Shown: piece after piece, positions 1 through 64,000 of the stretch | How the letters are laid out: each line of letters begins with the position of its first letter | Numbering within the stretch: the first letter of the stretch is position 1 | Origin: a virus | Direction: 5' to 3' (one strand) | Virus record (IMG/VR): IMGVR_UViG_3300006192_000004 | Location: 1 to 64,000 of that record | DNA: 64,000 nt | The notes under the pieces: model-generated | Told to the model about the DNA's origin: nothing | Databases searched by the model: none | Seen by the model: only the letters and a program-made list of their open reading frames with translations | Position numbers and translations under genes: made by a program

Positions 1-21
1 CTCCTAAGATATAAAAATATA

Positions 22-43
22 GGGGGTACCCGAAGGCACCCCT
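22..43 (-). terminator. Intrinsic terminator with UUCG-type loop
   Basis: Read on the minus strand, an eight-pair GC-rich stem closes on a TTCG tetraloop and is followed by CTATATTTTT. It lies just past the stop codon at 58, so it ends the minus-strand operon that starts near 5556. Confidence 0.8.
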
Positions 44-57
44 CTATAGGATTTTAT

Positions 58-1716
58 TTAGGCTAGGTCGTTCTTAATAAACAACGGTGTGATACCTAGG
101 GTTTTATCCCCATCTACAGTTTCTAAAATCCAGCGTACCATGACGGTGTCTTGGTTGGTAAAGTTACCCATACCTACCGAGAGTGGAATATTAGAGCTGT
201 AGTCAGTGAGCACCACCTTGTCTGTCTCGACGTCATCGTAGATGAGTGAGAAGTGCGTTGGTGTTGGTGCTTGAGTCAGTACCGTGTTATCGTACAGTGG
301 TTCGATGGCATAGTAGAGTTCCGTTAACCAGTTCTCTAGAATACCAATGCCATTAGCAATGTTAATGGTGTCACCGATAGCATTACATGACGCCTTCAGG
401 TCTTGACCAAACATGTTAGTTTGATCTCCGATGTAGTCAATTAACCAGGTTTGTCCAGAGATAGCCCCTGGTTGGTCAATCGTAATATCCGTCTTCTGGG
501 TATGTACATACGTGCCATAGATAGTCGGTGAAATCGTACTCATGTCTAGACTAAACACCGCGTCTTGACGCGTCGTAAAGTCTGTACCAGATAATAACCC
601 ACCACCTTCCAACATCGCGTCTACGTCAGCCGTAACTTCTGTAAACAAATCCCCTTCTAGGTTTACTAAGAAATAGCGATAGCTATAACTAGTGGTACCC
701 GCATCCCATACTGGAACAATGAAGATTTTCAGACTGAATGAACTGTCACGTGCGATATTCGCCAGTTTATAGACATGAGAGATTGACGGTGACCCGTTAA
801 TGCTCCCATTGATAAACTTCTCATTTAGACTAGGGTAGTACTGCAGCACTACGCTGGTCGGTGTACCTACGTAAGACGTATCGAAGTTGTTCAGTCCACG
901 TAGGACCATTTTCACTCCGTCAATTCCTACTTCGGTTTCACTGCCGTCATTATAGTGCAGTACCCCTTTTAGAAGGGCCACGTTCAGTGGCGTACCCACG
1001 GTGTTTTCAATGAGGTCTTCCTGAGTATCAGACAGGGCGTCTCCTCGTAGGGAGATACTGTCGATGTATTTCTCAGAAATATCGCCAGGTCTAAAACCTG
1101 CAGAACTCGATACCAAAAATGGCTGTTTGCTATAGACGCCATTAGAGTCGGTATAAAATACTGCAGTAACCACCTCACCAGCTTCAATCGCCTTAGTGGT
1201 TTTAAACTGTACTGGTCGCTTAATGGTGCCCTCTGCATTAATAAGCTCTAGAGGGACTTGGTCACCGATAAGATCGCCTGAACCATTGTAGACTTCAGAA
1301 ATGACCTCTCCATTGATAGAGGTGTCTGTGCCACGGAAGAATACGCAGCGCGTAGGCTCACTCCCATAACAGACAAACCGACCGTCAACACTAAGGATAG
1401 CTGGACTAACGCTAGTATCGATAAAGATTTTAGTAGCCGCCGAAGGCTGGTAATCTGACAGTGCTGTAATAAGAGAAGTAGACTCTGTGTTAAAGCGGCT
1501 GTCCTGACTGAAACGACTGATAAGCTGCAATACTGGAATGGATTCCTCGTTTACCGATAGCACACGATAGATGCCGACATCCCAGTCAATTACCATGTCG
1601 TTAACATTAGGGCGCCACACTTCTTTAGAAGGCGGCTCACCGAAGTACAAATCGCTAATATGCCAAATATTAAAACGGTTCGTGTCCGGTGTATGGATAT
1701 ATAGACTTGAAGCCAT
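58..1716 (-). CDS. Probable virion structural protein (552 aa)
   Basis: No named domain is recognised. The 552-residue protein is rich in beta-prone, Thr/Ser/Gly/Asp segments and has no signal peptide or membrane helix, which fits a virion component. The start ATG follows a GGGGA purine tract, and the upstream gene stops about 15 nt before it, so the two are co-transcribed. It is the last gene of a three-gene minus operon divergent from the tail sheath gene, which suggests a tail or baseplate role. The function is inferred from context only. Confidence 0.6.
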   Translation of the reverse strand: MASSLYIHTPDTNRFNIWHISDLYFGEPPSKEVWRPNVNDMVIDWDVGIYRVLSVNEESIPVLQLISRFSQDSRFNTESTSLITALSDYQPSAATKIFIDTSVSPAILSVDGRFVCYGSEPTRCVFFRGTDTSINGEVISEVYNGSGDLIGDQVPLELINAEGTIKRPVQFKTTKAIEAGEVVTAVFYTDSNGVYSKQPFLVSSSAGFRPGDISEKYIDSISLRGDALSDTQEDLIENTVGTPLNVALLKGVLHYNDGSETEVGIDGVKMVLRGLNNFDTSYVGTPTSVVLQYYPSLNEKFINGSINGSPSISHVYKLANIARDSSFSLKIFIVPVWDAGTTSYSYRYFLVNLEGDLFTEVTADVDAMLEGGGLLSGTDFTTRQDAVFSLDMSTISPTIYGTYVHTQKTDITIDQPGAISGQTWLIDYIGDQTNMFGQDLKASCNAIGDTINIANGIGILENWLTELYYAIEPLYDNTVLTQAPTPTHFSLIYDDVETDKVVLTDYSSNIPLSVGMGNFTNQDTVMVRWILETVDGDKTLGITPLFIKNDLA

Positions 1717-1731
1717 TGGTTTTCATCCCCA

Positions 1732-4605
1732 TTACGCGATGGTAAAGTCGCGGTTAATTTGTATACGCCCGTCAAAGAAATACTCACTGCATTTTGCTAG
1801 GAAGTTGACTGCCCTTGCTGGCAGCGCAATGGCTTCTAGTTCACAGTGCCCATAACCAGTAATAAAGTCATGGTTTTGCGTATCGTCATAGACTGGGTCA
1901 TAATGAAAGAGATACTGATAGTCCCGAGTAAGAAAATCGACCGCCGCTTCACTTAAGTCAGCGCTGGTCAGGTTGATTTCCCCGGCTTGAATAGCCTTAG
2001 TAAGCGCTGATATAAATGGACTGACGACTCTGTGCTGCCTAGGGATATTAATCGGTCCTTTAAGTTCATATGACGGACTGAGTGCCTCTAGGTAAGCAGA
2101 GATGGTCGATGTCATAGTCCGACTATCTGCTTCATTTTCAGCGAGGGTCTGCGCGACAAAACGAGAAATGACATTGGCAGTACTGGTGAACTGATAAGTA
2201 CTGGCATTTGCTGGAGGAGCAGATAGTGGCAATCCTGGGGTAAGCTGATAGTCAGCCCCCAAAGCCAGCGGAATAAACGTATCGGGTTCTTCCTCAATGC
2301 CATCTACGGCAACACTTCGTACTAGTACAGTATCTTTACCGGCGTGAATCTTCACGTGGCGGGTAACCCCATTATCATCATAGGTAAAATGACTAAGTTC
2401 CCATACACGTAACCACAATGTCTCATCAAAGACCTGGGTTGCGCCAACGCCACCTAATGGCGCAACATACAGAACACGGTCATAGACGACAGGTGTGTAC
2501 TCTACATACTCAGTCCCTTCCCTCCACGACACTAGAGTCCCGGTAGAAAATCTAACCGCGTATTCCCCACGATAGTCCTCAGCAAGCCATACTTGACTTA
2601 CATCCGTCTTACGGCCATTAATAAACAACGTCTGATTGCGGTTCTTAACCAAATCAATATCGTTATCGTGATTCACCATTCCTTCCACGACAAAGCCATA
2701 TTGACCTGCTTCGCTATCCTTAGGTAAACCATGGGCAATAAAACGAACGTGGGCAAGTTGTGGATTAGAGTCTACATCGGTTTCTAAATCGATGTACTCT
2801 TTCGTGGTTAGGTACAACTTAAAGCCATCCACGAAATAATCCAATCCCGGTACAGCACGTTGGTTATCTATCCATACATCTACTCGACCAAAGTCATGTT
2901 TAGATGATGGAAGGGTGCCATTCGCAAAGATATCGATTGGTGTACAGAGTGAACTGTAGGGAATGGTAAGCTCACGATGCGTGTAATGCCCAGCACTGCG
3001 TTTTAGTTTAGAAGTACTGTTATGAGTCGATGACCACTCTATCGCCCCTGTAGAGGCGGTATACGTGTAATCTGCCCCTTGTGTGGCAATTACCCATTGC
3101 TGTGTCGCACCGACATAATAAAACCGCTCTTCATCAAAGATACCTGGAATATCATTTCCTAACACCACGGGTAAGTCCATTGCTACTGGAGTCGTGATTA
3201 GGTTACCACAGTAGACAAGGATATCTGCAACATCCCCTACTGGGGTATGGACCCCGATACCAAAACTTGCCTCAGTATAGACTTGCTGGCTTAGGTATTC
3301 GCCATTGGAATCTAGATTAACCACAAGGCAGCCTTGCTTTGCCATTTCTGGTAAAATCCATGCCCCTGCATTTTTAACCGGTAACTGTACAGCACGTTGA
3401 AGCCCGTAGTAATTATAGACCTGATGCACGTCCTCTTCCGTTAATGCCGTACCTACACTTCCTAGCCATTTCATGAACGGAGAGTTTTCCAGCTCAGCCG
3501 CTTTCCAGCGTGTTAAGCTACCGTAGCTTCCGGTAAGAATGCGATAGCGGTCAGCCGCATCAATATTATAAAAGTCACCGAGGTAAGACCCGTCACCGAT
3601 ATCGGTTGTAATCGCTACCGTTTTACGCAGGTATACTCGAACAAAAGCCGAGGAGTAGTTAATCTCTCCATTTTGCTCTAAGATGACTTCGGATAGGCGT
3701 GTACCATCTAAACTCCAGTCACGATAAGTGACTTGACTTAAATCCGATACGCGTTGACGATCATAGTAGCAACCTTTCTTCTTACCATTTAAATCAACGG
3801 AGTATAAGAAGATTTCGATATCGTCATAGAACACTAAGTCAGTATCTACGTAACCGGGCGTTACCAACAACAGTTTAGAGACTTGATCTTTAATGCTAGT
3901 AAAGGAAGTTAGGTTCTTCAACTGGACATCGTAGTACTGAATACCCGATGAGTCCCATATGTACTGGAGGTTATCGCCAATAGCAATGTCGTTAACTGTC
4001 GGCTTATCTGTAAGATAACCGTTTTTAAACCACCATGTCGTACCGCTGTTTGCATATCCAGAAGTATTGTATACTGACAGTAGAGCCGCGGCTTCAGTCC
4101 CATCTGTCGCAAAAATGCCGTCTGTTTCAATACCGCCATAGGCACTGCCTTCTACAGTACTAAAGAACGCATTACTGTAAAAACGAACATAGAGGTCAGT
4201 ATCTGTTTTCATTAACGCTGCATTGGATGCCATCTCTACGGCAAACAAAAGGTTATTGTTATTAAGACGAATTACCTTTACCGTAGACGTCATAAGCATA
4301 CGATGACGTATCATTGGAAATGCGATCACGTCCTCCTGGGACATGACTTCTTTAAGAGAACGCCACACTGAGTTATCTAAGTCTAACCCAATAAATCGAG
4401 GCGGCAGTTGCCCATACTCATAAAGCATCCATCGATGGGTGGTATCGGGAACCGGATAGCTACTGTAAGGCGTACGGTAAGCCCCTATGGTTCCTCGTGC
4501 AGAGGTTACTTGTTTTGGCTTAATTAGGACCTGTCTATCCTGGGCAGGGTTTGCCCAGGCATTTGTCAGTGCGTCTCGAATTAAGGCCGTTGATAAATCA
4601 ATCAT
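1732..4605 (-). CDS. Large probable virion structural protein (957 aa)
   Basis: A 957-residue soluble protein with no motif I can name. It has many Tyr/Asp/Thr-rich beta segments, a tryptophan-rich amino-terminal third, and no membrane helix or coiled coil. Its start follows an AGGGG ribosome binding site 18 nt after the preceding gene. Size, composition and position next to the tail genes suggest a baseplate or tail-associated structural protein; this is inference. Mass spectrometry of virions would decide it. Confidence 0.6.
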   Translation of the reverse strand: MIDLSTALIRDALTNAWANPAQDRQVLIKPKQVTSARGTIGAYRTPYSSYPVPDTTHRWMLYEYGQLPPRFIGLDLDNSVWRSLKEVMSQEDVIAFPMIRHRMLMTSTVKVIRLNNNNLLFAVEMASNAALMKTDTDLYVRFYSNAFFSTVEGSAYGGIETDGIFATDGTEAAALLSVYNTSGYANSGTTWWFKNGYLTDKPTVNDIAIGDNLQYIWDSSGIQYYDVQLKNLTSFTSIKDQVSKLLLVTPGYVDTDLVFYDDIEIFLYSVDLNGKKKGCYYDRQRVSDLSQVTYRDWSLDGTRLSEVILEQNGEINYSSAFVRVYLRKTVAITTDIGDGSYLGDFYNIDAADRYRILTGSYGSLTRWKAAELENSPFMKWLGSVGTALTEEDVHQVYNYYGLQRAVQLPVKNAGAWILPEMAKQGCLVVNLDSNGEYLSQQVYTEASFGIGVHTPVGDVADILVYCGNLITTPVAMDLPVVLGNDIPGIFDEERFYYVGATQQWVIATQGADYTYTASTGAIEWSSTHNSTSKLKRSAGHYTHRELTIPYSSLCTPIDIFANGTLPSSKHDFGRVDVWIDNQRAVPGLDYFVDGFKLYLTTKEYIDLETDVDSNPQLAHVRFIAHGLPKDSEAGQYGFVVEGMVNHDNDIDLVKNRNQTLFINGRKTDVSQVWLAEDYRGEYAVRFSTGTLVSWREGTEYVEYTPVVYDRVLYVAPLGGVGATQVFDETLWLRVWELSHFTYDDNGVTRHVKIHAGKDTVLVRSVAVDGIEEEPDTFIPLALGADYQLTPGLPLSAPPANASTYQFTSTANVISRFVAQTLAENEADSRTMTSTISAYLEALSPSYELKGPINIPRQHRVVSPFISALTKAIQAGEINLTSADLSEAAVDFLTRDYQYLFHYDPVYDDTQNHDFITGYGHCELEAIALPARAVNFLAKCSEYFFDGRIQINRDFTIA

Positions 4606-4623
4606 GGTGCGCCCCTAAAATGG

Positions 4624-5556
4624 TTAGATGATTTCCTTTGCCCAACTGGTTAAGGTCTCCATTTTCACACGTCGACGCTTACAGGCTTCTACAGCCATTC
4701 CTATCTTGGTGCGTCGATAGACCCCTAGGGTCATCGCCATATTGGCCATGTAGGCTAACATAGGCGGATACTCAATAGCCGTACCGGCAATGTCTTGTGC
4801 ACCCCAACCCATCCAGCTCGCGGATACCGTCAGGATAATTAACGCCGAACTGTCTAAACGTATTGCCGGTGTATCTAGATAGAGGTTAAGCCCAGTCAAC
4901 CAGTTATTTAAGTCGCTTTTACCTACGGCAATCAGGTTGTTAAGAACCTTAATAAAGTTCTCATCTTCCATAACGCTAGTAACAAAGTCACGCGGCATTT
5001 TAAGTTGAGTCACTGCAAACTTAAATAGGACTTCACCGAGATAATCTGCATCGACTTGTTTTAAGTCGTCCGCCGTAAACATAAGGGTACGGTAATAACA
5101 TGCTAGATAAATGCGAATAATTTCTTGCTGGGCAATGGTAGGACCGTGGCGTTGAGTAATGGATTGAACCATCCATTCCGCAAAAAGAATGGACAGTTCG
5201 GGTAAGACAGATTCATAGAGACTTGGCTCTTCAATCCAACTGTGCATGTATTTAGCACGCATCGCTAAAGCATCAAGTTCACGCTGCTGACGAATCTTAC
5301 CGTCTGCCCCTTCGAATGCACGTGTGTCAACTACCGTATAGAACTTGTCTCGGTAAGTAAAAGAAACCGGTAAACGGAAAGGCAGGAGTTCATCAGTCGT
5401 AATCTCAGGAGAGATTTTAAAGAGGTTTTCTTTCTCTCCGAAAGGAAGAATATTGTCACTGCGTCTTAGAATGTTTTTAATGGAGAAATCCATGGCTTCA
5501 GTAAAAAGGTTTTTAAACTGACGCCCGTAGGTAGTTTCATATGCTGTATCAATCAT
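4624..5556 (-). CDS. Probable virion protein (310 aa)
   Basis: First gene of the minus operon divergent from the tail sheath. The 310-residue product is mostly helical in appearance, with a basic carboxyl end (cluster YRRTKIG...KRRRVKM). Hydrophobic stretches near residues 235-250 and 265-280 are too broken by polar residues to be clear membrane spans. No family is recognised. The ribosome binding site is weak (CTGGATAT). A neck or baseplate role is possible given the neighbours. Confidence 0.55.
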   Translation of the reverse strand: MIDTAYETTYGRQFKNLFTEAMDFSIKNILRRSDNILPFGEKENLFKISPEITTDELLPFRLPVSFTYRDKFYTVVDTRAFEGADGKIRQQRELDALAMRAKYMHSWIEEPSLYESVLPELSILFAEWMVQSITQRHGPTIAQQEIIRIYLACYYRTLMFTADDLKQVDADYLGEVLFKFAVTQLKMPRDFVTSVMEDENFIKVLNNLIAVGKSDLNNWLTGLNLYLDTPAIRLDSSALIILTVSASWMGWGAQDIAGTAIEYPPMLAYMANMAMTLGVYRRTKIGMAVEACKRRRVKMETLTSWAKEII

Positions 5557-5771
5557 GATTATATCCAGAGTGTAAGAAAAACAGATTAGCTAGGCCTGTT
5601 TTTATTTAATACCAATCTTATAGAGTTTACCCTGCTGTAATAAGGTGAACACTAATCAGTCTGTTAAAAAGTGACTCGTGGCGGAGTTACGCCCTAGGGT
5701 ATTCCCTATGGGATTTAGCCGCTTTAACGTTAGAGCAAACAAGTTTATAAACTGTCTTGAGGATTTCATAG
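5557..5771. promoter_or_regulatory. Divergent intergenic region before the tail sheath gene
   Basis: These 215 bp separate the minus structural operon from the plus sheath-tube operon and must hold both start signals. Visible are an AAAACAG...CTGTTTT inverted repeat near 5580-5607, a CCCTAGGG/CCCTATGGG near-repeat around 5692-5711, and the sheath ribosome binding site GAGGA just before 5772. CCCTATGGG contains TATG, a tetranucleotide I recall from PhiKZ late promoters. No gene is seen here. Confidence 0.45.
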
Positions 5772-7805
5772 ATGTCTCTTAATAAAAGTACTCCAAGAGC
5801 AGTATTCAAAGGCTGGCAAGATTTGTCAACCCGTGCGTTACCTGCAGAGCGCGACGAGTTGCCTATCCACTTACCACGCTTTTTCCTTCGTACACCAAAA
5901 GGTCCTGAGACGGATGAGTTGGTGGTTGGCGCAGATTTCCTACGTATGTATGGTAAAGATGCCGCAGACGAACTGAAAGAATACTTCTCACACCAAACCG
6001 TAGCCGCACTCACAGCTAACGCTGCGGGTAATGCTTTTTATGTCCACCGTATCCTAAGTGAAACGGCTAAGAAAGGGCGCTTTGTACTAAGCGCAGAAGT
6101 CGTAGTTCAAACATTCGAAGAATACGTACGTGCTACCGATGGCACTGTTACTTCGGATGAGAACGGCCCTATTACCAACAGTGGTGTAACCTTTGATGGT
6201 TCTTTAATCCGCTGGACAGTATCCCCAGTCGATGAACTCGAAGCCGGTGCGATTCCAAATCAAACTCCGGGTACCTTAGTGGGTAAAGTCGGTGAAGAAT
6301 CGACTATTTACCCTATTTTAGAATTCGAAGCGTCTTCTAAAGGTAAATACGGCAATAACATCGGCATGCGTATGTCGGTACCACATTTGAAAACGGCTGA
6401 CCCAGCCGATGCATTTGTAGTAGAAGACCAAAACACCATGATGTACCGCTTTGCGATCGTTGAGCGTGAAACTGCAGAAAGTACACCTGTCGTGGTTCCT
6501 TCTATTAATGCTGACCGTTCGATTGATGTGAGCTTTAAGCCAGGTGTTACTAATAAGAACACGGGTCAAACATTTGGTCTAGAGCGTCTAGTGGAAGACT
6601 GGCAAGACTTTACAGCGGGTCAAGTCAAGCGCTATGGTCCTTTTGGTCAAATCTACTTCTACGAAGATAACCTAAAAACTATCCTCGATGCCATTAAGGT
6701 AACTGAAGAAGCAGAAACGGGCACGGCCATTGCCGACGCACATCTAATCAACCCATTTACCGCGATTAGCTGGGAAGGTATCGAGCACGAAACCGTGCGT
6801 CTATCATCGGACTCTGTTGCCCTAAATAGCGCAACAACACACTACTTAAAAGGTGGTGATGACGGTGACATGACAGATGCTACGTACGACGATCTTGTAC
6901 GCAGTGAGCTTGAAACTGGTTGGGAAAACCCACTGAACCCTGTAAAGGACATGTTGCGATTCCCATTCTCAGTAATGTACGACACTGGCTTTACATTAGA
7001 CACTAAGAAATCAATGTTGGCGACTCTAGGTCAAAGACCGGACATCCACGTTGGTATCTGTACACATGTCGAAGGTACGGTTCCAAATGACATTGCTGCT
7101 GAAAGCTCAGTAGCGTTAGTGCTACTTAACGCCGCACGTCTGACTCCAGAGTCTAGCGTCTATGGTACGGGTGTCTGCCGTGCTACCATTACTCGCTCTG
7201 TAGGTACATGGACGTCTTCTTTACGTAAACGTACCGTACCACTCATCATTGACTTAATCCATAAACGTGCTAAGTACCTAGGTGCTGGTAGCGGCATTAT
7301 GAAGTCGGTTGAGTCTTATGACGAGTACCCAGCAAAACTGGTTACTGAGTTGTCAGGTGTGACTAACACGTATGTGCCACAGACACCAAAAGACAACTTC
7401 TGGGATTATGGCGTCAACGGTGTTGAATACCTAGGCCGTACTGAAATCGGTTGGCCGGCTATTCAGTCCATCTATGAGAACAGTACTTCGGTACTAAACT
7501 CAGACATCGTGATGCAAATCATGGTGGATGTGACTAAACAAGCAGCACTGACTTGGGCACAGACGTCAGGTGGTTCTAAAGAGACAGATTCCCAATATCA
7601 TCAACGTGTAGAAGAAACGTTCGATGGTAAAGTCGCTAACCGTTACGACGGTCGCGTGACGATTCGTGGAACGTCTTATAAGACCGCCGCCGACGAACTG
7701 CGTGGATATAGCTCTAACATGGACATTGAAGTCTATGCAGATGTTATGCGCACTGTTCAGCAATTTAACATCATCGCTCGTCGCCGTAGCGACCTCGATG
7801 CGTAA
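5772..7805 (+). CDS. Contractile tail sheath protein
   Basis: The 677-residue product is close in size to PhiKZ-type tail sheaths and lies 15 nt before the tube gene, the usual sheath-tube order. It begins with a short extension and a compact domain (PRFFLRTPKGPETDEL), has a variable middle (residues about 120-330), and ends in a helical-plus-beta domain with NRYDGRVTIRGTS followed by DIEVYADVMRTVQQFNI, like the sheath carboxyl domain that packs on the tube. It would polymerise around the tube and contract at infection. The start follows GAGGA. The family call rests on order, size and general resemblance. Confidence 0.82.
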   Translation: MSLNKSTPRAVFKGWQDLSTRALPAERDELPIHLPRFFLRTPKGPETDELVVGADFLRMYGKDAADELKEYFSHQTVAALTANAAGNAFYVHRILSETAKKGRFVLSAEVVVQTFEEYVRATDGTVTSDENGPITNSGVTFDGSLIRWTVSPVDELEAGAIPNQTPGTLVGKVGEESTIYPILEFEASSKGKYGNNIGMRMSVPHLKTADPADAFVVEDQNTMMYRFAIVERETAESTPVVVPSINADRSIDVSFKPGVTNKNTGQTFGLERLVEDWQDFTAGQVKRYGPFGQIYFYEDNLKTILDAIKVTEEAETGTAIADAHLINPFTAISWEGIEHETVRLSSDSVALNSATTHYLKGGDDGDMTDATYDDLVRSELETGWENPLNPVKDMLRFPFSVMYDTGFTLDTKKSMLATLGQRPDIHVGICTHVEGTVPNDIAAESSVALVLLNAARLTPESSVYGTGVCRATITRSVGTWTSSLRKRTVPLIIDLIHKRAKYLGAGSGIMKSVESYDEYPAKLVTELSGVTNTYVPQTPKDNFWDYGVNGVEYLGRTEIGWPAIQSIYENSTSVLNSDIVMQIMVDVTKQAALTWAQTSGGSKETDSQYHQRVEETFDGKVANRYDGRVTIRGTSYKTAADELRGYSSNMDIEVYADVMRTVQQFNIIARRRSDLDA

Positions 7806-7820
7806 CCGGAGGCCGGATAA

Positions 7821-8681
7821 ATGTCACAGGTTTTATTAGACAGCGCCCACAGTTTGAACCGTAATTCAAACTCAGGTGTGGCTGACCCACGTGTGGGCGG
7901 TCAAAACGGCTTCATCCCTGATTTTGCTAACTGGGCAAATGCAGGTAAACTGGTTAAGGGCCGCTTAATTGCGGTTCTTATTCAAGAACCTACAGGTATG
8001 CAGCTACAGGATGACGGTACGGACCGCATTGCCTTTTTAAAGGCAATGGTTGAATTGTTACCAAAATCCATTACGGGCCTCGTACGTTCTAAGAACGCCG
8101 AATTCTTAGAAACAATTGCATCCAATGGCGGCGAGATGTTTGAAACGGTAACTAAGGTTACTCGTGACCGTTCTACTCCTACTTTCGTATGGGACGAGTT
8201 AGACGGTAAGCCGATTACTCGCATCATCGAAGACTGGATGGATGAGTTAATGCAAGAAGGCGACTTAGGTCACCCTTCAATCATTAATAAACCGTCGTAT
8301 GAAGAAGCAGGTTCGCCTGCGATTACTCCAGACTTCCAGTCAATGGTTGTGTTGTTTATTGAACCTAACCGTTCAATGACAGGTGTAACTTCAGCGTTCC
8401 TGTGCTCAAACATGATGCCTAAGGGCTTTACAGACGAATCGCAACGTGCGGTAGGCGAAGCCTTAGAAGGTCTAGAACAGTCAGTAGAGTTCACGGCATT
8501 TACTATGGTAGGCGACGCCGTTAACGCAATGGCCATGGAGTATTTGGATTCAGTGAATAAGCAGGGCCTAGCGCCACGCTCATTAACTGCATTTACTTCA
8601 GGGCTATCGGTTAACGTAGCGGATGATGCTGTGCCTATTGGTGGGCGTGCTGCTGTAAACAACGTAGCATCTAGCTTGTAA
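7821..8681 (+). CDS. Tail tube protein
   Basis: The 286-residue product is encoded immediately after the sheath with a strong GGAGG site. It starts with an Asn/Ser-rich flexible segment, then FANWANAGKLVKGRLIAVLIQEPTGMQL, resembling PhiKZ-like tube proteins. It would stack as rings forming the inner DNA conduit. The operon ends at a strong bidirectional terminator 17 nt after the stop, which is consistent with a high-level late transcript. Confidence 0.8.
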   Translation: MSQVLLDSAHSLNRNSNSGVADPRVGGQNGFIPDFANWANAGKLVKGRLIAVLIQEPTGMQLQDDGTDRIAFLKAMVELLPKSITGLVRSKNAEFLETIASNGGEMFETVTKVTRDRSTPTFVWDELDGKPITRIIEDWMDELMQEGDLGHPSIINKPSYEEAGSPAITPDFQSMVVLFIEPNRSMTGVTSAFLCSNMMPKGFTDESQRAVGEALEGLEQSVEFTAFTMVGDAVNAMAMEYLDSVNKQGLAPRSLTAFTSGLSVNVADDAVPIGGRAAVNNVASSL

Positions 8682-8697
8682 TAAAAAAAATAAGATG

Positions 8698-8738
8698 ACT
8701 CTTTCCTCTCTAGTGCCTAGGCACTAGAGAGGAAGAGT
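8698..8738. terminator. Bidirectional terminator between convergent operons
   Basis: A near-perfect inverted repeat (left arm ACTCTTTCCTCTCTAGTG, matching right arm) separates the tail tube gene (plus) from a minus-strand operon. A/T tracts on both sides allow it to act in both directions. Confidence 0.85.
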
Positions 8739-8742
8739 TCTT

Positions 8743-8922
8743 TTATGGTTCTGGTTCTGGGGGAACCGCATCTTCCATATCGATGAGATGGGTAGGGTCA
8801 AAGAAGTACTCATCGAAATCGATGTTCCCTAACACATCGACCGGCTCTTCATCTTCTTCAATAAAAAGAATAGGAGCAAATACATCCATGAGCTCACCAG
8901 AAATCGGGTCTTTCATGGTCAT
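8743..8922 (-). CDS. Small acidic protein (59 aa)
   Basis: An open frame starts MTMKDPISGELMD and ends in PPEPEP before TAA. It is strongly acidic (IEEDEEP, DFDEYFFD) with no recognisable domain. Its ATG overlaps the TGA of the preceding gene (ATGA), indicating translational coupling and supporting a real gene. Small acidic phage proteins are often inhibitors or DNA mimics, but nothing here proves that. Confidence 0.65.
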   Translation of the reverse strand: MTMKDPISGELMDVFAPILFIEEDEEPVDVLGNIDFDEYFFDPTHLIDMEDAVPPEPEP

Positions 8923-9164
8923 GTCGCCGCCCCTTCCTGAAGTTCGCGTAATACCTGTTCCGCTTGAGTAATTTGCATGGTAATACTTTCAATGGTGCAG
9001 TCACCACTGACCGGAGTAATTTTAGTTTTGCAGTACGGGACTTTCCCTACGTACTTTTTCTTTAATTGGCTAATGCGGTTAGTTAATCGCATGAATTTTG
9101 CAATCAGCGCAACGCGCTCATTGTTAACTTGTTTAGGAGTTTCCAATCGTCCTAGATATATCAC
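8919..9164 (-). CDS. Small helical protein (81 aa), GTG start
   Basis: The frame begins with GTG preceded by AAGGA at good spacing; there is no suitable ATG. The sequence has a basic, helical amino half (RLTNRISQLKKKYVGK), then a pair of cysteines (YCKTK, GDCTIES) and a second helix (MQITQAEQVLRELQE). It may form a short coiled coil. It is coupled to the next small gene by an ATGA overlap. Function unknown. Confidence 0.65.
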   Translation of the reverse strand: MIYLGRLETPKQVNNERVALIAKFMRLTNRISQLKKKYVGKVPYCKTKITPVSGDCTIESITMQITQAEQVLRELQEGAAT

Positions 9165-9200
9165 GGCACTTTCCTTCTATTAATAAAAGCAGACTTTATT

Positions 9201-9230
9201 AGATGAGGGAAGGTTTTCCCTCCCTCATCT
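9201..9230 (-). terminator. Terminator after the 140-aa gene
   Basis: Ten-base perfect arms AGATGAGGGA / TCCCTCATCT enclose a ten-base loop, followed on the minus strand by an A/T-rich tract. It lies 15 nt past the stop at 9245. Confidence 0.75.
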
Positions 9231-9244
9231 AGCCAATAGGGACC

Positions 9245-9667
9245 TTACTCTTCTTCAGCGACGGTTTCTTCAGAAGTAATTAGCTGGGCAATATGGCTAT
9301 GTACCGCAGCAATACCATCTTTAGATGTACCGAAGTCATTCATAATGGCAGATGTCATGTAGTTATGACGCTCTTCCCCTTCGATAGTGACCTTTCTTTG
9401 AAAGAGATGTTCAAAGCCAATATGGTCACCGCCTTCAAATGCACCATTAACGGTATCATGAGGTGACGCATGTGCAAGTTCACCGGTAACCAATGCTGAA
9501 GCCGCCAGGTAATCCGTATTGTACTGATTGACTTTGTCTAGTTGTTCTTCAGTAACGCCTTCAGGTCTTAATTCCACATAGGTTTCTTTACCAGCTACAA
9601 TAAGACCATCGTCTTCACGTACTTTACCTTTTAGTAGTTTAGCTAGTGCGGATACTGTACTATTCAT
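9245..9667 (-). CDS. Uncharacterised early-type protein (140 aa)
   Basis: The chosen start is the ATG giving MNSTVSALAKL, placed after GAGAG; an in-frame GTG lies three codons upstream. The protein is soluble and acidic at its end (TSEETVAEEE), with histidines at ELAHASPHD and AVHSHIAQL. No family is recognised. It is a single-gene unit with its own promoter-like CCTATATTT about 40 nt upstream and its own terminator, an arrangement typical of an early host-interaction gene. Confidence 0.65.
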   Translation of the reverse strand: MNSTVSALAKLLKGKVREDDGLIVAGKETYVELRPEGVTEEQLDKVNQYNTDYLAASALVTGELAHASPHDTVNGAFEGGDHIGFEHLFQRKVTIEGEERHNYMTSAIMNDFGTSKDGIAAVHSHIAQLITSEETVAEEE

Positions 9668-9706
9668 AGTTTTCACTCTCTGATTGTGGGTTGATTATCA
9701 TTATGG

Positions 9707-9720
9707 AAATATAGGTTTTA
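9707..9720 (-). promoter_or_regulatory. Early-promoter-like element upstream of the 140-aa gene
   Basis: The minus strand reads GTAAAACCTATATTTCC, sharing AAACCTATAT with similar elements near 12282, 32023, 36525 and 60312. PhiKZ early promoters are described as carrying a TATATTAC-like AT-rich core. The position is about 40 nt before the ATG. Confidence 0.55.
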
Positions 9721-9747
9721 CTTGCTTTATAAATGCAACTGTCGCGT

Positions 9748-10038
9748 TTAGAGGTCAATAAACCAACCGTCTGTACTTACCTGTAATGAATGTTTAGCTA
9801 AGGCTTCTTCTCTTGCCTCCGCTGCCTCAATAAACTCAAGTACTACGGCAGGGGCTTTTCGACGAATGGCGCTTTCTTTAGCACACTTAAAGGTTTCACA
9901 GTTTAAATCAACATTGTTTCGACGTAAGACACTTTCAAAAGCGTGGCTGAGGGTTTTAGTGGTCTTAAATCGTAGAAAGAAATCGTCCATTTCTTTTCGG
10001 TTACCTAGCGTAGTTCTTATAGTTTTAAGGTGTTTCAT
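9748..10038 (-). CDS. Small basic helical protein (96 aa)
   Basis: The start ATG follows AAGGA at ideal spacing. The product is rich in Lys/Arg in its first 60 residues and predicted helical, with two cysteines in NCETFKCAKES. The carboxyl end WFIDL is hydrophobic. No domain is recognised; nucleic acid binding is possible from the charge but unproven. Confidence 0.6.
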   Translation of the reverse strand: MKHLKTIRTTLGNRKEMDDFFLRFKTTKTLSHAFESVLRRNNVDLNCETFKCAKESAIRRKAPAVVLEFIEAAEAREEALAKHSLQVSTDGWFIDL

Positions 10039-10079
10039 GTTGTTTCCTTACCATCTAGAGTTGTAGTTTGAACAAAAGG

Positions 10080-10099
10080 GGGGCTCTATAGAAAGCCCC
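10080..10099 (-). terminator. Terminator after the 250-aa membrane-anchored gene
   Basis: On the minus strand GGGGCT pairs with AGCCCC around an eight-base loop and is followed by CCTTTTGTT. It lies 22 nt past the stop of the 10122..10874 gene. Confidence 0.7.
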
Positions 10100-10121
10100 A
10101 GGGTGGTTAATTATTGCGAAA

Positions 10122-10874
10122 TTAAACGAGGGTCTCGTTCACGGATAATAAGCCATAACGGGCATATCGCGCATCACCTGGTACGCCAGGGCGTAAGTCA
10201 GGGTAATTTAGAGCTTTCCATATATCGATTTGACGCATGCCATAGTATGGATGGTCCCGTGGTAAATCTAAACGTACCGTTTCTTCCTCATTTAAAGGAT
10301 GGTCGTCTATCGTTACACCGGTTAGTAAGTAATAGTCGGTAATGTTCTTCTGAAAACCTTCCATCGCGATGTCGCCTGGATTTATAGAAAAGCGAGGCGT
10401 ATACTGACGGTGGTCTAATTGAAATATATTCCCATCCTCATACACCATACTGTTTACAGGAGTGTTAGAGTAAAGTCCTCTTTGACGAATACGTTCCTCG
10501 TGCTCTGACGCCGTAATATAAGCGCGTTTACGTGCACCTATTACTGGTCGCTGATTCACATAAGGGGAGGCTACAGGAGCGCTTTCTACCGTTTCCTTTT
10601 TAGGAGTTGGCATTGTGTCACTCGAAAGAAAGTCAAAAGCATGGCTCTCTTTATCCACCGGTGAATTTGTTTGCATAGGCGCAGTTTTATGTACCGGAGA
10701 TTCTTTATAGCAGCATGGCACTTCTACAGTACGCGGCTCTGGCATGGCGACGTCGACTTGAACCCGGAAAGCATAATCTGCTGGAGAGTAGAAACCTAGG
10801 GTTAATATAACCAGTATGGCCATTCCTACTCGTCTGGCGTGTTGGGTAATTTTATTAATGAGTGTACTAAACAT
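10122..10874 (-). CDS. Membrane-anchored protein with MFSTLI start (250 aa)
   Basis: Residues 1-15 are basic (MFSTLINKITQHARR) and 16-35 are hydrophobic (VGMAILVILTLGFYSPADYA), giving one amino-terminal membrane anchor. The rest is a polar, Pro/Val/Thr-rich region followed by a more structured end, probably periplasmic or cytoplasmic depending on orientation. Two adjacent cysteines (VPCCYKES) lie after the anchor. The start resembles MFATIK of the upstream small membrane proteins, so it may belong to the same gene set. Function unknown. Confidence 0.6.
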   Translation of the reverse strand: MFSTLINKITQHARRVGMAILVILTLGFYSPADYAFRVQVDVAMPEPRTVEVPCCYKESPVHKTAPMQTNSPVDKESHAFDFLSSDTMPTPKKETVESAPVASPYVNQRPVIGARKRAYITASEHEERIRQRGLYSNTPVNSMVYEDGNIFQLDHRQYTPRFSINPGDIAMEGFQKNITDYYLLTGVTIDDHPLNEEETVRLDLPRDHPYYGMRQIDIWKALNYPDLRPGVPGDARYARYGLLSVNETLV

Positions 10875-10895
10875 ATGTCCTCCAGTCGGCCTATA

Positions 10896-10939
10896 GCGCC
10901 AGTCGAAGGCACCCCTGCAGAGATGCCTTCTGGTTGCGC
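10896..10939 (-). other. Long hairpin upstream of the 250-aa gene
   Basis: Interrupted arms GCGCC...GAAGGCA and TGCCTTC...GGTTGCGC form a 44-nt hairpin ending about 20 nt before the GGAGG of the gene at 10874. There is no U-tract, so it is less likely a terminator than an RNA-processing or translation-control structure. The loop-side GGTGCCTTCG echoes the terminator at 22-43. Confidence 0.5.
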
Positions 10940-10959
10940 TAGCGACCTTAATTGTTGTG

Positions 10960-11298
10960 TTAAGCGTTAGCCACAGCGGTACCGTCGAGTTGTTCTAGAA
11001 CCTCTTCAATGTCCCCGTGGATTTTTGCGATGGACTCTTTTACAGCACTAAACTCTTTAGCTTGTTCGGATACAGTCGCGTTAGTTTCCGCAGGCTTTAC
11101 TACCTCTTCGGTTGCTGCCGAGTCGTTAGACTCAGTAGAGTTTTTCTTAGCAAGGTAACGTTTACATAGGGACCAAGTTAAGGCAGCCGCAGCTAATAGA
11201 CCGACTGCACCTAACACCATTGTTAGATTTAAGCCCATGAAGAATTCTTTTGTTGCTTCTAGCGCAACAGTTAAAGCGTTTTTAATAGTAGCAAACAT
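10960..11298 (-). CDS. Small membrane protein, MFATIK family (112 aa)
   Basis: It begins MFATIKNALTV, then an amphipathic helix and one membrane helix (about residues 22-42, LTMVLGAVGLLAAAALTWSLC). A polar tail rich in Ser/Glu/Ala ends in a possible coiled coil (KEFSAVKESIAKIHGDIEEVLEQL). The upstream leader and first codons are nearly identical in DNA to those of the 85-aa gene upstream. The ribosome binding site is AAGAAGGAAC. Role unknown; envelope targeting is likely. Confidence 0.65.
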   Translation of the reverse strand: MFATIKNALTVALEATKEFFMGLNLTMVLGAVGLLAAAALTWSLCKRYLAKKNSTESNDSAATEEVVKPAETNATVSEQAKEFSAVKESIAKIHGDIEEVLEQLDGTAVANA

Positions 11299-11318
11299 GG
11301 TAATGTTCCTTCTTAATA
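11273..11318 (-). repeat. Leader and start-codon repeat, copy A
   Basis: The minus strand shares ATTAAGAAGGAACA, the ATG, and TTTGC..CTATTAAAAA with copy B at 11578..11621. The repeat covers the ribosome binding site and the first codons of two neighbouring membrane-protein genes, showing duplication at DNA level. Confidence 0.7.
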
Positions 11319-11345
11319 AAGTAATGGTTGTAGTTTAGAGTGTAC

Positions 11346-11603
11346 TTAAGCAAGTACAGTACTAAGGTCAGATTTGTAGTAAGTTAGAGCGCAATCGACG
11401 ATAAACGCAACGAGTGCTACGATGCATAGCATCCCTGCCATATGGAAGATGGATTCTAGCATAATGGAAATTGCTAGAACGGCGATACATACTAGCATAA
11501 CAAGCAGATAGACTGATGCAAACGCACTACATGTAATGTAAACACCTGAGTGTTTAAAGTCGTTAACGGTACGGTTAAACGTATTTTTAATAGCGGCAAA
11601 CAT
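11346..11603 (-). CDS. Small membrane protein, MFATIK family (85 aa)
   Basis: It starts MFAAIKNTFNRT and has two hydrophobic segments, about residues 22-48 (YITCSAFASVYLLVMLVCIAV) and 53-72 (FHMAGMLCIVALVAFIVDCAL). It ends in a short polar tail. Four cysteines lie within or beside the membrane segments. Leader and early codons are shared with the 112-aa gene downstream. A holin-like size and topology is noted but there is no direct evidence for lysis. Confidence 0.65.
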   Translation of the reverse strand: MFAAIKNTFNRTVNDFKHSGVYITCSAFASVYLLVMLVCIAVLAISIMLESIFHMAGMLCIVALVAFIVDCALTYYKSDLSTVLA

Positions 11604-11621
11604 AATAGTGTTCCTTCTTAA
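11578..11621 (-). repeat. Leader and start-codon repeat, copy B
   Basis: Second copy of the element at 11273..11318, again spanning the AAGAAGGAAC ribosome binding site and the codons for MFA-IK. A shorter related start (ATGTTTGCAACTATTAAA) occurs at 11900. Confidence 0.7.
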
Positions 11622-11651
11622 TGGGTTGGTGGTGGAGTTATGAATCAGTGC

Positions 11652-11900
11652 TTATGCATAAGCACATGAGCGATTTAAACAAAACAGCAGTACAGCACGT
11701 TTAAGAGAAATGTTAATGATAGCTCCTAGTAATGCGCCTATAAAGCCAGTAATGCCCATAAAGGCAAGTGCATAAACAATCGCAGTTGCTACGAGTATAT
11801 TGATAATAAGTGAGATAGGTCTTTCGATTGCACAATCTAAGTAGTTAAAAATAAGAAAGTTCCCAAGGCGAATCATGCGAGATTTAATAGTTGCAAACAT
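11652..11900 (-). CDS. Small membrane protein, MFATIK family (82 aa)
   Basis: It starts MFATIKSRMIRLGNF, followed by two strongly hydrophobic stretches (ISLIINILVATAIVYALAFM, then ITGFIGALLGAIINI) and a short basic, Cys-containing tail. Like its neighbours it seems to be a two-helix membrane protein. It lies 6 nt after the 91-aa gene, so they are co-transcribed. Function unknown. Confidence 0.65.
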   Translation of the reverse strand: MFATIKSRMIRLGNFLIFNYLDCAIERPISLIINILVATAIVYALAFMGITGFIGALLGAIINISLKRAVLLFCLNRSCAYA

Positions 11901-11906
11901 GTGATA

Positions 11907-12182
11907 TTACTCCGTATCTGTATCAGTTTTAGTTTCGGTTTCTTTTTTAGCAGGCTTTTTCTTTTCAACACGCGGTTTGGGTGTTGCTAGTACATAGACG
12001 ACTATAAGTGCCGTAATCAGTTCTAGGGCTTCCAGTGGGTGCCCTGTAACAGTAAGCCATGCTATTGATAGAAAGAAGCCAATCAGTAGAAATACACCTA
12101 AAGCCATTTTGACCTTACTGGTTTTAGTAGGGTGCTCCCCTTTGGGCGTATAGTTAATCGCACGTAATATAAAAGCGTACAT
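11907..12182 (-). CDS. Small membrane protein with charged tail (91 aa)
   Basis: It starts MYAFILRAINYTPKG. Two membrane helices lie at about residues 27-46 (ALGVFLLIGFFLSIAWLTV) and 50-68 (LEALELITALIVVYVLA), followed by a highly charged Lys then Glu/Thr/Asp-rich tail. It is the first gene of the membrane-protein cluster, with a GAGGAG site. Upstream sit a promoter-like element and a perfect 18-bp hairpin, so expression may be attenuated. Confidence 0.65.
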   Translation of the reverse strand: MYAFILRAINYTPKGEHPTKTSKVKMALGVFLLIGFFLSIAWLTVTGHPLEALELITALIVVYVLATPKPRVEKKKPAKKETETKTDTDTE

Positions 12183-12209
12183 GGTGACTCCTCTAAATAA
12201 AAAAGTCTC

Positions 12210-12245
12210 TCTCTCCTCTAGATACTTAAGTATCTAGAGGAGAGA
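12210..12245 (-). terminator. Perfect 18-bp inverted repeat with U-tract in the leader of the membrane-gene cluster
   Basis: The arms pair perfectly about the centre 12227/12228 and are followed on the minus strand by GACTTTTTTATTT. It lies between the promoter-like element (12282..12310) and the GAGGAG site of the gene at 12182, so it sits in that gene's leader rather than after a gene. Confidence 0.8.
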
Positions 12246-12281
12246 AAACTTTCGTTTTATATTGGTTAATTCATTATGGTT

Positions 12282-12310
12282 ATATAGGTGTCACGTTTTC
12301 TTGAAACACA
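12282..12310 (-). promoter_or_regulatory. Extended early-promoter-like block, copy 1
   Basis: The minus strand reads TGTGTTTCAAGAAAA then CGTGACACCTATAT. The 29-bp block matches the one at 60312..60340 at all but about three bases, in the same position relative to an early-type gene. Its core TATATAAC resembles the PhiKZ early consensus. Confidence 0.65.
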
Positions 12311-12322
12311 GAAAAACAGCAG

Positions 12323-12345
12323 CTAGAGGCACTCTAAGCCCCTAG
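12323..12345 (-). terminator. Terminator after the 99-aa gene
   Basis: On the minus strand CTAGGGGC pairs with GCCTCTAG (one G-U pair) and is followed by TGCTGTTTTTCTG. It ends the protease operon, just before the early-promoter-like block. Confidence 0.65.
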
Positions 12346-12356
12346 CCACCTAACAT

Positions 12357-12656
12357 TTACCCTGTAACGTATGCGCCGCCACCGGCCAAAGCCGTTGCAA
12401 TGGACTGGATGGCTAATATGAGTTTACCCGTCCTTCCTTTAACGGTATCGTGACTTACATAAGCCGTGCCTTGGGTAAAGGTAACATTACCGTTAGCACC
12501 GACTTGTACACGAAACCCAGCCATCACTAGGATAAGTTGACGGAGTATCGGAGCCCAGAACTGAAGTTCTTTCTCGGTCATAAACAGCTTAACATATTGA
12601 AGTGCCGCTATCAGTACTACATAGGTGACCCCAAAAGCAATATCAATATACTCCAT
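12357..12656 (-). CDS. Small probable membrane protein (99 aa)
   Basis: A hydrophobic helix lies at residues 5-24 (DIAFGVTYVVLIAALQYVKL), with a polar centre (QVGANGNVTFTQGTAYVSHD) and a hydrophobic carboxyl end (LILAIQSIATALAGGGAYVTG). It lies 10 nt after the prohead protease gene and shares its transcript. No family recognised. A role linked to head maturation is only suggested by position. Confidence 0.6.
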   Translation of the reverse strand: MEYIDIAFGVTYVVLIAALQYVKLFMTEKELQFWAPILRQLILVMAGFRVQVGANGNVTFTQGTAYVSHDTVKGRTGKLILAIQSIATALAGGGAYVTG

Positions 12657-12665
12657 AATCCCCCC

Positions 12666-13460
12666 TTACCAGTTTACTGAGCTACGAGGACCAATAAGCT
12701 GTACCTTTTCCCAGCCTAGACTGGTGCGGATAAGTGTAGAGTCAATGAGCATATCGCTTTCCATGCCCGTACCTACAGACTCACAGAGTTCAGCCGCCGC
12801 TAGAGTCGCTTCTGTAATTTCAAAGCGCTGTGCGTTTTCTGGTGTCCATATGATGTCACTATCCATAGATTCTAGAGAAGGAGTATCATAACGGTTAGCA
12901 ATAGCTACACCGCCCATGTTAACTTGGTCCCAAGTAATCAGTAAATTAATCACCTTTTGAGGAACACCATTGATTTCAGGAGTAGGGGTAGTTAACGTAC
13001 GTACCGAGAAATCTACGTTCTCATCTGGGTTCTCAAATTTCTTATCGAGTTGTTCTCCATATGGACCTGAACCTTTTACCATACCGATAACACTAACGAC
13101 ATTATTACCGCGATGGTCTTTAGCCGTCTCTAAACGTACAGATTTGATATGATGGGCGACAAACTGATTGTGAACCATCTTTACGCGGTTGAGGTATTGT
13201 GGGAATGTCATGCCTGGTACTGGGTAAGGGTGCTCAATTTCCCCACGCAGACGACCTGTTTCGATTTGGTGTAGTAGACGGGAACCGGGTTTAAACATGT
13301 TTTTAACCGCCTGTGTAAAAGGATAGAATTCCCCCTTCTCGGTTAAGCAGTTAAACGCCCCTAGACATATCTCACGATAGCCATTTGCATCAGTCTTTAA
13401 TCGACCAACCTTATTTTTACTTTTCAGTATGTTGCATTCGTATAGCGCAATAGTACTCAT
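12666..13460 (-). CDS. Prohead maturation protease (T4 gp21-like, PhiKZ gp175 type)
   Basis: The 264-residue protein carries the pattern of S80-type prohead proteases: LRGEIEHPYP with the candidate catalytic His at residue 77, then FVAHHIKSVRL and GMVKGSGPYGEQL, and DFSVRTLTTP with the candidate nucleophile Ser152. These enzymes cleave scaffold, inner-body and capsid proteins inside the prohead, in PhiKZ after Ser/Ala/Gly-X-Glu. Two probable substrates are encoded at 36598..38651. It is followed 4 nt upstream by a virion gene in the same operon. The residue assignments are from motif reading. Confidence 0.8.
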   Translation of the reverse strand: MSTIALYECNILKSKNKVGRLKTDANGYREICLGAFNCLTEKGEFYPFTQAVKNMFKPGSRLLHQIETGRLRGEIEHPYPVPGMTFPQYLNRVKMVHNQFVAHHIKSVRLETAKDHRGNNVVSVIGMVKGSGPYGEQLDKKFENPDENVDFSVRTLTTPTPEINGVPQKVINLLITWDQVNMGGVAIANRYDTPSLESMDSDIIWTPENAQRFEITEATLAAAELCESVGTGMESDMLIDSTLIRTSLGWEKVQLIGPRSSVNW

Positions 13461-13463
13461 CGT

Positions 13464-14189
13464 TTACATCCTTAAAAGGGTTTCTATTTCTTCGACAGTT
13501 TCAGACGGGTTAACCAGCTCTGAAACCACACCGGTGCTTAAGTATGAACCTAGAAGACGCGATGCCGCATTATCGGCACCGAAGGCCACACTTCGTAAAG
13601 GAATGACGTCGATTTCCGCATTCATGTAGTCGTCCTGTGTCTCGAAGCTTTCACGGGCTGGCTTACTGCGGTCTCTAGGGTCACGCATACACGACGAACA
13701 GAAGATGGATTGCATGGACTGAGAAGACCGTAAGTCAACCCCAGCAAACTTAGGCGCACTGTAAAAGAGCTCTGCTCGGTCTAAGTGCTTTACATACCAT
13801 GGCTGTTTCCCTTTTGCCACGATTTCATCGTAGATTTCAAACACCAGTGACTTTTGTTGAGGTAGGTTAAAGTTCTTGGTAATCAAAGCCCCTGTTGTCC
13901 AAGTAAAGTGAAAGTAGTTGACGTCGTCCACTTTAACAATGGTGGTTTCTTCAGGACTTAATGATATCATGGAGTTCACTAATGATACTCCATAATGTCC
14001 ATCGACAATCCACGCAACAATGCCTGCGACCCGCCAGTCTTCGTCAATTGTTCCTAGTTTACCATTGAAATAGTGTTCCGGTACCATGAGCTCTAGACGC
14101 TCTTTCGCCACGAGTACTTGATTTTCTAAATCGACATGAATGGCTTTATGGATACGTGAAGCATCACGTTTTAATTGTGTTACGTCCAT
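13464..14189 (-). CDS. Probable virion protein (241 aa)
   Basis: A soluble 241-residue protein with a CSSCMRD cysteine pair near residue 170 and no recognised fold. It lies directly upstream of the prohead protease (4-nt gap) and downstream of a terminator, in the position held by the uncharacterised virion gene next to the protease in PhiKZ-like genomes. A head-related function is inferred from that. Confidence 0.6.
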   Translation of the reverse strand: MDVTQLKRDASRIHKAIHVDLENQVLVAKERLELMVPEHYFNGKLGTIDEDWRVAGIVAWIVDGHYGVSLVNSMISLSPEETTIVKVDDVNYFHFTWTTGALITKNFNLPQQKSLVFEIYDEIVAKGKQPWYVKHLDRAELFYSAPKFAGVDLRSSQSMQSIFCSSCMRDPRDRSKPARESFETQDDYMNAEIDVIPLRSVAFGADNAASRLLGSYLSTGVVSELVNPSETVEEIETLLRM

Positions 14190-14210
14190 AAGAAAACCTA
14201 TGGAATAAAA

Positions 14211-14232
14211 ACCTCCCTCGTAAGAGAGAGGT
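14211..14232 (-). terminator. Terminator after the 475-aa gene
   Basis: On the minus strand ACCTCTCTC/GAGGGAGGT (one G-U pair) closes on a TTAC loop and is followed by TTTTTATT. It separates the 475-aa gene from the protease operon. Confidence 0.75.
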
Positions 14233-14249
14233 CTTATTCGTTATTGAGT

Positions 14250-15677
14250 TTAAAGAGAAGTGACAGGCGCAGGCCCACGCACCGCAGTACGACATACACT
14301 CAATTGCGCTGCACTCCATTTCGCGAGTAGACGAATACCGGCTAATACCGCAGCACGTTCAATTGTCATACCTTCATTATCTTCCATAAACGCGTCAATG
14401 TCGTTTAAGATTTCTAGACATGAAGTATTCGCTGCAAATGTACGACACACCGCACGGCGGGTATAGCCCAAAATGTCTTCGTTTGTTTGCAGTGGGTGTT
14501 TTGAGAAGAAGGCTTTTGCGTTTGCTACAGCCGTACGCATCTGGTCATCCAGTAGCGTAGAATGAATAGTGCGATAGACCGATGTCTCAATCACATCTTT
14601 CATTTCGGTAGTAGTAATCATGCGCTGCTTAGCACGGTAGCGAGACTCCAGTGTCTTATAGACATTCATGTAGTGCTCAGTCTTATCTTTGATACTGAAA
14701 GACACACCGGCAATACTTTCTTCACCAGAAGCTACTGCACCGATTAAGGCATCAGCGTTACCGCCGTCTTCAATCCACTTCAGATAGTTCTTCGTATAAA
14801 CATAGAGTTCTTTACGAGTACTTTCCGCAACAAAGATAAAGTTACCGGATGCGGCAAAATCCGTCACTGTGCGAATCTGAATCGCCAGTTTATTTCCGTA
14901 ATACGCCTGTAGCTTAGCAAGCTCAGCTCGTTCAGTCATGGAGAAGTCTTCGATATTAACCGATGGCATTTTTCCATTGAGTACTGAGGAAACAAACAGG
15001 AAGTTAATTAAGTTCGTTGGGTCATGGAACCACTTTACTGACCCGTACGCTAACTCTGCGTCACGTAATAGTAAGTCAGAGGCATTGGTAAAACCACAAC
15101 ACTCACGACCTTCTTTTAGCGCTTGCATAATGCCGGTGTTCCAAACATCATTGCCACGCTTTAGACCTTCATACAAAAGGTCATCGGTCATTGCCCCGAT
15201 GAGTTTAGTACGGATAGGGCCACCGAGTGTCACCGGACGGAACGTTCCTAACTTAAAGCGCTCGTACATGCCCTCTAGTTCACTAGAAGTAAAGGTTGGC
15301 AAAACGGCAATATTCTTAATACGAATGTTTAATGGAGAATCACTTTCGATTTCGTGCTTTCTCTTTTCACATGTCGCAATAATATCGCGAATCATCGGGT
15401 TGATTTCATTACGTGCAAGTTTAATGTTACCCGCTACACGCGCTGCCAGCATAGTCGCTACACGGCGAACTTCTGCCGTGTGTGGGTCAAAACCACTATT
15501 TAAAGGACGCGCTGCCTGCATGATAGCTTCACTATCATTTGGGTTTTCTTCAATAGGGTTCATCGTAGCCATGATTAAATCAATCGGGCCATTACGATGT
15601 ACATCCAGGGCGATGTTAGAAGCCGCTAGGCTGTTTGCAAACGACGTAGCCGCATGCATGGTTTGATTACTGAGCAT
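14250..15677 (-). CDS. Probable virion structural protein (475 aa)
   Basis: A 475-residue largely helical protein with an Asn/Ala-rich amino end and no recognised motif. Its ATG overlaps the end of a 57-aa gene, indicating coupling. It lies between the virion RNA polymerase and the prohead protease, as does an uncharacterised virion protein in PhiKZ-like phages. A head or polymerase-packaging role is inference. Confidence 0.6.
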   Translation of the reverse strand: MLSNQTMHAATSFANSLAASNIALDVHRNGPIDLIMATMNPIEENPNDSEAIMQAARPLNSGFDPHTAEVRRVATMLAARVAGNIKLARNEINPMIRDIIATCEKRKHEIESDSPLNIRIKNIAVLPTFTSSELEGMYERFKLGTFRPVTLGGPIRTKLIGAMTDDLLYEGLKRGNDVWNTGIMQALKEGRECCGFTNASDLLLRDAELAYGSVKWFHDPTNLINFLFVSSVLNGKMPSVNIEDFSMTERAELAKLQAYYGNKLAIQIRTVTDFAASGNFIFVAESTRKELYVYTKNYLKWIEDGGNADALIGAVASGEESIAGVSFSIKDKTEHYMNVYKTLESRYRAKQRMITTTEMKDVIETSVYRTIHSTLLDDQMRTAVANAKAFFSKHPLQTNEDILGYTRRAVCRTFAANTSCLEILNDIDAFMEDNEGMTIERAAVLAGIRLLAKWSAAQLSVCRTAVRGPAPVTSL

Positions 15678-15840
15678 TTGCCGCCTCCATTACCTGGGCG
15701 TGTAGTTCTTGAGCATAGATATCCTCAAGGTCTTTCATGTCGGAGCCACTTAAGTTCGTCCCGGCTAAGTCACGAATAGCCGTTACTGCAACTTCAATTG
15801 TTGTCGCGGCGATAGCAACATTCTGAAGATTCTGTTTCAT
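15667..15840 (-). CDS. Small helical protein (57 aa)
   Basis: A short frame MKQNLQNVAIAATTIEVAVT... ends ANAQ before TAA, with GGAG upstream of the ATG. It looks like two amphipathic helices joined at GTNLSGSD. Its last codons overlap the start of the 475-aa gene in another frame, a coupling typical of real genes. A promoter-like GACTATATTTAAA lies 15-30 nt upstream. Function unknown; it might be an accessory of the adjacent virion gene. Confidence 0.65.
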   Translation of the reverse strand: MKQNLQNVAIAATTIEVAVTAIRDLAGTNLSGSDMKDLEDIYAQELHAQVMEAANAQ

Positions 15841-15852
15841 CACTATAAACTC

Positions 15853-15875
15853 CAGTGGTTTAAATATAGTCGCCG
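15853..15875 (-). promoter_or_regulatory. Promoter-like AT-rich element before the 57-aa gene
   Basis: The minus strand reads GGCGACTATATTTAAACC about 20 nt before the ATG and after the terminator of the beta gene, so a new start is expected here. It differs from the CCTATAT elements, and may be of a different temporal class. Confidence 0.35.
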
Positions 15876-15909
15876 CTCAATGCAGCGTAAAATGCAAAAA
15901 TAAGATTTC

Positions 15910-15928
15910 CCCTTAAAGTACTTTAGGG
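15910..15928 (-). terminator. Terminator after RNA polymerase beta
   Basis: On the minus strand CCCTAAAG pairs with CTTTAAGGG across a two-base turn (one bulge), followed by GAAATCTTATTTTTG. It lies about 27 nt past the beta stop codon. Confidence 0.6.
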
Positions 15929-15955
15929 TCATCTAATTCGTGGAAATGCAGGGGA

Positions 15956-18900
15956 TTACTCCCCTGCTGCCAGATAAGCTTCGGCTAAAAGCTGATTCTT
16001 TTTCCGCACCGTCATGTTCATTACCCCTTGGATAATACAGGATAATACAATTCGGTTATTCACTGATTGAGCGCCGAATATCAGGTCAATGTCTCGCCCG
16101 TCTTCGGTTCGGTTAATCCCTTCCAGTGTACGCCCATGCACCGTTTTAAGCTGGTTAGCCACGACTGACTTATCACCGATGCCCGACTCCAGTTCCATAT
16201 CAATATAAATACTGATAATCACTTTACCCGGAACCAGTTTTTCACCTGAGATAAACGTAGGTTTACGTACGAGTCCGGTTTTACCAGCCGTGCTTCGATT
16301 TAAGTCCTTGACCTCTTTCTCACGTCGAGCATTGTCTGCTTCAACTAAAGCTTTTAATGAAGGACTCATTTCGGAAGGGTCTCCCATATAGAAGACTTCA
16401 ATGCGGGAAACTTTACCCCCTACTTTAGCTTTAGGAGATTGACTGGACAGTTTACTTAGGGCTAATAGAGCCGCATCGGTTTTCTCTAACCCTAAAGTAC
16501 CCGCTTCCTTAATGGTTACCAGTTTAGTATCAAACTCAACTACGTCCCCTACTGAAACTAATCCTTCAATTTCCTGGTCAAAGTCAACCATAATCCCTTT
16601 ATTCTTAGAAACTGAAGTCATCAGTTTTCTTCTAAAGGCATCACTGATAGCTGAACCATCTTCTAACGTATCGTTACCTTCCTTTAGAGCGACAACAGCG
16701 GGTACACCCGACAACATAATGACGTTTTCTGGGTTAAAGAAATCACGGGTAAAGAAACCACTGTTCCAGGCCAATACATATCCTATTTTAAACCGACTTC
16801 CTTTTACCTTATCCGTAACGTAATTATGAGGGATGAGTTCCCCGGCTACAACGCCATGTTTTGTACCCAGTCGGTAACCTTCCTTACTCCCGTCTTCGTA
16901 TTTTACCTGAATGACATTATCGGTAACTTTAACGACTTCACCATCTTGCTTTGCCCTAAAGACAAAGAAGTCAGATAGGCGGGAAGCAATAACAGCGTCA
17001 TATCCAGTACGATACGGCATGGGTTCACTGCCGACCGTAGGGACAACCGCTGACTGCTGTATTGCCCCTAAAGCGGCGCGTTTCCCATCATCACGGTCCA
17101 TGTCAGGTAGCGTTAATGCGGTTGTAGATAGTAATGAACTCGAACCGTCATCTGGATCATACTCGCCATACATACCACGAAGACTCTGGACTTTAGCATT
17201 TGGGGTTAAGAACCCACGTATCCCTACTTTAGCAGAGTCCGGGGTACTTTCACTTAAAATTCCTAAGTCGTTTTGGTCAAAGACACGGTTACGTTTTACC
17301 AGTGTACGAGCGGTACGTCCGCCTGTTCCTGATAGGGTAACTGCCTCTTGTTCCTTTAGTGCATGGATAGGGTTAATCTCAGACACAAGTTGCACGGATG
17401 CATCTTCATTTAGACGTCGCAATATCTCCGTAGGCGCGATGGTAATAGGTTCATTACGCGCGTTAGGCTTACGTCGTTGCTCAGCAATAGCTTCGTACAT
17501 GGCAAGATAGATAAGTCCAGATACACGTTCTAGCCCACGAATACGCATGTATTTAGGGTCGGATTCACGAGGGGCATCATTGGTCTTAACCAGGTCGGCA
17601 GCACGAATAAACAAGTCAATTAAGTTTTCAGGCTCTTTCATGTCACGCAATACTTCTAACGTGATAGGGTCTAAAAACAAATCGTTCATTAATGTCCAGT
17701 TATCAGTATGCCACTTATTCGCCCCGTAATGACTTAAGGAAGCCATCCAACCGTCTTTACGGTTAAACTCGGCACTGTTAAGGCGCCGCGTCATGTCCTC
17801 CATGTCGGCTAAGCCATTCCACAGTATCGCTTGTAGCGGGTCTGATACGGTAATGTATATGCGTTCATCGGCAAAGTTTACCGCGATTTCATTAAGTCCT
17901 GGACTTAAACGTTTGTCTAAGGTCTCCCAGCGATGAGGTACCTTTAACTTACGTAGAGTCTTGTCCAAACCCAAATGGTAGGCAATGAAATAAATAACCG
18001 GTACTTCACGTCGACCCGACTTAAAGACAGCAATGTCACCAGGGCGTTTACCCCAGCTACCACCTAGCGTACCTAAGATGTCTAGTCCAGGTAAGTCTTT
18101 ACCAGTAATGAACCCATTTACATCCATGACCATTGGCTCACCTTTATAGGTGCCGCAGATAACTGAACCTTTCTTCTCTAAACGAGAAACAACTTCTTTA
18201 CCGTAACGCTCAATGCGTCCACTGTATACAAAGTCAAAGGTTAGGTCACCAGACTTAAACCCACTGTAGTCAACCATAAGTGCAGTGTAGTCTCTTGGCA
18301 GCAGTACGTTAGGTACGGCGTTAGTGCCATAACGTAAGCTAGTTACTCGCTCATCCGCCGTACTCATGGCAGTTTCACGGATAACTTTACGCAACCATCG
18401 GTCACTGTCGTTCTTAGCTAACCCACTTCGATTGATAAAGATTTTACCCGCGTAAGAAGTAATGCCTGCTTGGTTCGATTTTGTCTTACGAATCGGGATG
18501 TCGGTTTTTTGGTTATCTATGCTGTATCGGATCCCCCCTACCATAAACGTTCCGTCTTCATTAAATACAGGAAGTTCTATTTTAAAGGTGGTTTCACGCC
18601 CTACCACCGGCAGGAGTGTAATCTCCAGCGTCTGCGTTTCTTCTAACGCGTCTGCGGTTTTAGTGACATTATAGTCGCGTAAGATAACCCCGCCTCGGTT
18701 TAACGATAGGAACACATTAGCGATGTCTTTGTCCATGACTTCACGCACATACTTAGACTTCATGTTCGCGACTGTAGACTTTAATGCTTTTTCTGGTACT
18801 ATGGGAGTATCAATCGGCACATTGATGTCTGGGTCAATGACCGTGTCTTCTGGAGTAACAGTAGCAAACTCAGCCAGAGTAGTTTTACCATCCGGAGATG

Positions 18901-19891
18901 GAATCTCTGCCATAGCAACAATTGCGTTTGCATAGCGTTTCTGCTGAGCCGCCGTTAATAACCCGACTTCTACCATTTCCCCTAGCTGCTGCTGTAATGC
19001 AGGTGGCATCAGTTTTGATACGGCTTCATCACTTGCATCTTCTGTATCGGCTTCTTTTGAAATCGCCCCCGCTTCTTCGTCAGAAACCGTGCGCGTCATC
19101 AAAAGCTTTTCTAACAGGTCATGAAACTTAGCCCCGGCAAGCGCATCGGTATCTGCAAAAGTATAAAGTACCGATAATGGCAAGAAGACTGACTTAGTGT
19201 CCACGGTGAATATAAAGTAAACGTCTTCCGATGTAATCTTCTCAATGAGGCTCGGTGCCCCTTTTAACATGCGGTAGATTTCCAGTACCCATTGAAGTGC
19301 TGGGTCTCTAAGTCGTTCACGGTGTGAAACGCTGATACCTTCTAAGTTTACTTTAAACTCCGCTTCGGTCATCCAATGTCCACCAATAGGAATCTGAATG
19401 AACTGTGGGCGACGTCCATTAACTCGGTTAATCTGCTGGATGACCGTTTCTGCCATGTTAGCCCAGAAGTTTTGATACACATCTACACTGTGAGCATAGC
19501 GCACCATACGCGGAATCAACGTATAGTCTAAGACGACCATGTCACGTTCATCCATAATGTCACGCTCTAAATTACGACTGCGCTTTAAACCGGGCTGACG
19601 CTTAAAGTACTCTTTAGTATACTTCATTGCGTTAAACTGAATGTTCTGTGTTCTACCGTTAGGATAAAGCCCTTCTGTAATTAGATTAACGCGAATCCGT
19701 GTAGGCCAGTGTACAGCAAGTAAACTGTCTGCACGGAACCCTCGGTCGTCAGGACTTAATGGTACATAATGCAATAACGTACCTTTAGGCATCGTTAAGT
19801 TAATCATGTCAACTAGCGGGGTTGAAGTAAGCAGTAGGTTCTCCCTTGCCCCTAAGCGTCGCATGAAATTATCGACATTAATCAGTGTCAT
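15956..19891 (-). CDS. Virion-type RNA polymerase beta subunit (1311 aa)
   Basis: This is a single-chain beta subunit of a phage multisubunit RNA polymerase. Around residue 447, LPVFNEDGTFMVGGIRYSI matches the bacterial PLMT..GTFIINGxERV region. Around 895, GFLTPNAKVQSLRGMYGEYDP occupies the place of the ETPEGxNIGL region. Residues about 950-1100 show the VPRTGxE-like RTGYDAV segment and a flap-like part (LGTKHGVVAGELIPHNYV). Near 1240, GIGDKSVVANQL is the GDK basic motif, followed by GRDIDLIFGAQSVNNRI in place of VDIxLNPxGVPSRM. It starts 2 nt after the beta-prime stop, so both are made together. In PhiKZ-like phages this enzyme is packaged and transcribes early genes. Confidence 0.88.
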   Translation of the reverse strand: MTLINVDNFMRRLGARENLLLTSTPLVDMINLTMPKGTLLHYVPLSPDDRGFRADSLLAVHWPTRIRVNLITEGLYPNGRTQNIQFNAMKYTKEYFKRQPGLKRSRNLERDIMDERDMVVLDYTLIPRMVRYAHSVDVYQNFWANMAETVIQQINRVNGRRPQFIQIPIGGHWMTEAEFKVNLEGISVSHRERLRDPALQWVLEIYRMLKGAPSLIEKITSEDVYFIFTVDTKSVFLPLSVLYTFADTDALAGAKFHDLLEKLLMTRTVSDEEAGAISKEADTEDASDEAVSKLMPPALQQQLGEMVEVGLLTAAQQKRYANAIVAMAEIPSPDGKTTLAEFATVTPEDTVIDPDINVPIDTPIVPEKALKSTVANMKSKYVREVMDKDIANVFLSLNRGGVILRDYNVTKTADALEETQTLEITLLPVVGRETTFKIELPVFNEDGTFMVGGIRYSIDNQKTDIPIRKTKSNQAGITSYAGKIFINRSGLAKNDSDRWLRKVIRETAMSTADERVTSLRYGTNAVPNVLLPRDYTALMVDYSGFKSGDLTFDFVYSGRIERYGKEVVSRLEKKGSVICGTYKGEPMVMDVNGFITGKDLPGLDILGTLGGSWGKRPGDIAVFKSGRREVPVIYFIAYHLGLDKTLRKLKVPHRWETLDKRLSPGLNEIAVNFADERIYITVSDPLQAILWNGLADMEDMTRRLNSAEFNRKDGWMASLSHYGANKWHTDNWTLMNDLFLDPITLEVLRDMKEPENLIDLFIRAADLVKTNDAPRESDPKYMRIRGLERVSGLIYLAMYEAIAEQRRKPNARNEPITIAPTEILRRLNEDASVQLVSEINPIHALKEQEAVTLSGTGGRTARTLVKRNRVFDQNDLGILSESTPDSAKVGIRGFLTPNAKVQSLRGMYGEYDPDDGSSSLLSTTALTLPDMDRDDGKRAALGAIQQSAVVPTVGSEPMPYRTGYDAVIASRLSDFFVFRAKQDGEVVKVTDNVIQVKYEDGSKEGYRLGTKHGVVAGELIPHNYVTDKVKGSRFKIGYVLAWNSGFFTRDFFNPENVIMLSGVPAVVALKEGNDTLEDGSAISDAFRRKLMTSVSKNKGIMVDFDQEIEGLVSVGDVVEFDTKLVTIKEAGTLGLEKTDAALLALSKLSSQSPKAKVGGKVSRIEVFYMGDPSEMSPSLKALVEADNARREKEVKDLNRSTAGKTGLVRKPTFISGEKLVPGKVIISIYIDMELESGIGDKSVVANQLKTVHGRTLEGINRTEDGRDIDLIFGAQSVNNRIVLSCIIQGVMNMTVRKKNQLLAEAYLAAGE

Positions 19892-19893
19892 GG

Positions 19894-22011
19894 TTAATCA
19901 CCCGTCATTATTTTTAACACAAGGTCGCTGACGTCCGTTGTGAGGTTATACGTTAAACCGCCGTTAGGCGAGATGTAGGTAGATTTAGCAGCCAGTCTAG
20001 CTTTCGCCTCGGCAACCCCCTCATCACTATTAATGAGTGTACAGGATAGTACATCTCCATCAAACTTTGTCTTCTAGGTGCTCGTAACGCACCTACTGTT
20101 ATACAGCTCTAGCTCTCGCTAGACGACCTGGAGTACCCCAGGAAGGGCTTTCGCCGAAGAGACTATATCATCACCCTATAGAACTGTTACCGCGCTATAG
20201 GGGCTCCCCATTTCCATTTAAGCCATCACAGCCCCACCATTCACTTGTGGGCGTACTCTACTCGCTTCCCCTAAGGCATGTTGACCTTAGGCTATTATCC
20301 CTCCGGGTATTTCTCCTGGAGTTAAGCTTTCGATAGTCGTTGAACTCATTCCATATCTGTTAATAGACTTAGGAACTTCGCTGCGTCGATTTTCTCTATT
20401 CTCAAGATTATCACTATAAAACCAAAGTCGTTAACTTTAACCTTTACGATGTTTCCATGTAAAGGGAGTACTTGAGACCTAACAAGAACTTCCCGCAATT
20501 AGAGGAGTTTATTTACTGCACATTACTGCGCAGGCGGACTTCTAATGGTTTACATTAATTTTATCCGCACCTAATGGCTTTAGCATATATGGGCTAACCG
20601 CCATGGTATCAAAGAAAGGCAGTTTATTTTTTGTATCCGGAAATTCTAGGGCTTTGTTGCCCGTAGGGTTAAAGTCCGCATCCAGTTCTTCTAACAGTAA
20701 GCCATTGACTGTTGTTTTAACATAAATCTCTGATGCATAAATAGAGCCTAGTCCCGTTACTGGGTACCGGGTACAGAACGCCATGTTCTTTTTAATGTTA
20801 TCTTTAGATAATAAATAGAACATCTCTGCCCATGACATCGGGGTAACATACGCCTTATCGTATCCTTCCGGTAACTCACGGATGTCTTGCATAATCCGAT
20901 ATTGTTTTCCGTCATTATAGATGAGTCTTAAATACTTACCGTCGATAGTAACTGGGTTATGTCTAAGGGTGGCATCTGCAAAGCCATTGATGATGCCTTC
21001 TAATCCCTCACTGGTTAACCATTTCTCTCTAGCTTTGTCAGAAAGGGTGACAGCTACCGCTTTAAGTGATTCTCGGTCTATCAGACGCGGGTCTTCATAC
21101 TCGTCAAATAAGTCAGAAAGAAACAGCTTACGGAATGCGTATTCCGTAACATAGGCTTCGTTTCCTTTGATGTATTGAAACAGGCCAATAATCGTCGTGT
21201 TTAAACCGGGCTGGCGTTCATCGCCTAGATAAGACGAACCCACTTCCATAGACGAAAGTACGTTACGTGTAGAGCCAATGATTTTACGTGAGGCTAGCTT
21301 ACCCTGTAGAATCCCTCGCTTACCTTCTAACATGTTAAAGATGTAGTCGTAGATGTTTACAACGGCTTTCTGTAAGTTAGCTTTAGCTTCGTCTAAGAGT
21401 GAGCTATTACGCTGCTCAAAATCCACGTTAATGGTATTGGCTACGGAAATCACACGTCGATACAGTGGGTTAATGTCTTCTTCTTTAGGTTGCCCATCTT
21501 CTGTAATTTCGATATCACGAATACCGGCAGGGATGACAAAGAGACGCTTAATAAAAGCCTGATGGCGATATTTCTCTAACAGGTCGATACGCAGGTCACG
21601 TCGCTGTGACTTATTGCGTTTAAACTCAATCTCGTTAAAATGAGAAGTAAAGAATGCAAAGCCGGTTTCCCCTGTCATGATGTCAGCGCGTACAAAGTCT
21701 TTTTCTTCAGCATCCCAGGTTGCATAGCCTTGACGTGTGAGTATGTCTAGATACAGTTGCTTTAAGGCAATCAGTTCTTTAAAATATAAGGGATGGAAAA
21801 TAGGAACCTTTAGATTAATGTAAGATTCTTTGGTTTCACGGGCACTATCGCCCTGACGACCAAAAATAACATTAGAGTATAACCCCTGTGGGTTAAAGTC
21901 GCCATTCTTTCCTTCGAAGAGCTGTAGGGACTGCACGGGCAATAGACCGGCAAAGGTATTATCGACATCCCTGACAAAACTGATGTTAAAGGGAAGTAAT
22001 TTCGGTTTCAT
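19894..22011 (-). CDS. RNA polymerase beta-prime amino-terminal fragment, interrupted by a group I intron
   Basis: Join on the minus strand of exon 1 (20563..22011, 483 codons) and exon 2 (19894..20064, 56 codons plus TAA) gives 539 aa. Exon 1 holds switch-like GKRGILQGKLASRKIIGSTRN near residue 227 and RYPVTGLGSIYASEIYV near 415, matching RxxxLGKRVDYSGRS and RxPTLHRxxIQAF. The junction creates GADFDGD at 481-487, with Asp483, 485 and 487 as Mg ligands. Exon 2 (DEGVAEAKARLAAKSTYISPNGG) aligns with [22 protein letters not shown] of bacterial beta-prime. The rest of beta-prime must be encoded elsewhere, as in related phages. Unspliced RNA would give a 489-aa product ending KINVNH and lacking FDGD. 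The start follows TAAGGAA. Confidence 0.9.
20065..20562 (-). ncRNA. Group I self-splicing intron (498 nt, no ORF)
   Basis: P1: exon end GCGGAU (20568-20563) pairs with GUCCGC (20539-20534), with the U-G wobble exactly at the splice site. The intron ends in G (20065). P7: GACTAT (20338-20333, within GTTCAACGACTAT) pairs with ATAGTC (20166-20161, within GATGATATAGTC), matching the classic R and S elements. P4 candidate: TGCG of AATTGCGGGA (20500-20491) pairs with CGCA of AATCGACGCAGC (near 20388-20379). UUU of exon 2 can form a short P10 with GAA before the IGS guanosine. The long interval between P7 strands suggests extra helices as in subgroup IA. No endonuclease frame is present. Confidence 0.9.
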
Positions 22012-22108
22012 GGTGATTCCTTAGTGGCAAATCCTTTGAGACTTATACGCGCCTTGGGGACGCCCAAAGCACGTACATCAATATATCATTGTTCTCCGGA
22101 GAACACAT
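22012..22108. promoter_or_regulatory. Divergent region between beta-prime and the giant tail gene
   Basis: 97 bp separate the minus polymerase operon and the plus tail operon, so both starts should lie here. The plus strand has CAATATATCATTG about 20-30 nt before the ATG at 22109 and a CCGGAG ribosome binding site. The minus side has TAAGGAA before beta-prime. No conserved promoter could be assigned with confidence. Confidence 0.4.
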
Positions 22109-25100
22109 ATGGCAAACGATAAATTCGATTTGGATGATTTGGATTCTATTTTAGATTCACTGGATGACAGCCAGCCAAGTGAACCAAAGACGCCCAAAGA
22201 GCTGGGAACAAGAAAAGTTATTGAGTCAATAGCCCTAGGGGCAAAGGACTCAATAACTGAAAAGAATACGGTTTCTAAGCATGCTGGCATCATTGCAAAA
22301 AATGCTTTGCCAGAAGGGTATAGCAGCGCATTAGGCGCAGCCGACCAAGGCGCAGCTTTCTTTATGGACCTATACAATGGTTCGATGAAGCAGCTAGAAA
22401 AACCACTAAAAGACCTTAGAAAAGCCATTGCAAAAAAGGCCGACAGTTTACCAGACTTAGTCGATGGGAAGATAAAAGATCTTCTAAAAAGCTGGAGCCC
22501 AGATGAAGAAACCATACCAGAAGCAAAAGGTGCTTATAGTGCCGACCGTCTATTAATCGACAGTACCCTTAAATCGGTATTTGGGGCACAGCGTGCTCTT
22601 GTCGAACAGAACGCACTGAGTGGCGAACGTGCAGCCGCGGTAGAAGCTAAAGCGGACTTGTTTAATAGCAGCTCTTTAGAATCGACACGTCTGGTACTTG
22701 ACCAAGTCAGTCGACTCGTCGGCTATAATGACACTGTCAACTTTAAATGGCAACAGAAATCACTCGAGCTTCAACATTTACAATACTTTGCTCAGCGTGA
22801 CCTATTGCGTATCTTTACAGGGCATTCCCGTGACGTAGATGCACAACTAGCGTCTATTGTTCATAACACTGCATTACCTGAAGCTGTAAAAATCCAGACG
22901 ACTGAAGGGTTTATGCAGTCTCAGAAACAAAGGCTCTATGGTAATGTAGGGGATACTATCGAAGAGTATCAGGATAAGTTTCTGGGTAAAACCAAAGAAA
23001 ACATCCGTAAGAAAATCGATGGCTTTGTTCAAGATTTAGCAACGAACATGGGCACTATCACGGACATTATTTCTTCCGATGGCTTAGACTTAGGTGACAT
23101 GTCTTTAGAAGAAAAACTTCGTCTAGGGGGTTCGCTAGCCGGTGATGTGCTACAGAGTACCGTAGGGGTTAAGTTAAGTAAAGGTATCGGTAATAAGCTT
23201 AGAAAGTACATAGAGCGCTCTCCCTCGTTAAAGACGAAGTCTAATGAACTCATGTATTTGTTCGAAAACTTCCCTTCTATCTTTAACGAGGAGTTACGTA
23301 ACTGGGATGGTAAGGTTCTTCCACAGAGCATACTGGATAAGGTACCTGCCTTAGGGGCGTTAGATGCGTCCTTTATTAAGGATGGGCTACGGGATATCAT
23401 TCCTCGTAATACCGTTAAAGGGCTACAGATAGACCAGCCTAAGTTGGATGAGTTAGCCGCCCCAGTTACATGGAGTGAACTAGAACGCCGCAGTTTGGTT
23501 GACATTATCCCTTCCTTCTTATCTAGACAGTTACAGGAACTCGAACAAATCCGAACAGGGCAAAGCGCTGAACGTCAAATGTACTCCTTCGAGGAAGGTG
23601 GTATTGTCCGTGAAAGTGAAGCTAAGCAACAGCTCCAGAAAACTATATTCGGTGATGATACGCGTAGCCGTAATCGTTACGCCGATGCCCTGGTAAGATT
23701 ACTAGGCGTAGGGTCTGGAGTAGAGCTTTCACCGGAAGCGGATGAGGCTTTACGTGCCGTATTACTGGGACAGTCTCAAAAAGGAAAAGCGTTTAACATA
23801 GAAAGCCTAAAAGAGATGGATTATGGGGACGAAGCAGTTACCTCAGAAATCCTTTCCATGATTAACCAATCTAAAGGGAATCTAAGTCAGCGCAATCTAT
23901 CTGGGGCGCGCATCCAGAAAGAGCTTGCTAAAGGTCAGCGCGAAAACCAGCAAATGTTAAACTTTGCTGTAAACAGCGGACAGTTAGATGTTCTTAAATC
24001 TATGGGACTGGTAGGACGTAATAAGTACGGCGATTTAAAAGTCGACCAAGCAACTGCGGCACGCATGGCCTACGGCAATGAATCACCGGATGCGTATACC
24101 GTAGCAGAGTCATTTGTGGCCCAGCGTCCTACTGTAGCTTCAGGTGGTAATAGTGATTTAAGTCAGTTCATGGTAGACATGAATGGGGTATCGTCATTAC
24201 CGGTTCATATCTCTACACGTACACAAGACGCTGAACTGGAATTGCTTGAAACTACACGCAGTGGTTTTAGTGACCAAATTCAATTGCTAGATGCTATACT
24301 GGGCGGTATCCTGAGAATGGAAGCCGGTGTAGGTGGAGGTGAGGGTTCGGCTGATGGTTCGATGCCTAAACGTAAACGAGGGATTGGCGGCATCATTGAA
24401 TCCACGCTTAGTGGGATGGGTAACTTTACACGTGGCTGGTATGGCGGCATCGCCGACTTTACAACAGCAGGTGCAGGTGCTATAGGAACTATTCTTGGGT
24501 CAGTGACGGGGCGACGTAAACCCGGTGACTCCGACGTTTATGTAGCGGGACGTAAAGAACCTGCCATTCGTGCCAATCTCTTAAAGAAAGGCTTTTATCG
24601 AAACAAAGAGACTGGGAAACCTATCTTTTCAATCGATGAAATCGACGGTGAAATCGTTGACGCAAATGGAAACGTGGTCATTACTCAAAGTGATGTTGAT
24701 GACGGAATCTATCTAGCCACAGGTGAAAACATTACTGAACTCTTTAATAAAGGGTTAGGTTTTGTTAAAGACAAACTGCTAAATACCATCGGTTTTCAAA
24801 ACATGCTGGTCTCTAAGCTAATGTCATTACCAAAAGCCGGATACGACGCCATCACTAAACGCGTAAGGGATATCTACGTACGTGGAGAAACCCGCCCGCG
24901 TCTACAGGCGCTATTATTAAAGAACGGGAGTTACTTTTCTGCCGTGACTGGTAAGCCGATATATAAAGCCGAAGATATCGACGGTGAAGTACTGGATGCA
25001 GCAGGTAACGTGATTATCAGCAATGATGACTTAGTGACAGGATTGGTTGATAATATCGGTACGCCAATTGGCGGTAACCGTTTAGTTCAACTAGCTAAAA

Positions 25101-27508
25101 ACATCACTACTACAGGGATGGACTTAGCGTCTCGTCTTGCAGCGTTCTCTATTGACCAAGGTAACCGTATTGTTTCTGGAACCTACGATTTCATGTCTGG
25201 CATTAAAGACATGGTAATGGGCGGTATTACCATTAACAAAATGGGTTATGGCGAAGGCGGCGGCTCAGACGTTATCACTAAAATCTATGACCATATGCGT
25301 CGCCGTTGGCCATTAGAGGGAGAAAGTGTTTACTCAGACATGAACCTCGATGCTGATAGAGATGACGATGGCATACGGGATAACTCATGGCAAGATATTC
25401 TTTCACGTAGTGAAGACAGTGCTGCTGAGCCAACTGCTGCTGTAGACACCGAAGAGAAAGAAGAGAAATCCTCGGGTGGCTTACTCAGTTTTATAATGCC
25501 ACTTATCGGAAGTATTACTTCTGGCTTCGGTGGACTCATGGAAGCCTTAAAAGGTATTGGGACTACCATTGCTACCTGGTTTGCTTTTAATAAGGCATCG
25601 GCCACTGGAGAAGCTGCTAGTGATATCCTCGGTGACTTGACCGGTGCGGCAGGGGATGGACCAGGCCGTAAGACTCCAGGTAAAAAGGGGTTCATGAGTA
25701 AGATACTGGGTGGCGCTAAAAACTTAGTTGGTAAGGGATTAAATTTGGTACGCGGAGCGGCACCGGTTGCTATGGCTGCCGCTAAGTGGGGAGGTAAGAA
25801 ATTACTGACTACAGGAGCTGCAGCAATTGCTGGTGTCGCAGGTGCCCCAGTTATCGCCGCCGCCATTACGGTAGGTGGACTTGCTTATGCTGGGTATGAA
25901 GTCTATAGCTATTTCTCTAAACGCTCTAAGCCAAAAGAACTGGAACGATTACGTTTCCTTATGTACGGTATTAACCCCGAAGACATGGACGACGTAGTTA
26001 AAATCCGAGAAATGGAATCTGACGCGATTGATGAAGTTTCCTTTACTTCACGTGGTCCTACGTTTGCACTATCTGTAGGCGACGCAGTAAGTCGCTACGC
26101 GAAGATATTTGGCGTAGACATGGAAAGCAGTTATGACTTACAACGATGGGGTGAGTGGTTTACACGCCGATTCTTCCCGGTGTTTATGGTGAACTTAAAT
26201 CTGTCTAAAGGGATTGATAAATCGATTGACTTATTGGAAATCGACAGTGCCTTAGATAAGGAGCGTAAAGCTGAGTTTGCTACGGCTTTAGCCTCACCTG
26301 CTAACTATACTGGAGGTAAACTGCCATGGAACAACACCATGTCCCCTTACCCAGGTAAAGGTAGTCCGGTTATGCCATCGGACATTAGCATTGCGATTCA
26401 TAACATCGCCTCCATGGGTAAAGGTGATGAGAAATACGAAGGAGAGTTTAACACCGCGCCTAGTGAAAACTCATCGGAGACCACTAGACCTGCAACTGAC
26501 TACATGAAAGCAAAAAGTCCGGTTACTCAGTATGGCGCAAATACCGCACCTAAGCCAAGCAGTTATTCCTCTACAGGACAGCTCGCGGCAAAAGGCGGCT
26601 TAGACTCTGCTATTGTTGGGGCGTCAGCTAAAGCAACTGGAGGCAGCATACGGATGATTATGCCATGTGAGGGCAGAATTAGCTCGCCTTATGGCATGCG
26701 CGTACACCCTATCACGGGGGCCCGTAAAATGCATAATGGCGTAGATATTGCTGCTCCTAAAGGTACGCCGATTGTGGCTGCGGCTGATGGTATTATATAC
26801 CGTCTGTACATCTCTAAGAGTTATGGTAAGGTTATTTATCTAAAACATGAAAACGGGATGGCTTCTCGCTATGCTCACATGGATAACTTTGCGGTAGGTT
26901 TAGCCATGGGTGACCGAGTTAAACAAGGTCAAGTCATTGGTTATGTGGGGAACACGGGCGCTTCTGCTGGAGACCATTTGCACTGGGAAGTCCGTGTGAC
27001 TTCAGCACAGTGGGCAGATACCATCGACCCATTGACACTAGTAGGCGGGAATGTCAAATCCGATTTAGCGAAGGAAGAGAAAGCCATTGTTAAGGATGAG
27101 ATAGCGGCGGAGAAAGAGTCTTCTGATACCACACTAGAAGGCCAAGATACACTTCGTTCGACATTGATTCCAAAATCGGTTGAAGACAATAAGCCTTTAG
27201 ATACGGCTCCATCAACCAATGCGACCCCTAATCCAGTTATGGAAAAAGAGAGAGCTCAGGCGCAGGCAACTGCAACCGCTAAAGAGTCCGCTAAAGCACT
27301 CGATGTACAGATGGGTGCACTAGAGAAGGCATACGCGCAACGAGAAGTGATGATTGCAAACCAAACGGCTTCTTTAGAGAAGCTTGACGCGATTCATCAA
27401 GCCTTAGTTGACATGCCTGGATATCTTAGCAGTGTAAGTAAACCTACCTCTGCAACCAAGCGTCCTGCAACTAACCGTGTAAACGGCGTAGTTAAGATGA
27501 CCGACTAA
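22109..27508 (+). CDS. Giant tail protein with M23 peptidase domain (PhiKZ gp181-like)
   Basis: The 1799-residue product is the largest here. Its amino third is charged and helical. At about 808-870 and 920-985 it carries two copies of a module (DVYV-G-K/T-x-P... TGKPI... DIDGEV-DA-GNV-I). Hydrophobic stretches follow near 1125-1165 and 1235-1270. An M23 endopeptidase domain follows with H1542-NGVD1546 and H1623-L-H1625 as zinc and catalytic residues, then a coiled tail. It is next to beta-prime as in PhiKZ, where this protein is a virion peptidoglycan hydrolase. It probably combines tape-measure-like or tail-tip structure with cell-wall cutting at entry. The ATG follows CCGGAG. Confidence 0.82.
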   Translation: MANDKFDLDDLDSILDSLDDSQPSEPKTPKELGTRKVIESIALGAKDSITEKNTVSKHAGIIAKNALPEGYSSALGAADQGAAFFMDLYNGSMKQLEKPLKDLRKAIAKKADSLPDLVDGKIKDLLKSWSPDEETIPEAKGAYSADRLLIDSTLKSVFGAQRALVEQNALSGERAAAVEAKADLFNSSSLESTRLVLDQVSRLVGYNDTVNFKWQQKSLELQHLQYFAQRDLLRIFTGHSRDVDAQLASIVHNTALPEAVKIQTTEGFMQSQKQRLYGNVGDTIEEYQDKFLGKTKENIRKKIDGFVQDLATNMGTITDIISSDGLDLGDMSLEEKLRLGGSLAGDVLQSTVGVKLSKGIGNKLRKYIERSPSLKTKSNELMYLFENFPSIFNEELRNWDGKVLPQSILDKVPALGALDASFIKDGLRDIIPRNTVKGLQIDQPKLDELAAPVTWSELERRSLVDIIPSFLSRQLQELEQIRTGQSAERQMYSFEEGGIVRESEAKQQLQKTIFGDDTRSRNRYADALVRLLGVGSGVELSPEADEALRAVLLGQSQKGKAFNIESLKEMDYGDEAVTSEILSMINQSKGNLSQRNLSGARIQKELAKGQRENQQMLNFAVNSGQLDVLKSMGLVGRNKYGDLKVDQATAARMAYGNESPDAYTVAESFVAQRPTVASGGNSDLSQFMVDMNGVSSLPVHISTRTQDAELELLETTRSGFSDQIQLLDAILGGILRMEAGVGGGEGSADGSMPKRKRGIGGIIESTLSGMGNFTRGWYGGIADFTTAGAGAIGTILGSVTGRRKPGDSDVYVAGRKEPAIRANLLKKGFYRNKETGKPIFSIDEIDGEIVDANGNVVITQSDVDDGIYLATGENITELFNKGLGFVKDKLLNTIGFQNMLVSKLMSLPKAGYDAITKRVRDIYVRGETRPRLQALLLKNGSYFSAVTGKPIYKAEDIDGEVLDAAGNVIISNDDLVTGLVDNIGTPIGGNRLVQLAKNITTTGMDLASRLAAFSIDQGNRIVSGTYDFMSGIKDMVMGGITINKMGYGEGGGSDVITKIYDHMRRRWPLEGESVYSDMNLDADRDDDGIRDNSWQDILSRSEDSAAEPTAAVDTEEKEEKSSGGLLSFIMPLIGSITSGFGGLMEALKGIGTTIATWFAFNKASATGEAASDILGDLTGAAGDGPGRKTPGKKGFMSKILGGAKNLVGKGLNLVRGAAPVAMAAAKWGGKKLLTTGAAAIAGVAGAPVIAAAITVGGLAYAGYEVYSYFSKRSKPKELERLRFLMYGINPEDMDDVVKIREMESDAIDEVSFTSRGPTFALSVGDAVSRYAKIFGVDMESSYDLQRWGEWFTRRFFPVFMVNLNLSKGIDKSIDLLEIDSALDKERKAEFATALASPANYTGGKLPWNNTMSPYPGKGSPVMPSDISIAIHNIASMGKGDEKYEGEFNTAPSENSSETTRPATDYMKAKSPVTQYGANTAPKPSSYSSTGQLAAKGGLDSAIVGASAKATGGSIRMIMPCEGRISSPYGMRVHPITGARKMHNGVDIAAPKGTPIVAAADGIIYRLYISKSYGKVIYLKHENGMASRYAHMDNFAVGLAMGDRVKQGQVIGYVGNTGASAGDHLHWEVRVTSAQWADTIDPLTLVGGNVKSDLAKEEKAIVKDEIAAEKESSDTTLEGQDTLRSTLIPKSVEDNKPLDTAPSTNATPNPVMEKERAQAQATATAKESAKALDVQMGALEKAYAQREVMIANQTASLEKLDAIHQALVDMPGYLSSVSKPTSATKRPATNRVNGVVKMTD

Positions 27509-27532
27509 ACTAGGGGGCACAGCCCCCCTAGT
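27509..27532 (+). terminator. Terminator-like hairpin between two tail genes
   Basis: ACTAGGGGG pairs with CCCCCTAGT around a six-base loop, followed by CCTTTTTG. It begins right after the stop of the 1799-aa gene and its U-tract ends about 8 nt before the AAGGAG of the next gene, leaving no room for a promoter in between. Confidence 0.75.
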
Positions 27533-27558
27533 CCTTTTTGTTAATCAAGGAGTTTTAC

Positions 27559-29532
27559 ATGGCGATTATTAAAGCCGCCGACGAGTTAAAGGACAAGTAT
27601 TGGATACGTCAGGCGTTCTTCTCTCCTAAACGGTTTGGTGGCGCTGGACAACAGATAACCAAAGCCTTTACTACGGCAGAAATGAAGTATTACGATACCA
27701 CCCCTGGTGGTAATAAATCCATTAACCCTAAGTCTCAATTTACCAGACATGCCGACCCACGTGCTCCGTCACTTGCTGTAGGCTCCAAAGGCATGGGGCA
27801 CTACTACTCGGAAGCTTTCGATGACGCCGCAACGCGGATTTCATTAAGGTTTGGTGTACCGGCCTATAACCCGCTAAGTCGATTTCTATCAGGGTACTTC
27901 GATAGAAGTCTCGCTCAGCTTGTTAATACTGGTGAGGTAAGAGACGGACTGTTTTCTACCTATACTCTCGGAAAGGTATTAGCCACTATCTATACGCTAC
28001 CACTGCAAGTCTATTTTGGGGTCAGTTACCTTTTTACGAGAATTGACTCAGTGTTAACGGGAAGGCCTTATAGTAAATATTACTATATGAACCCTACCAT
28101 GCCACTTTACTGGACGGCAGTGAATACATTGGTGAACCAAGTTGCGGTTAACATGGGTTTAGTGCACGGTTATCAAGCTAACGACTTAGTCGAAATCGAC
28201 GGAAAAACGCAGCCAGAGACAGGCTTATCTCCGAGTGAGATTAAAACTCTGAATGCCATTCTGCCCGACGTGTTTAAGTCCGATAGTGCTTCGGTTATCG
28301 ACGTTAAGTCGATGGCATCAAGAGCACAGCGCTTACAGAACCAGTATCACAATGTCCTGGATGAAATTGCACGTGATGAAAGTCTAGATGCCGAAGGCTA
28401 TGCAGCCGCCGTACAAGAAAGGCTACGCAGTAACAGCTTATCAGCAAAGACGACTAGCTATGGCGATTTAAATACATATCTTAATGCTTATCAGGCCTCT
28501 CCATTGGGTACGGAGAAAAAGAATAACTCGGTGACCCCAGTCGTAGATGGTGAGCAAAAGGAACAGTTAACCGATGAAGCTATTCGTACTGAAGAGCCAG
28601 GCCTAAAAGAACTGCTTATGTCAGAACTACGTGAGGGTTCTGCCTTTGTAACTTTTGAAGTCGACTATAACGGGTCTATAGGAGAAAGTTTTAGTAACTC
28701 GACGAAAGAGTCTGGTTTAGCTGAGCAGATTAACTCTGCCGCTTCCTCTATGCGCGATACCTTTGTTAACTTTGCCGGCGGTAACGTAGGTGATGGATTA
28801 ATAGGTGGCGCGGCCGAGATGGCGATTGGAGCAGTAAAAGGTCTTTTAGCTGGGGTAGCTGAAAAGATAGGGTTTGGTGGTCTTGCTTCACTAGGCGGGG
28901 CTGGCTTTGTAGACATCCCAGAAGTATGGGATAATGCAACGGCCGACTTACCGAGCGAATCGTACACCATCCGCTTGTCTACGCCCTATGGCAATAAGAT
29001 GTCTATCTTTACAAAAATCATTATTCCGATGATGTGTTTGCTCGCGGGGGCTTTACCTCGTTCCACAGGTAAGTCATCCTACGGTCCACCTTTCCTATGC
29101 AGTTTACATTCACAGGGCAGGAACGATATTAAACTCGGTATTATCGATAGTATCTCTATTGAACGCGGAACCTCTAATATCGGCTTTTCAGTGGATGGAT
29201 TACCTACGGCAGTAGACATTACCTTTACGGTGAAGAATCTAAACAACATCATGCATGTCCCTATCAGTGACAGCTTGTTGGATACAGTGACTTCCTTCTC
29301 ATTCTTCGATGAGGATACCGCTTTATCCGATTACCTTTCTACGATTAGTGGACTTGACTTATATAGTCAGTTTTACATGATGCCTCGTTTAGAGTTGGCA
29401 TGGGCAAAAACGGCAGCGAACTGGGACAATTTTACCTCACCGTCTCAATATGCGATGTGGACGGCAAATACCCTTCCAGGGCAGATTGTATCAGGGCTGA
29501 TGGCCTCAAGCCCCTCACTTCGAGGTTTGTAG
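27559..29532 (+). CDS. Probable tail or baseplate structural protein (657 aa)
   Basis: The start MAIIKAADELK is chosen because AAGGAG lies 7 nt before it; an upstream in-frame ATG at 27538 overlaps the U-tract. The protein has aromatic-rich segments (YTLPLQVYFGVSYLF, SKYYYMNPTMPLYWTAV), a Gly/Ala-rich helix near residues 400-455 (GGAAEMAIGAVKGLLAGVAEKIGFGGLASLGG) and a soluble carboxyl domain. It resembles the virion protein that follows the M23 tail protein in PhiKZ-like genomes. The exact role is unknown. Confidence 0.65.
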   Translation: MAIIKAADELKDKYWIRQAFFSPKRFGGAGQQITKAFTTAEMKYYDTTPGGNKSINPKSQFTRHADPRAPSLAVGSKGMGHYYSEAFDDAATRISLRFGVPAYNPLSRFLSGYFDRSLAQLVNTGEVRDGLFSTYTLGKVLATIYTLPLQVYFGVSYLFTRIDSVLTGRPYSKYYYMNPTMPLYWTAVNTLVNQVAVNMGLVHGYQANDLVEIDGKTQPETGLSPSEIKTLNAILPDVFKSDSASVIDVKSMASRAQRLQNQYHNVLDEIARDESLDAEGYAAAVQERLRSNSLSAKTTSYGDLNTYLNAYQASPLGTEKKNNSVTPVVDGEQKEQLTDEAIRTEEPGLKELLMSELREGSAFVTFEVDYNGSIGESFSNSTKESGLAEQINSAASSMRDTFVNFAGGNVGDGLIGGAAEMAIGAVKGLLAGVAEKIGFGGLASLGGAGFVDIPEVWDNATADLPSESYTIRLSTPYGNKMSIFTKIIIPMMCLLAGALPRSTGKSSYGPPFLCSLHSQGRNDIKLGIIDSISIERGTSNIGFSVDGLPTAVDITFTVKNLNNIMHVPISDSLLDTVTSFSFFDEDTALSDYLSTISGLDLYSQFYMMPRLELAWAKTAANWDNFTSPSQYAMWTANTLPGQIVSGLMASSPSLRGL

Positions 29533-29613
29533 CCATTAGTGCTGAGATGCCAAACGACTAAACCGTACCGATGGGGTCTAGTCATTCTCTTCGCGGACAG
29601 TAATACAGTAACT

Positions 29614-29649
29614 CTATCTCTCTTACGGTAAAGGCCGTAAGAGAGATAG
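29614..29649. terminator. Bidirectional terminator
   Basis: Fifteen-base perfect arms CTATCTCTCTTACGG and its complement, with a short loop, lie between convergent genes. The plus side is followed by GTTCTTTTTTC. Confidence 0.85.
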
Positions 29650-29660
29650 GTTCTTTTTTC

Positions 29661-30707
29661 TTAATTATAAATAAAGCGATTAGACAGACTGACTTCTTTT
29701 TCTTTGTACGGGTTAAACATAATGTAGGCTTGAGCAAGTTCTGACGTTCTTAGGTCTTTAGCCAGTACGGTCAGTGCATGTTGTGAGGCATAAGTAAAGT
29801 TCTTTAAGGAGTCTACAGTGACCCCATGTCTTTCTGTCTTTGCCCAATTCGCATCGAGGATATTACATCGAGTAATTAACCCGTCTGCTTCAGTTGCCAG
29901 AGAAGCCTCTGTAAACGTCCCTGGTAAACGATAACCAAAAAGCATACTCTTTATCGTGGCTTGGCGTTTAGCGGGTGTAGCAGCGCTCCCAGCTCGATTT
30001 AACAGCTCTTCTATAAGGTCTGTGTTTCCGACTGACGCGGCCGCGTCTAATAAGTCGGCATATATCTGCTTTTTAATGTCATCTGGGATGTTCTCATCTG
30101 CCTCTATCCAGTCTAATACCTTATCACTTTCTCCTGATAAAATTAGTTTCTTAGCAGTTAGGGTTTTAATCGCAGCCAGTACGGATGGGTTAGTAGAAGA
30201 AATCTCTCGTCCTAAAACGCCAGAGGATTTTCCCCATAGTGCCCATAGCTGCTTTGCTTGTGCCCCATAGCCTTCAAGGTTATACTTTTTAATGGAACCA
30301 AACAGTTCCTTAAAGTCATCGAGGTTTGACCCATTAAACATATCCGAAGGCATTGCTGCCTTTAATTGGCTCCCCCACTCCGATAAGAAAGGAACATCAA
30401 AATCCCCCATCAGTTCCCCAACATCCATCCCGTCGGGTAAATTACGGTCGATTGCCCCTAGGGCGCCTTTTAGCGTCACCCCGGCTTTATCTAAGTACTC
30501 AGCGGTGCGTGGGTCATTAAGTGCCTTTAAGACTTTGTCTGCCGGTAGGTCAGGATAAAGCTCCCCGACTAATTTTGTTCCTTCTGCGGTATCGGGATTG
30601 GCTAAGAAGGCATCTAGCCTACCTTGCTCATACACATCGATGACTTCTAGTCCTTGTTTAGGGACACTGCCAAAAGACGTGTTCTTTAATTTAGATATTG
30701 CACTCAT
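29661..30707 (-). CDS. Uncharacterised helical protein (348 aa)
   Basis: The protein is soluble and almost entirely helical, rich in Leu/Ala/Asp/Lys. A repeat-like middle (DKVLDWIEADENIPDDIKKQIYADLLDAAASVGNTDLIEELLNRA) resembles helix-turn-helix solenoids, though no named repeat is clear. The ATG follows AGAGGA. It sits alone between two terminators and convergent to the tail genes. A virion role is possible but not shown. Confidence 0.6.
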   Translation of the reverse strand: MSAISKLKNTSFGSVPKQGLEVIDVYEQGRLDAFLANPDTAEGTKLVGELYPDLPADKVLKALNDPRTAEYLDKAGVTLKGALGAIDRNLPDGMDVGELMGDFDVPFLSEWGSQLKAAMPSDMFNGSNLDDFKELFGSIKKYNLEGYGAQAKQLWALWGKSSGVLGREISSTNPSVLAAIKTLTAKKLILSGESDKVLDWIEADENIPDDIKKQIYADLLDAAASVGNTDLIEELLNRAGSAATPAKRQATIKSMLFGYRLPGTFTEASLATEADGLITRCNILDANWAKTERHGVTVDSLKNFTYASQHALTVLAKDLRTSELAQAYIMFNPYKEKEVSLSNRFIYN

Positions 30708-30765
30708 GATTAAATCCTCTTAGTTCTATAGGATTTTAACAAAAAAAGAAAGAGGGTAGATGTGT

Positions 30766-30795
30766 AGAGTAGGGAACCCTAAGGCTCCCTACTCT
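30766..30795 (-). terminator. Terminator after the duplicated-domain gene
   Basis: Perfect ten-base arms AGAGTAGGGA / TCCCTACTCT with a ten-base loop sit directly past the stop at 30797. The minus strand beyond carries a T-rich tract. Confidence 0.75.
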
Positions 30796-30796
30796 T

Positions 30797-31459
30797 TTAT
30801 GATAAGTTAAGACGAATGACTTCATAAGGTCGGCGTTTTGGCTTCACCTTCAGTTCTATCTTAATCTTTTCAAACGCATAGATGGCCAGTCCTCGATAGA
30901 ACATGTTCCACATTAGCGTATCTTCGCTCAACGCCCGTTTTAAGTTACCCTTTAAAAAGGTAGGCACTTGACCGTCTCTTTCTTTACACTGCTCGGCATA
31001 TCTGTCTATCAGCGTTCCCCATTGCTTACCTGCTTTTTCTGGGTAGGCTTTGTTAATCATGTCCCATAGAACCCGGAGTAGGGTGCCTGGGACTTCAGTA
31101 ACAATCACCGGTATATGAATAGAAGACTCGACTTCTACTCCATTCTCTACCGTATAGATAGTAAATATGACGTCATCGAAGTTAAAGACACTCAGTCCTT
31201 CACAGAACCTCTGCCATGTCACTTCATTACCTGCTAAACCTTTCGGTAAATTCCCTTTTAGATTGTTGGCTTTTTTCTCCCCTATCTGCGACTGACAGGT
31301 AAGAACGTAATTATCTAAAAGTGCTTCCCATATGGGAGCCCGGACTTCAAGGTTGTATAGTGTCAATCGCCAAAGTCGAGCAAGTACACAGTTCGCATTA
31401 CTAATAAGGGCAACGTCTTGCTCCATTAGCCTGTGTAGCTGACTTTTCTCGTCCGACAT
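30797..31459 (-). CDS. Two-copy domain protein (220 aa)
   Basis: The protein is two tandem copies of one domain, residues about 26-104 and 126-205. Each has a helix with LxRLW / LLRVLW, then LKGNLxKxL, then W-x-x-F-x-x-GL-x-x-F/AF and a closing beta strand (VIFTIYTV / IKIELKV). Similar LxGNLxKxL...MTWxxFxxGL patterns recur in uncharacterised proteins of large phages, from memory. Function is not known; the compact duplicated fold suggests binding to nucleic acid or protein. Confidence 0.65.
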   Translation of the reverse strand: MSDEKSQLHRLMEQDVALISNANCVLARLWRLTLYNLEVRAPIWEALLDNYVLTCQSQIGEKKANNLKGNLPKGLAGNEVTWQRFCEGLSVFNFDDVIFTIYTVENGVEVESSIHIPVIVTEVPGTLLRVLWDMINKAYPEKAGKQWGTLIDRYAEQCKERDGQVPTFLKGNLKRALSEDTLMWNMFYRGLAIYAFEKIKIELKVKPKRRPYEVIRLNLS

Positions 31460-31471
31460 ACAGCACCTCTT

Positions 31472-31963
31472 TTATTTATATATGGCCGAAAGCCACGCGA
31501 GTGTATCATGAGCGATACGGTAAAAGTAACGCTTATCCCCGTTACTGTAGGTTTCTTGATGTCTCGCTAAAATCTCAGAAAGAGTAGCTAGTTCTTTCAT
31601 TAATTCTTGCGTGAGTTCAAGAATGGATTTACCATGCTCTCCTTTTGCCCATTTCCCTATTTCTGTTTTAGTAAGGGGTTGGGCACTCCCTTTATAGGCA
31701 CCCACATTGTTTAAACATGACTGGGCGTCTTTTACTTCTTGGGTAAGATGGGATAAGGAGGTATGGTAAACGCTGATGGGTTGATGAAACAGACACATCT
31801 CGTCCACATGGAGTTCTTTAAAATACTGCAGTCTTTGCACAATCTCCGCTATACATTCCGTACTAGGAAAGTCTATGCGGGGCAGGGTGTTATATTGAGA
31901 TAATTCCCACAGACATACCTTTTGAAAGAACCGAACCTTTAAGCGCTTAAAGGGATTCTTCAT
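31472..31963 (-). CDS. Uncharacterised protein (163 aa)
   Basis: Start MKNPFKRLKVRF is chosen because TTAGGAG lies 7 nt upstream; an in-frame ATG 36 nt earlier lacks a site. The amino end is basic and the rest helical, with heptad-like segments around residues 85-140 (LTQELMKELATLSEILARHQ). It is preceded by an early-promoter-like TATATTAC element about 60 nt upstream and may head a two-gene unit with the duplicated-domain gene. Function unknown. Confidence 0.6.
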   Translation of the reverse strand: MKNPFKRLKVRFFQKVCLWELSQYNTLPRIDFPSTECIAEIVQRLQYFKELHVDEMCLFHQPISVYHTSLSHLTQEVKDAQSCLNNVGAYKGSAQPLTKTEIGKWAKGEHGKSILELTQELMKELATLSEILARHQETYSNGDKRYFYRIAHDTLAWLSAIYK

Positions 31964-32022
31964 TATAAATCTCCTAAATTCTATAGAAACGTAGACCACG
32001 CCTAGCGTGGGTAATACATTAA

Positions 32023-32040
32023 GGTAATATAGGTTTTAAT
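32023..32040 (-). promoter_or_regulatory. Early-promoter-like element TATATTAC
   Basis: The minus strand reads TTAAAACCTATATTACC, an exact match to the TATATTAC core described for PhiKZ early promoters. It lies about 60 nt before the ATG of the 163-aa gene. A small CCACGC/GCGTGG hairpin sits in the leader. Confidence 0.6.
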
Positions 32041-32067
32041 AAATCTCGATTAATTACAGGTGACATC

Positions 32068-32502
32068 ATGAGTGAAGTAGCAGACGACGCAGTTCCTGTC
32101 ACTGAAGGGGTAGATTCCTATTCCTTCCTTGACTATTTAGAGGAAGACCCCTCTAAGCGGTTAGCCCAAGTCCAACAGGTTCGTGCCCATTTATTACGCA
32201 CCCAAGGCTATATCGATAAAGAAGCCGCCAAACTACTAAAAGACATGTCTCAGACTGACTTAGGTATTTTACGTCTCGAAGTCGATAAAGACAATTCCCA
32301 GTCCTTTACCGAAATGTCTAAAGCCGTATCGGAACTTTTCCGAACTGCTACTGACCCTCATCGCGTTGCTGGACAAGTACTGGATGCTGTAAAAGCTCCT
32401 ACCTTAGCACTGGATGCTTTAGGTGATAAGCCGGTAGAGTCATGGTCTCTATCACAGGAGCTGGGCAGTCCTGAATATAGCGAAATCATTAAAGATGACT
32501 AA
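32068..32502 (+). CDS. Uncharacterised acidic protein (144 aa)
   Basis: A soluble acidic helical protein (amino end SEVADDAVPVTEGVDSYSFLDYLEEDP, carboxyl end SPEYSEIIKDD). It is a lone plus-strand gene between minus operons and ends at a bidirectional terminator. The ribosome binding site CAGGTGA is modest. No family recognised. Confidence 0.6.
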   Translation: MSEVADDAVPVTEGVDSYSFLDYLEEDPSKRLAQVQQVRAHLLRTQGYIDKEAAKLLKDMSQTDLGILRLEVDKDNSQSFTEMSKAVSELFRTATDPHRVAGQVLDAVKAPTLALDALGDKPVESWSLSQELGSPEYSEIIKDD

Positions 32503-32510
32503 TGGTGATA

Positions 32511-32539
32511 TGTACCTACTCCATCTCGGGGTAGGTACA
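32511..32539. terminator. Bidirectional terminator
   Basis: TGTACCTACTCC pairs with GGGTAGGTACA around a short loop, between convergent genes ending at 32502 and 32544. Confidence 0.75.
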
Positions 32540-32543
32540 TACA

Positions 32544-33245
32544 CTATGCTTCTGCTTTAAAACTGAAGTTATCTAAAGGCAAAGGCTGTAGGTTAATGAC
32601 CGGTCGTAACGTTTCAATGGCTTGCTCGACGACTTTAGAGATAGGGATGCCGTGGTCTTTGATAACTATGAGTGGATGTGTCGCTGTTACATGAGGTAAA
32701 GGGTGTTTCCCTAATGCCTCGGAATGTAAGCAAATCCATTCATCAAAGTTATAGATAACAAACTCTTTAAAGTTTTTATCTAAATACAGCGGGGTGACCA
32801 TGTCGGGAGACATGTTAACAAACCGTATACAATCAAACGCGAACATGTCGAGTAGGACTTCCTCTAGCACGTCTTTATCTTCCATAGGAACCCGGTACGG
32901 ATAAAGGTTCACCGTTAACGTTAGAGGGGCGTCGTTTGACAGAGTTACCGTCTTAGCTTTAATAAGTCGACTAAAAGTTTGGATACGCTTTGCTACGGGA
33001 GTCCATGCTGCCCGCCCGCGGATATGCGCATAGGTACGGGCCCTATAGGTATCGTTAAAGTCTACCTGTGGAAAGTCTGGCCAATGCTTAGCGAAATTAT
33101 CGTCTATGCGCCGAAAGTATTTTGCAGAACTGGCGAGCTGTTCTGCCCACTTCGGCCATATACCCTGTATCAGAGCTATACGGGTGTCCAGTAAACAATC
33201 CAGTTCTACAAAGACATCGCCTTGTGAAGATACTTGACTAAACAT
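32544..33245 (-). CDS. Uncharacterised protein (233 aa)
   Basis: A soluble mixed alpha/beta protein with a Trp-rich amino part (GIWPKWAEQL, KHWPDFPQ) and a central beta segment (LTLTVNLYPYRVP). The start follows GAGGTAG. It is the last gene of a minus operon with the 139-aa and 221-aa genes (gaps of 3-5 nt). No domain recognised. Confidence 0.55.
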   Translation of the reverse strand: MFSQVSSQGDVFVELDCLLDTRIALIQGIWPKWAEQLASSAKYFRRIDDNFAKHWPDFPQVDFNDTYRARTYAHIRGRAAWTPVAKRIQTFSRLIKAKTVTLSNDAPLTLTVNLYPYRVPMEDKDVLEEVLLDMFAFDCIRFVNMSPDMVTPLYLDKNFKEFVIYNFDEWICLHSEALGKHPLPHVTATHPLIVIKDHGIPISKVVEQAIETLRPVINLQPLPLDNFSFKAEA

Positions 33246-33248
33246 AAA

Positions 33249-33668
33249 CTACCTCGTGAGCTCGATGATGCGGCAGTACAGTAGCGATGGGTTAGACTTA
33301 AAGAGTTTAATAACGGCTTCCTGTTCCCGTTCCGTCAGTCTTAATGACGTAGTAAGACCTTTAAGTAGGGTGTCCAGTTCACGTGCGTCTTGTACCGTCA
33401 TGGCTAAAGCCTTATCGACTACTCGCTCCATTCTTCCGCCTAGCTCGTAATATGCAATAGTCCGTAAACACTCTGCTCGCTTTACGTTTTCTTTATTGTC
33501 TTTTAAGAGGTCATATTCCAGTCCCTGTAATTTCTTGAAGAAAGGGGCGGTTTGGTCATTAAGACAAGCTTTCATATCGCCAATAATGATGTCGCGGAAC
33601 TTAGGCAGTATGTCTAAGTACTGCCGCTCTACTTTTACCTTTTTCTCTTTTGGGTCAAACATCGTCAT
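33249..33668 (-). CDS. Uncharacterised helical protein (139 aa)
   Basis: A charged, helical protein (KKVKVERQYLDILPKFRDIIIGDMKACL) with two possible starts (MTM and MFDPKEK, two codons apart). It is tightly packed between the 221-aa and 233-aa genes, so the three are probably made together. Function unknown. Confidence 0.55.
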   Translation of the reverse strand: MTMFDPKEKKVKVERQYLDILPKFRDIIIGDMKACLNDQTAPFFKKLQGLEYDLLKDNKENVKRAECLRTIAYYELGGRMERVVDKALAMTVQDARELDTLLKGLTTSLRLTEREQEAVIKLFKSNPSLLYCRIIELTR

Positions 33669-33673
33669 GCCTT

Positions 33674-34339
33674 TTATAAGTTAGATTCAATCATCATCCC
33701 GTGCAGTAAACTGTTGGTCGTAGTGAGTACTTTAGGACGGGTTCCTGCTTGCAGTATCGGTTCGAGGGAGTAACTGCCGGTATCACGAAGCTGGTCAAGC
33801 ATCATCCGGTGCGCTTCTTTATCACCGCCACGGACCTTAATCAGTTCTACAATCCCGTTCGTGTTACCTTTAGCGTTTAGCGCTGTTAGTTCAGGTAATG
33901 AAATCCCTGCGGCTTTAGAGTCACCGGTTACCTGACCACTCAGTACATCGACCACGCGGTTAGAGTCTGCTGTAGAACGCTTCTTAACCAGGTGTTGGAT
34001 TTGACGACGAACTTGAAGTTCTAAGACCAAATATGTCACAGGAGTCAGATTGCTCTCGCGGGTAATCGCATCAGTAAGCTCTAAGCGGTTAAACCATTGA
34101 ATTCCGATGCTCTCCCCTACCTTCATTACCTGCTCTACATTAAGCTTTTTCCCTTCCATGTTAAAGGACAGCACAGGGAGTACTAACTCACCGGAAGCTA
34201 TGAGGCGAACCATGTTTGTAAACTCATCATCGCTCATGCGGGTAAAGGTCAGCTTATATAACTCAGTATTGCGGGGGTCAGCCCCTAGGGCTTTGAGAAA
34301 CTGAAACCATTCGGTTTCAAAAACAGTACGTCTAGACAT
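33674..34339 (-). CDS. Uncharacterised protein (221 aa)
   Basis: The protein starts after AAAGGAAATCTCCT. It is helical with basic patches (LELQVRRQIQHLVKKRSTADSNR) and a Gly-rich turn near KVRGGDKEAHRMMLDQL. There is no recognised motif. It heads a three-gene minus unit and lies 31 nt after the 101-aa gene. Confidence 0.55.
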   Translation of the reverse strand: MSRRTVFETEWFQFLKALGADPRNTELYKLTFTRMSDDEFTNMVRLIASGELVLPVLSFNMEGKKLNVEQVMKVGESIGIQWFNRLELTDAITRESNLTPVTYLVLELQVRRQIQHLVKKRSTADSNRVVDVLSGQVTGDSKAAGISLPELTALNAKGNTNGIVELIKVRGGDKEAHRMMLDQLRDTGSYSLEPILQAGTRPKVLTTTNSLLHGMMIESNL

Positions 34340-34370
34340 AGGAGATTTCCTTTAGTGAATCTCCCCGTCA

Positions 34371-34676
34371 TTAAGGCGAGGAGATGGAAAGATTGCGTTC
34401 ATTAAGAATGGGTAATACGTACTCTGTTAATTGTCGTTCGTATTCTACCCCATTACGGCAGGTCATTAGATGCATGTAGGCTAAAGAGCCTTCTGCCGAT
34501 AGGCCGTGTTCAAAGAGTTGATTTGACCAGTATCCTGCCAAAAAGGTTTTCGCGCCTACAAAGTCTTTATAGTCACGTTGGTGCTTTAGGGCTACGGCTT
34601 CAAAGCACGTAGCGTGTTCTCCGTCACAGCGACTTAACAATAAGCCATGTGTAACAGCAAATAAATTCCGTTCCAT
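34371..34676 (-). CDS. Small uncharacterised protein (101 aa)
   Basis: The start MERNLFAVTHG is chosen over an upstream ATG because GGGGAG precedes it and its ATG shares a base with the TAA of the DUF488-like gene (TAATG), a coupling arrangement. It contains three cysteines (RCDGEHATCF, MTCRNG) and several histidines. No domain recognised. Given the overlap it may work with the upstream gene. Confidence 0.55.
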   Translation of the reverse strand: MERNLFAVTHGLLLSRCDGEHATCFEAVALKHQRDYKDFVGAKTFLAGYWSNQLFEHGLSAEGSLAYMHLMTCRNGVEYERQLTEYVLPILNERNLSISSP

Positions 34677-35038
34677 TATAAGATTTCTCCCCGGTATATG
34701 AAGGGCTCCCCTCGTTCTAGACAAAGAGATTTAATAAAAGACACCAGTAATAAACGATGACAAAAACAGCCACTGGGACAATAGCACGCTAAGCATACCG
34801 AAGGGTGACTTAATAGTACGCCCCATTCGTAAGGAAACCGTTTTAATGAGCGCTCCATCCTTTTCAGAAAAAGGTCGGTATAGGCTTCATTACTTAACGT
34901 GCCAGCTTTATGCCCCATGACCATCTCCCAGCTAGGGGCTAAGAACTGAACGCCGCTTTTTACCGTGGTGTCTATAAAGACAGTGGTTTCTTTATCCACC
35001 TTACGGTGCTTTGCCACGTGGCAGGTGCTCAGTTCCAT
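34676..35038 (-). CDS. DUF488-like cysteine-rich protein (120 aa)
   Basis: The key segment is SVCLACYCPSGCFCHRLLLVSFI near residues 80-102, resembling the C-x-E...xxCHRxLL signature of DUF488 proteins, with extra cysteines (five in twelve residues) that could bind a metal. The amino half contains FIDTTVKSGVQFLAPS. DUF488 members occur in large phages and bacteria with no settled function. The gene lies 4 nt after the RecA-like gene. Confidence 0.6.
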   Translation of the reverse strand: MELSTCHVAKHRKVDKETTVFIDTTVKSGVQFLAPSWEMVMGHKAGTLSNEAYTDLFLKRMERSLKRFPYEWGVLLSHPSVCLACYCPSGCFCHRLLLVSFIKSLCLERGEPFIYRGEIL

Positions 35039-35042
35039 AGTT

Positions 35043-36503
35043 TTACTTCCAGTCGCCTAATAGCCAATGCTTGTCAATAATCGTTTTCTTATCTTCTTTT
35101 AGGAAATAAGGGTGGTATAGGCCAGCCGCCATACGCAATAAGTCCATGGTAGATAAGAACGGTTTTTGGTCTACTTCGTCTTCGTGATACATCCAGTAAC
35201 CGCGAGTATCTAAGAGGATTTCCCAGTCATACCCTAAGTCAATGATTTTCTGATAGAGCTCCGCTGGTGTAATATGAAGTTCATCAGCGGCACGCCATAC
35301 TTTACGCATCTGTAGCATTTCACTGGTGATTTCTAACGCACGTTTGAGTTTCGCATCATTCTCTACGATACCACGGATAGTCGTACGCTCCATCACTACA
35401 CCAGGGCGTAGTTCTAAGAAGTAACGACGGTCATTTCCGCCTATACCGAACTTCTTATTCTCTTTTAAATAGAGATACTCGGTCAATCCAACTTTAATCC
35501 CTTCAGTTTGTGAAACAACGATTGGGAAATAGATGCCTGACTGCCCGCCCTTATTACGTGAGTTCACCGCGGTAATCAAGAACAAGTCATTGCCCTTCTC
35601 ACGGTCTTCTTCGCGTGAAGGGAACATGGGTGCTTTATCGGATGGGTTAGTGAGTGGTTTAGTGTTCAGTACTTCGACCAAATGGTCATTGATGTACTGG
35701 AACTTCTCAGGTACCCCTTTTGCCTTAGTCCCGTTCTTAGAGAACGTGAGCTCGATAGGTTTAGGAGCATAAGGGTCCATCTCAATGCGGTTACCGATAT
35801 GTGCGGTACATTGGAAATAGATGTCGCTTTGCATCGTTACGTTAGGTAACTGGATGATCATCTGCGTCTTAGCCGCACCGTCTTTCATGAACATGGTGTT
35901 GTTCTTAGAGTCACCGATAGCGTTCTTGTCGATGATTCCGTCGTCTACGGAAGACACTGAGAAGGCGGACAGTGAGTCACATATCGCGTGTGTCGCTGCC
36001 ATGACTTTCATCAGGGTACCATTACCATCCCGTATCGGCAGGGTACGCTCTAGCATGCGACGATTCTTCTGCTTCTCTTTACCCATTTCTTTTAATAGGT
36101 CAAAATAGGCATCGCCTTCTAGGTCCGCTTTCTGAATAAACATGAGCAACGGGTCTTCATCATACGCGTGCTCAGCAAAATCATAGCTCTTTAGGTTAGG
36201 CATGTTTTGAGCAATACGATTAAAGCGCGAGTACTTAAGCGAGTTCTCAGTATCGTAGACAATCGCACGATGTGATGGATAGCGGTCTAAGCACGTGAGC
36301 GGTGCATAAAGCACTAAGTCCGTTTTAAATGAGTTGCCTGGGCCGGTAAAGGAGTTAATTGGGCCTTGACCGCCCATCAATACACGCTCCCCGCGGGTGC
36401 CTGTAAAATAAGTACCAGTAGGGATATCAAACAAGCAACCGATGTTGTGGTAGGCGCGTGTAATCGGAGTAATGAACTCCTTTCCTTTGAATAGATTTAA
36501 CAT
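35043..36503 (-). CDS. RecA/UvsX-like ATPase (PhiKZ gp152-like)
   Basis: The 486-residue protein has a Walker A-type P-loop GPGNSFKT at residues 54-61. A hydrophobic strand with an acidic residue follows (HRAIVYDTENSL), like the RecA core, and TQMIIQLPNVTMQSDIYFQCTAHIG further on fits the sensor region. RecA-like proteins of large phages promote strand exchange in replication and repair. It sits near RNase H and an SbcC-like gene. An early-promoter-like element lies about 25 nt upstream. A replicative ATPase of related fold is the alternative. Confidence 0.65.
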   Translation of the reverse strand: MLNLFKGKEFITPITRAYHNIGCLFDIPTGTYFTGTRGERVLMGGQGPINSFTGPGNSFKTDLVLYAPLTCLDRYPSHRAIVYDTENSLKYSRFNRIAQNMPNLKSYDFAEHAYDEDPLLMFIQKADLEGDAYFDLLKEMGKEKQKNRRMLERTLPIRDGNGTLMKVMAATHAICDSLSAFSVSSVDDGIIDKNAIGDSKNNTMFMKDGAAKTQMIIQLPNVTMQSDIYFQCTAHIGNRIEMDPYAPKPIELTFSKNGTKAKGVPEKFQYINDHLVEVLNTKPLTNPSDKAPMFPSREEDREKGNDLFLITAVNSRNKGGQSGIYFPIVVSQTEGIKVGLTEYLYLKENKKFGIGGNDRRYFLELRPGVVMERTTIRGIVENDAKLKRALEITSEMLQMRKVWRAADELHITPAELYQKIIDLGYDWEILLDTRGYWMYHEDEVDQKPFLSTMDLLRMAAGLYHPYFLKEDKKTIIDKHWLLGDWK

Positions 36504-36524
36504 AGGTCTGTCTCCGAAAGGCTT

Positions 36525-36540
36525 AAATATTATAGGTTAA
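36525..36540 (-). promoter_or_regulatory. Early-promoter-like element before the RecA-like gene
   Basis: The minus strand reads TTAACCTATAATATTT, sharing AACCTATA with the other early-promoter-like elements. It ends about 22 nt before the ATG, so the leader would be short. The divergent gene at 36598 starts from the other side. Confidence 0.5.
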
Positions 36541-36597
36541 CAATCTTTTCCTAGACCATTGGTAGTGGTCATCTTAAATCACTTTCAGGTACCCAAA

Positions 36598-37455
36598 ATG
36601 AAAATTACACAAGTTGCTGAGCGTCTAGCCAGGCAATTGGAAACTGAAGACGAAATCGGCATGGAAGGCTTTGATAGCTTTCTGGATTTCGTGAGTTCAT
36701 CCATTGCGGCTGTACGGAGTCTTTTTAACAAGGCTATTAATGAAGACTTTCGTGGCATCGAAGTGATGCCTACAAACTACCGTGACTTGGAAAAGTTACT
36801 GGCAGGGCAAAAGAAAGGTTTTAAAGACATTGAGGGACTGGTCCTGTATCGTCCTGAAAAGATGTCTGGTGCCATGGCTGACTACACAAAGGCCGTAGCG
36901 GAGCAGTATACCGCTATGTCAAAAATTGGCGATACGCTTTACCAGCCGCTGATTAAGTGGTTTGCTCAAGGCGTGAGTAATCCAGACCACCTACAGAAAG
37001 TCTGGAATGACAAGCTATTAGAGCTCAATGATATTGACGACATGCAAGATGATATCGCTAAGTTCTATAAACGTACTCGCGATGAGCATGGTACAGACAT
37101 GGCGGTATGCAGTGAACTCTATGGCTCACTGCGTCAAATGGAAGCCACCTATGGTTTCTTACTACAAGCTGCGCTAGTAGGTAAAGACCTAGATTTAAAA
37201 GCGCTAAAGGCACAAGAAGAAAAACTAACGCTGTATGTTAAAGAGATGATTGACGTTACGTCTCAGTCTGAGGCACACGGCGACATCAATGAAATTCCTA
37301 AAGCTACTAAACAGAAGCTAGCTAATGCCCTTCGTCACGTAGCGACGGAAACGGAATACTTAGTTGCTATTAACTACATGTTGGTTATCGCCATTACGGC
37401 GTGGAATGATAGCATGAAGAAGATTGCTCTACATTTAAACGAAACTGAAAATTAA
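36598..37455 (+). CDS. Inner-body-like head protein (285 aa)
   Basis: The start MKITQVAERL is chosen because the upstream GTG/ATG extension lacks a site. An acidic propeptide-like segment (RQLETEDEIGMEG) ends in GMEG at residues 21-24, matching the Gly/Ala/Ser-X-Glu cleavage rule of PhiKZ prohead protease. The mature part is helical and charged. It pairs with the next gene, which has the same motif, and lies near the spike gene, as PhiKZ gp162/gp163 lie near gp164. Role in the inner body around the packaged DNA is inferred. Confidence 0.6.
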   Translation: MKITQVAERLARQLETEDEIGMEGFDSFLDFVSSSIAAVRSLFNKAINEDFRGIEVMPTNYRDLEKLLAGQKKGFKDIEGLVLYRPEKMSGAMADYTKAVAEQYTAMSKIGDTLYQPLIKWFAQGVSNPDHLQKVWNDKLLELNDIDDMQDDIAKFYKRTRDEHGTDMAVCSELYGSLRQMEATYGFLLQAALVGKDLDLKALKAQEEKLTLYVKEMIDVTSQSEAHGDINEIPKATKQKLANALRHVATETEYLVAINYMLVIAITAWNDSMKKIALHLNETEN

Positions 37456-37466
37456 GGAACCGTAAC

Positions 37467-38651
37467 ATGTCTCTATTAAAACAAGCCATTATGGCATCTC
37501 TAAAGCCACATGAGCCGACTATGTCCGTAGATGAAGCCAGAGCATCCATTCAGGAAGCTATGGGGCTTAAAGACGCAATAACTGAAGCGAATACCATCTG
37601 TCAAAAGCTGGAAGAGTTACAGGCGCACAGTAAAGGCGCGTCTGGCAACATGCTTCAATATGCCGCCAATGAAATCCTAACCGAGCTGCCTGAACTCCAA
37701 CTGGTTATTCCAGGAATGGAAAGCGCTGATGACTTAGGTTACGAAGTCGCAATGGAAGGTATCAGTGAAACCATCACTAAGCTTAAAGACTGGATTAAAA
37801 AGCAATCCGTGGCTATGATGAAGGCCATGAAGAAAGCCTTTAAAGGGTTTGGCGACATTTTCCGCAGCAATAACACTATCGCTAAGAATCTGATTACTGA
37901 GTTAGGTAAAGATGGTACTGAGCTAAAAGAAGGTAAAGTGTCTACTGGTGGCGGTGCTAAATTCTTCCAGGTTAAAGGCAAAGCGATTTCGATTCCAGAA
38001 GGCATGGATATCATCGATAAGTCTCCGGCTGTGACTGGCTTAACTGAAGCGGCTCCGGCAATGATGAAAGCCATTAAGTCTGCAGCTTTTGATGACAAGT
38101 CTACCGCCGATGAGTTAGTCGAGGTTTATGAAATCCTAGTCAAAGCGTTTGATTATAAGCCGGCTGATAAATCCGACTGGATTAAAGCAAAGGCAGACGA
38201 AAAGATCATGGTATCTGACCTAGGCTTGCCTGGTGGTTTTGCAATGGGTTACGTCGTTAAGAACTACCCGATAGGCTCGTCAGTCGTTCCTTATGCAACT
38301 AGCATCACTCATAAATTCGATGACAAAAAGTCCGATGAAGTCAAAGCCATGGGTGAAATCGATGTTCTTTCTAAAGAAGACATGATTAAAGCACTAGAAT
38401 CGATTATTGAAGCAACAGAGAATGGCGATGGCGCGCTAAACGACGTTATGGACGGCTACTACGCAGTCTACGATGCTTATGATAAAGTAATCACACAAGA
38501 ACAACTGTCTACGGACTGGGTTTCAAGTGCTGCAGTCAAAGCTATGTTAGCCATATTTGAACTACTCGACAGTTCGCTAATCAGTTTCTATTATTACCGC
38601 ACTGACGTAATCGATAAGTATGTCTCTACGCTAAAAGCAATGGTTAAATAA
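37467..38651 (+). CDS. Inner-body-like head protein (394 aa)
   Basis: The amino third is a possible propeptide rich in Glu/Leu. The sequence GMESADDLGYEVAMEG holds two candidate cleavage points, at GME (83-85) and AME (95-97), followed by a basic helix (ITKLKDWIKKQSVAMMKAMKKAFKGF). The shared E-I/V-G/A-MEG element with the preceding gene supports common processing. Start AAGGAAC is 12 nt after the neighbour. The operon ends in a bidirectional terminator. Confidence 0.6.
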   Translation: MSLLKQAIMASLKPHEPTMSVDEARASIQEAMGLKDAITEANTICQKLEELQAHSKGASGNMLQYAANEILTELPELQLVIPGMESADDLGYEVAMEGISETITKLKDWIKKQSVAMMKAMKKAFKGFGDIFRSNNTIAKNLITELGKDGTELKEGKVSTGGGAKFFQVKGKAISIPEGMDIIDKSPAVTGLTEAAPAMMKAIKSAAFDDKSTADELVEVYEILVKAFDYKPADKSDWIKAKADEKIMVSDLGLPGGFAMGYVVKNYPIGSSVVPYATSITHKFDDKKSDEVKAMGEIDVLSKEDMIKALESIIEATENGDGALNDVMDGYYAVYDAYDKVITQEQLSTDWVSSAAVKAMLAIFELLDSSLISFYYYRTDVIDKYVSTLKAMVK

Positions 38652-38657
38652 TAAAGA

Positions 38658-38691
38658 TTACTCTCCTTCCTTTAACAGGGAAGGAGAGTAA
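38658..38691. terminator. Bidirectional terminator
   Basis: Perfect arms TTACTCTCCTTCC / GGAAGGAGAGTAA with an eight-base loop lie between the convergent inner-body-like and SbcC-like genes. Confidence 0.85.
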
Positions 38692-38697
38692 TGTCTT

Positions 38698-41181
38698 TTA
38701 TTTTATACTTACGACTTCGTTGTATGGCATGTTGAGCTGGATATTACTGGTATTCAGCGCAATGATATCGTTGTTACTGATACCGCCGTAGTCTGCACAG
38801 AAGTGAGAAATCATAAAGAGTTGATTAATGCTGCCACTAGTAATAAGCTTACGAATAAAGGTTAACAAGTTACGTCGGTGGGCATGGTCAAAGCTTGCCC
38901 CTATTTCATCCATAAACATCGGATAGTTTTGCAATTGCTTTTGAGCCATGATGACTAATGTTACCGCCATGTTGATGACCTCTTGTTCCCCTTTACTTCC
39001 TTTCTTTACATCTTCACGGGTTTCCCCATCCACATGTAAGTTAAAGTTAAAGCTCAGTTTCTTCTCATCCTTAGGGACGCTAATAGACAGTTCATGTTCC
39101 CATATCTCAGAAAGAATCACATTGACCATATCGCAGAAGTCATCCAGAGATGACCTAAGTTGTCTAGCAATAAGTCCTGTAGTAGGACTCAGCAACTTAA
39201 TTAGAACTTCTAGCTTAGCCTTCTTATCTTTAAGTTCCTCATTACCCGCAGACAGATACTGCTTACGGGATTCTAAATCCTTCCATGTGGTTAGAGCATT
39301 ACGCATCTGACCTAACTGCGTTTGCTTTGTCCGCACGTAGCGATTCACTTCGATAGTCCCTTCGGTGTTTGCCCACTCATAGAACAGCCGCTCTCGCTCA
39401 CCTACCTGCGTATCCATCTCCTTACAGATATCTCCTAACGCATCAAACAATGACTCCAGTTTACCATAGAGTTGAATCAAGCGACTCGTTTCATTACGTG
39501 AAGCAATCAGTTTTTCGTATTGCTGCTGTAAGCTCTGTAGGCGCCCCTGAGTGTTTTCTCCATCGCGTAAGGCAATTAGGTACTGATACTCTTTAAGCTT
39601 CTCTAAATCGTGTACACTGCGCATATGAGCCTCTTCTAGCTCTAATGCGGTAAACTCTGCCGATAAGGCATTAAGTAACAATGTAGGCGACGCGAGTAAG
39701 TCATCGACTTTACCGATGTCTTCCCATAGAGGACGAAAGGCCGTATAGCGAGAAAGCAAGTCACGTACTTGGTTTCTAAGAAACCCTAAAGTCTTCATAG
39801 ACGCCATGAGTTCATTATGTTTCTCTAACTCAGCTTTTAAACCCTCTACCTTACCCTTACCTTCATTACGTTTGCTGACTAATGCCGCCATGCGTTCTTC
39901 GTTTAGTGAGTGCTCACTTAAAATACGGGTATTACATTTAGGGCACGTTACGTCCTTTTCTGCGGCGAGCGCAGCATGATGTTCGATTTCATCAATTCGC
40001 CGTAGTTTAAGTTCCAGTTCGGTAATGTTACCTTGTACTGACGCTATAGTGTCACCGTGTTTACGTATAGCCTCTTCACTATAGAAAGTCAACCCAGAAG
40101 GAATCCGGTCACTGATAGAACTAAACTCATGCAGCAGCGACATGCAATTATTTTTTGATGCAGCGATGTCAGTAACCGTCGATTTAACATGACTGACATA
40201 CTGAGCATGCGCAGATTCTAACTGGGCTATCTGCGTCTTTAATGCTTCAGCATCAATAGACTCAGGACATTCCTCTAACCGCAGTAGGATGCTCGACAGC
40301 TCGGTCATTTCCGACTCGAGCTCTTTAAGTGAGCCATCGACATGATTGCGTAATTGCTGCTGACTAACGATTTCATTCTTAAAATGGCTGTATCCGTCCC
40401 ATGCGGATGTTTTTAAAGAATGTTCATTAAGAAAGGTTTGAATTTGCTTACGTAATCGCTCGGCTTTAATTAGGTTATCATTTAACCCACGGTAGTTAGC
40501 CTCCAGTTTAGACTCAATGGGGTTCTGGGTAGGTAGTGACCAGTTAGTAAACTGAGTCAGTCGAGCAACCTCTTCTTCTTCATGGGTTAAGGTTTGAGCT
40601 AAGGTTTCCATATCACCCATGGAGTCGAGCTGTTGACACAGGTCAGTAAACTTAACTGATAGGTGTTTACTTGCTCCTACCGTATCACGGTGCGTGCGTT
40701 TGAGTTCATCGAACAAACCGAGTCCATACTCAAAGTTATTTCCTGAGATGTCTAACAGTAAACTTTCACGAGCCGACTTATTCATCTCCGTAAAGCGGAC
40801 TTCTTGCGTAAGCAGTTTATGCAATGTATTAGTGTAGCCTAAATGTTGCTCAACCAACTCAGTCTGTACTGTGCCTGTACCACCGTCATTCAGTTCTTCA
40901 CCATTGCGTTTAAAGCTGTGCTTAGCACTGCTGTTATAAATCGACGTCAGTTCATACACTGTACCATCATCAAGCTCCCATACGGTTAGCTTCTGTCCGC
41001 CAGGTCTAAACTCACTGCGGTCAGTCACGGTAGGTGTAGCTGCACGGAGTATCGATGACTTACCAGAACCATTTGTGCCTAAGATTAATTGCCATGGGGC
41101 CTGTGGGGAATAGTCAAATTCCTCAATGTTCGATAAAGAAAGGGGCTTAAACCCTTTTAGATATAAACGCACTAACTTCAT
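38698..41181 (-). CDS. SbcC/Rad50-like SMC-type ATPase (827 aa)
   Basis: Walker A GTNGSGKS is at residues 35-42. Long coiled coils flank a zinc-hook CPKCN near residue 413. QEVINMAVTLVIMAQ and the Walker B PMFMDEIGASFDHAHRR lie near 735-765, with the signature region KGSKGEQE before them. This is the T4 gp46-type layout, which works with an SbcD/gp47 nuclease to process DNA ends for recombination-dependent replication. No nuclease partner is seen in the window. The ribosome binding site is weak. Confidence 0.85.
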   Translation of the reverse strand: MKLVRLYLKGFKPLSLSNIEEFDYSPQAPWQLILGTNGSGKSSILRAATPTVTDRSEFRPGGQKLTVWELDDGTVYELTSIYNSSAKHSFKRNGEELNDGGTGTVQTELVEQHLGYTNTLHKLLTQEVRFTEMNKSARESLLLDISGNNFEYGLGLFDELKRTHRDTVGASKHLSVKFTDLCQQLDSMGDMETLAQTLTHEEEEVARLTQFTNWSLPTQNPIESKLEANYRGLNDNLIKAERLRKQIQTFLNEHSLKTSAWDGYSHFKNEIVSQQQLRNHVDGSLKELESEMTELSSILLRLEECPESIDAEALKTQIAQLESAHAQYVSHVKSTVTDIAASKNNCMSLLHEFSSISDRIPSGLTFYSEEAIRKHGDTIASVQGNITELELKLRRIDEIEHHAALAAEKDVTCPKCNTRILSEHSLNEERMAALVSKRNEGKGKVEGLKAELEKHNELMASMKTLGFLRNQVRDLLSRYTAFRPLWEDIGKVDDLLASPTLLLNALSAEFTALELEEAHMRSVHDLEKLKEYQYLIALRDGENTQGRLQSLQQQYEKLIASRNETSRLIQLYGKLESLFDALGDICKEMDTQVGERERLFYEWANTEGTIEVNRYVRTKQTQLGQMRNALTTWKDLESRKQYLSAGNEELKDKKAKLEVLIKLLSPTTGLIARQLRSSLDDFCDMVNVILSEIWEHELSISVPKDEKKLSFNFNLHVDGETREDVKKGSKGEQEVINMAVTLVIMAQKQLQNYPMFMDEIGASFDHAHRRNLLTFIRKLITSGSINQLFMISHFCADYGGISNNDIIALNTSNIQLNMPYNEVVSIK

Positions 41182-41252
41182 AATTCGTAATCACTATGCT
41201 TAATTGCTCTAAACAAATCGTCTAGTAGGTTCTTTAATACAAGGGTTTTAAC

Positions 41253-42335
41253 ATGCAACATGACATGTCTCGATTTCGTCCCGTCTCCATCGGGATTGTC
41301 GCGGAGAACAAAAAGCGAGGTACAGACATTGTACACGTATGGCCTGTAGAGCTTGTGAGTAATTTCTCAGGGGAAGTCAACATTGACACTCTAGAGACAT
41401 CCACAAACGGCATCGATAATAATGGAGACTTCTATAAAGTCGAAATTGGACTAGGGGAAACCATTCCCGCGCAATGGTTAGGTGAGAACAACCGCCGTAC
41501 TTCACCTGACGTACGTCGCGGTGAACAGGTCATTATCTATCAGTCTGGGGATTCCGCAGAGGGTTATTATTGGGACGCTATGGGGCGTCAAAAGGACTTA
41601 GACCTACGCCGTCTAGAAACGGTAGTATGGGCTTGGTCAGGTGACCCTAAGAACAGAGACACTACCTTTAGTCGTGATAACTCCTATGCCTTAGAAGTCA
41701 GCACGCATGATAAACACATTACCTTAACGACAAGTCGAGCTAATGGCGAGAAAGCATCCTATACCATGCAGTTCAATACTGGCGACGGTAAGTTCGTTTT
41801 AGAAGACGATATCGGCAACCGTTTCTATTTGGATAGCCCGGAACATCACTTTCGAATAGAGAACCCAGACGAAAGTTTCCTAGAGATTAATAAGACTGTC
41901 TTTAACCTCTTTACAAAAGATGAAATTAATCTTGAAACGAACCGCTATAAGCTTATAGCTAAAGACAGTATTACAACAGAAACGTCGACCTACACGGAGA
42001 CCTCTGATACATATACACACAATGGTAAGGATTATACGGTCAATAGTCAGGGCTATACAAACAGCACGGAACAATACAAACGCTCAGCCACCCTTAGTAT
42101 GATAGAAGGCCCAGAAGGGCATGATGCAATCGTTACCTTCCCATCGTTTGCTTGTGGACCAAATGCTTCACCTATGGCCGCCGCTTCAGGTGGTTTTGTT
42201 GGAACCATTGAAGGCGGATTAAACCAGACTACAGGTCAGTTTAAAACGACCGACCTCTATGCCAACCAAGGTGGATTTGACAACATCAATACGAATACTA
42301 TTACGTGGGATTCTCAAACAGGTCCTATCGCTTAA
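41253..42335 (+). CDS. Central spike-like baseplate protein (360 aa)
   Basis: The amino part (FRPVSIGIVAENKKRGTDIVHVWPVELV... RRGEQVIIYQSGD) looks like an OB-fold. A long run of short repeated strands from about residue 145 (SYTMQF, FVLEDD, FYLDSP, NLETNRYKLIAKDSITTETSTYTETSDTYTHNGKDYTVNSQ) fits a trimeric beta-helix, as in T4 gp5 and VgrG spikes. It corresponds in position to PhiKZ gp164. It would form the tail-tip needle. An iron-binding tip motif was not found at the end. Confidence 0.68.
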   Translation: MQHDMSRFRPVSIGIVAENKKRGTDIVHVWPVELVSNFSGEVNIDTLETSTNGIDNNGDFYKVEIGLGETIPAQWLGENNRRTSPDVRRGEQVIIYQSGDSAEGYYWDAMGRQKDLDLRRLETVVWAWSGDPKNRDTTFSRDNSYALEVSTHDKHITLTTSRANGEKASYTMQFNTGDGKFVLEDDIGNRFYLDSPEHHFRIENPDESFLEINKTVFNLFTKDEINLETNRYKLIAKDSITTETSTYTETSDTYTHNGKDYTVNSQGYTNSTEQYKRSATLSMIEGPEGHDAIVTFPSFACGPNASPMAAASGGFVGTIEGGLNQTTGQFKTTDLYANQGGFDNINTNTITWDSQTGPIA

Positions 42336-42342
42336 AAGAAAT

Positions 42343-42379
42343 CCTCTATCTCCTTTACACAGCGTAAAGGAGATAGAGG
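42343..42379. terminator. Bidirectional terminator
   Basis: Sixteen-base arms CCTCTATCTCCTTTAC and its complement with a five-base loop lie between the spike-like gene and the RNase H gene. Confidence 0.85.
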
Positions 42380-42385
42380 CATTAT

Positions 42386-43822
42386 CTATGGTACCAGTCT
42401 AAGACTGGAGGTTGGTGAGTTATAGAACCCAATGTTATCTTTACCGACAATGATTATACCGTGTCTAAACGATACTGGGGTTTTGATAAACTTCACAAAA
42501 TAAATCTTCAATTCCCCTTCTTGCTTAAACATACGCGAAATCGCTGTCATTTCAGGAATGTGGATTTTCTGAGTTAAGCGCACTACTAAAGGTTTATCTT
42601 CGTAAACCGTCTCGTGTAGAATAACCTTATCGACATCGGCTGTCTTTTTAAGTACCGACTTCCCTTTCTTATCGGTCGTAAAGAACATGTCAGTAATGTC
42701 TTCGATATCCCCATCGAACTTACCTTGCTCAAAGGCTTCTATCATCTGTAGCTTAGACATACAGCTTTCTACGGCGTTATACGCTAGACGTGGGACTTCT
42801 AGATAGTAGGTTAACTGCGTGGTTTTATCCTTATAGAAGACTGACTTATTTACCTTCTTAAAAGGGGGTGTATCGAGCTGACAGTGTTCTTCCCATCGAG
42901 CTTTTGACGTAAAGGTGTCCCATGCTACAATGAATGGATAGTCCGCCGTTAACGGAGCAATCTCATTCTGAAAGTCCCTCAGTCGCTGGTATTGCATACA
43001 TGGTGTTTTCGACACCACCACACCTTCACTGGCGTCGGGGTCTATCGTCCCTAAGTTACGGGTTTTCCCTTCGGCTTTCTTAGCTTTGGTTGCTGCGCCA
43101 TCGTCGTCCCCCGACTTAGCACGAGTAGTGAAGTTCTGTGCCATATAAACAGTACGCCCGTCCGCAGTTTGTGCTTGAGGGCGATGTGAGATGTCCAGCA
43201 ATCGGCTAAAACATATAAAGGCGTTAGATGCCGGGATTTTTACTTTCGGTGCTTTCTTACCGTCTGTGGCCAGTACGGTCTCTACCTTCACAGCCGGTGC
43301 TTTCGGGTCGACGTAGAAATGCTCTTTAGTCTCGACGACTTCTCCGTAGTCAATACCCTTACAGGCACGCTCAATCCCTGCGGTTGCTAAACTGTCGGCA
43401 CATTCATTCCCGTAAATGCCACTGTGGCCTTTTACCCACTTGTATTCGACTGGAATACACATAGCGCGCAGGTCTTGCTGAGCTTCATCGATGGCTTTCC
43501 ATAACCCAATGTTTTTAACAGGTTCCCCTTTAGAGGTCAACCAGCCTTTCTTCTTCCACCCTTCTAAAACATGCCCACAGTTATCCATGACATATCGGGA
43601 GTCTAAATAAAAGCAGACTTCGTCAGGCTGACGTAACACGACTTGACGAACCGCATTCAGGTACGCCATCATCTCGGCCATGTTGTTGGTACAGGGTACA
43701 CCACCGGAACCATACAGTCCATAGGGGACATCATCCCCTTCTATCCATACACCCCAACCACCTGCATTACCGACGTTATTATGCGGTCGGCTGCCGCCGT
43801 CTGTATAAACTCTATAAATCAT
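42386..43822 (-). CDS. RNase HI fused to an uncharacterised carboxyl domain (478 aa)
   Basis: Residues 1-150 form a type 1 RNase H with Asp8 (YTDGG), Glu50 (NMAEMMA), Asp74 (YLDSRYVM), His133 (KGHSGIYGNECAD) and Asp143. It would remove RNA primers from RNA-DNA hybrids. After a Lys/Asp-rich linker near 240-260 (SGDDDGAATKAKKAEGK) a 220-residue carboxyl domain of unknown fold follows. Normal RNase HI is about 155 aa, so this is three times the usual size. The start overlaps the end of the spanin gene by 11 nt. Confidence 0.85.
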   Translation of the reverse strand: MIYRVYTDGGSRPHNNVGNAGGWGVWIEGDDVPYGLYGSGGVPCTNNMAEMMAYLNAVRQVVLRQPDEVCFYLDSRYVMDNCGHVLEGWKKKGWLTSKGEPVKNIGLWKAIDEAQQDLRAMCIPVEYKWVKGHSGIYGNECADSLATAGIERACKGIDYGEVVETKEHFYVDPKAPAVKVETVLATDGKKAPKVKIPASNAFICFSRLLDISHRPQAQTADGRTVYMAQNFTTRAKSGDDDGAATKAKKAEGKTRNLGTIDPDASEGVVVSKTPCMQYQRLRDFQNEIAPLTADYPFIVAWDTFTSKARWEEHCQLDTPPFKKVNKSVFYKDKTTQLTYYLEVPRLAYNAVESCMSKLQMIEAFEQGKFDGDIEDITDMFFTTDKKGKSVLKKTADVDKVILHETVYEDKPLVVRLTQKIHIPEMTAISRMFKQEGELKIYFVKFIKTPVSFRHGIIIVGKDNIGFYNSPTSSLRLVP

Positions 43823-44138
43823 AACAGTTCAACCTTAACTCATAGTAGTCGCTTATAATCGATTCTAACTCACGGTTTTTTTCTTCCAGTGCTTCGACAT
43901 ATGAGACAATACCCTGTGCCTTATCTGGAATGGCAATAAACACGTCTTTATTAATGGGGGTTTTCGACACCGTCTCTAGAGCCATAGGGACACAGACCGA
44001 CATTTGAATGACGGGGTCTATTACGGGACTCTCGGTAGGAACTGGCGCGTCATAGATAACCGTGCGCTCGATAACAGGCTGTATGGATACGCAGCCACTT
44101 AGGGTCAATACGGCAAGGAGGCTAATTAAAGACTTCAT
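43812..44138 (-). CDS. Probable outer-membrane spanin lipoprotein (o-spanin, 108 aa)
   Basis: A type II signal peptide is present (MKSLISLLAVLTLSGC) with lipobox cysteine 16, so the mature protein is a lipoprotein starting CVSIQPVIER. The mature part is Pro/Val-rich, then a coiled helix (VSYVEALEEKNRELESIISDYYELRL). It overlaps the preceding i-spanin-like gene by 17 nt in another frame, as in Rz/Rz1 arrangements. It would bridge to the outer membrane and fuse it at lysis. Confidence 0.7.
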   Translation of the reverse strand: MKSLISLLAVLTLSGCVSIQPVIERTVIYDAPVPTESPVIDPVIQMSVCVPMALETVSKTPINKDVFIAIPDKAQGIVSYVEALEEKNRELESIISDYYELRLNCYDL

Positions 44139-44538
44139 TATAAATTGCCCCCATTTCTTTATTTTCTTTAGTCAGCACACGAATCATGAATTCTTGTACT
44201 TTTAGCTGATTGCTCAGTTCACCCTTCTCGATGGTTAACTGTTGGATGGTTAACTGTTGCGCACGGGATACTTTCTGTTCCTTTAATAAGGCGGCGGTTT
44301 CTAGCCGCTTATCGGCTTCTAGCTGTGCCACCTGGGCCATGAGGAACCGAATTGTTTCGTCACGCGTGTCTGGTGCTGGAGTGCCCTGCGCCGTTTCTAC
44401 TGCGGTTAATTTAGCTTGGGTGGAATCGACAAAGTATTTCATGCCGCCGACTGCAATGCTTGCCAGGAGCAGAAGTGTAATAACTAGCTGGAACCAGCCC
44501 TGGCTAAAGATATAGCCAAAGATACGTTTAATGTTCAT
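44122..44538 (-). CDS. Probable inner-membrane spanin (i-spanin, 138 aa)
   Basis: One transmembrane helix near residues 14-34 (FQLVITLLLLASIAVGGMKYF) is followed by a periplasmic coiled coil (about 70-130: LMAQVAQLEADKRLETAALLKEQK...). This is the Rz topology. The ribosome binding site is AAGGA. The next gene encodes a lipoprotein, and together they make a plausible spanin complex. No holin or endolysin is adjacent. Confidence 0.7.
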   Translation of the reverse strand: MNIKRIFGYIFSQGWFQLVITLLLLASIAVGGMKYFVDSTQAKLTAVETAQGTPAPDTRDETIRFLMAQVAQLEADKRLETAALLKEQKVSRAQQLTIQQLTIEKGELSNQLKVQEFMIRVLTKENKEMGAIYNEVFN

Positions 44539-44643
44539 ACAGTGAGTGTCCTTAAAATCGTCAGTTATATTTATGCACTAACAAATTCTCTGAGCCTGTA
44601 AATATATAGTGTCCACAGGCATTTATTATTTTGGAGCGAACCC

Positions 44644-45939
44644 ATGTCAAGAACAATCAAGGGCTTTATTGAAATACCGTCTAATGCCAACAATGCGCCC
44701 AACGCGGTTGCGGCACTGGGCGAGCTCAGTACGATTGCCCGTACCTACAGTCGAAAGAAGCAGTACATCGCTGATGATACGGCACCGGGCTTAGAACTTA
44801 CGGTCTTTTATTCTAAAGACATTTCTGGTGAGGATGTCGATGGGCTGGATGCGGCTGACTGCTTACCTTTGTTATTGCTGATTAACAAAATCCGTAATGA
44901 CTTTATCCCAGCGAATGGGACGTTAATCGATTTTATCTCTACCAATGCGGATAGTACGTTAAGTGGTTTTGCATTTGGTAATTTGATTACTGAGAATGGC
45001 TTTACTTTACCTCAGTCTTTAAACTGCACGCATACCGACCTTGAAGTTACTAACTTTGAGATATGGTTTTCTAACACTGCCTTTTTAGAAGAGTATGAAC
45101 CTTCTGAAACATTAGTACTTCCTCCATGTAGCCCAGTTACTAACTTATATCAAGGTTATGCTGGAGCACTCGCTGCACTTAATGCTTATACGGAAATCAA
45201 TAAGTTAAACGCATTAAATACCGCGACGCTGGAAGAGAAGCCTACTGAAATCACAACGTTTTCATTAAAGTGGAATGACCCAGCGAACCTGAATAATCAG
45301 TTTACTACAGTATGGTATGTGCTGGGGTATGGTAAAGATGCGCTTCGTACAGATAAGACCTTAGAAGCTATCAGAACTTACTTGGAGTCTGAAACTCCAT
45401 ATACGGTGGACGAGTGGAAAGAATACTTTCCCGACATTCAAACATTGGATGTTTTTAATCTAGTCCCTTTATGGAATAAAGTTGCTTTAAGTGCTGGTCC
45501 TGGTATCGACAGCATGATGCGTCCACTGTTTAAGTTCAACGAACTGGTTTCCTTAATTAACCCAATTCTTATTGGGCGTGATACTGGAGACATTCTAGGA
45601 CAAGGTGAAGGCATTACTTTACTCTTCCGTGCTTTACCAGTCTTTGTACTGGCCGGTGACACGAATGACGTAAACGTTCAAAGTTTTGAGGCACTATTCC
45701 CTGACTACACTATCATTGCCTTAAATGACCAGTCTATTAACCGAGTCAGTGCAGCTACTCAGTCTATTATTAGTACCTTAGACAGTTTAGCGCGAGCCGC
45801 CGAAGTCGACACGGGCACGCAGGTTTTACCTACAGGTATTACGAGAAACCAAATCTCAGGTATCAGTTTCTTAGAAAAGGCTGATAACAATATTGTTTAC
45901 CGCATGGCAACACGTGCATCTTACCTAGAGGCTATCTAA
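44644..45939 (+). CDS. Probable tail/baseplate structural protein (431 aa)
   Basis: A soluble 431-residue beta-rich protein starting MSRTIKGFIEIPS after TTGGAG. It has no recognised motif and ends MATRASYLEAI. It is coupled by a 1-nt gap to the next gene and lies at the head of the fibre locus, so a baseplate role is likely by context. Confidence 0.6.
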   Translation: MSRTIKGFIEIPSNANNAPNAVAALGELSTIARTYSRKKQYIADDTAPGLELTVFYSKDISGEDVDGLDAADCLPLLLLINKIRNDFIPANGTLIDFISTNADSTLSGFAFGNLITENGFTLPQSLNCTHTDLEVTNFEIWFSNTAFLEEYEPSETLVLPPCSPVTNLYQGYAGALAALNAYTEINKLNALNTATLEEKPTEITTFSLKWNDPANLNNQFTTVWYVLGYGKDALRTDKTLEAIRTYLESETPYTVDEWKEYFPDIQTLDVFNLVPLWNKVALSAGPGIDSMMRPLFKFNELVSLINPILIGRDTGDILGQGEGITLLFRALPVFVLAGDTNDVNVQSFEALFPDYTIIALNDQSINRVSAATQSIISTLDSLARAAEVDTGTQVLPTGITRNQISGISFLEKADNNIVYRMATRASYLEAI

Positions 45940-45940
45940 T

Positions 45941-46543
45941 ATGGCTACCCCTCCACATTTAGCCGTGGGAACGTATGAGCTCCAGACGCCGTTTACGGTC
46001 GTGGCTGGGGCCACTTACATTTGTGAATCGATTGAAGGTTTCGAAGCCCTTAATGCCGAGGGCGTCGATATCTATGCGGTTTACTATGCCCCACATGGGT
46101 TAAGTACGAGCGACTATCTGCGTGACCTGCGTAATAACGAAAACATTATTACGCTATTGTCAAACACGGAAGCGCCCATACGTGTTCCTTCGAGTTACAT
46201 CCTTAGTTTCCCAACAACAAAATCCGTTCCATATAGTCGAACATTTGTCACGTTTGATTTAGGTGCTTTGCCTAACGACATGGACTTATCTGATACCGTA
46301 ACAGCAATAAAGGAATTGCTTGATGCGAATATCGGGATTAATTCCACGGGTAAGGTAATGACCGGCCTGATTGCTGATTCCGTTAGTTTCTCGAGACACG
46401 CGGACTTAGAAGTGGCAAGGCAAGCGAACGTTAACTATCGCGACACCTATGCCCGTCAACTTAAGTTAGCGCTAGAAAGAGAACAGGTTTTAGTTGAAAG
46501 AAATAACCTGTTAACTGAACAGTTAAAAAAATACGTCACATAA
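45941..46543 (+). CDS. Probable structural protein with coiled-coil end (200 aa)
   Basis: The amino part is beta-like (YELQTPFTVVAGATYICESIEGF); the last 50 residues form a coiled coil (YARQLKLALEREQVLVERNNLLTEQLKKYV). The ATG is one nt after the previous stop. Probably a partner of the 431-aa protein in the baseplate. The operon ends at a perfect palindromic terminator. Confidence 0.58.
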   Translation: MATPPHLAVGTYELQTPFTVVAGATYICESIEGFEALNAEGVDIYAVYYAPHGLSTSDYLRDLRNNENIITLLSNTEAPIRVPSSYILSFPTTKSVPYSRTFVTFDLGALPNDMDLSDTVTAIKELLDANIGINSTGKVMTGLIADSVSFSRHADLEVARQANVNYRDTYARQLKLALEREQVLVERNNLLTEQLKKYVT

Positions 46544-46545
46544 CC

Positions 46546-46575
46546 CTCTCTCCTTATCCTAGGATAAGGAGAGAG
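46546..46575. terminator. Bidirectional terminator, perfect 15-bp palindrome
   Basis: CTCTCTCCTTATCCT and its exact complement meet without a spacer, between convergent genes at 46543 and 46586. Confidence 0.85.
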
Positions 46576-46585
46576 TTTCTTTCTT

Positions 46586-47824
46586 TTATGCGAATGAATA
46601 CATTTCTAATACGAAGCCGTCTTTATATCGAGGGCTCGGTGTTGGGTAACCATTTTCACTGTAGCCAATTAAGTCTGTAACTGGGGTGGTTTCATATGTC
46701 CAGCTTGGACGATTGTTTGACATGGTCGAAAGTTGCACTTCGTGTTCATTAAACTCTGTAACACGGGCGTTTGCCATAGACATGTCATCGAAATATACAA
46801 TGCCTTTAGGTGCACGATAGTGATAGTAGGTATTCTGTTGCATACAGGCACCTAATGGCTCACGCATGATAGACAAGTCTGATGTCTTTACTAGCACAAC
46901 AAAGCTATAAGTGTCAGAAAGGTACTTACGGGCATCGAAGCTTAAGGTATTAATACCTACTTTCTGTAGATTCGCCGGGTCTACCCACGTGCGAGTATCA
47001 CGAGGTTTCTTAGCGGCTCTCTGTAGGGCTAAGTAATGGTCGACTTCAATTAAGAGTTTGTCTTTATCTACAATCTCATATGTTTCATCGTCAATGACAT
47101 GCAGGTGTCCATCTAAGACTAATAGAGGGGTATACATACCGATGTCAACAGGTAGAGTGACAACCATGCGGGTGACATAACGCGCTTGGTCGGTTAATGT
47201 ACGTTCAACCTCATGAATCATACTATCGGTAATCTCGTAAGTATCGATACCACCAACTTGAGCAAAATCAATCAGATTAATGAGTTGGTCTTTCTCATTA
47301 ATGAAGCGCTGATAGGCACCGAGTATATGGATATACCCTTGCTGATATATCGTTGGGTGTATCAGCCCATTGACTACCGCGAGTATTTGCTTACTGAAGT
47401 TTTCCGTACTGCGGTAATCTGGAGCACTAAACGACGTGTTAAAGATGATGTCGGCTTCTAACCCTTCTGGGATGGCCACTCCATTACCATAGTTAACATT
47501 GCCCTTCTCTACCGTTTCGGCTACGTCATATAAATCGTAGCAGAGTACCACACTCGAGTCCCGTAGCCCATTAGCTCGGTCTGTCATGATTAGAGCATCT
47601 TCTGCTAACGTAGCTACCCACTGTGACAATGTAAGTGTAGACTCTGCATTGCGCATTAGGGTTCGGTTTACACTAACCAGAAAGTCTCTGGCAAAGTCTC
47701 CGTCCCATTCTACTGTAAAGCGCGCGTCCTGTAACAAAAGGATGTCTTCTAAGGGGGTGTTTGCTAGGTCTGAAGGTTTCCAGCCATAGTTAATTTTAGA
47801 ATAAGTAGCAATTACTGTGAACAT
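46586..47824 (-). CDS. Probable virion structural protein (412 aa)
   Basis: A soluble 412-residue protein starting after CAAGGA, with no recognised domain. It contains several Tyr-rich strands and a short helical section (HEVERTLTDQARYVTRMVVTLPVDIG). It is a single minus-strand gene within a plus-strand fibre region. A structural role is inferred from its neighbours. Confidence 0.55.
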   Translation of the reverse strand: MFTVIATYSKINYGWKPSDLANTPLEDILLLQDARFTVEWDGDFARDFLVSVNRTLMRNAESTLTLSQWVATLAEDALIMTDRANGLRDSSVVLCYDLYDVAETVEKGNVNYGNGVAIPEGLEADIIFNTSFSAPDYRSTENFSKQILAVVNGLIHPTIYQQGYIHILGAYQRFINEKDQLINLIDFAQVGGIDTYEITDSMIHEVERTLTDQARYVTRMVVTLPVDIGMYTPLLVLDGHLHVIDDETYEIVDKDKLLIEVDHYLALQRAAKKPRDTRTWVDPANLQKVGINTLSFDARKYLSDTYSFVVLVKTSDLSIMREPLGACMQQNTYYHYRAPKGIVYFDDMSMANARVTEFNEHEVQLSTMSNNRPSWTYETTPVTDLIGYSENGYPTPSPRYKDGFVLEMYSFA

Positions 47825-47948
47825 GATTAATAGTCCTTGAAAACTGACTGAAAAAGAATCGTTTTAAAATGCATAGAATTCGCTGACAGGGTCTGGAAGA
47901 GCTAATTTTATGAGCTATAGCCTATCCTTTTAAACAGGAGTAACACCC
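47825..47948. promoter_or_regulatory. Divergent region before the fibre operon
   Basis: 124 bp between divergent genes. On the plus strand TTTATGAGC and CTATAGCCTATCC precede the CAGGAG of the 330-aa gene. TATG resembles the PhiKZ late-promoter tetranucleotide. No stronger signal is visible. Confidence 0.35.
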
Positions 47949-48941
47949 ATGTCCTTATTACCGTTTGATGAAACCGGTCAACTGGCATCCAACCTTAAAA
48001 CCGAAACACATGTTGTCTCCGCCATCAACGGCGTGAACTACCAGTTCATAGTCCCCGACTGGGCACCCTTCTTCAAAACTGGCTTTTCTGTCTTTCATGA
48101 GGAAAGCGGTCGATATTTAGTGGATGGTGAAGACTTCTTTTTCTCGCATTATTTTGAAGCAGCCGATGTAGCCATGGCTGAAAAAGTCTATGGTTCAATT
48201 ACCCTGTTAGACGTCAACATGACAGGGACATTCCATCTGCAGCTTCAGTCCCTAGGTGGTGATTTCGTCACTAACGTAACACAGGCCCTAGAAAGCGGTC
48301 TAAGCACGTTAGCAGATTTACAGACCGTGCTATGGGAAGATTTGATTACGCCTCCTACGTTCCCTCCTACGAGCCATCAGCACGTAGTAACAGACATGGA
48401 CGGGGTAAACCGAGTTATTGAAGAAATGACACGTATCCGTACCGCGATAGAAGCGCATTTTACGGAACTGAGTATTAATGATATTAAAGACCTAGACACC
48501 GGGTTTATTAGCCCACTCATGACAAACCTTAATAGCCTTACCTCTGCAATACTGGCTAACGGCATGGGCGGGTCTACCGTGCATTATGAGAGTGCTCTCT
48601 TTACCAACGTTGGTGGAGTAGAAAATGTAGACTTAGGTGCCCAGCCTGCCGATGTGTGGTTTGATACCCCGCTGACTGCCCTAGTCGTCAGTGCTGGAAC
48701 GTATAAAGTCTCGCATTCATTAGACCCAGTGGTCGATGCTGGCGTAGAAAGTATCTCATACCGATGGATGCTTAACAACACGACGGTAAGTCGCTCTTAC
48801 ACCAATAACATCTCACACTCTATCCCAGCAAACACAAACTTAAAACTACAGATGCGTTTAAACGGCGGGTCTAGCAACCAATGTGTTATCTGCGATACTA
48901 GCCGTGGTGCAGTATTGTCTGCGACGCGTTTAGGAAACTAA
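47949..48941 (+). CDS. Tail-fibre protein, shared-head family (330 aa)
   Basis: It opens with a module shared by two other genes: PFDETGQLASNLKTETHVVSA, then FFKTGFSVFHEESG. A Pro-Pro-x-x-H-x-H element (TFPPTSHQHVV) is near residue 140, followed by a coiled helix (VNRVIEEMTRIRTAIEAHFTEL) and a beta carboxyl domain (about 220-330) ending TRLGN. A trimer with attachment head, stalk and binding tip is suggested. The start follows CAGGAG. Function as a host-recognition or connector fibre is inference. Confidence 0.65.
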   Translation: MSLLPFDETGQLASNLKTETHVVSAINGVNYQFIVPDWAPFFKTGFSVFHEESGRYLVDGEDFFFSHYFEAADVAMAEKVYGSITLLDVNMTGTFHLQLQSLGGDFVTNVTQALESGLSTLADLQTVLWEDLITPPTFPPTSHQHVVTDMDGVNRVIEEMTRIRTAIEAHFTELSINDIKDLDTGFISPLMTNLNSLTSAILANGMGGSTVHYESALFTNVGGVENVDLGAQPADVWFDTPLTALVVSAGTYKVSHSLDPVVDAGVESISYRWMLNNTTVSRSYTNNISHSIPANTNLKLQMRLNGGSSNQCVICDTSRGAVLSATRLGN

Positions 48942-48953
48942 GGACGATTAATC

Positions 48954-49871
48954 ATGGCTTATACCGATTATACATTTGACCCCACTGGTGAATCACCAGC
49001 CAACCTCATTAGCGCTGAACTGCACACGGTCGATATGAGCATCGACGTTTCTGTCTTTACTGAACACGGTCCTTTTTTCGGAGACAGTATCGTAGTAGAG
49101 GGACGTAAGAATGCGGGCGTGTGGTTTCCTTTAATACCGGAATCCCATTTTGGTTTCTCTCCGCTCTTTTTAAATGCGTCTGCTCGCACGACCCGCCAGC
49201 GTATATTCTCTTACATCGTGTTAAATCAAGATGCTATTGACGTCGATGAAGTGCGGATTACGTATCAGGCTCTAGGTGGCTATGAAGACTCGGCGCTGCT
49301 GGTACAAGTAGCAACCGCCGTGTTTGACCGTTCTAACATGTGGGAGTGGGCAGCGTTTCATGGCAATGCTATTGACTTTTCACCACGGGTACGTGAGCAA
49401 GCGTTAGTGGGGGTTTCTGCCTTAGAAATCCTACAGCGTCAGCTAGAGAAAATTACGCAAGCGATTGTAGACCCCTACTCCGGTGGTAAAAACCACGGTG
49501 TGGAAATCTCACGTCTGGCTTTGAAGATTGAAAATGCCGTATTAAAAACGGATTTAGAAGCGAAACTGACGGAGGTTGTTTACAGCCAAGCGGTCACTGC
49601 AGGCGCCCCTGTAACTGTGTACACTACGGCGGCAGGTAAAACCTCACATCGAGGTGCCTATGTGTTTAGAGCCACGACCGGTGAACTGGATGGTGGTAAT
49701 GTAACTACCGTAGTGGGTACCGGACAATCGGCGATTAATGTCGATAATGTGGCTCAGTCTGCTGGACCACAGGTTGCCGTGTCTCATACTCAAACAGGCA
49801 CTACCGTCAATGTCGTCTTTACTCCGTCGGTCTCAGGTGTGTTGAAATATAAAGTCCTTGCCGATTTCTAA
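48954..49871 (+). CDS. Tail-fibre protein, shared-head family (305 aa)
   Basis: The head TFDPTGESPANLISAELHTVDM matches the FDxTG...NLI-x-E-x-HTV module of the genes at 47949 and 56773, and GPFFGDSIVVEG matches FFKTG / FYTESIVV. A central helix (ALEILQRQLEKITQAI) and a beta-rich tip (VTVYTTAAGKTSHRGAYVFRATTG...) follow. It is 12 nt from the previous gene. It has no PPxxHxH element. Confidence 0.65.
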   Translation: MAYTDYTFDPTGESPANLISAELHTVDMSIDVSVFTEHGPFFGDSIVVEGRKNAGVWFPLIPESHFGFSPLFLNASARTTRQRIFSYIVLNQDAIDVDEVRITYQALGGYEDSALLVQVATAVFDRSNMWEWAAFHGNAIDFSPRVREQALVGVSALEILQRQLEKITQAIVDPYSGGKNHGVEISRLALKIENAVLKTDLEAKLTEVVYSQAVTAGAPVTVYTTAAGKTSHRGAYVFRATTGELDGGNVTTVVGTGQSAINVDNVAQSAGPQVAVSHTQTGTTVNVVFTPSVSGVLKYKVLADF

Positions 49872-49882
49872 GAGGTTAATCA

Positions 49883-52126
49883 ATGAATACCATTATTAAA
49901 CAATGGGGATTAAAGTTAGCCCGTCTAGGGGCTTTAATTCTCCCTTACGGTACGACAGCAGAACGTCAAAGCAATCCGCTAGAAGGTTCAATACGTATCT
50001 CTACCGACCAGCGTGCTATTGAAGCCGTCATCGATGGACGCTGGGTATCAATGAACGGCTTGCCCTTAGCTGCCGCCACGGTCGCGGCAGCCGGTACTGC
50101 TGCAGCGGGTTGGTTACATCCTGTAAACAGTTCAGCCGGCAGTTTTATTATTGCTCTGGATGATGCTGCGCCAGATTATGCGCGAGTCTCTTTCTTTGAT
50201 TTAGGTTCGAGTTGGGCGGACTTCCCAGTAAGTCTATCTTCGACATTAAACATTAATGGGCTTAATGAAAACTTAGAGTTAAAGACACGCAATGGTGGCA
50301 TTAGCTTAATTAAGATGCCTGGTGTAGGATGGGTTCAGTACGGGGCTTCTGGTGCGGGTGGTACCGGAGGTAGTATTAATGCTACTGTAACCGCAGATAC
50401 AGTTTTAGACGTTGGTATCGGTGCTTTAGTACCTACTGAAAATGTTGCCGTTACGGGTATGGTGACCATTACTTTACCTGAGAAACCAGATGGTGGCAGT
50501 ACCACGGTGACTGGTGACACCGACGAAAACGCTTCGGTGCATAACATCCGCATTATCCCTCATCCTAGTACAGACCACACAGTGGAGTATGACACTGAGT
50601 ACTTTATCGACATGGATGGCGCTCGCTTAACATGGAGCTTTGATGAAGTTGCTAAGAACTGGCATATTACCTCAGGTTTTCGTGAAAGTGAGGTCGGCCA
50701 GGAAATCTTTAAGAATTATGAATTCCAGCCTGGTACAGGGGCGGATACGTTTTACGTAGACCACATCGTCGACATGGTAGACTTGTACATTAACGGTACG
50801 TTAATGCCTACCGAAGAATACCTCAGTAACGGTACCACAATAGTTTTAACCGGCGGCGGTATTCTGTCAGACGAGACTATTGTGCAGATTAAAGCATGGC
50901 AGTCCGTCAGCACGATTAAAGATGCTGGATATACTCGCAAAATATGGGAAGGCACAGTCAATATTGGTGAAACCCGATTAAGTGCGGTAGGATTGGAAAA
51001 CGATAATGCCAAAATGTATCGTTTGACTATCGGAGGTGTATTACAACGCCCTGAACGTGATTACACGGTGTCCTCAGCAACCAATGAGGTTGTTTTAACA
51101 AGTCCTGCTATTACTACAGCAGAATGGTTTTTGCTCAGTGAAGGTGATTTAAAAATCATCGAGTTAGAGGCAGGGAGTGTTAGTGCCGATAACACCGGTT
51201 CTACATTAACGGGTTTAACCGTTAAAGAGAATATTAATGAACTCGATGGGAAAATCGAAGCCGTACCTAAAGCTTTAGTAAATGAGAATAAAATCATTAA
51301 CGGTGACTTTAGTTACTGGCAACGTGGTGAGACGGGATTAACTTTAGGCGATTATGGCCCTGACCGCTTTATTACGCTAGGTGCGGGGGGCTATGTTCAG
51401 AAGATGGATACGGCTTCTTTGTTACCCCCTTCTAAACGCCCGTGTGCTCAACTAGGGGACTCGACATCAGGCACGATAGGTATTGAGCAGCGTATTGAGT
51501 CTAACTCGTTTACTAAGAATATCTTTACGTTTAGTGGTAAGGTATATGTAGACGGGACTCTAGGCAGTGACGTGGACTTAAGTCAATTCTACTTAAAAGT
51601 AGCTACCGCAGATGCTAAAGATAACTTTTCTTCTGTTACTGACGTTGTGGTTCAAAACGTAGCGTTAGGTAGCTACGGTACATGGATAGACTTTAAGGTT
51701 ACGGCAACCGCGAGCCATGAAGCGATTCAACGCGGTGTATCGGTTAGTGCTTATTTTACTGGAGTAGCAACAAATAGTCATTTTGTCCTATTTGCTGATA
51801 TTAAGGTAGAAGAGGGTGATAAAGTGACGGCCTTTACTCCAGTCGAACACTCAGTAAATGCGAGACAGTGCCAGCGCTTTTTCATCCGTTATCCTCGCAT
51901 GCGGGCGCAGGCTTGGTACAGCGGGACAAGCAATTACTCGCACCGCGATGTATCGGAAGCCTTTTTAATGCGTTCCGTTCCTTCCGCCTCCTTCGGAAGT
52001 ACAATAGATATTGATCCGGGTTCGGTGATTCTGGCATTTACATCCGGCGACGCTTATTTCTCAGGAACTAGTATCAATACCGCAGGTTTCGGCTTGAATG
52101 ACTTCCGATTGGATGCAGAGCTATAA
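49883..52126 (+). CDS. Tail fibre/adhesin with receptor-binding carboxyl module (747 aa)
   Basis: The head (GALILPYGTTAERQSNPLEGSIRISTDQ) is typical of fibre attachment regions. Residues about 270-440 hold two related stretches with LYINGTLMPTEEYL-TTIVLT and RLTIGGVLQRPERDYT-NEVVLT. The carboxyl module from about 467 (ENKIINGDFSYWQRGE...EQRIES...FSGKVYVDG...CQRFFIRYPR...LDAEL) matches the 311-aa protein at 53468 in order and in its last residues. It probably binds carbohydrate. The 90-bp repeat copy starts at its end. Confidence 0.75.
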   Translation: MNTIIKQWGLKLARLGALILPYGTTAERQSNPLEGSIRISTDQRAIEAVIDGRWVSMNGLPLAAATVAAAGTAAAGWLHPVNSSAGSFIIALDDAAPDYARVSFFDLGSSWADFPVSLSSTLNINGLNENLELKTRNGGISLIKMPGVGWVQYGASGAGGTGGSINATVTADTVLDVGIGALVPTENVAVTGMVTITLPEKPDGGSTTVTGDTDENASVHNIRIIPHPSTDHTVEYDTEYFIDMDGARLTWSFDEVAKNWHITSGFRESEVGQEIFKNYEFQPGTGADTFYVDHIVDMVDLYINGTLMPTEEYLSNGTTIVLTGGGILSDETIVQIKAWQSVSTIKDAGYTRKIWEGTVNIGETRLSAVGLENDNAKMYRLTIGGVLQRPERDYTVSSATNEVVLTSPAITTAEWFLLSEGDLKIIELEAGSVSADNTGSTLTGLTVKENINELDGKIEAVPKALVNENKIINGDFSYWQRGETGLTLGDYGPDRFITLGAGGYVQKMDTASLLPPSKRPCAQLGDSTSGTIGIEQRIESNSFTKNIFTFSGKVYVDGTLGSDVDLSQFYLKVATADAKDNFSSVTDVVVQNVALGSYGTWIDFKVTATASHEAIQRGVSVSAYFTGVATNSHFVLFADIKVEEGDKVTAFTPVEHSVNARQCQRFFIRYPRMRAQAWYSGTSNYSHRDVSEAFLMRSVPSASFGSTIDIDPGSVILAFTSGDAYFSGTSINTAGFGLNDFRLDAEL

Positions 52127-52204
52127 TCTCTTTTTACAGTAAAATAAATGATGCTCTTCTCTTAATAGAGAAGAGCCTTTTTCTCATAGGAGAAAATAAG
52201 AATG
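52115..52204 (+). repeat. 90-bp direct repeat, copy 1
   Basis: It covers the LDAEL stop region of the 747-aa gene, a terminator-like hairpin, and the ATAGGAGAAAATAAGA ribosome binding site plus ATG of the next gene. Copy 2 is at 54392..54480 with only a few differences. Confidence 0.8.
52153..52176 (+). terminator. Terminator-like hairpin before the 417-aa gene
   Basis: GCTCTTCTCT pairs with AGAGAAGAGC around TAAT, followed by CTTTTTCTC. The AGGAG of the next gene begins about 10 nt later, so no promoter fits between. Confidence 0.8.
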
Positions 52205-53455
52205 TCTGATTCAAATAGACTGTCCGGTAAATCCGGTACTTTAGTTTCACAAGTACAAGCCCTTACGGCTTCTTTTAATGCCTTTAAGACAGGGATGGTA
52301 GGAATATTGTCTTACTTTCCCCCTACAGTAGTTAATGGGTCTATTGACCCTGCATGGGTACCTAGAAAAGGACATACTTTATCACGTGTTGCGTACCCTG
52401 CCTTATGGGAACATGCTAAACTTACTGGAAACTTTATCAGTGATGCAGAATGGCTAGCTAAGCAGCTTAGTGATGGGTATGTTAATGAGTACTCTAGTGG
52501 TGACGGGTCTACGACTTTTAGAATGCCATTAAGTCCAGAAGCCGTAGATGTCTTTAATGATGCGAGAGACGTCATTGCGGATATAGGAACATATGGTATT
52601 AATACCGAATTTAATTTAGGGATTGATATTGATGAGTATGATTCCTTAATTATCGGGATTGCGTACGCGCCGGATACCGAGAACACTGTTAGAAACTCAC
52701 TAATCTATCCGAGTGAGTTTCTGTTTTCCGGAAATATATTGTCTCTGAACTCAGCAACGGCAGTTACTGAAACTCAGGTTACACTCACCATTATAGATAA
52801 CAGGACTATTAAATTAACATCCACTAACAATGGTGAGCTACGATACATTATCGGCATTCGTAAGGTTAAGGTACAGTCAGCAGAGAGCTTAAACGTTCCG
52901 TATATCTATTCCGGTAATGCTACCGCAGCTTTACCTATCCCGTCTCCAGAATGGTTAACTCAGTTAGAAGCAAATGCCTTAGAGATTGCCAGAATGGCAT
53001 CTTTATCTAGTCAGATTTTGCATGTCGCCGACAAACGTACAGGTTATGCTGGGGGATCCATCGCAGGTTATCAGGATAGAGCCTTGAATACCGTTATAAA
53101 AAATACCATGGTAGGAGCATCGGTCGATGTTAATACGGGGATTGTGACTTTAGGCCCTGGGGAATATTACCCTATAGCAATCAAGGCCCCTGCCGATTCA
53201 GTAGACCGCCATTGGATCGAGATGGTTAATGCGGATACCGACGAAGTAATTTCTATCGGAACCAACGCCTATTCTTACGGAACTAATATCCCGATGACTT
53301 GGTCTGAAATACATGATGATTTCACACTTACCGAAATCACCCGTGTAAAAATCAGACATTATACCATGGCTGCTGCCTCCCCGCATGGACTAGGTATAAA
53401 TAAAGGACATGGTAATGATATTTACACCCAGTTTAAGATCGGTCGTCGCGGATAG
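52202..53455 (+). CDS. Tail fibre/adhesin (417 aa)
   Basis: The amino end (LVSQVQALTASFNAFKTGMVGILSYFPP) has a short coiled coil, then PRKGHTLSRVAYPALWEHAKLTGNFISDAEW...STTFRMP, which resembles the tail-collar type segment of fibre tips. A beta-rich middle and a carboxyl domain with His-rich end (HYTMAAASPHGLGINKGHGNDIYTQFKIGRRG) follow. It lies between the two copies of the repeat. The role in host recognition is inferred. Confidence 0.68.
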   Translation: MSDSNRLSGKSGTLVSQVQALTASFNAFKTGMVGILSYFPPTVVNGSIDPAWVPRKGHTLSRVAYPALWEHAKLTGNFISDAEWLAKQLSDGYVNEYSSGDGSTTFRMPLSPEAVDVFNDARDVIADIGTYGINTEFNLGIDIDEYDSLIIGIAYAPDTENTVRNSLIYPSEFLFSGNILSLNSATAVTETQVTLTIIDNRTIKLTSTNNGELRYIIGIRKVKVQSAESLNVPYIYSGNATAALPIPSPEWLTQLEANALEIARMASLSSQILHVADKRTGYAGGSIAGYQDRALNTVIKNTMVGASVDVNTGIVTLGPGEYYPIAIKAPADSVDRHWIEMVNADTDEVISIGTNAYSYGTNIPMTWSEIHDDFTLTEITRVKIRHYTMAAASPHGLGINKGHGNDIYTQFKIGRRG

Positions 53456-53467
53456 GAGTAAAACCAA

Positions 53468-54403
53468 ATGTCTCAATTAATAAACCCCGCATTAATCAAA
53501 GGGTACTCTAATCCTAACTTACTGATTAATGCCGAGGGAGAAATCGACCAGCGTATAGGCGGGTCCTATACTGCCGATGGCTATACCTTTGACCGATGGA
53601 TATTAAACCAAGGTGGTCAAACTTCCGCATTTTCACGCATGGTTGGCATACTGCCGTCAGGTTGGAATAATGTTCGTCCCTTTGCATTCGCGGCTGCCTC
53701 AGTAATTGGCAGTAACCGTAACATGGAACAGCGTATAGAGAATGCTTTACGTTTTAAGGGGAAAACCGTTACGTTTAGCTGTTTAGTACAGGGCGTAGCC
53801 GGGCAAGAGATTCAAGCGCAGGTTCAAGTAAGGGATTCCATCTATACAGACGTACTTAGTACATCGCCTGTTACGATAGGCGTCTGTACAGGCGGGATTG
53901 ATTACTTCACTTATACCTTTGAAATCCCCGAGTTTGATGAACAGGGATTTGACTTTACAAGTACAAATAACCATCACTTGTCACTGTTTATCTTTCCTCA
54001 GCAAACACACTTAAATGTAACCTATATCGGGTCACCTAAGTTAGAGTTTGGGGATACGGCTACTGAGACGACTCAGATGGGAGAAGGCGAGACGTTACAG
54101 AGGTGTAAACGTTTCTACCAAAGAATACGTTTTGAATCTAACATAAACACGGTTTATCTTCTATCAGCGCCGTCAATAACATTCCCTGTTAAACTTAGAG
54201 AAACCCCTACGGTGACCCTTACTAACGTTAATAATGAACTGCCCGGTTACTTTACGCAGTATGACCAAGGCTCCAGCATTATTGCAAACCGTGTAATGAC
54301 CGTCACATATTTAGGAGCTACCTTTGTTAGTTTTGGCGGTGGCGGTAATCTTACCATTGATGGGTATTTAATTGGATTCGTTCACTTAGACGCAGAACTC
54401 TAA
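53468..54403 (+). CDS. Adhesin with receptor-binding module (311 aa)
   Basis: The protein is essentially a free module of the type found at the end of the 747-aa fibre: NPNLLINAEGEIDQR...YTFDRWIL...MEQRIENALRFKGKTVTFSCLVQG...LEFGDTATETTQMGEGETLQRCKRFYQRIR...GFVHLDAEL. This order of blocks is common in phage carbohydrate-binding fibre tips. AGGAG precedes its ATG. The stop lies within repeat copy 2. Confidence 0.72.
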   Translation: MSQLINPALIKGYSNPNLLINAEGEIDQRIGGSYTADGYTFDRWILNQGGQTSAFSRMVGILPSGWNNVRPFAFAAASVIGSNRNMEQRIENALRFKGKTVTFSCLVQGVAGQEIQAQVQVRDSIYTDVLSTSPVTIGVCTGGIDYFTYTFEIPEFDEQGFDFTSTNNHHLSLFIFPQQTHLNVTYIGSPKLEFGDTATETTQMGEGETLQRCKRFYQRIRFESNINTVYLLSAPSITFPVKLRETPTVTLTNVNNELPGYFTQYDQGSSIIANRVMTVTYLGATFVSFGGGGNLTIDGYLIGFVHLDAEL

Positions 54404-54480
54404 TCTCTTTTTACAGTAAATAATACTTGCTCTTCTCTATAAAGAGAAGAGCCTTTTTCTCATAGGAGAAAATAAGAATG
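54392..54480 (+). repeat. 90-bp direct repeat, copy 2
   Basis: Second copy of the block at 52115..52204: end of an LDAEL-type gene, hairpin, ribosome binding site and next ATG. The unit flanks the 417-aa and 311-aa genes like cassette borders. Confidence 0.8.
54429..54452 (+). terminator. Terminator-like hairpin before the 239-aa gene
   Basis: GCTCTTCTCT/AGAGAAGAGC around a four-base loop with CTTTTTCTC after it. It is the same structure as at 52153, again directly before an AGGAG site. Confidence 0.8.
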
Positions 54481-55197
54481 ACAGCTAAATCATTAGCACG
54501 GCAGCATGCCGAAAACAGAACTCGGTTTGGTATCTATGACCCTACACGGACATATGTACTAGGGGAAGTCTGTTATACTATCGATATTACTACCGGGCAA
54601 CTCCATTATTGGGAGTGGTATTCTAATGTAGAATCGTTGGCAGGTAAAGACCCTTTAGATACGGCTAACCGTAGACCTGGATGGGTAGATGTAACAAAAC
54701 CTTTTTATTGGAAACCGTATGTTAATAAACAGCCAGGTGAAACATTGTACTGGGATAATGACAATGTTCCAGAAAATATGGTGGTAGGTATTGGTCAGCA
54801 ATTACCTGTAGCGGTGTATCACTCACTGGTTGCTGCAAAGCCTGAATGGATTGATGAAACAGACAATACATTAATCAATATTCCAGACCGACAAGGGCGT
54901 TTTGTTCGTGCTGCCAATGGTACAGCATGGCTTGCGGGTGAAACGCATGAAGACCAATTGCAGAATATTGTCGGCTCCTTTGGTGGTCATGGTAGTGAAA
55001 CGGCTGGCTGGATGCGTACCGCAACTGGGGCAATTTTCGGGGCACCTATGCATGGTAATCAGTATTATGCGTTCCCGACAACATACACGGGCGCATCATC
55101 TTATGGTATCGCAAATTTTGATGCCTCAAGGGTGGCAAGAACAGGAGCAGAAACGCAACCAAAGGCATACATTGAATGGGTAGGATACGCACTATGA
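54478..55197 (+). CDS. Tail-collar-type fibre tip protein (239 aa)
   Basis: The amino half has FGIYDPTRTYVLGEVCYTI and YWEWYSN. The carboxyl part carries the tail-collar pattern IPDRQGRFVRAANG...GETHEDQLQNIVGSFGGHG...VARTGAETQPKAYIEWVGYAL, where the last block resembles the RTGNETRPRNIA end of T4-like short fibres. It probably binds the host surface. It overlaps the assembly gene downstream by ATGA. Confidence 0.75.
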   Translation: MTAKSLARQHAENRTRFGIYDPTRTYVLGEVCYTIDITTGQLHYWEWYSNVESLAGKDPLDTANRRPGWVDVTKPFYWKPYVNKQPGETLYWDNDNVPENMVVGIGQQLPVAVYHSLVAAKPEWIDETDNTLINIPDRQGRFVRAANGTAWLAGETHEDQLQNIVGSFGGHGSETAGWMRTATGAIFGAPMHGNQYYAFPTTYTGASSYGIANFDASRVARTGAETQPKAYIEWVGYAL

Positions 55198-55925
55198 TTG
55201 ACTTTTATTACACCTATAACAAAGAGACTCTGGTTGTTAATCAGAAAGGTATTTCAACTACTCGTTTTTCTGCACTACGAGAATATCCAAGAGATGCACT
55301 TCTCGTTAAGCCGTCAGAACCTAAAGAGGGCTTCGTCGTTCGTGTTTGTAACTTTGAAAATGGACGACCCACATCGACAGAATACGTCGCCGACCACCGT
55401 GGTAAAACCATTTATTCTATTACGAATACAGAAACCGACACTGTTAAAGAATTAGGTCCTATTAAAGAGGGTTGGACTTTATTAGAACGCCCTTCTAAAT
55501 ATCACATCTTTGAAAATGATAAGTGGGTACTAACTGATAGCGGTAACTCTAAGCAGCTCAATGCCGCTATTAGCGATGCTAAGACAAACATCGATACTAC
55601 TGCACTTTCCATTCTAAATCAATGGACCGCGTTTGCAGACAGTTACGCTGAGACGGAAGCCGAAGCTATTGCTTTTACAGAGCAAGACTATACCGGTGAC
55701 ATGGGGCCTAATCTCACAGCGTACTGTATTGCCGCAGGTGTCAGTCCTAAAACGGCCGCTATTACTGTGCTTAAGAAAGCTAAAGCCCTTCGCGCAGCTA
55801 AAACAGAACTTAATGTGGTACGCTCCCGTAAACACTCGCTAAATGCCCTTACAGATTTAGACGCGATTAAAACACTAAGTGAAGATATTATAGCCGACCT
55901 TCTTATTGTCAAAAAGAAAGTTTAA
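55194..55925 (+). CDS. Fibre-assembly-like protein (243 aa)
   Basis: Start MIDFYYTYNK is chosen from the ATGA overlap with the collar gene. The middle (GWTLLERPSKYHIFENDKWVLTDSGNSK) resembles the W-containing boundary of Tfa-type chaperones, and the carboxyl half is helical and basic. Tfa-type proteins fold or cap fibre tips; the overlap with the fibre tip gene fits. Not proven. Confidence 0.6.
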   Translation: MIDFYYTYNKETLVVNQKGISTTRFSALREYPRDALLVKPSEPKEGFVVRVCNFENGRPTSTEYVADHRGKTIYSITNTETDTVKELGPIKEGWTLLERPSKYHIFENDKWVLTDSGNSKQLNAAISDAKTNIDTTALSILNQWTAFADSYAETEAEAIAFTEQDYTGDMGPNLTAYCIAAGVSPKTAAITVLKKAKALRAAKTELNVVRSRKHSLNALTDLDAIKTLSEDIIADLLIVKKKV

Positions 55926-55959
55926 TTACCATCGGTACTTAGTATAAAGGAAATTACTC

Positions 55960-56667
55960 ATGTCAAGAAAATTTCAATACCTTACCACAGACTTGTTGTC
56001 TGACGTTATTGTCGTCGAAGGCGAAAACAAAGGCTCTAACGTCCCACGTGGTCACCGTTTTTGGTACCAGTGGGGTGTTAAAGACGCTGAAGACGCTGAA
56101 CAAATCGCCTTCGTCAACGAGAACCGCGATAATAAACTGGACTATCCAGACAGCTATCAGCGTCCTTCTACGTCAGAAGTCTTCCGCGATGAGTCTACTC
56201 GTACTCAAGTCACCCAGCAAAACTACGAGTTAATTCCTGTAGAGGAATTAAAGCTAGTGAAACTGGAAGAGCTTAAGAAGACACGAATCGAAGCGATTGA
56301 ATTAGGCTTCATCTATAAAGGTCACCGCATTATCTCTGACCGAGATGCTAATGGCGATGTAATGGTCATCCAGACCCAGTACGATAAAGGTAAGATTCCT
56401 TCTACCTTTATCTATTCGTATAAAGTAGGCCCTGCTGAGTACGTAGTCTTAGACGTCGAGTCTAAAGGGGTGACTACTGCAGATGGTGCTGTAGGTTTTA
56501 CGCACTTCAGTGACGCTATGATGCATTACGTTAACCAAGAGTGTTTTGGGAAAGAGCAAGCCGTGGCACTACACATTGCCTCTTTAACCACAGCACAAGC
56601 CATTGCTGATTTTGATATTAGCGAACACTACGACCCAGATTACAACTCCGACTATGCGGAACATTAA
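55960..56667 (+). CDS. DUF4376-like fibre-associated protein (235 aa)
   Basis: A segment near residue 105 (EELKKTRIEAIELGFIYKGHRIISDRDANGDVMVIQ) resembles DUF4376, which accompanies tail-fibre genes in many phages. The start follows AAAGGA. The protein is soluble and acidic at its end (EHYDPDYNSDYAEH). Likely a fibre assembly partner or minor fibre part; this is inference. Confidence 0.55.
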   Translation: MSRKFQYLTTDLLSDVIVVEGENKGSNVPRGHRFWYQWGVKDAEDAEQIAFVNENRDNKLDYPDSYQRPSTSEVFRDESTRTQVTQQNYELIPVEELKLVKLEELKKTRIEAIELGFIYKGHRIISDRDANGDVMVIQTQYDKGKIPSTFIYSYKVGPAEYVVLDVESKGVTTADGAVGFTHFSDAMMHYVNQECFGKEQAVALHIASLTTAQAIADFDISEHYDPDYNSDYAEH

Positions 56668-56676
56668 AATCTAAAC

Positions 56677-56708
56677 TAGACTCTACTGTCTTCGGGCGGT
56701 AGAGTCTA
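56677..56708 (+). terminator. Terminator after the DUF4376-like gene
   Basis: TAGACTCTACTG pairs with CGGTAGAGTCTA (one G-U pair) around an eight-base loop containing TTCGG, followed by TTTATTA. Confidence 0.75.
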
Positions 56709-56743
56709 TTTATTACTGACAAATCCAATAGTGTTACTCACCC

Positions 56744-56755
56744 TATATTCCCTTT
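56744..56755 (+). promoter_or_regulatory. Promoter-like CCTATATTCC before the third shared-head fibre gene
   Basis: The plus strand has ACCCTATATTCCC about 20 nt before the ATG at 56773 and after a terminator, so a start is expected here. It matches the CCTATAT core of the early elements, though a structural gene would be expected to be late. Confidence 0.35.
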
Positions 56756-56772
56756 ACGGAGGCACGCGTGCC

Positions 56773-57762
56773 ATGAACTTACTCACTCTTTTTAAGTACC
56801 AGTATGATAAGACAGGTACCTCTGCTTCTAACTTAATCGCGAATGAAGTCCATACCTTTACGACACCTAGACTCGTCCCAATTCCTTTAAAAGAAGGTGC
56901 TTTCTATACGGAGTCTATTGTTGTTCAAGATTTAACCACTGGACTCATTTTGACGAAAGGCGTAGACTACACGTTCCAGTCACTAGAACCTTACTTAACG
57001 GCTGCCGCCGGTAAAGAAGTTGCAGGCGCCATTCAGCTCACCAGCACGACCTTTATTGGCAGTATCAATATTACCTATCAATGTGTTGGTGGTCCAGAAG
57101 GCTATGCTAACTCATTGATACTCGACTTAATCGAAGCCATTAATAGCGCTTCCGATAACCCGTCGATTCCATGGGCAAATATCATCGGTAAACCTCAGCG
57201 ATTTCCACCTGAGCTACACTCACATCCATTGTCTATCTTTACTGGACTAGAAGCCTTAACTCAGGCTTTAGATGATGTTACCAATGCCCTAGTAAACTCT
57301 AAGCCAATGTTAGGTACTAACCAAAACATTTTAGAGCAAATCGATGGCATCTTACGTGTTCAGGCACAGATGCAAAATGCGATTAACCGCATCTCTTTAA
57401 ATATTGGTTCAACGACTTTACTGAACCAACTACAGGAACGGATTAAAAACCATCCTGCAATACCAGATTCTACACACACGGTCACGTCTAATACATGGAC
57501 CACAGTGGCGAGCTGGGACGAGTCCGTAGGCAACTCCGCCCACGGCACAATACTATCAGTGGACACCAATGGGGCGACCCATACAACGTTCTATCTAACC
57601 TGGGTAGCAGGCGGTGACATAGCCGTAGCCACACAGGGCATGATAGGAACCGATACCACTGAGTTCCAGGTACAGGCTATACGAGACGGTTCTGACATCG
57701 CCTTGCAAGTCTATACACCCGCCGATGCCACGGTGAAAACCAAATGGCATCATGTTCTTTAA
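56773..57762 (+). CDS. Tail-fibre protein, shared-head family (329 aa)
   Basis: The start MNLLTLFKYQYDK is chosen over an upstream GTG because GGAGG lies 11 nt before it. The head KYQYDKTGTSASNLIANEVHTFTTPR and GAFYTESIVVQD match the genes at 47949 and 48954. It has a PPELHSH element (PQRFPPELHSHPLSI) like TFPPTSHQH. Then come a coiled helix (ILRVQAQMQNAINRISLNI) and a distinct beta tip. It is third of the family, separated from the others by 7 kb. Confidence 0.65.
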   Translation: MNLLTLFKYQYDKTGTSASNLIANEVHTFTTPRLVPIPLKEGAFYTESIVVQDLTTGLILTKGVDYTFQSLEPYLTAAAGKEVAGAIQLTSTTFIGSINITYQCVGGPEGYANSLILDLIEAINSASDNPSIPWANIIGKPQRFPPELHSHPLSIFTGLEALTQALDDVTNALVNSKPMLGTNQNILEQIDGILRVQAQMQNAINRISLNIGSTTLLNQLQERIKNHPAIPDSTHTVTSNTWTTVASWDESVGNSAHGTILSVDTNGATHTTFYLTWVAGGDIAVATQGMIGTDTTEFQVQAIRDGSDIALQVYTPADATVKTKWHHVL

Positions 57763-57782
57763 TTACCCATAAGGAACTATCC

Positions 57783-58268
57783 ATGAGTGCAACGCCATTA
57801 CGTAAGCTGCGCTTTCATTACTTTGATAACCGTACGATTGGAAGCTGGATTATTAAAGCCCGTTTATCAACTGCTTTTTCACATTGTGCAGTCGAGTTTG
57901 AAGATGGGGCATTAATCCACAGTACCATGACCCACGGCACGGTAAAGGAGACGTTAGCTGAGCAACCCCATGCCCCTAAGCACACCACCGAAGTTTATGT
58001 GACCGAGGAGCGCTACCTCGCAGCACGAGCTTGGGCGGAGTCTATCTTAGGGACGAAATATGACTGGAAAGGCATAGTCGGTTTTATTGTGGCTAAATCC
58101 TATCAGTCTAACGGGGCGTATTTCTGTTCAGAAACCGCACGTACCGTGTTTGAAATCGGAGTAGGCTTTACGATTAAACGCCATACCTTAATCACACCGG
58201 GGCAACTACGGTTAATGACAGATACCTATGTGCTCGCGACAGCACAGGGAGCAATTACAGTACGATGA
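57783..58268 (+). CDS. Permuted NlpC/P60-type (YiiX-like) cysteine peptidase (161 aa)
   Basis: Start MSATPLRK is chosen from AAGGA upstream. Residues FSHCAVEF (His34), GALIHSTMTHG and AYFCSETAR (Cys115) follow the circularly permuted papain-like layout, with TKYDWKGIVGF between. Members cleave peptide or amide bonds in cell wall or lipid substrates. It lies at the end of the fibre locus, so a virion-borne or lysis role is conceivable. No signal peptide is seen. Confidence 0.68.
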   Translation: MSATPLRKLRFHYFDNRTIGSWIIKARLSTAFSHCAVEFEDGALIHSTMTHGTVKETLAEQPHAPKHTTEVYVTEERYLAARAWAESILGTKYDWKGIVGFIVAKSYQSNGAYFCSETARTVFEIGVGFTIKRHTLITPGQLRLMTDTYVLATAQGAITVR

Positions 58269-58354
58269 GTTAATGTGTTTATGTAAGTTTGTTTTAAAAG
58301 GAAAGGACATATCCCTAATGTGACCAATCCTAACACGTCAGAGGTACTCGTACT

Positions 58355-58768
58355 ATGATTTCAACGACTGTTTATAATAATATATTTCATGGAAATGCAC
58401 ACGGTCAAAGTATAGCTGCGTCGTATGCCCTTACGGGGCAAAACGACATAGGCTTAGAGTGGTTGGGTAAGTTGTCTATTCCGCTGGCGACAGCAATGGC
58501 TTATCTACGCGTACATTCATCTGGGGAAGACGCTTGTCTATTTTTAAATTTAGAAATAGATAACTTTTTATTAGAGCTTTCACCTACTAACATTTTCTGC
58601 GATAAAGACAGCGATGTGGTGACTACGGAAACCATTCAAGCCCTGTACTTTATCTATGAAAGCATTCCTAATGCTGAAGGCTTACTCATCAGTAAAATCT
58701 ATGATGAAGTTCAGTCTACAGCGCCATCATCGGATGCAGGCATGTTAGTTCCGTTAGCGTCTATTTAG
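58355..58768 (+). CDS. Uncharacterised protein (137 aa)
   Basis: A soluble acidic protein (LFLNLEIDNFLLELSPTNIFCDKDSD) with no recognised domain, starting after CAGAGG. It is the last plus-strand gene of this stretch, ending before a bidirectional terminator. Role unknown. Confidence 0.55.
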   Translation: MISTTVYNNIFHGNAHGQSIAASYALTGQNDIGLEWLGKLSIPLATAMAYLRVHSSGEDACLFLNLEIDNFLLELSPTNIFCDKDSDVVTTETIQALYFIYESIPNAEGLLISKIYDEVQSTAPSSDAGMLVPLASI

Positions 58769-58796
58769 ATCGAAAAAAAAAACAGTATAAGTTAAT

Positions 58797-58823
58797 AGAG
58801 GATAGGCGTAATGCCTATCCTCT
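58797..58823. terminator. Bidirectional terminator
   Basis: AGAGGATAGGC pairs with GCCTATCCTCT around a short loop, with an A-tract on the left and TATCTTTCTC on the right. It separates the fibre locus from the minus early-type genes. Confidence 0.8.
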
Positions 58824-58836
58824 ATCTTTCTCACCC

Positions 58837-59319
58837 TTATCCAGGAAGTCGATTTCTAACATCATTTATTCTAATGTCAACTGCCTGTTTGGCATCCCAA
58901 CTAACCAGCGTTGAGATTAGCCCCGTATAATACTCTACTAAACTTGTGGTCGTAGTAGGTTTACGCTGAGGACTAAGAGACACGCAGTCGTTAATGTTAG
59001 CCGTTAAAAGCCTTACTTTGGCCCATGTGATGGCATGGGCATCTAAAGCAATAATCATGCCTACGTCTAAGGCATTCGCTAAGCCAGCTAAGCGCTCGTC
59101 ATCTAGACCATACTCAACGTCATAGGACCATGGTTTGGCACCCACGTTCCAAAGATTACCTTTATTTTCCTTAAGGCAGGTTTCAACGTCGACTCGATGA
59201 TAGCAACCTTTAGGGCATACACGAATAACTTCGTCACCAATAAACGAAACCGGTGCAGCCCCAGGATACTTATGAATGATTATAAAGATAATGGCATCTA
59301 AAACATCAATGTTTTTCAT
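58837..59319 (-). CDS. Uncharacterised protein (160 aa)
   Basis: Residues 35-50 contain VCPKGCYHRVDVETC, a cysteine-histidine cluster that might bind a metal. The rest is mixed helix/strand with no recognised family. The start follows AAAGGA. It is the last gene of a minus series with the 41-aa gene 16 nt upstream. Confidence 0.58.
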   Translation of the reverse strand: MKNIDVLDAIIFIIIHKYPGAAPVSFIGDEVIRVCPKGCYHRVDVETCLKENKGNLWNVGAKPWSYDVEYGLDDERLAGLANALDVGMIIALDAHAITWAKVRLLTANINDCVSLSPQRKPTTTTSLVEYYTGLISTLVSWDAKQAVDIRINDVRNRLPG

Positions 59320-59335
59320 TCGTCAATTTCCTTTC

Positions 59336-59461
59336 TTAGTATAGGTCTTGTAATACGCGTTGTTCTTGCGTAGTTACGTTAGTCGAGCCACCACCATTAG
59401 CGAAAGCTAACGTGGTAACCAGTACAGTGATTAGAATAACAACGATAGTTGATTTAGACAT
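59336..59461 (-). CDS. Small exported or membrane peptide (41 aa)
   Basis: A short frame MSKSTIVVILITVLVTTLAFANGGG... ends QDLY before TAA, with GAGGA before the ATG. The first 21 residues form a signal peptide-like helix ending AFAN, leaving a 20-residue mature part. It fills the gap between two real genes exactly. A periplasmic or membrane peptide is likely; function unknown. Confidence 0.6.
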   Translation of the reverse strand: MSKSTIVVILITVLVTTLAFANGGGSTNVTTQEQRVLQDLY

Positions 59462-59478
59462 AGTGAAGTCCTCGTGTT

Positions 59479-59862
59479 TTAAATTAAGAAAGTAGTCACA
59501 TTACCATCTACAGTGACAGTAATGGTAGAATAAGAAGTAGCCGCGTAGCGACCGTCATAGCGAATATCTAAGGTTTGCCACTTCGTAAATCGACTGCGGT
59601 TAAGTAGTCCACGTATGACATCCATAAGTTCTCGCTCTACGGTCTTACGGTCAAGCTTAGGTTCGCTAAGCACCAGTTCATCATGGTAGTGATAGAGTTG
59701 TCGCTTATTTTTGACTAAGGCGAGTTTAAAGATTTTAACTTTACAGTTTTTTGCACAGGTAGGTACGCCTTCAGCAAATGCCGCAATGGGGGCATCGGCT
59801 AAAACGGGAGGTTGACTTCGTAGTTCTCCGTGTCCCGGAATGAATTTAAATACGTTTCCCAT
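59479..59862 (-). CDS. Uncharacterised protein (127 aa)
   Basis: Start MGNVFKFIPGHG is chosen because AAGGAA lies upstream; the longer frame begins without a site. The protein has a Cys pair (PTCAKNCKVKIF) and a basic central part, ending in a beta segment (TSYSTITVTVDGNVTTFLI). No domain recognised. Confidence 0.55.
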   Translation of the reverse strand: MGNVFKFIPGHGELRSQPPVLADAPIAAFAEGVPTCAKNCKVKIFKLALVKNKRQLYHYHDELVLSEPKLDRKTVERELMDVIRGLLNRSRFTKWQTLDIRYDGRYAATSYSTITVTVDGNVTTFLI

Positions 59863-59894
59863 AACTCTATTCCTTATCGTGAAAACGGTAAAAA

Positions 59895-59928
59895 GATAAA
59901 GCATTCCCTGTTAAGAGAATGCTTTATC
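59895..59928 (-). terminator. Terminator after the 84-aa gene
   Basis: GATAAAGCATTC and GAATGCTTTATC form a twelve-pair stem with a ten-base loop, just beyond the stop at 59937; TTTTTACC follows on the minus strand. Confidence 0.75.
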
Positions 59929-59936
59929 ATTAATGA

Positions 59937-60191
59937 TCAAAGTTCAACAGTGGCATGGCCGAGTAATTCGTCTTGAGGGAAGACATCACTGACTTCTCCT
60001 TTCTCATCATAGCTGTGGCCATAGAGTAGGGTGTGCGGGACATCTTCGTTGCTCCCATTGCGTGTATAGAAGCAGTCTGTGACGAGTGTAAGTTCAACAC
60101 CTTCCAACATCGCCGTTTTTATTTTACCCTCTTCAACTAAAGTCCAGATGTTGTTAAGGTTTTCGGTTGTGATAAGAGTAGCTACTGACAT
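59937..60191 (-). CDS. Small uncharacterised early-type protein (84 aa)
   Basis: Start MSVATLITTENL is chosen because AAAGGAA precedes it; the longer frame runs through the leader hairpin. It is small and acidic (LEGVELTLVTDCFY, HSYDEKGEVSDVFPQDELLG). It has its own promoter-like block, leader hairpin and terminator, so it is a one-gene unit, typical of a host-takeover gene. Confidence 0.6.
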   Translation of the reverse strand: MSVATLITTENLNNIWTLVEEGKIKTAMLEGVELTLVTDCFYTRNGSNEDVPHTLLYGHSYDEKGEVSDVFPQDELLGHATVEL

Positions 60192-60226
60192 TATGAAATT
60201 CCTTTCAGAAAAATAAAAAGAAGAGA

Positions 60227-60255
60227 TGCGACGATACCATAGAGGCACCGTCGCA
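60227..60255 (-). terminator. Terminator-like hairpin in the leader of the 84-aa gene
   Basis: On the minus strand TGCGACGGTGCC pairs with GGTATCGTCGCA (with G-U and one mismatch), followed by TCTCTTCTTTTTATTTTTC. It lies between the promoter-like block and the AAAGGAA site. Confidence 0.7.
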
Positions 60256-60311
60256 GTTAACGTATTAACAAAGTGATTTCATTGATTCTTCACGTTAATA
60301 TCAATAAAGTA

Positions 60312-60340
60312 ATATAGGTTTCACTTTTTCTTGAAACACA
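60312..60340 (-). promoter_or_regulatory. Extended early-promoter-like block, copy 2
   Basis: The minus strand reads TGTGTTTCAAGAAAA then AGTGAAACCTATAT with TAC after it, giving a full TATATTAC core. The 29-bp block is nearly identical to 12282..12310. It lies about 120 nt before the ATG of the 84-aa gene. Confidence 0.7.
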
Positions 60341-60347
60341 CTTTACC

Positions 60348-61277
60348 TTAGTAATACTTCGCTAGATCAATTAATACAACGTCTTTATCTTCCGTAGAGC
60401 GCTCGTAGCGACCATTGGTATTTGTCATTGTCACACCAGCTTGCTCATGACGTGTCATGGATAATAAGCGACCTTCGCTATCGTAGGCATTTGTAATCAA
60501 TGCGACTAATGCACCGTCCTGAGACTGCTTCACCAAATTCCCTTGAGCATCCCATTCGAAGTTTACGATGGACATCTTACCAAATACATCTGGCAGTTTT
60601 GAACGAACACATTTACCGTCTTCGTATTCATGATAGATTTTAGTAGAAAACATATCACGGGTTAAAGCTGGGATGCGCCCCTTCTTATCGCGTTGCACCG
60701 ATGCATGGACTTCTTCAACACAGAAACCGTCTTTAAATAGGAAACGCTCAATATTAACGTTGCCCGTGTCGACATAACTCTGTTGATCGCTTGCAGGAAC
60801 CATTACAGGAGTAATGATTTCTTTCAGTAGGTCATCTTTGTACTTACATTCGTTAAGTACGTTTAATACCTTACCCGTCTCGGTTTCTACAATGGCCTGA
60901 CGAATGACTCGCCCGTCAGACATGCGGTATGTACTATGAACGCTCTGTTCGCCTAGGTTTGTAAAACCGACGAAGGTATGGCCAGACTCATCGTCATAAT
61001 GGAAGAACTCGTTACCAAACTGCGCATGGGCACAAAGTGGTTCACCGTTCTCGTTCCATAGTAAGAGTTTTACGGCTTCAACGATTTCTTTTACCCAACT
61101 CCCTTCCAGTGTCACGAATTGCTTTACGGTACACGGAATGATATTATTGTGTTTTAAGATTTCGATGTAATGTGGATTCATTCCTAAAACGTTCAATATG
61201 CGTTCATTGACCGAGTGTCCCAGCGTGACAGCATGGATATCATCGATGGCATTGTTCGTTGCTTGTACTTCAGACAT
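60348..61277 (-). CDS. YD-repeat-like protein (309 aa)
   Basis: Several segments resemble YD/Rhs repeats: WNENGEPLCAHAQF, FEWDAQGNLVKQSQDG, YDSEGRLLSMTRHEQ. Such repeats normally build large extracellular shells of Rhs toxins, but this protein is only 309 aa with no signal peptide and no toxin domain. The start follows AAGGAA. A TATAATCC promoter-like box lies about 35 nt upstream. A homologue of Rhs is uncertain; a lone beta-hairpin repeat protein is the safer reading. Confidence 0.55.
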   Translation of the reverse strand: MSEVQATNNAIDDIHAVTLGHSVNERILNVLGMNPHYIEILKHNNIIPCTVKQFVTLEGSWVKEIVEAVKLLLWNENGEPLCAHAQFGNEFFHYDDESGHTFVGFTNLGEQSVHSTYRMSDGRVIRQAIVETETGKVLNVLNECKYKDDLLKEIITPVMVPASDQQSYVDTGNVNIERFLFKDGFCVEEVHASVQRDKKGRIPALTRDMFSTKIYHEYEDGKCVRSKLPDVFGKMSIVNFEWDAQGNLVKQSQDGALVALITNAYDSEGRLLSMTRHEQAGVTMTNTNGRYERSTEDKDVVLIDLAKYY

Positions 61278-61344
61278 GTCAAATGTTCCTTGTTTATAGT
61301 GAGGGAATATGGATTATACCATTTTTGCTAAAGGTTTAATTCTA

Positions 61345-61908
61345 CTAAGGGAGCAGATGGGATACCAGCGAGCGAATCTGCATCTGTAAAAGATTCCAGT
61401 TATCGTTAAACCACACGCCATGGAGTTGGTCATGGTTTAGTGCTTTAACGGCATCTATCGTGCGTTTAAAATCATCCACTAGGATGACGTGGTCATAGTC
61501 ATCTAAATACTCACTCAAAGCCTCTGGTTTTTCTGAGCTTTGCTCGACAAGACCAAATACGCCATCGCTGTGCGCTAAAGGAATCGAAGCCCTTAACCAT
61601 TCATATTTATGATTAAAGACATCGGCCGGACTAGGATGATATCCGCCGTCTGCCGTTAGCCAGCCAAACTCAACATAGTCGCCGTATTCTTTTTGAAGTT
61701 TATGCCAATAGGACATAAACCCGTCTAGAACAGGTAGGTTCATAAAGAGCTCTGGGTCTTTGTGATACACCTCTGTAAGTAATTCTAGTCGCCGCTCATG
61801 GTGATTAAGCCACTCGATGGTTTGCCCAGGGAAGTGCTTATCCAGGACATAGCCACGCCAGTCGGCACACAGCCCATCCATGTCATTGAGTAATAAAATG
61901 CGTTTCAT
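61345..61908 (-). CDS. HAD-family 5'-nucleotidase-like phosphatase (187 aa)
   Basis: Motif I is NDMDG (Asp9 nucleophile, Asp11) near the amino end, motif II around FGWLTADGG, and the acidic motif near VILVDDFKRTID. This is the layout of 5'(3')-deoxyribonucleotidases (NT5C type). It would remove phosphate from nucleoside monophosphates and shift nucleotide pools during infection. It is followed by uncharacterised early-type genes. The substrate is not determined by sequence. Confidence 0.72.
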   Translation of the reverse strand: MKRILLLNDMDGLCADWRGYVLDKHFPGQTIEWLNHHERRLELLTEVYHKDPELFMNLPVLDGFMSYWHKLQKEYGDYVEFGWLTADGGYHPSPADVFNHKYEWLRASIPLAHSDGVFGLVEQSSEKPEALSEYLDDYDHVILVDDFKRTIDAVKALNHDQLHGVWFNDNWNLLQMQIRSLVSHLLP

Positions 61909-61920
61909 CGCTCTTTATCC

Positions 61921-62412
61921 TTATTTAAAAGTAGGGAAGCGTATATTGACATAAATGCCACATCGCTGCAGCGAAGTCAAATGTTGTAAAAACAGTGAAG
62001 GTGGGTTACCTGCCATCCAGCGATTAACCAGTATCTCTGGTGCACCACTGATGGTAACCACGTCTTTCGCTGTTAGTGATCGCTTCTTTACTACTCTGGA
62101 AAAGCCACAGTCCGCCGTTAGGAAAGAACTACTATCATACGGCATTTTGATATAGGGTAAAAATGACTCGTAAGGGAGAATATGAATATGGATACTATAA
62201 CCCATGGCTTTTAGTAGCTTTAATGACGGTAATACATTGAGCTCTAGTGACTTCGCCGAAATAAATCTCAAGTAATAAGTTTCATTATATCCACAATCCC
62301 TACTGTGTTGGGTTTTCCCTACTGGAAAGGTTTCAATCTGCTTAGCCAATGTCCATGTGGATAACTTAGTCAGCCCTAGCGTCTTTGCTTTTGTTCTATC
62401 AAAGGGAATCAT
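61921..62412 (-). CDS. Uncharacterised protein (163 aa)
   Basis: The protein has basic segments (KTLGLTKLSTWT, RVVKKRSLTAKDV) and a possible helix-turn-helix-like pair (AKDVVTISGAPEILVNRWMAGNPPSLFLQHL) near residues 110-145 that could bind DNA. Its start overlaps the end of the 152-aa gene by 14 nt. The assignment is tentative. Confidence 0.5.
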   Translation of the reverse strand: MIPFDRTKAKTLGLTKLSTWTLAKQIETFPVGKTQHSRDCGYNETYYLRFISAKSLELNVLPSLKLLKAMGYSIHIHILPYESFLPYIKMPYDSSSFLTADCGFSRVVKKRSLTAKDVVTISGAPEILVNRWMAGNPPSLFLQHLTSLQRCGIYVNIRFPTFK

Positions 62413-62857
62413 AGCGTCGATTAAACTCCTCTACCGTAACGTGTAAATGTGTTTCTGACCTAGGTCGAGACATATCTTTTAATATGTGCTCTAAATCGTC
62501 CTCTAAGCTACATTTTAAAGAGATATCCTTTTTCATGATAGAATGGTACCCCTTTATAAGAATATCTTTTAGAGAGCCATATGTGGCGATTAACTGAGAC
62601 TCACCAATGTCACTATATAGGGTGGACTGTAAGAGGACTGCGCCCAATAACACTTCCGTTGCAATGACATCTTGTCCCGGTATTCTAATGCATAGCGGAA
62701 ACAGTAAAACAGATGGATTATCTTCCGAAGGAACCCATGACTGTTTAGGTATTACACTGGTGCTTTGGTACTCTACAGACTCTTTGTCAAAGACTCCGAT
62801 AACCGTTAGGTCCTGCGTACGAGCAGACACCAAGATGTCTTCTAGTGGGTTTGCCAT
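62399..62857 (-). CDS. Uncharacterised protein (152 aa)
   Basis: The protein has a strong TAAGGAGG ribosome binding site, indicating high expression. It is acidic-to-neutral with a Val/Leu-rich middle (IRIPGQDVIATEVLLGAVLLQSTLYS) and a helical end. No recognised domain. The overlap with the next gene suggests coupled translation. Confidence 0.58.
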   Translation of the reverse strand: MANPLEDILVSARTQDLTVIGVFDKESVEYQSTSVIPKQSWVPSEDNPSVLLFPLCIRIPGQDVIATEVLLGAVLLQSTLYSDIGESQLIATYGSLKDILIKGYHSIMKKDISLKCSLEDDLEHILKDMSRPRSETHLHVTVEEFNRRYDSL

Positions 62858-62867
62858 TACGACCTCC

Positions 62868-63197
62868 TTATTTACGGTGTTTCTTACACGCGTCCCGTTT
62901 AGCCTTACGATCTTTCAGTACGTCTTTACGGCGACGTTTAAACACATTTACTTCTTTACCTTGTTCGTCATTCCAGTGTTCTTCTTCAGATTTACCTGGC
63001 AGTGGACGAGATACCAGTGCTTTCTTCCAGCTGTCGTCGCTTTGAAAGCCATCCACTGCTGATACATCGATGGAAGGATAAGTCATCGCTGGGCAAAGAC
63101 AGTCTGCCATTAATATGGCGGCCTTTTGTGAACGATACGATAACCCGATAGAGGGACCTGCTCCAATGACACATGTACCCATATATTCTGTTCCCAT
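62868..63197 (-). CDS. Small protein with very basic tail (109 aa)
   Basis: The amino half has MGTCVIGAGPSIGLSYRSQKAA, a Gly-rich loop. The last 30 residues are strongly basic (VFKRRRKDVLKDRKAKRDACKKHRK), which suggests nucleic acid binding. The frame lies between two co-directional genes. Function unknown. Confidence 0.55.
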   Translation of the reverse strand: MGTEYMGTCVIGAGPSIGLSYRSQKAAILMADCLCPAMTYPSIDVSAVDGFQSDDSWKKALVSRPLPGKSEEEHWNDEQGKEVNVFKRRRKDVLKDRKAKRDACKKHRK

Positions 63198-63212
63198 GGC
63201 TTTGTTCCCGTG

Positions 63213-63707
63213 TTAGAAGGTGACCTGGTCGTCTATAAGGTTCCACTGCACATGTGGGGCTTGTTTGTCCATCACGCGTGTAAGTTTAGACAGTTCTTTA
63301 TCTAAACGTACATCCCAGTCTGACTCAGTACAGGTTACCGTAATGCATTTAGGCTGGCGGTTACGCTTGAGCCCACGGATTTGAATGGCAACCAGACAGT
63401 CATATTTAAAGCTAATGCTGTGTGCTGGCATACGACTATGTATCGTTTCGTATTCCATGTTTACATGAACGCCGTCCGGAGATAATGTTGACTGGGCAAT
63501 CAACCCCATATGTTCTTTCGCATTCGCCGCCACTGGCACTATCCACGCTTTTAAGCCAGGACCCATAGGGACGGCGAAAAGGTTAGTTAGGGTTTCATCC
63601 CAGCTCTCGTCTGGTTTACCGAGTAAAAACCTCCCCTCTAGGCCATACTTTTCAATTAGCTTAACCATCGTACCTACGTTGGCGATATCAAAGATTGTAT
63701 TCTGCAT
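63213..63707 (-). CDS. Uncharacterised protein (164 aa)
   Basis: The start MQNTIFDIANVG follows TGGAGA. It is a soluble alpha/beta protein (LFAVPMGPGLKAWIVPVAA, ISFKYDCLVAIQIRGLKRNRQPKCITVTC) without a recognised family. It is the first gene after the terminator at 63770, so a promoter should lie in 63708..63769; TTTTATAATTC is a candidate. Confidence 0.55.
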   Translation of the reverse strand: MQNTIFDIANVGTMVKLIEKYGLEGRFLLGKPDESWDETLTNLFAVPMGPGLKAWIVPVAANAKEHMGLIAQSTLSPDGVHVNMEYETIHSRMPAHSISFKYDCLVAIQIRGLKRNRQPKCITVTCTESDWDVRLDKELSKLTRVMDKQAPHVQWNLIDDQVTF

Positions 63708-63769
63708 TATGGTTCTCCATTTAAAAGGTTAATATTTATAAGACAAAGAATTATAAAAGGCAATAAAAT

Positions 63770-63799
63770 AAGACTGTAGTGCCGAAACACTACAGTCTT
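63770..63799 (-). terminator. Terminator after the gene entering from the right edge
   Basis: AAGACTGTAGTG pairs perfectly with CACTACAGTCTT around a six-base loop and is followed on the minus strand by ATTTTATT. It lies 8 nt past the stop of the partial gene. Confidence 0.85.
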
Positions 63800-63806
63800 A
63801 TTATGT

Positions 63807-64000
63807 TTACTCAATGACCGATTCTAAAAACGCGGCATTAGAAATTCGTGTAATGCTATCAACCGAAATCGATAGACTCGCATCACTGTCGGTTACTTCA
63901 CAGCCTAAGATATATCCGCCCGGTGACGGGATGGAGTTTTCATCGGCGATGGTAATTAACAATGCAGTGAAGGTGCCGGATGTGACACCTGTAGGCAGTG
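63807..64000 (-). CDS. Partial gene: carboxyl end of an uncharacterised protein
   Basis: An open frame without a start within the window ends ...SISVDSITRISNAAFLESVIE before TAA. The 64 visible residues are beta-rich (GTFTALLITIADENSIPSPGGYILGCEVTDSDASLSISVD), compatible with a structural or fibre-type protein. The amino end lies beyond 64000. Confidence 0.6.
   Translation of the reverse strand, partial: LPTGVTSGTFTALLITIADENSIPSPGGYILGCEVTDSDASLSISVDSITRISNAAFLESVIE

Follow-up and report, generated by a model that had tools for sequence, protein, structure and literature searches.

Copied leaders and a shared protein start in a gene array of phiKZ-like jumbo phages, a candidate set of early membrane proteins

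The ways in which nucleus-forming phages exploit and safeguard membranes just after infection begins, within the first minutes, are still poorly understood. The window analysed here (a stretch of 64,000 nucleotides, positions 1 to 64,000 of IMG/VR virus record IMGVR_UViG_3300006192_000004) contains, at positions 10122-12182, five consecutive minus-strand genes whose products all start with MF or MY, which raises the question of what this common start is, how the genes came to share it and what the small proteins behind it do. A related set of genes is found in an isolated Vibrio phage, XC31, and small membrane proteins that change quickly and would be made early offer concrete genes to test.

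Locus, proteins and relatives

The window's virus is identified as a phiKZ-like jumbo phage by matches or synteny for the tail sheath, the tail tube and a prohead protease of the S80 family (Table 1), and is probably nucleus-forming; its relative XC31 encodes the nuclear-shell protein ChmA (phrog_4795, E 1e-31), the window's own record being an incomplete fragment of 114 kb. The array is flanked on one side by the protease and a small conserved membrane gene, and on the other by genes of 96 and 140 aa and the tail genes (genes outside the array are ORF calls made for this analysis, not curated annotation). A previous reading made from the letters of the window (the sequence-only reading) had reported here a run of genes starting MFATIK, MFAAIK, MFATIK, MFSTLI and MYAFIL, and all of them are present at that place on the minus strand, each with its own ribosome-binding site.

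Table 1. Positions and main characteristics of the array, its promoters, RNA elements and copied blocks, and of neighbouring genes
Feature	Genome	Position	Strand	Characteristics
Tail sheath	window	5772-7805		
Tail tube	window	7821-8681		
Array gene 5	window	10122-10874	minus	MFSTLI start, 250 aa, N-terminal helix 2-28, then probably exported domain
Structured RNA leader of gene 5	window	10888-10947	minus	outer helix, internal loop AACCA/GACUG, 11-pair inner helix; fold -33.9 kcal/mol
Array gene 4	window	10960-11298	minus	MFATIKN start, 112 aa, one hydrophobic segment, predicted helical C-terminal part, C-terminus ANA
Copied block B	window	11260-11352	minus	gene 3 end, spacer, ribosome-binding site, first codons of gene 4
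Array gene 3	window	11346-11603	minus	MFAAIKN start, 85 aa, two hydrophobic segments, C-terminus VLA
Copied block A	window	11564-11658	minus	gene 2 end, spacer, ribosome-binding site, first codons of gene 3
Array gene 2	window	11652-11900	minus	MFATIKS start, 82 aa, two hydrophobic segments, C-terminus AYA
Array gene 1	window	11907-12182	minus	MYAFIL start, 91 aa, two hydrophobic segments, charged C-terminal tail
Perfect 34-base palindrome	window	12211-12244	minus	5' untranslated hairpin, then T run (sequence, fold)
Early-type (virion-RNAP-type) promoter	window	12272-12302	minus	core CCTATATA at 12288-12281, predicted start G 12272, weight-matrix score 32.7
Small conserved membrane gene	window	12357-12656		beside the protease
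Prohead protease, S80 family	window	12666-13460		
Array	XC31	120066-124026		L002 7067-11027
Second promoter, inside array	XC31	123747		score 28.1
Array promoter	XC31	124141		CCCATATT, score 36.1; aligns with the window's array promoter

Concerning the proteins, the same reading had assigned one or two membrane helices to all five. By hydropathy this is borne out for genes 11907, 11652 and 11346, with two hydrophobic segments each, and for 10960, with one, but not for 10122, which displays only a sub-threshold N-terminal hydrophobic stretch resembling a signal peptide or an anchor. Insertion of the array proteins into a membrane is thus predicted from their hydropathy; gene 9691 of the XC31 array presents no membrane segment. 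Single-sequence AlphaFold yields a helical model for gene 4 (pLDDT 60) and a low-confidence one for gene 5 (pLDDT 40), whose first 20 residues nevertheless average near 90, and these weak models show the common start as part of a helix. A general amphipathic-helix interpretation of the start was considered and is unconvincing, with hydrophobic moments over residues 2-12 spanning 0.15 to 0.68. Profile searches, proposed earlier for each protein, returned weak, chance-level matches only, both for the window's array proteins (PHROGs, Pfam and PADLOC) and for those of XC31 (PHROGs and Pfam), and no informative family match was obtained in PHROGs or Pfam.

A syntenic array is found in Vibrio phage vB_VmeM-Yong XC31 and three sister isolates, the sole named relative group that has one. 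It comprises seven genes with M(F/L) starts and one extra gene that lacks the motif, and the sister isolate MS32 displays the same gene layout. Array gene 4 has an ortholog in XC31 (MFTTIKNAIVNAAKAT; DNA match E 6e-8, 32% protein identity), as does gene 5 (264 aa, 29% identity, E 3e-5). The array is hence known from two independent lineages, since the four Yong phages seem nearly identical to one another; the IMG contig 3300018412_000013 encodes proteins identical to those of the window. No such array exists at that place in eight related jumbo phages (BONAISHI, sm033, pir03, FLC9, pVa-21, Goslar, SA002 and Ea35-70). In BONAISHI the small membrane gene is followed directly, after a gap of 13 bases, by the homolog of the 96-aa gene, and the protease-to-tube intervals of the other seven contain no gene set with a shared start of the array kind. 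Being present in the XC31 group and missing from these eight phages, the array is, as judged from gene content, a variable insertion of one clade. Copy number among related phages, a comparison that the sequence-only reading had called for, therefore runs from seven starts in XC31 through five in the window to none at this place in the eight others; the start is preserved in the homologues and the locus varies, so that neither of the outcomes that would have refuted that reading was observed.

Further searches were less productive. A whole-locus DNA search in phages gave no match at megablast sensitivity, and searches of viral and bacterial-genome collections with the protease, the tail tube and the last array gene retrieved only the window's own virus and a distant protease relative (L007). 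A possible unannotated frame starting MPAILILVALYGGGKL, perhaps one more small membrane protein, lies in the spacer that separates array genes 8748 and 7932 of XC31 (L002 8514-8760, minus strand).

A shared start and copied leader blocks

To describe the start quantitatively, the array genes were compared with the other called genes of the window's 114-kb record and XC31. The pattern MF[AST]x[IVT]K opens 7 of the 12 array genes and none of the 462 others (Fisher p 8e-13, a test that counts array genes as independent although they are copies of one another), so the start is not due to chance. Because the array genes were copied from each other, this result marks the start as special to the array and says nothing on its number of origins. 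Within the window, three genes start MF(A)(T/A)IK and four of the five fit MF(A/S)(T/A)(I/L). MYAFIL, counted by the sequence-only reading as the fifth member, is there, but its DNA match is weaker, with an identity of 0.33-0.56 to the other window genes.

The likeness of residues 2-7 lies far above that of random gene sets (z 10.9 in each genome). Past the first residues the proteins differ, as had been stated: residues 8-30 give z 0.4 in the window's phage and a slight z 2.7 in XC31. The codons of the start vary synonymously (GCT/GCC/GCA, TTT/TTC), third positions differing while the residues stay constant. The DNA near the ribosome-binding site is alike among XC31 array genes (z 5.9); in the window's phage the upstream bases show no such likeness (z -0.4). 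At the other end of the proteins, a C-terminal Ala is found in 9 of 12 array proteins versus 40 of 462 other genes in both genomes (p 1e-7), a pattern that was spotted first in the alignment. In XC31 gene 9691 the motif F-x-x-(I/V)-K occurs three times, two copies lying 11 residues apart (0 of 20000 shuffles); this suggests that the start may act as a helical unit, with the test, like some of the other patterns, having been chosen post hoc.

It should be noted that a gene of 107 aa starting MYAFLMKAKLSVAAK, at 85433-85756 on the plus strand of the window's record and distant from the array, has a start that resembles that of array gene 1 (MYAFILRAI). A scan of viral contigs for a ribosome-binding site followed by MFATIK gave 20 other stretches with single matches each, and no second array.

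The near identity of ribosome-binding site and first codons that had been noticed between two genes is confirmed for genes 3 (11346) and 4 (10960), which are identical in 31 of 36 bases from -18 to +18. It is part of a longer copied block. Blocks A and B align with 72% identity over 96 columns (E 7e-12), the alignment beginning at the stop codon of the previous gene and ending near codon 13. In XC31 the blocks before genes 8748 and 7067 (L002 coordinates) are 85% identical over 99 nt, from an RNA hairpin to codon 5, and there again the alignment ends. Likeness among array genes is confined to the leader and first codons, plus the excess of C-terminal Ala. Modules composed of leader and start have been duplicated by copying, the aligned blocks being direct evidence.

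The array would then have gained and lost genes by copying of a block of about 90-100 bases that holds the end of the previous gene, the spacer, the ribosome-binding site and the first codons, and in XC31 also the RNA hairpin, while the protein bodies diverged or got replaced. Of the sequence-only view that the locus duplicates an expression start and attaches new membrane segments to it, the duplication stands (copied blocks, five versus seven starts). The attachment is one of two options: the bodies may be newly attached or may be old paralogs that diverged past recognition, and two lineages do not separate these. Either way, copying a leader with its first codons and changing the remainder would be a simple route to new phage genes.

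Promoter class and RNA elements

In phiKZ-like phages, early promoters are detectable by their motif, the core of which lies 6 nt upstream of the transcription start; for the middle and late classes there is no such bioinformatic prediction (PMC7598289, PMC5312081). About 35 intergenic sites in the two genomes show a motif with the core CCTATATT, in which a G located 16 bases from the first C is conserved. They typically stand 40-130 bases upstream of a gene, and nearly all share the same strand. When trained on these sites, a weight matrix finds 41 sites in the two genomes versus 7 in shuffled sequence. In XC31 the motif lies upstream of the nuclear-shell gene (phrog_4795) and of an RNA polymerase fragment. 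The array promoter belongs to this class, and its spacing from core to start G matches the published early-promoter rule (PMC7598289, PMC5312081). From the conserved motif upstream of the array in both phages, together with that rule, we infer that the array is an early operon within a late structural cluster, and its genes would accordingly be expressed early. Its place among structural genes, which are usually late, speaks against this. With the early genes of phiKZ-like (Chimalliviridae) phages the array shares the AT-rich core and the start G 6 nt downstream, as well as the many small genes of unknown function; it differs in sitting in the structural cluster, in its paralog-like membrane genes and in their common start.

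The neighbouring 140-aa gene (9245-9667) has an early-type site of its own at 9715 on the minus strand, and its XC31 ortholog (41% identity) carries the same promoter. Similar proteins seem to be placed there in BONAISHI, FLC9, sm033 and pir03.

The array spacers often contain hairpins and clear ribosome-binding sites. The palindrome at 12211-12244, whose place is taken in XC31 by a different hairpin, is a possible mRNA stabiliser or attenuator. A two-tier hairpin stands before three array genes, namely gene 5 in the window and two in XC31. Over its 16 core pairs, window and XC31 differ by 5 compensatory and 2 one-side changes, with no pair broken; two outer positions are paired in XC31 and mismatched in the window, and the internal loop is constant, with AAC on one side and CUG on the other. 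This covarying hairpin is a candidate regulatory element. The pattern CGCAAC-N(22-36)-CTGGCG has no further occurrence in the examined sequence of the two genomes, an Rfam search at the hairpin positions gave no match up to E 5, and wider scans for the pattern found a proper fold only in the window's virus, other matches lacking the inner helix. Hairpins over stop codons were also tried as a general feature of the array, and rejected (3/12 versus 60/462).

Elsewhere in the window, a group I intron match (Rfam RF00028, E 7e-12) lies at 20144-20561 on the minus strand (L006 1900-2317), between ORFs 15956-19891 and 20542-22011. The corresponding region of XC31 has a weaker group I intron match (L002 17361-17721), and phage Goslar an annotated group I intron (L046 29596-30024).

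Possible roles of the array

The interpretation that we favour, with moderate confidence, is that of a lineage-specific array of early inner-membrane proteins, grown by duplication of leader plus start and most likely serving superinfection exclusion or envelope takeover. Since no array protein has an informative family match, the proposed function rests on size, hydropathy and timing. The excess of C-terminal Ala finds no explanation in this interpretation. A promoter of the virion-RNA-polymerase class at 12288 would drive one transcript, with the stable hairpin first, through all five genes. The common start would form the beginning of the first helix, and the proteins would insert into the host inner membrane within minutes of infection, gene 5 probably sending its C-terminal domain across. 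Their most likely role would be to alter the envelope against competing phages or host defences, in the manner of superinfection exclusion, and they are good candidates for remodelling or sealing the host membrane. Of the functions previously put forward for the locus, envelope takeover and superinfection exclusion fit the upstream early-type promoter and the small membrane-protein architecture, though a family match that would inform on them is lacking. Lysis timing finds no such fit: the promoter is of the early class, and in XC31 the annotated endolysin (280248-281132) is about 156 kb away from the array. A lysis module of holin-like and spanin-like proteins, with which the small size and the one or two helices would agree, is accordingly the least probable of the explanations considered; the spanin-profile match of gene 4 (phrog_214, E 0.02) is weak, and one among several equally weak and unrelated matches.

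The shared start itself can be read in other ways. It could be a mere initiation region, optimised for translation and copied to secure strong expression, with no role for the peptide and with unrelated bodies. The alike DNA near the ribosome-binding sites in XC31 and in the copied pairs agrees with this, as do the hairpins and clear ribosome-binding sites of the spacers, but in the window's phage it is residues 2-7 that are alike (z 10.9) and not the upstream bases (z -0.4), third codon positions differ, and the C-terminal Ala excess is left unaccounted for; we regard this as unlikely. Alternatively, the MFxxIK start, together with the C-terminal Ala, might be an address tag that brings variable early proteins to one site, e.g. 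the early phage infection vesicle, in whose membrane they could act as channels or tethers. The synonymous codons with constant residues and the terminal Ala of 9/12 proteins against 40/462 agree with this, as does the threefold motif of gene 9691, albeit in a test picked after the sequence was seen. The channels of this vesicle await identification (PMC12908238), and early proteins anchored there are reportedly sensed by at least one host defence (PMC13282480). However, the vesicle arises on injection, earlier than early proteins, and is family-wide, whereas the motif is restricted to one small clade. We regard such a tag, too, as unlikely. Less probable still is a fuller version in which any body behind a copied leader would reach one early membrane site, with the clade-specific hairpin controlling part of this; if true, the phage would build a changeable set of vesicle or envelope proteins from one copied start module.

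A start peptide could also direct proteins into the capsid, to be packaged and injected, as for the internal proteins of T4 and for gp53 and gp54 of SPN3US. The prohead protease gene is found two genes upstream of the array, the SPN3US paralogs have in common an identical N-terminal stretch of 15 residues with a protease site (PMC5694885), and gene 4 has ALE at residues 12-14. With these systems the array thus shares a short N-terminal peptide common to different proteins and a location near the protease gene, but it lacks a consistent protease site (A-x-E or S-x-E within the first 30 residues in just 2 of 12 array proteins), most of its products are membrane proteins and its promoter is of the early type, which makes capsid targeting very unlikely.

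Returning to the favoured interpretation of early inner-membrane proteins, the nearest functional parallel is found in phage T4, whose Imm is a membrane protein. The early exclusion proteins of T4 include a periplasmic one (PMC7677548). Like Imm and Spackle, which are early small envelope proteins, the array would combine small membrane proteins with one that is probably exported, but the T4 genes are single and have neither a shared start nor a duplicated leader. No homology to Imm or Spackle was found with PHROGs and Pfam for the array proteins of the window and XC31.

As to the mode of growth, Arbiol (2010) and Comeau (2014) reportedly described PeSL (promoter-early stem-loop) cassettes and gene shuffling in T4-like phages. 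According to a paper that cites this work, these cassettes mediate gene shuffling, blocks of stem-loop and early promoter recurring between small variable genes, where they are thought to aid swapping or duplication (PMC4503421). A promoter and stem-loop at most junctions is not what the array displays, with one promoter in the window, at the array head, and two in XC31, where one inner junction has its own, and with stop-codon hairpins at 3/12 versus 60/462; its RNA hairpin is, as far as searched, clade-specific. Homologous junction blocks, on the other hand, are found in both phages (96 columns at 72%, 99 nt at 85%), and the copied block of the array differs from PeSL in that it includes the first codons, so that the proteins share a start peptide.

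Follow-up and report, generated by a model that had tools for sequence, protein, structure and literature searches.

Positions 1 to 64,000 of the IMG/VR virus record IMGVR_UViG_3300006192_000004, a 64,000-nucleotide stretch referred to here as the window, carry what is very probably a self-splicing group I intron (20562..20065, minus strand, 498 nt) between the GAD and FDGD codons of an RNA polymerase beta' gene. The whole record comprises 114,024 bases and may be a fragment. Our analysis supports the group I reading put forward in a first-pass annotation of this DNA. Introns in the beta' gene and its metal-binding motif are already present in public records (Escherichia phage Goslar, Bacillus phage AR9) and the window holds a further, ORF-less one. 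More notable than the window intron itself are the density of insertions at the motif and the occurrence of micro-exons.

Gene structure and product

Exon 1 (22011..20563, minus strand) extends for 1449 nt from an ATG at 22011 and ends in LGAD; in a profile search it matched phrog_2986 with an E value of 1.7e-163, covering positions 1-484 of 539. Exon 2 (20064..19894, minus strand, 171 nt) starts with FDGDVLSC and consists of 56 codons followed by TAA at 19894. Read without splicing, the open reading frame (22011..20542, minus strand) encodes 489 residues, passes the conserved region and stops after KINVNH. Excision of 20562..20065 joins the exons in frame and yields a 539-aa beta' subunit, identical in length to the phrog_2986 profile (539), with the GADFDGD motif intact, so that coordinates and translation agree with the rebuilt motif proposed in the first-pass annotation. 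Its claim that beta' homology resumes in frame after the intron held, weakly: the best PDB match of the spliced protein was a bacterial beta' chain (whole-sequence E 0.0022) with GADFDGD aligned on NADFDGD, single stretches of the protein being without significance alone.

Judged by sequence, the predicted product is the beta' N-terminal subunit of a jumbo-phage RNA polymerase, kin of Vibrio phage Yong XC31. PhiPA3 gp212 was matched over residues 1-539, and the gp212 record likens this protein to PhiKZ gp180, which we take to be the virion beta'. By this kinship, the window beta' would belong to the virion and not the non-virion RNA polymerase. The next gene (15956..19891, minus strand) encodes an unbroken 1311-aa RNA polymerase beta (phrog_3148, E 0). 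The divergent neighbor at 22109-27508 on the plus strand encodes a 1799-aa protein with a tail-fibre-family profile across its first 1071 residues; profiles of peptidases or endolysins lie near residues 1430-1680.

A second IMG/VR contig is identical over 11,467 nt. The two contigs possibly stem from related samples and are not clearly independent, but an assembly error is unlikely. The intron-plus junction had one match in viral_contigs, namely this twin contig, and the spliced, intron-minus pattern had none; records near the window may be omitted from that collection.

Intron structure and splice sites

A covariance search, one of the checks proposed at the outset, gave a match to the Rfam group I intron model RF00028 at 20561..20144 (minus strand). 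The score of 56.4 bits lies 6.4 bits over the cut-off of 50 (E 1.2e-11) and the alignment covers the whole model (1-253). It is the sole Rfam gathering match in the window and the sole RF00028 match in the whole record. A full-length match with this E value, single in the record, is far beyond chance.

The P1 helix had been described with its wobble pair exactly at the exon boundary, and this is where we located it: the exon strand GCGGAU (20568..20563) pairs with the internal guide GUCCGC (20539..20534, minus strand, intron positions 24-29), the last U of the exon pairing with G at the 5' splice site. GCGGAU/GUCCGC is the single exon-intron pairing of at least six with a wobble at the junction, and P1 forms in the unconstrained fold (z of -2.80 against 100 shuffles). 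A small hairpin is predicted in the P1 loop (20542..20558, minus strand). The RF00028 alignment further places the core strands AAUUGCGGG (20492..20500, minus strand) and CGCAGC (20380..20385, minus strand), which we take to represent the P3/P4 region and the region of the P4 3' strand, respectively. Both P7 strands named in the first-pass annotation were found, based on alignment and position, as GACUAU at 20338..20333 and AUAGUC at 20166..20161 (minus strand). A long insert separates P7 5' from P3 3' in the alignment of the window intron; group I introns of subgroup IA have extra helices between these strands.

The ends of the intron were set by P1, the rebuilt motif and the terminal G, which the first-pass annotation had also indicated and which a check of the spliced product places at 20065. 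Two further 3' splice sites would also be in frame and would insert KTK or TK before FDGD; 68 uninterrupted relatives, described below, carry nothing at this position. As stated in the first-pass annotation, the intron contains no ORF, the longest ATG-started frame encoding 20 residues. The 114-kb record, itself possibly a fragment, yielded no HNH_3 match. A hidden endonuclease remnant was looked for and not found, the Yong XC31 HNH protein giving a best tblastn E value of 2.4 against the window.

Group I intron RNA splices itself with guanosine as a cofactor. In the window transcript, P1 would display the exon 1 U·G junction for attack by a guanosine bound at P7, and the freed exon 1 would in turn attack just behind the terminal G at 20065. 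GAD and FDGD would thereby be joined and the catalytic motif restored. Splicing in the cell is predicted from these features.

Comparison with Yong XC31

Vibrio phage Yong XC31 (vB_VmeM-Yong XC31, MK308674), whose deposit contains hypothetical proteins only, carries an intron at the same GAD/FDGD position (L003:9453-10882; RF00028, 69.9 bits; the slash marks the insertion point). It is 1430 nt long and has a 315-aa HNH_3 ORF between the splice site and the guide sequence, in contrast to the 498-nt window intron without an ORF. In the window this region holds the small P1-loop hairpin, which Yong XC31 does not share. Exon 1 is 71% identical between the two phages. At the nucleotide level, blastn gave 81.7% identity over 387 nt for the intron and 67% over 1270 nt for exon 1, and no match for exon 2. 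In the Yong XC31 beta gene a further RF00028 match falls below the threshold (43.3 bits, E 2.9e-9); the window beta gene has none.

We mapped the 157 pairs of the predicted window fold onto Yong XC31: 95 are unchanged, 8 varied on one side, 16 compensatory, 18 broken (among them those of the P1-loop hairpin) and 20 gapped. Pairing is retained in 16 of 22 pairs changed on both sides and in 8 of 20 changed on one side. Dealing the changes at random gave a mean of 3.3 compensatory pairs and a maximum of 9 in 2000 trials against the 16 observed, a count that benefits somewhat from the use of the window sequence to predict the fold.

Relatives with and without the interruption

The first-pass annotation had named relatives encoding a 489-aa protein ending in KINVNH and a separate FDGD-containing gene as one case against splicing. 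A tblastn search with the unspliced ORF reached 294 phage records, and among the 40 matches listed 39 end at residue 483 and one at 485. Since 483 is the predicted exon end, conservation does not extend into the KINVNH tail. We also drew 60 records evenly from the 294; among these, the match of the spliced protein ends at 483-497 in nine and near residue 260 in three distant ones.

For the comparison with intronless relatives, also suggested at the outset, we examined 93 loci, made up of the window, 14 phage records and 78 IMG/VR loci. The IMG/VR set came from the best 80 of 230 stretches encoding relatives, which gave 79 loci; L018 and L097 duplicate the contig of L002 and were left out of the counts. 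An unbroken [FYH]DGD is present in 68 of the 93 loci and interrupted in 25, the IMG/VR part again being the best 80 of 230 stretches. As several of the 14 phage records were picked for an early match end, we give a frequency for the IMG/VR loci alone: 14 of 78 (from the best 80 of 230 stretches) are interrupted inside the motif, near-copies being kept (L092 and L095 share an identical exon 1). Selection of these loci rested on their similarity to an unbroken exon 1, which would leave interruptions within exon 1 under-counted. A scan of genome_contigs gave one relative (L098), uninterrupted and outside the counts.

Phage and IMG/VR loci together show insertions at six positions within 12 nt. 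Insertions at GAD/F are found in the window, Yong XC31, Goslar, Vibrio phage 2 TSL-2019 and T2P, in L036, L041, L061, L063, L065, L073, L092, L094 and L095, and as the first introns of L021 and L089. One insertion lies one base past this site (L047) and one lies two bases past it (L058, whose junction follows from the rule that introns end in G). FD/GD is interrupted in GXNNE2, pir03, AR9 and by the second intron of L089, FDG/D in ZPAH34, ACP1 and phiR1-37, and the position after FDGD in VP4B, L025 and by the second intron of L021. Phages of Vibrio, Pseudomonas, Aeromonas, Escherichia, Yersinia and Bacillus have the beta' motif interrupted at slightly different positions.

Goslar (NC_048170) shares the window junction (RF00028, 67.7 bits) and bears the depositors' label Intron_gpI; unlike the ORF-less window intron, its 2044-nt intron carries a 490-aa HNH_3 ORF and is distant from that of the window in the intron tree. 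In AR9 the same gene and motif are affected, with exons joining YD/GD, two codons past the window site; the AR9 record joins three exons. AR9 (L014) stands outside the 93 loci as its gene is split earlier by another intron, an upstream group II intron (L014:5115-6612; RF02004 80.7 bits, RF00029 55.2 bits) that has been published (PMC12350094). The same source places AR9 and PBS1 introns in the virion beta' N-terminal gene and names that of AR9 as group I (PMC12350094). RF00028 gave no gathering match on the partial AR9 stretch. Among the papers listed by searches of an open library, none describes the beta' motif as an intron hotspot, judged by title or abstract.

The 93 loci contain 27 insertions, 26 of which were scanned with Rfam, all but that of L095; the loci L012 and L017 also lay outside the scan. 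The RF00028 cut-off was reached by 19; three scored below it (L009 46.7, L016 40.7 and L061 29.6 bits) and four had no match (L063, scanned at the cut-off only, L008, L010 and L011).

On a quick tree of the 93 exon 1 proteins, interrupted and intact states require 17 changes, and starred branches force 16 of these. With labels shuffled, the mean was 22 changes and only 3 of 500 shuffles were as low as 17, which points to some clustering of interrupted loci. Presence and absence are precise at the junction of L063, which has the intron, and of L056 and L072, which lack it, with flanks 92-94% identical. Similarly, L021 carries two introns and its close kin L025 the second one only. Between L063 and L056 (6426-6440 in both), each of the five codons preceding the junction has a third-position difference, and the first five codons past it differ at one base, perhaps because of co-conversion or because the exon was fitted to P1.

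A tree of 23 introns, with bootstrap not settled, showed no grouping by site. In this tree, and with the same reservation, the window and Yong XC31 introns are sisters (99/98), the two introns of L089 pair (92/84) and TSL-2019 (GAD/F) pairs with VP4B (after FDGD; 98/99). A single origin of the GAD/F introns was not supported: the 13 in the tree need nine changes, of which starred branches force four, and a count this low was reached in 475 of 500 shuffles (bootstrap likewise not settled). Most likely, several lineages of introns arrived at the motif, and some of them moved between beta' and beta. TSL-2019 (L005:5426-7142) and VP4B (L006:5438-5934) are close relatives whose sister introns lie 12 nt apart, as if the site had shifted.

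Twin introns and micro-exons

Two loci carry a pair of introns around a very short exon. In L089 (IMGVR_UViG_3300021440_000015), introns at 6447..6855 and 6862..7200 flank the 6-nt micro-exon TTCGAT (FD), and in L021 (IMGVR_UViG_3300031933_000228), introns at 6456..7938 and 7951..8366 flank the 12-nt micro-exon TACGACGGCGAT (YDGD). All four match RF00028 with 60.5 to 79.9 bits, and removal of both introns rebuilds GADFDGD in L089 and GADYDGD in L021. A small exon between two phage introns, together with exon skipping, has been reported for the Bastillevirinae (PMC11878797). The 6-nt case offers a test of the minimum exon that two neighboring group I ribozymes can share.

Origin, mobility and alternative readings

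Autonomously mobile group I introns encode a homing endonuclease and the window intron encodes none; with no HNH_3 found in the record either, it cannot home alone. We infer the order of ORF gain or loss and the mode of movement: the window intron may have been inherited from an ancestor shared with Yong XC31, or brought in with endonuclease help in trans. The site lies in codons that the polymerase cannot change, which makes imprecise loss harmful and the target common to many phages. A review describes introns as profiting from sites at conserved residues, since an imprecise deletion there destroys the gene (PMC12908238).

It is possible, though less probable than not, that the window lineage or Yong XC31 gained the intron by transfer after their divergence and not from a common ancestor. 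The higher nucleotide identity of the intron than of exon 1 could be read in this way, as could the patchy presence of introns on the beta' tree and the kinship of the window intron, seen by blastn, with sequence between the beta gene pieces of pir03 and BONAISHI. However, a ribozyme core may outlast third codon positions in conservation, and the window and Yong XC31 are sisters in their introns and likewise in their exons. The blastn search also found resemblance to Staphylococcus phage sequence, located between two DNA polymerase pieces in Alsa_2. Introns have also been proposed as a source of split polymerase genes (PMC7598289).

A tentative addition to the intron reading is that the ORF-less intron is kept as a shield, occupying the target of HNH endonucleases of co-infecting phages. 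HNH_3 was matched above cut-off by six of the seven intron ORFs tested at the motif, and the same codons have been invaded repeatedly in many branches. The precedent is PhiPA3, whose group I intron (RF00028, 67.8 bits) encodes the HNH enzyme gp210, which according to PMC11620839 nicks the intron-minus PhiKZ gp178 polymerase gene and inhibits PhiKZ. The first-pass annotation had referred to an endonuclease-bearing intron in the virion polymerase of a related Pseudomonas phage; in this phage, PhiPA3, the interrupted gene is beta (gp211/209, homologue of PhiKZ gp178) and not beta' (PMC11620839). Both introns sit at conserved acidic codons of jumbo-phage polymerase genes, that of PhiPA3 following beta residues that match E. 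coli RpoB D675 (PMC11620839); a site shared with the window is rejected since the genes differ. Against a shield, the gp210 target is thus beta, no cleavage site is known for the beta' enzymes of these loci, and a nearly cost-free inherited intron fits the data equally well.

The window intron carries the account of PhiPA3 polymerase introns over to the catalytic motif of beta'. One may speculate that the codons of this motif are a battleground in jumbo phages, several lineages of introns competing for six insertion points that lie within 12 nt and settling side by side, until two catalytic residues are left on a 6-nt micro-exon between two ribozymes, with endonuclease-free introns persisting as shields; we consider this picture less probable than not. 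The natural intron-plus and intron-minus pairs (L063 and L056; L021 and L025), together with the ORF-less window case, allow one to ask whether such introns are parasite, weapon or shield.

It is very unlikely that the window intron has decayed and lost the ability to splice, in which case a defective gene or genome would encode a truncated 489-aa subunit. The missing ORF, the record without HNH_3 and the modest RF00028 score would fit decay, but core, P1 and P7 are intact, the exons are unbroken and changes relative to Yong XC31 are compensatory; ORF-less relatives at the motif also score well (e.g., L041 with 85.5 bits for a 353-nt intron). Two separate, unspliced genes, one for the 489-aa protein and one for an independently translated FDGD protein, deserve almost no credence and were rejected: the Yong XC31 deposit does list such pieces as separate hypothetical proteins, but the motif would be divided between two proteins and the window exon 2 is not translatable alone, since it has no ATG, GTG or TTG ahead of codon 49, no start codon precedes FDGD and an in-frame TAG lies behind three sense codons upstream.

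Further insertions in beta and beta' genes

Two recurrent breaks were also seen in beta, although the window beta is unbroken. One lies between positions equivalent to residues 464 and 465 of the window beta in four loci (L003:12459-13949, L016 after 10414, L041 after 8834 and L065 after 10574); the L003 case is the sub-threshold RF00028 match of Yong XC31 given above. Another, at about residues 935-937 and corresponding to the PhiPA3 gp210 site, is found in four loci (L012, L013, L041 and L047).

Aeromonas jumbo phages carry a compact insertion of 255-258 nt at FDG/D of beta' (L008:5417-5671, L010:5387-5644). RF00028 gave no match on these insertions or on their Listeria and Bacillus kin, and they may represent an unclassified intron type. 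By blastn, the insertion occurs in 11 phage records, eight of them of Aeromonas and some duplicates, with partial kin in phages of Raoultella, of Listeria, near a terminase gene and an endonuclease, and in Bacillus phage BpSp, before the gyrase A gene.
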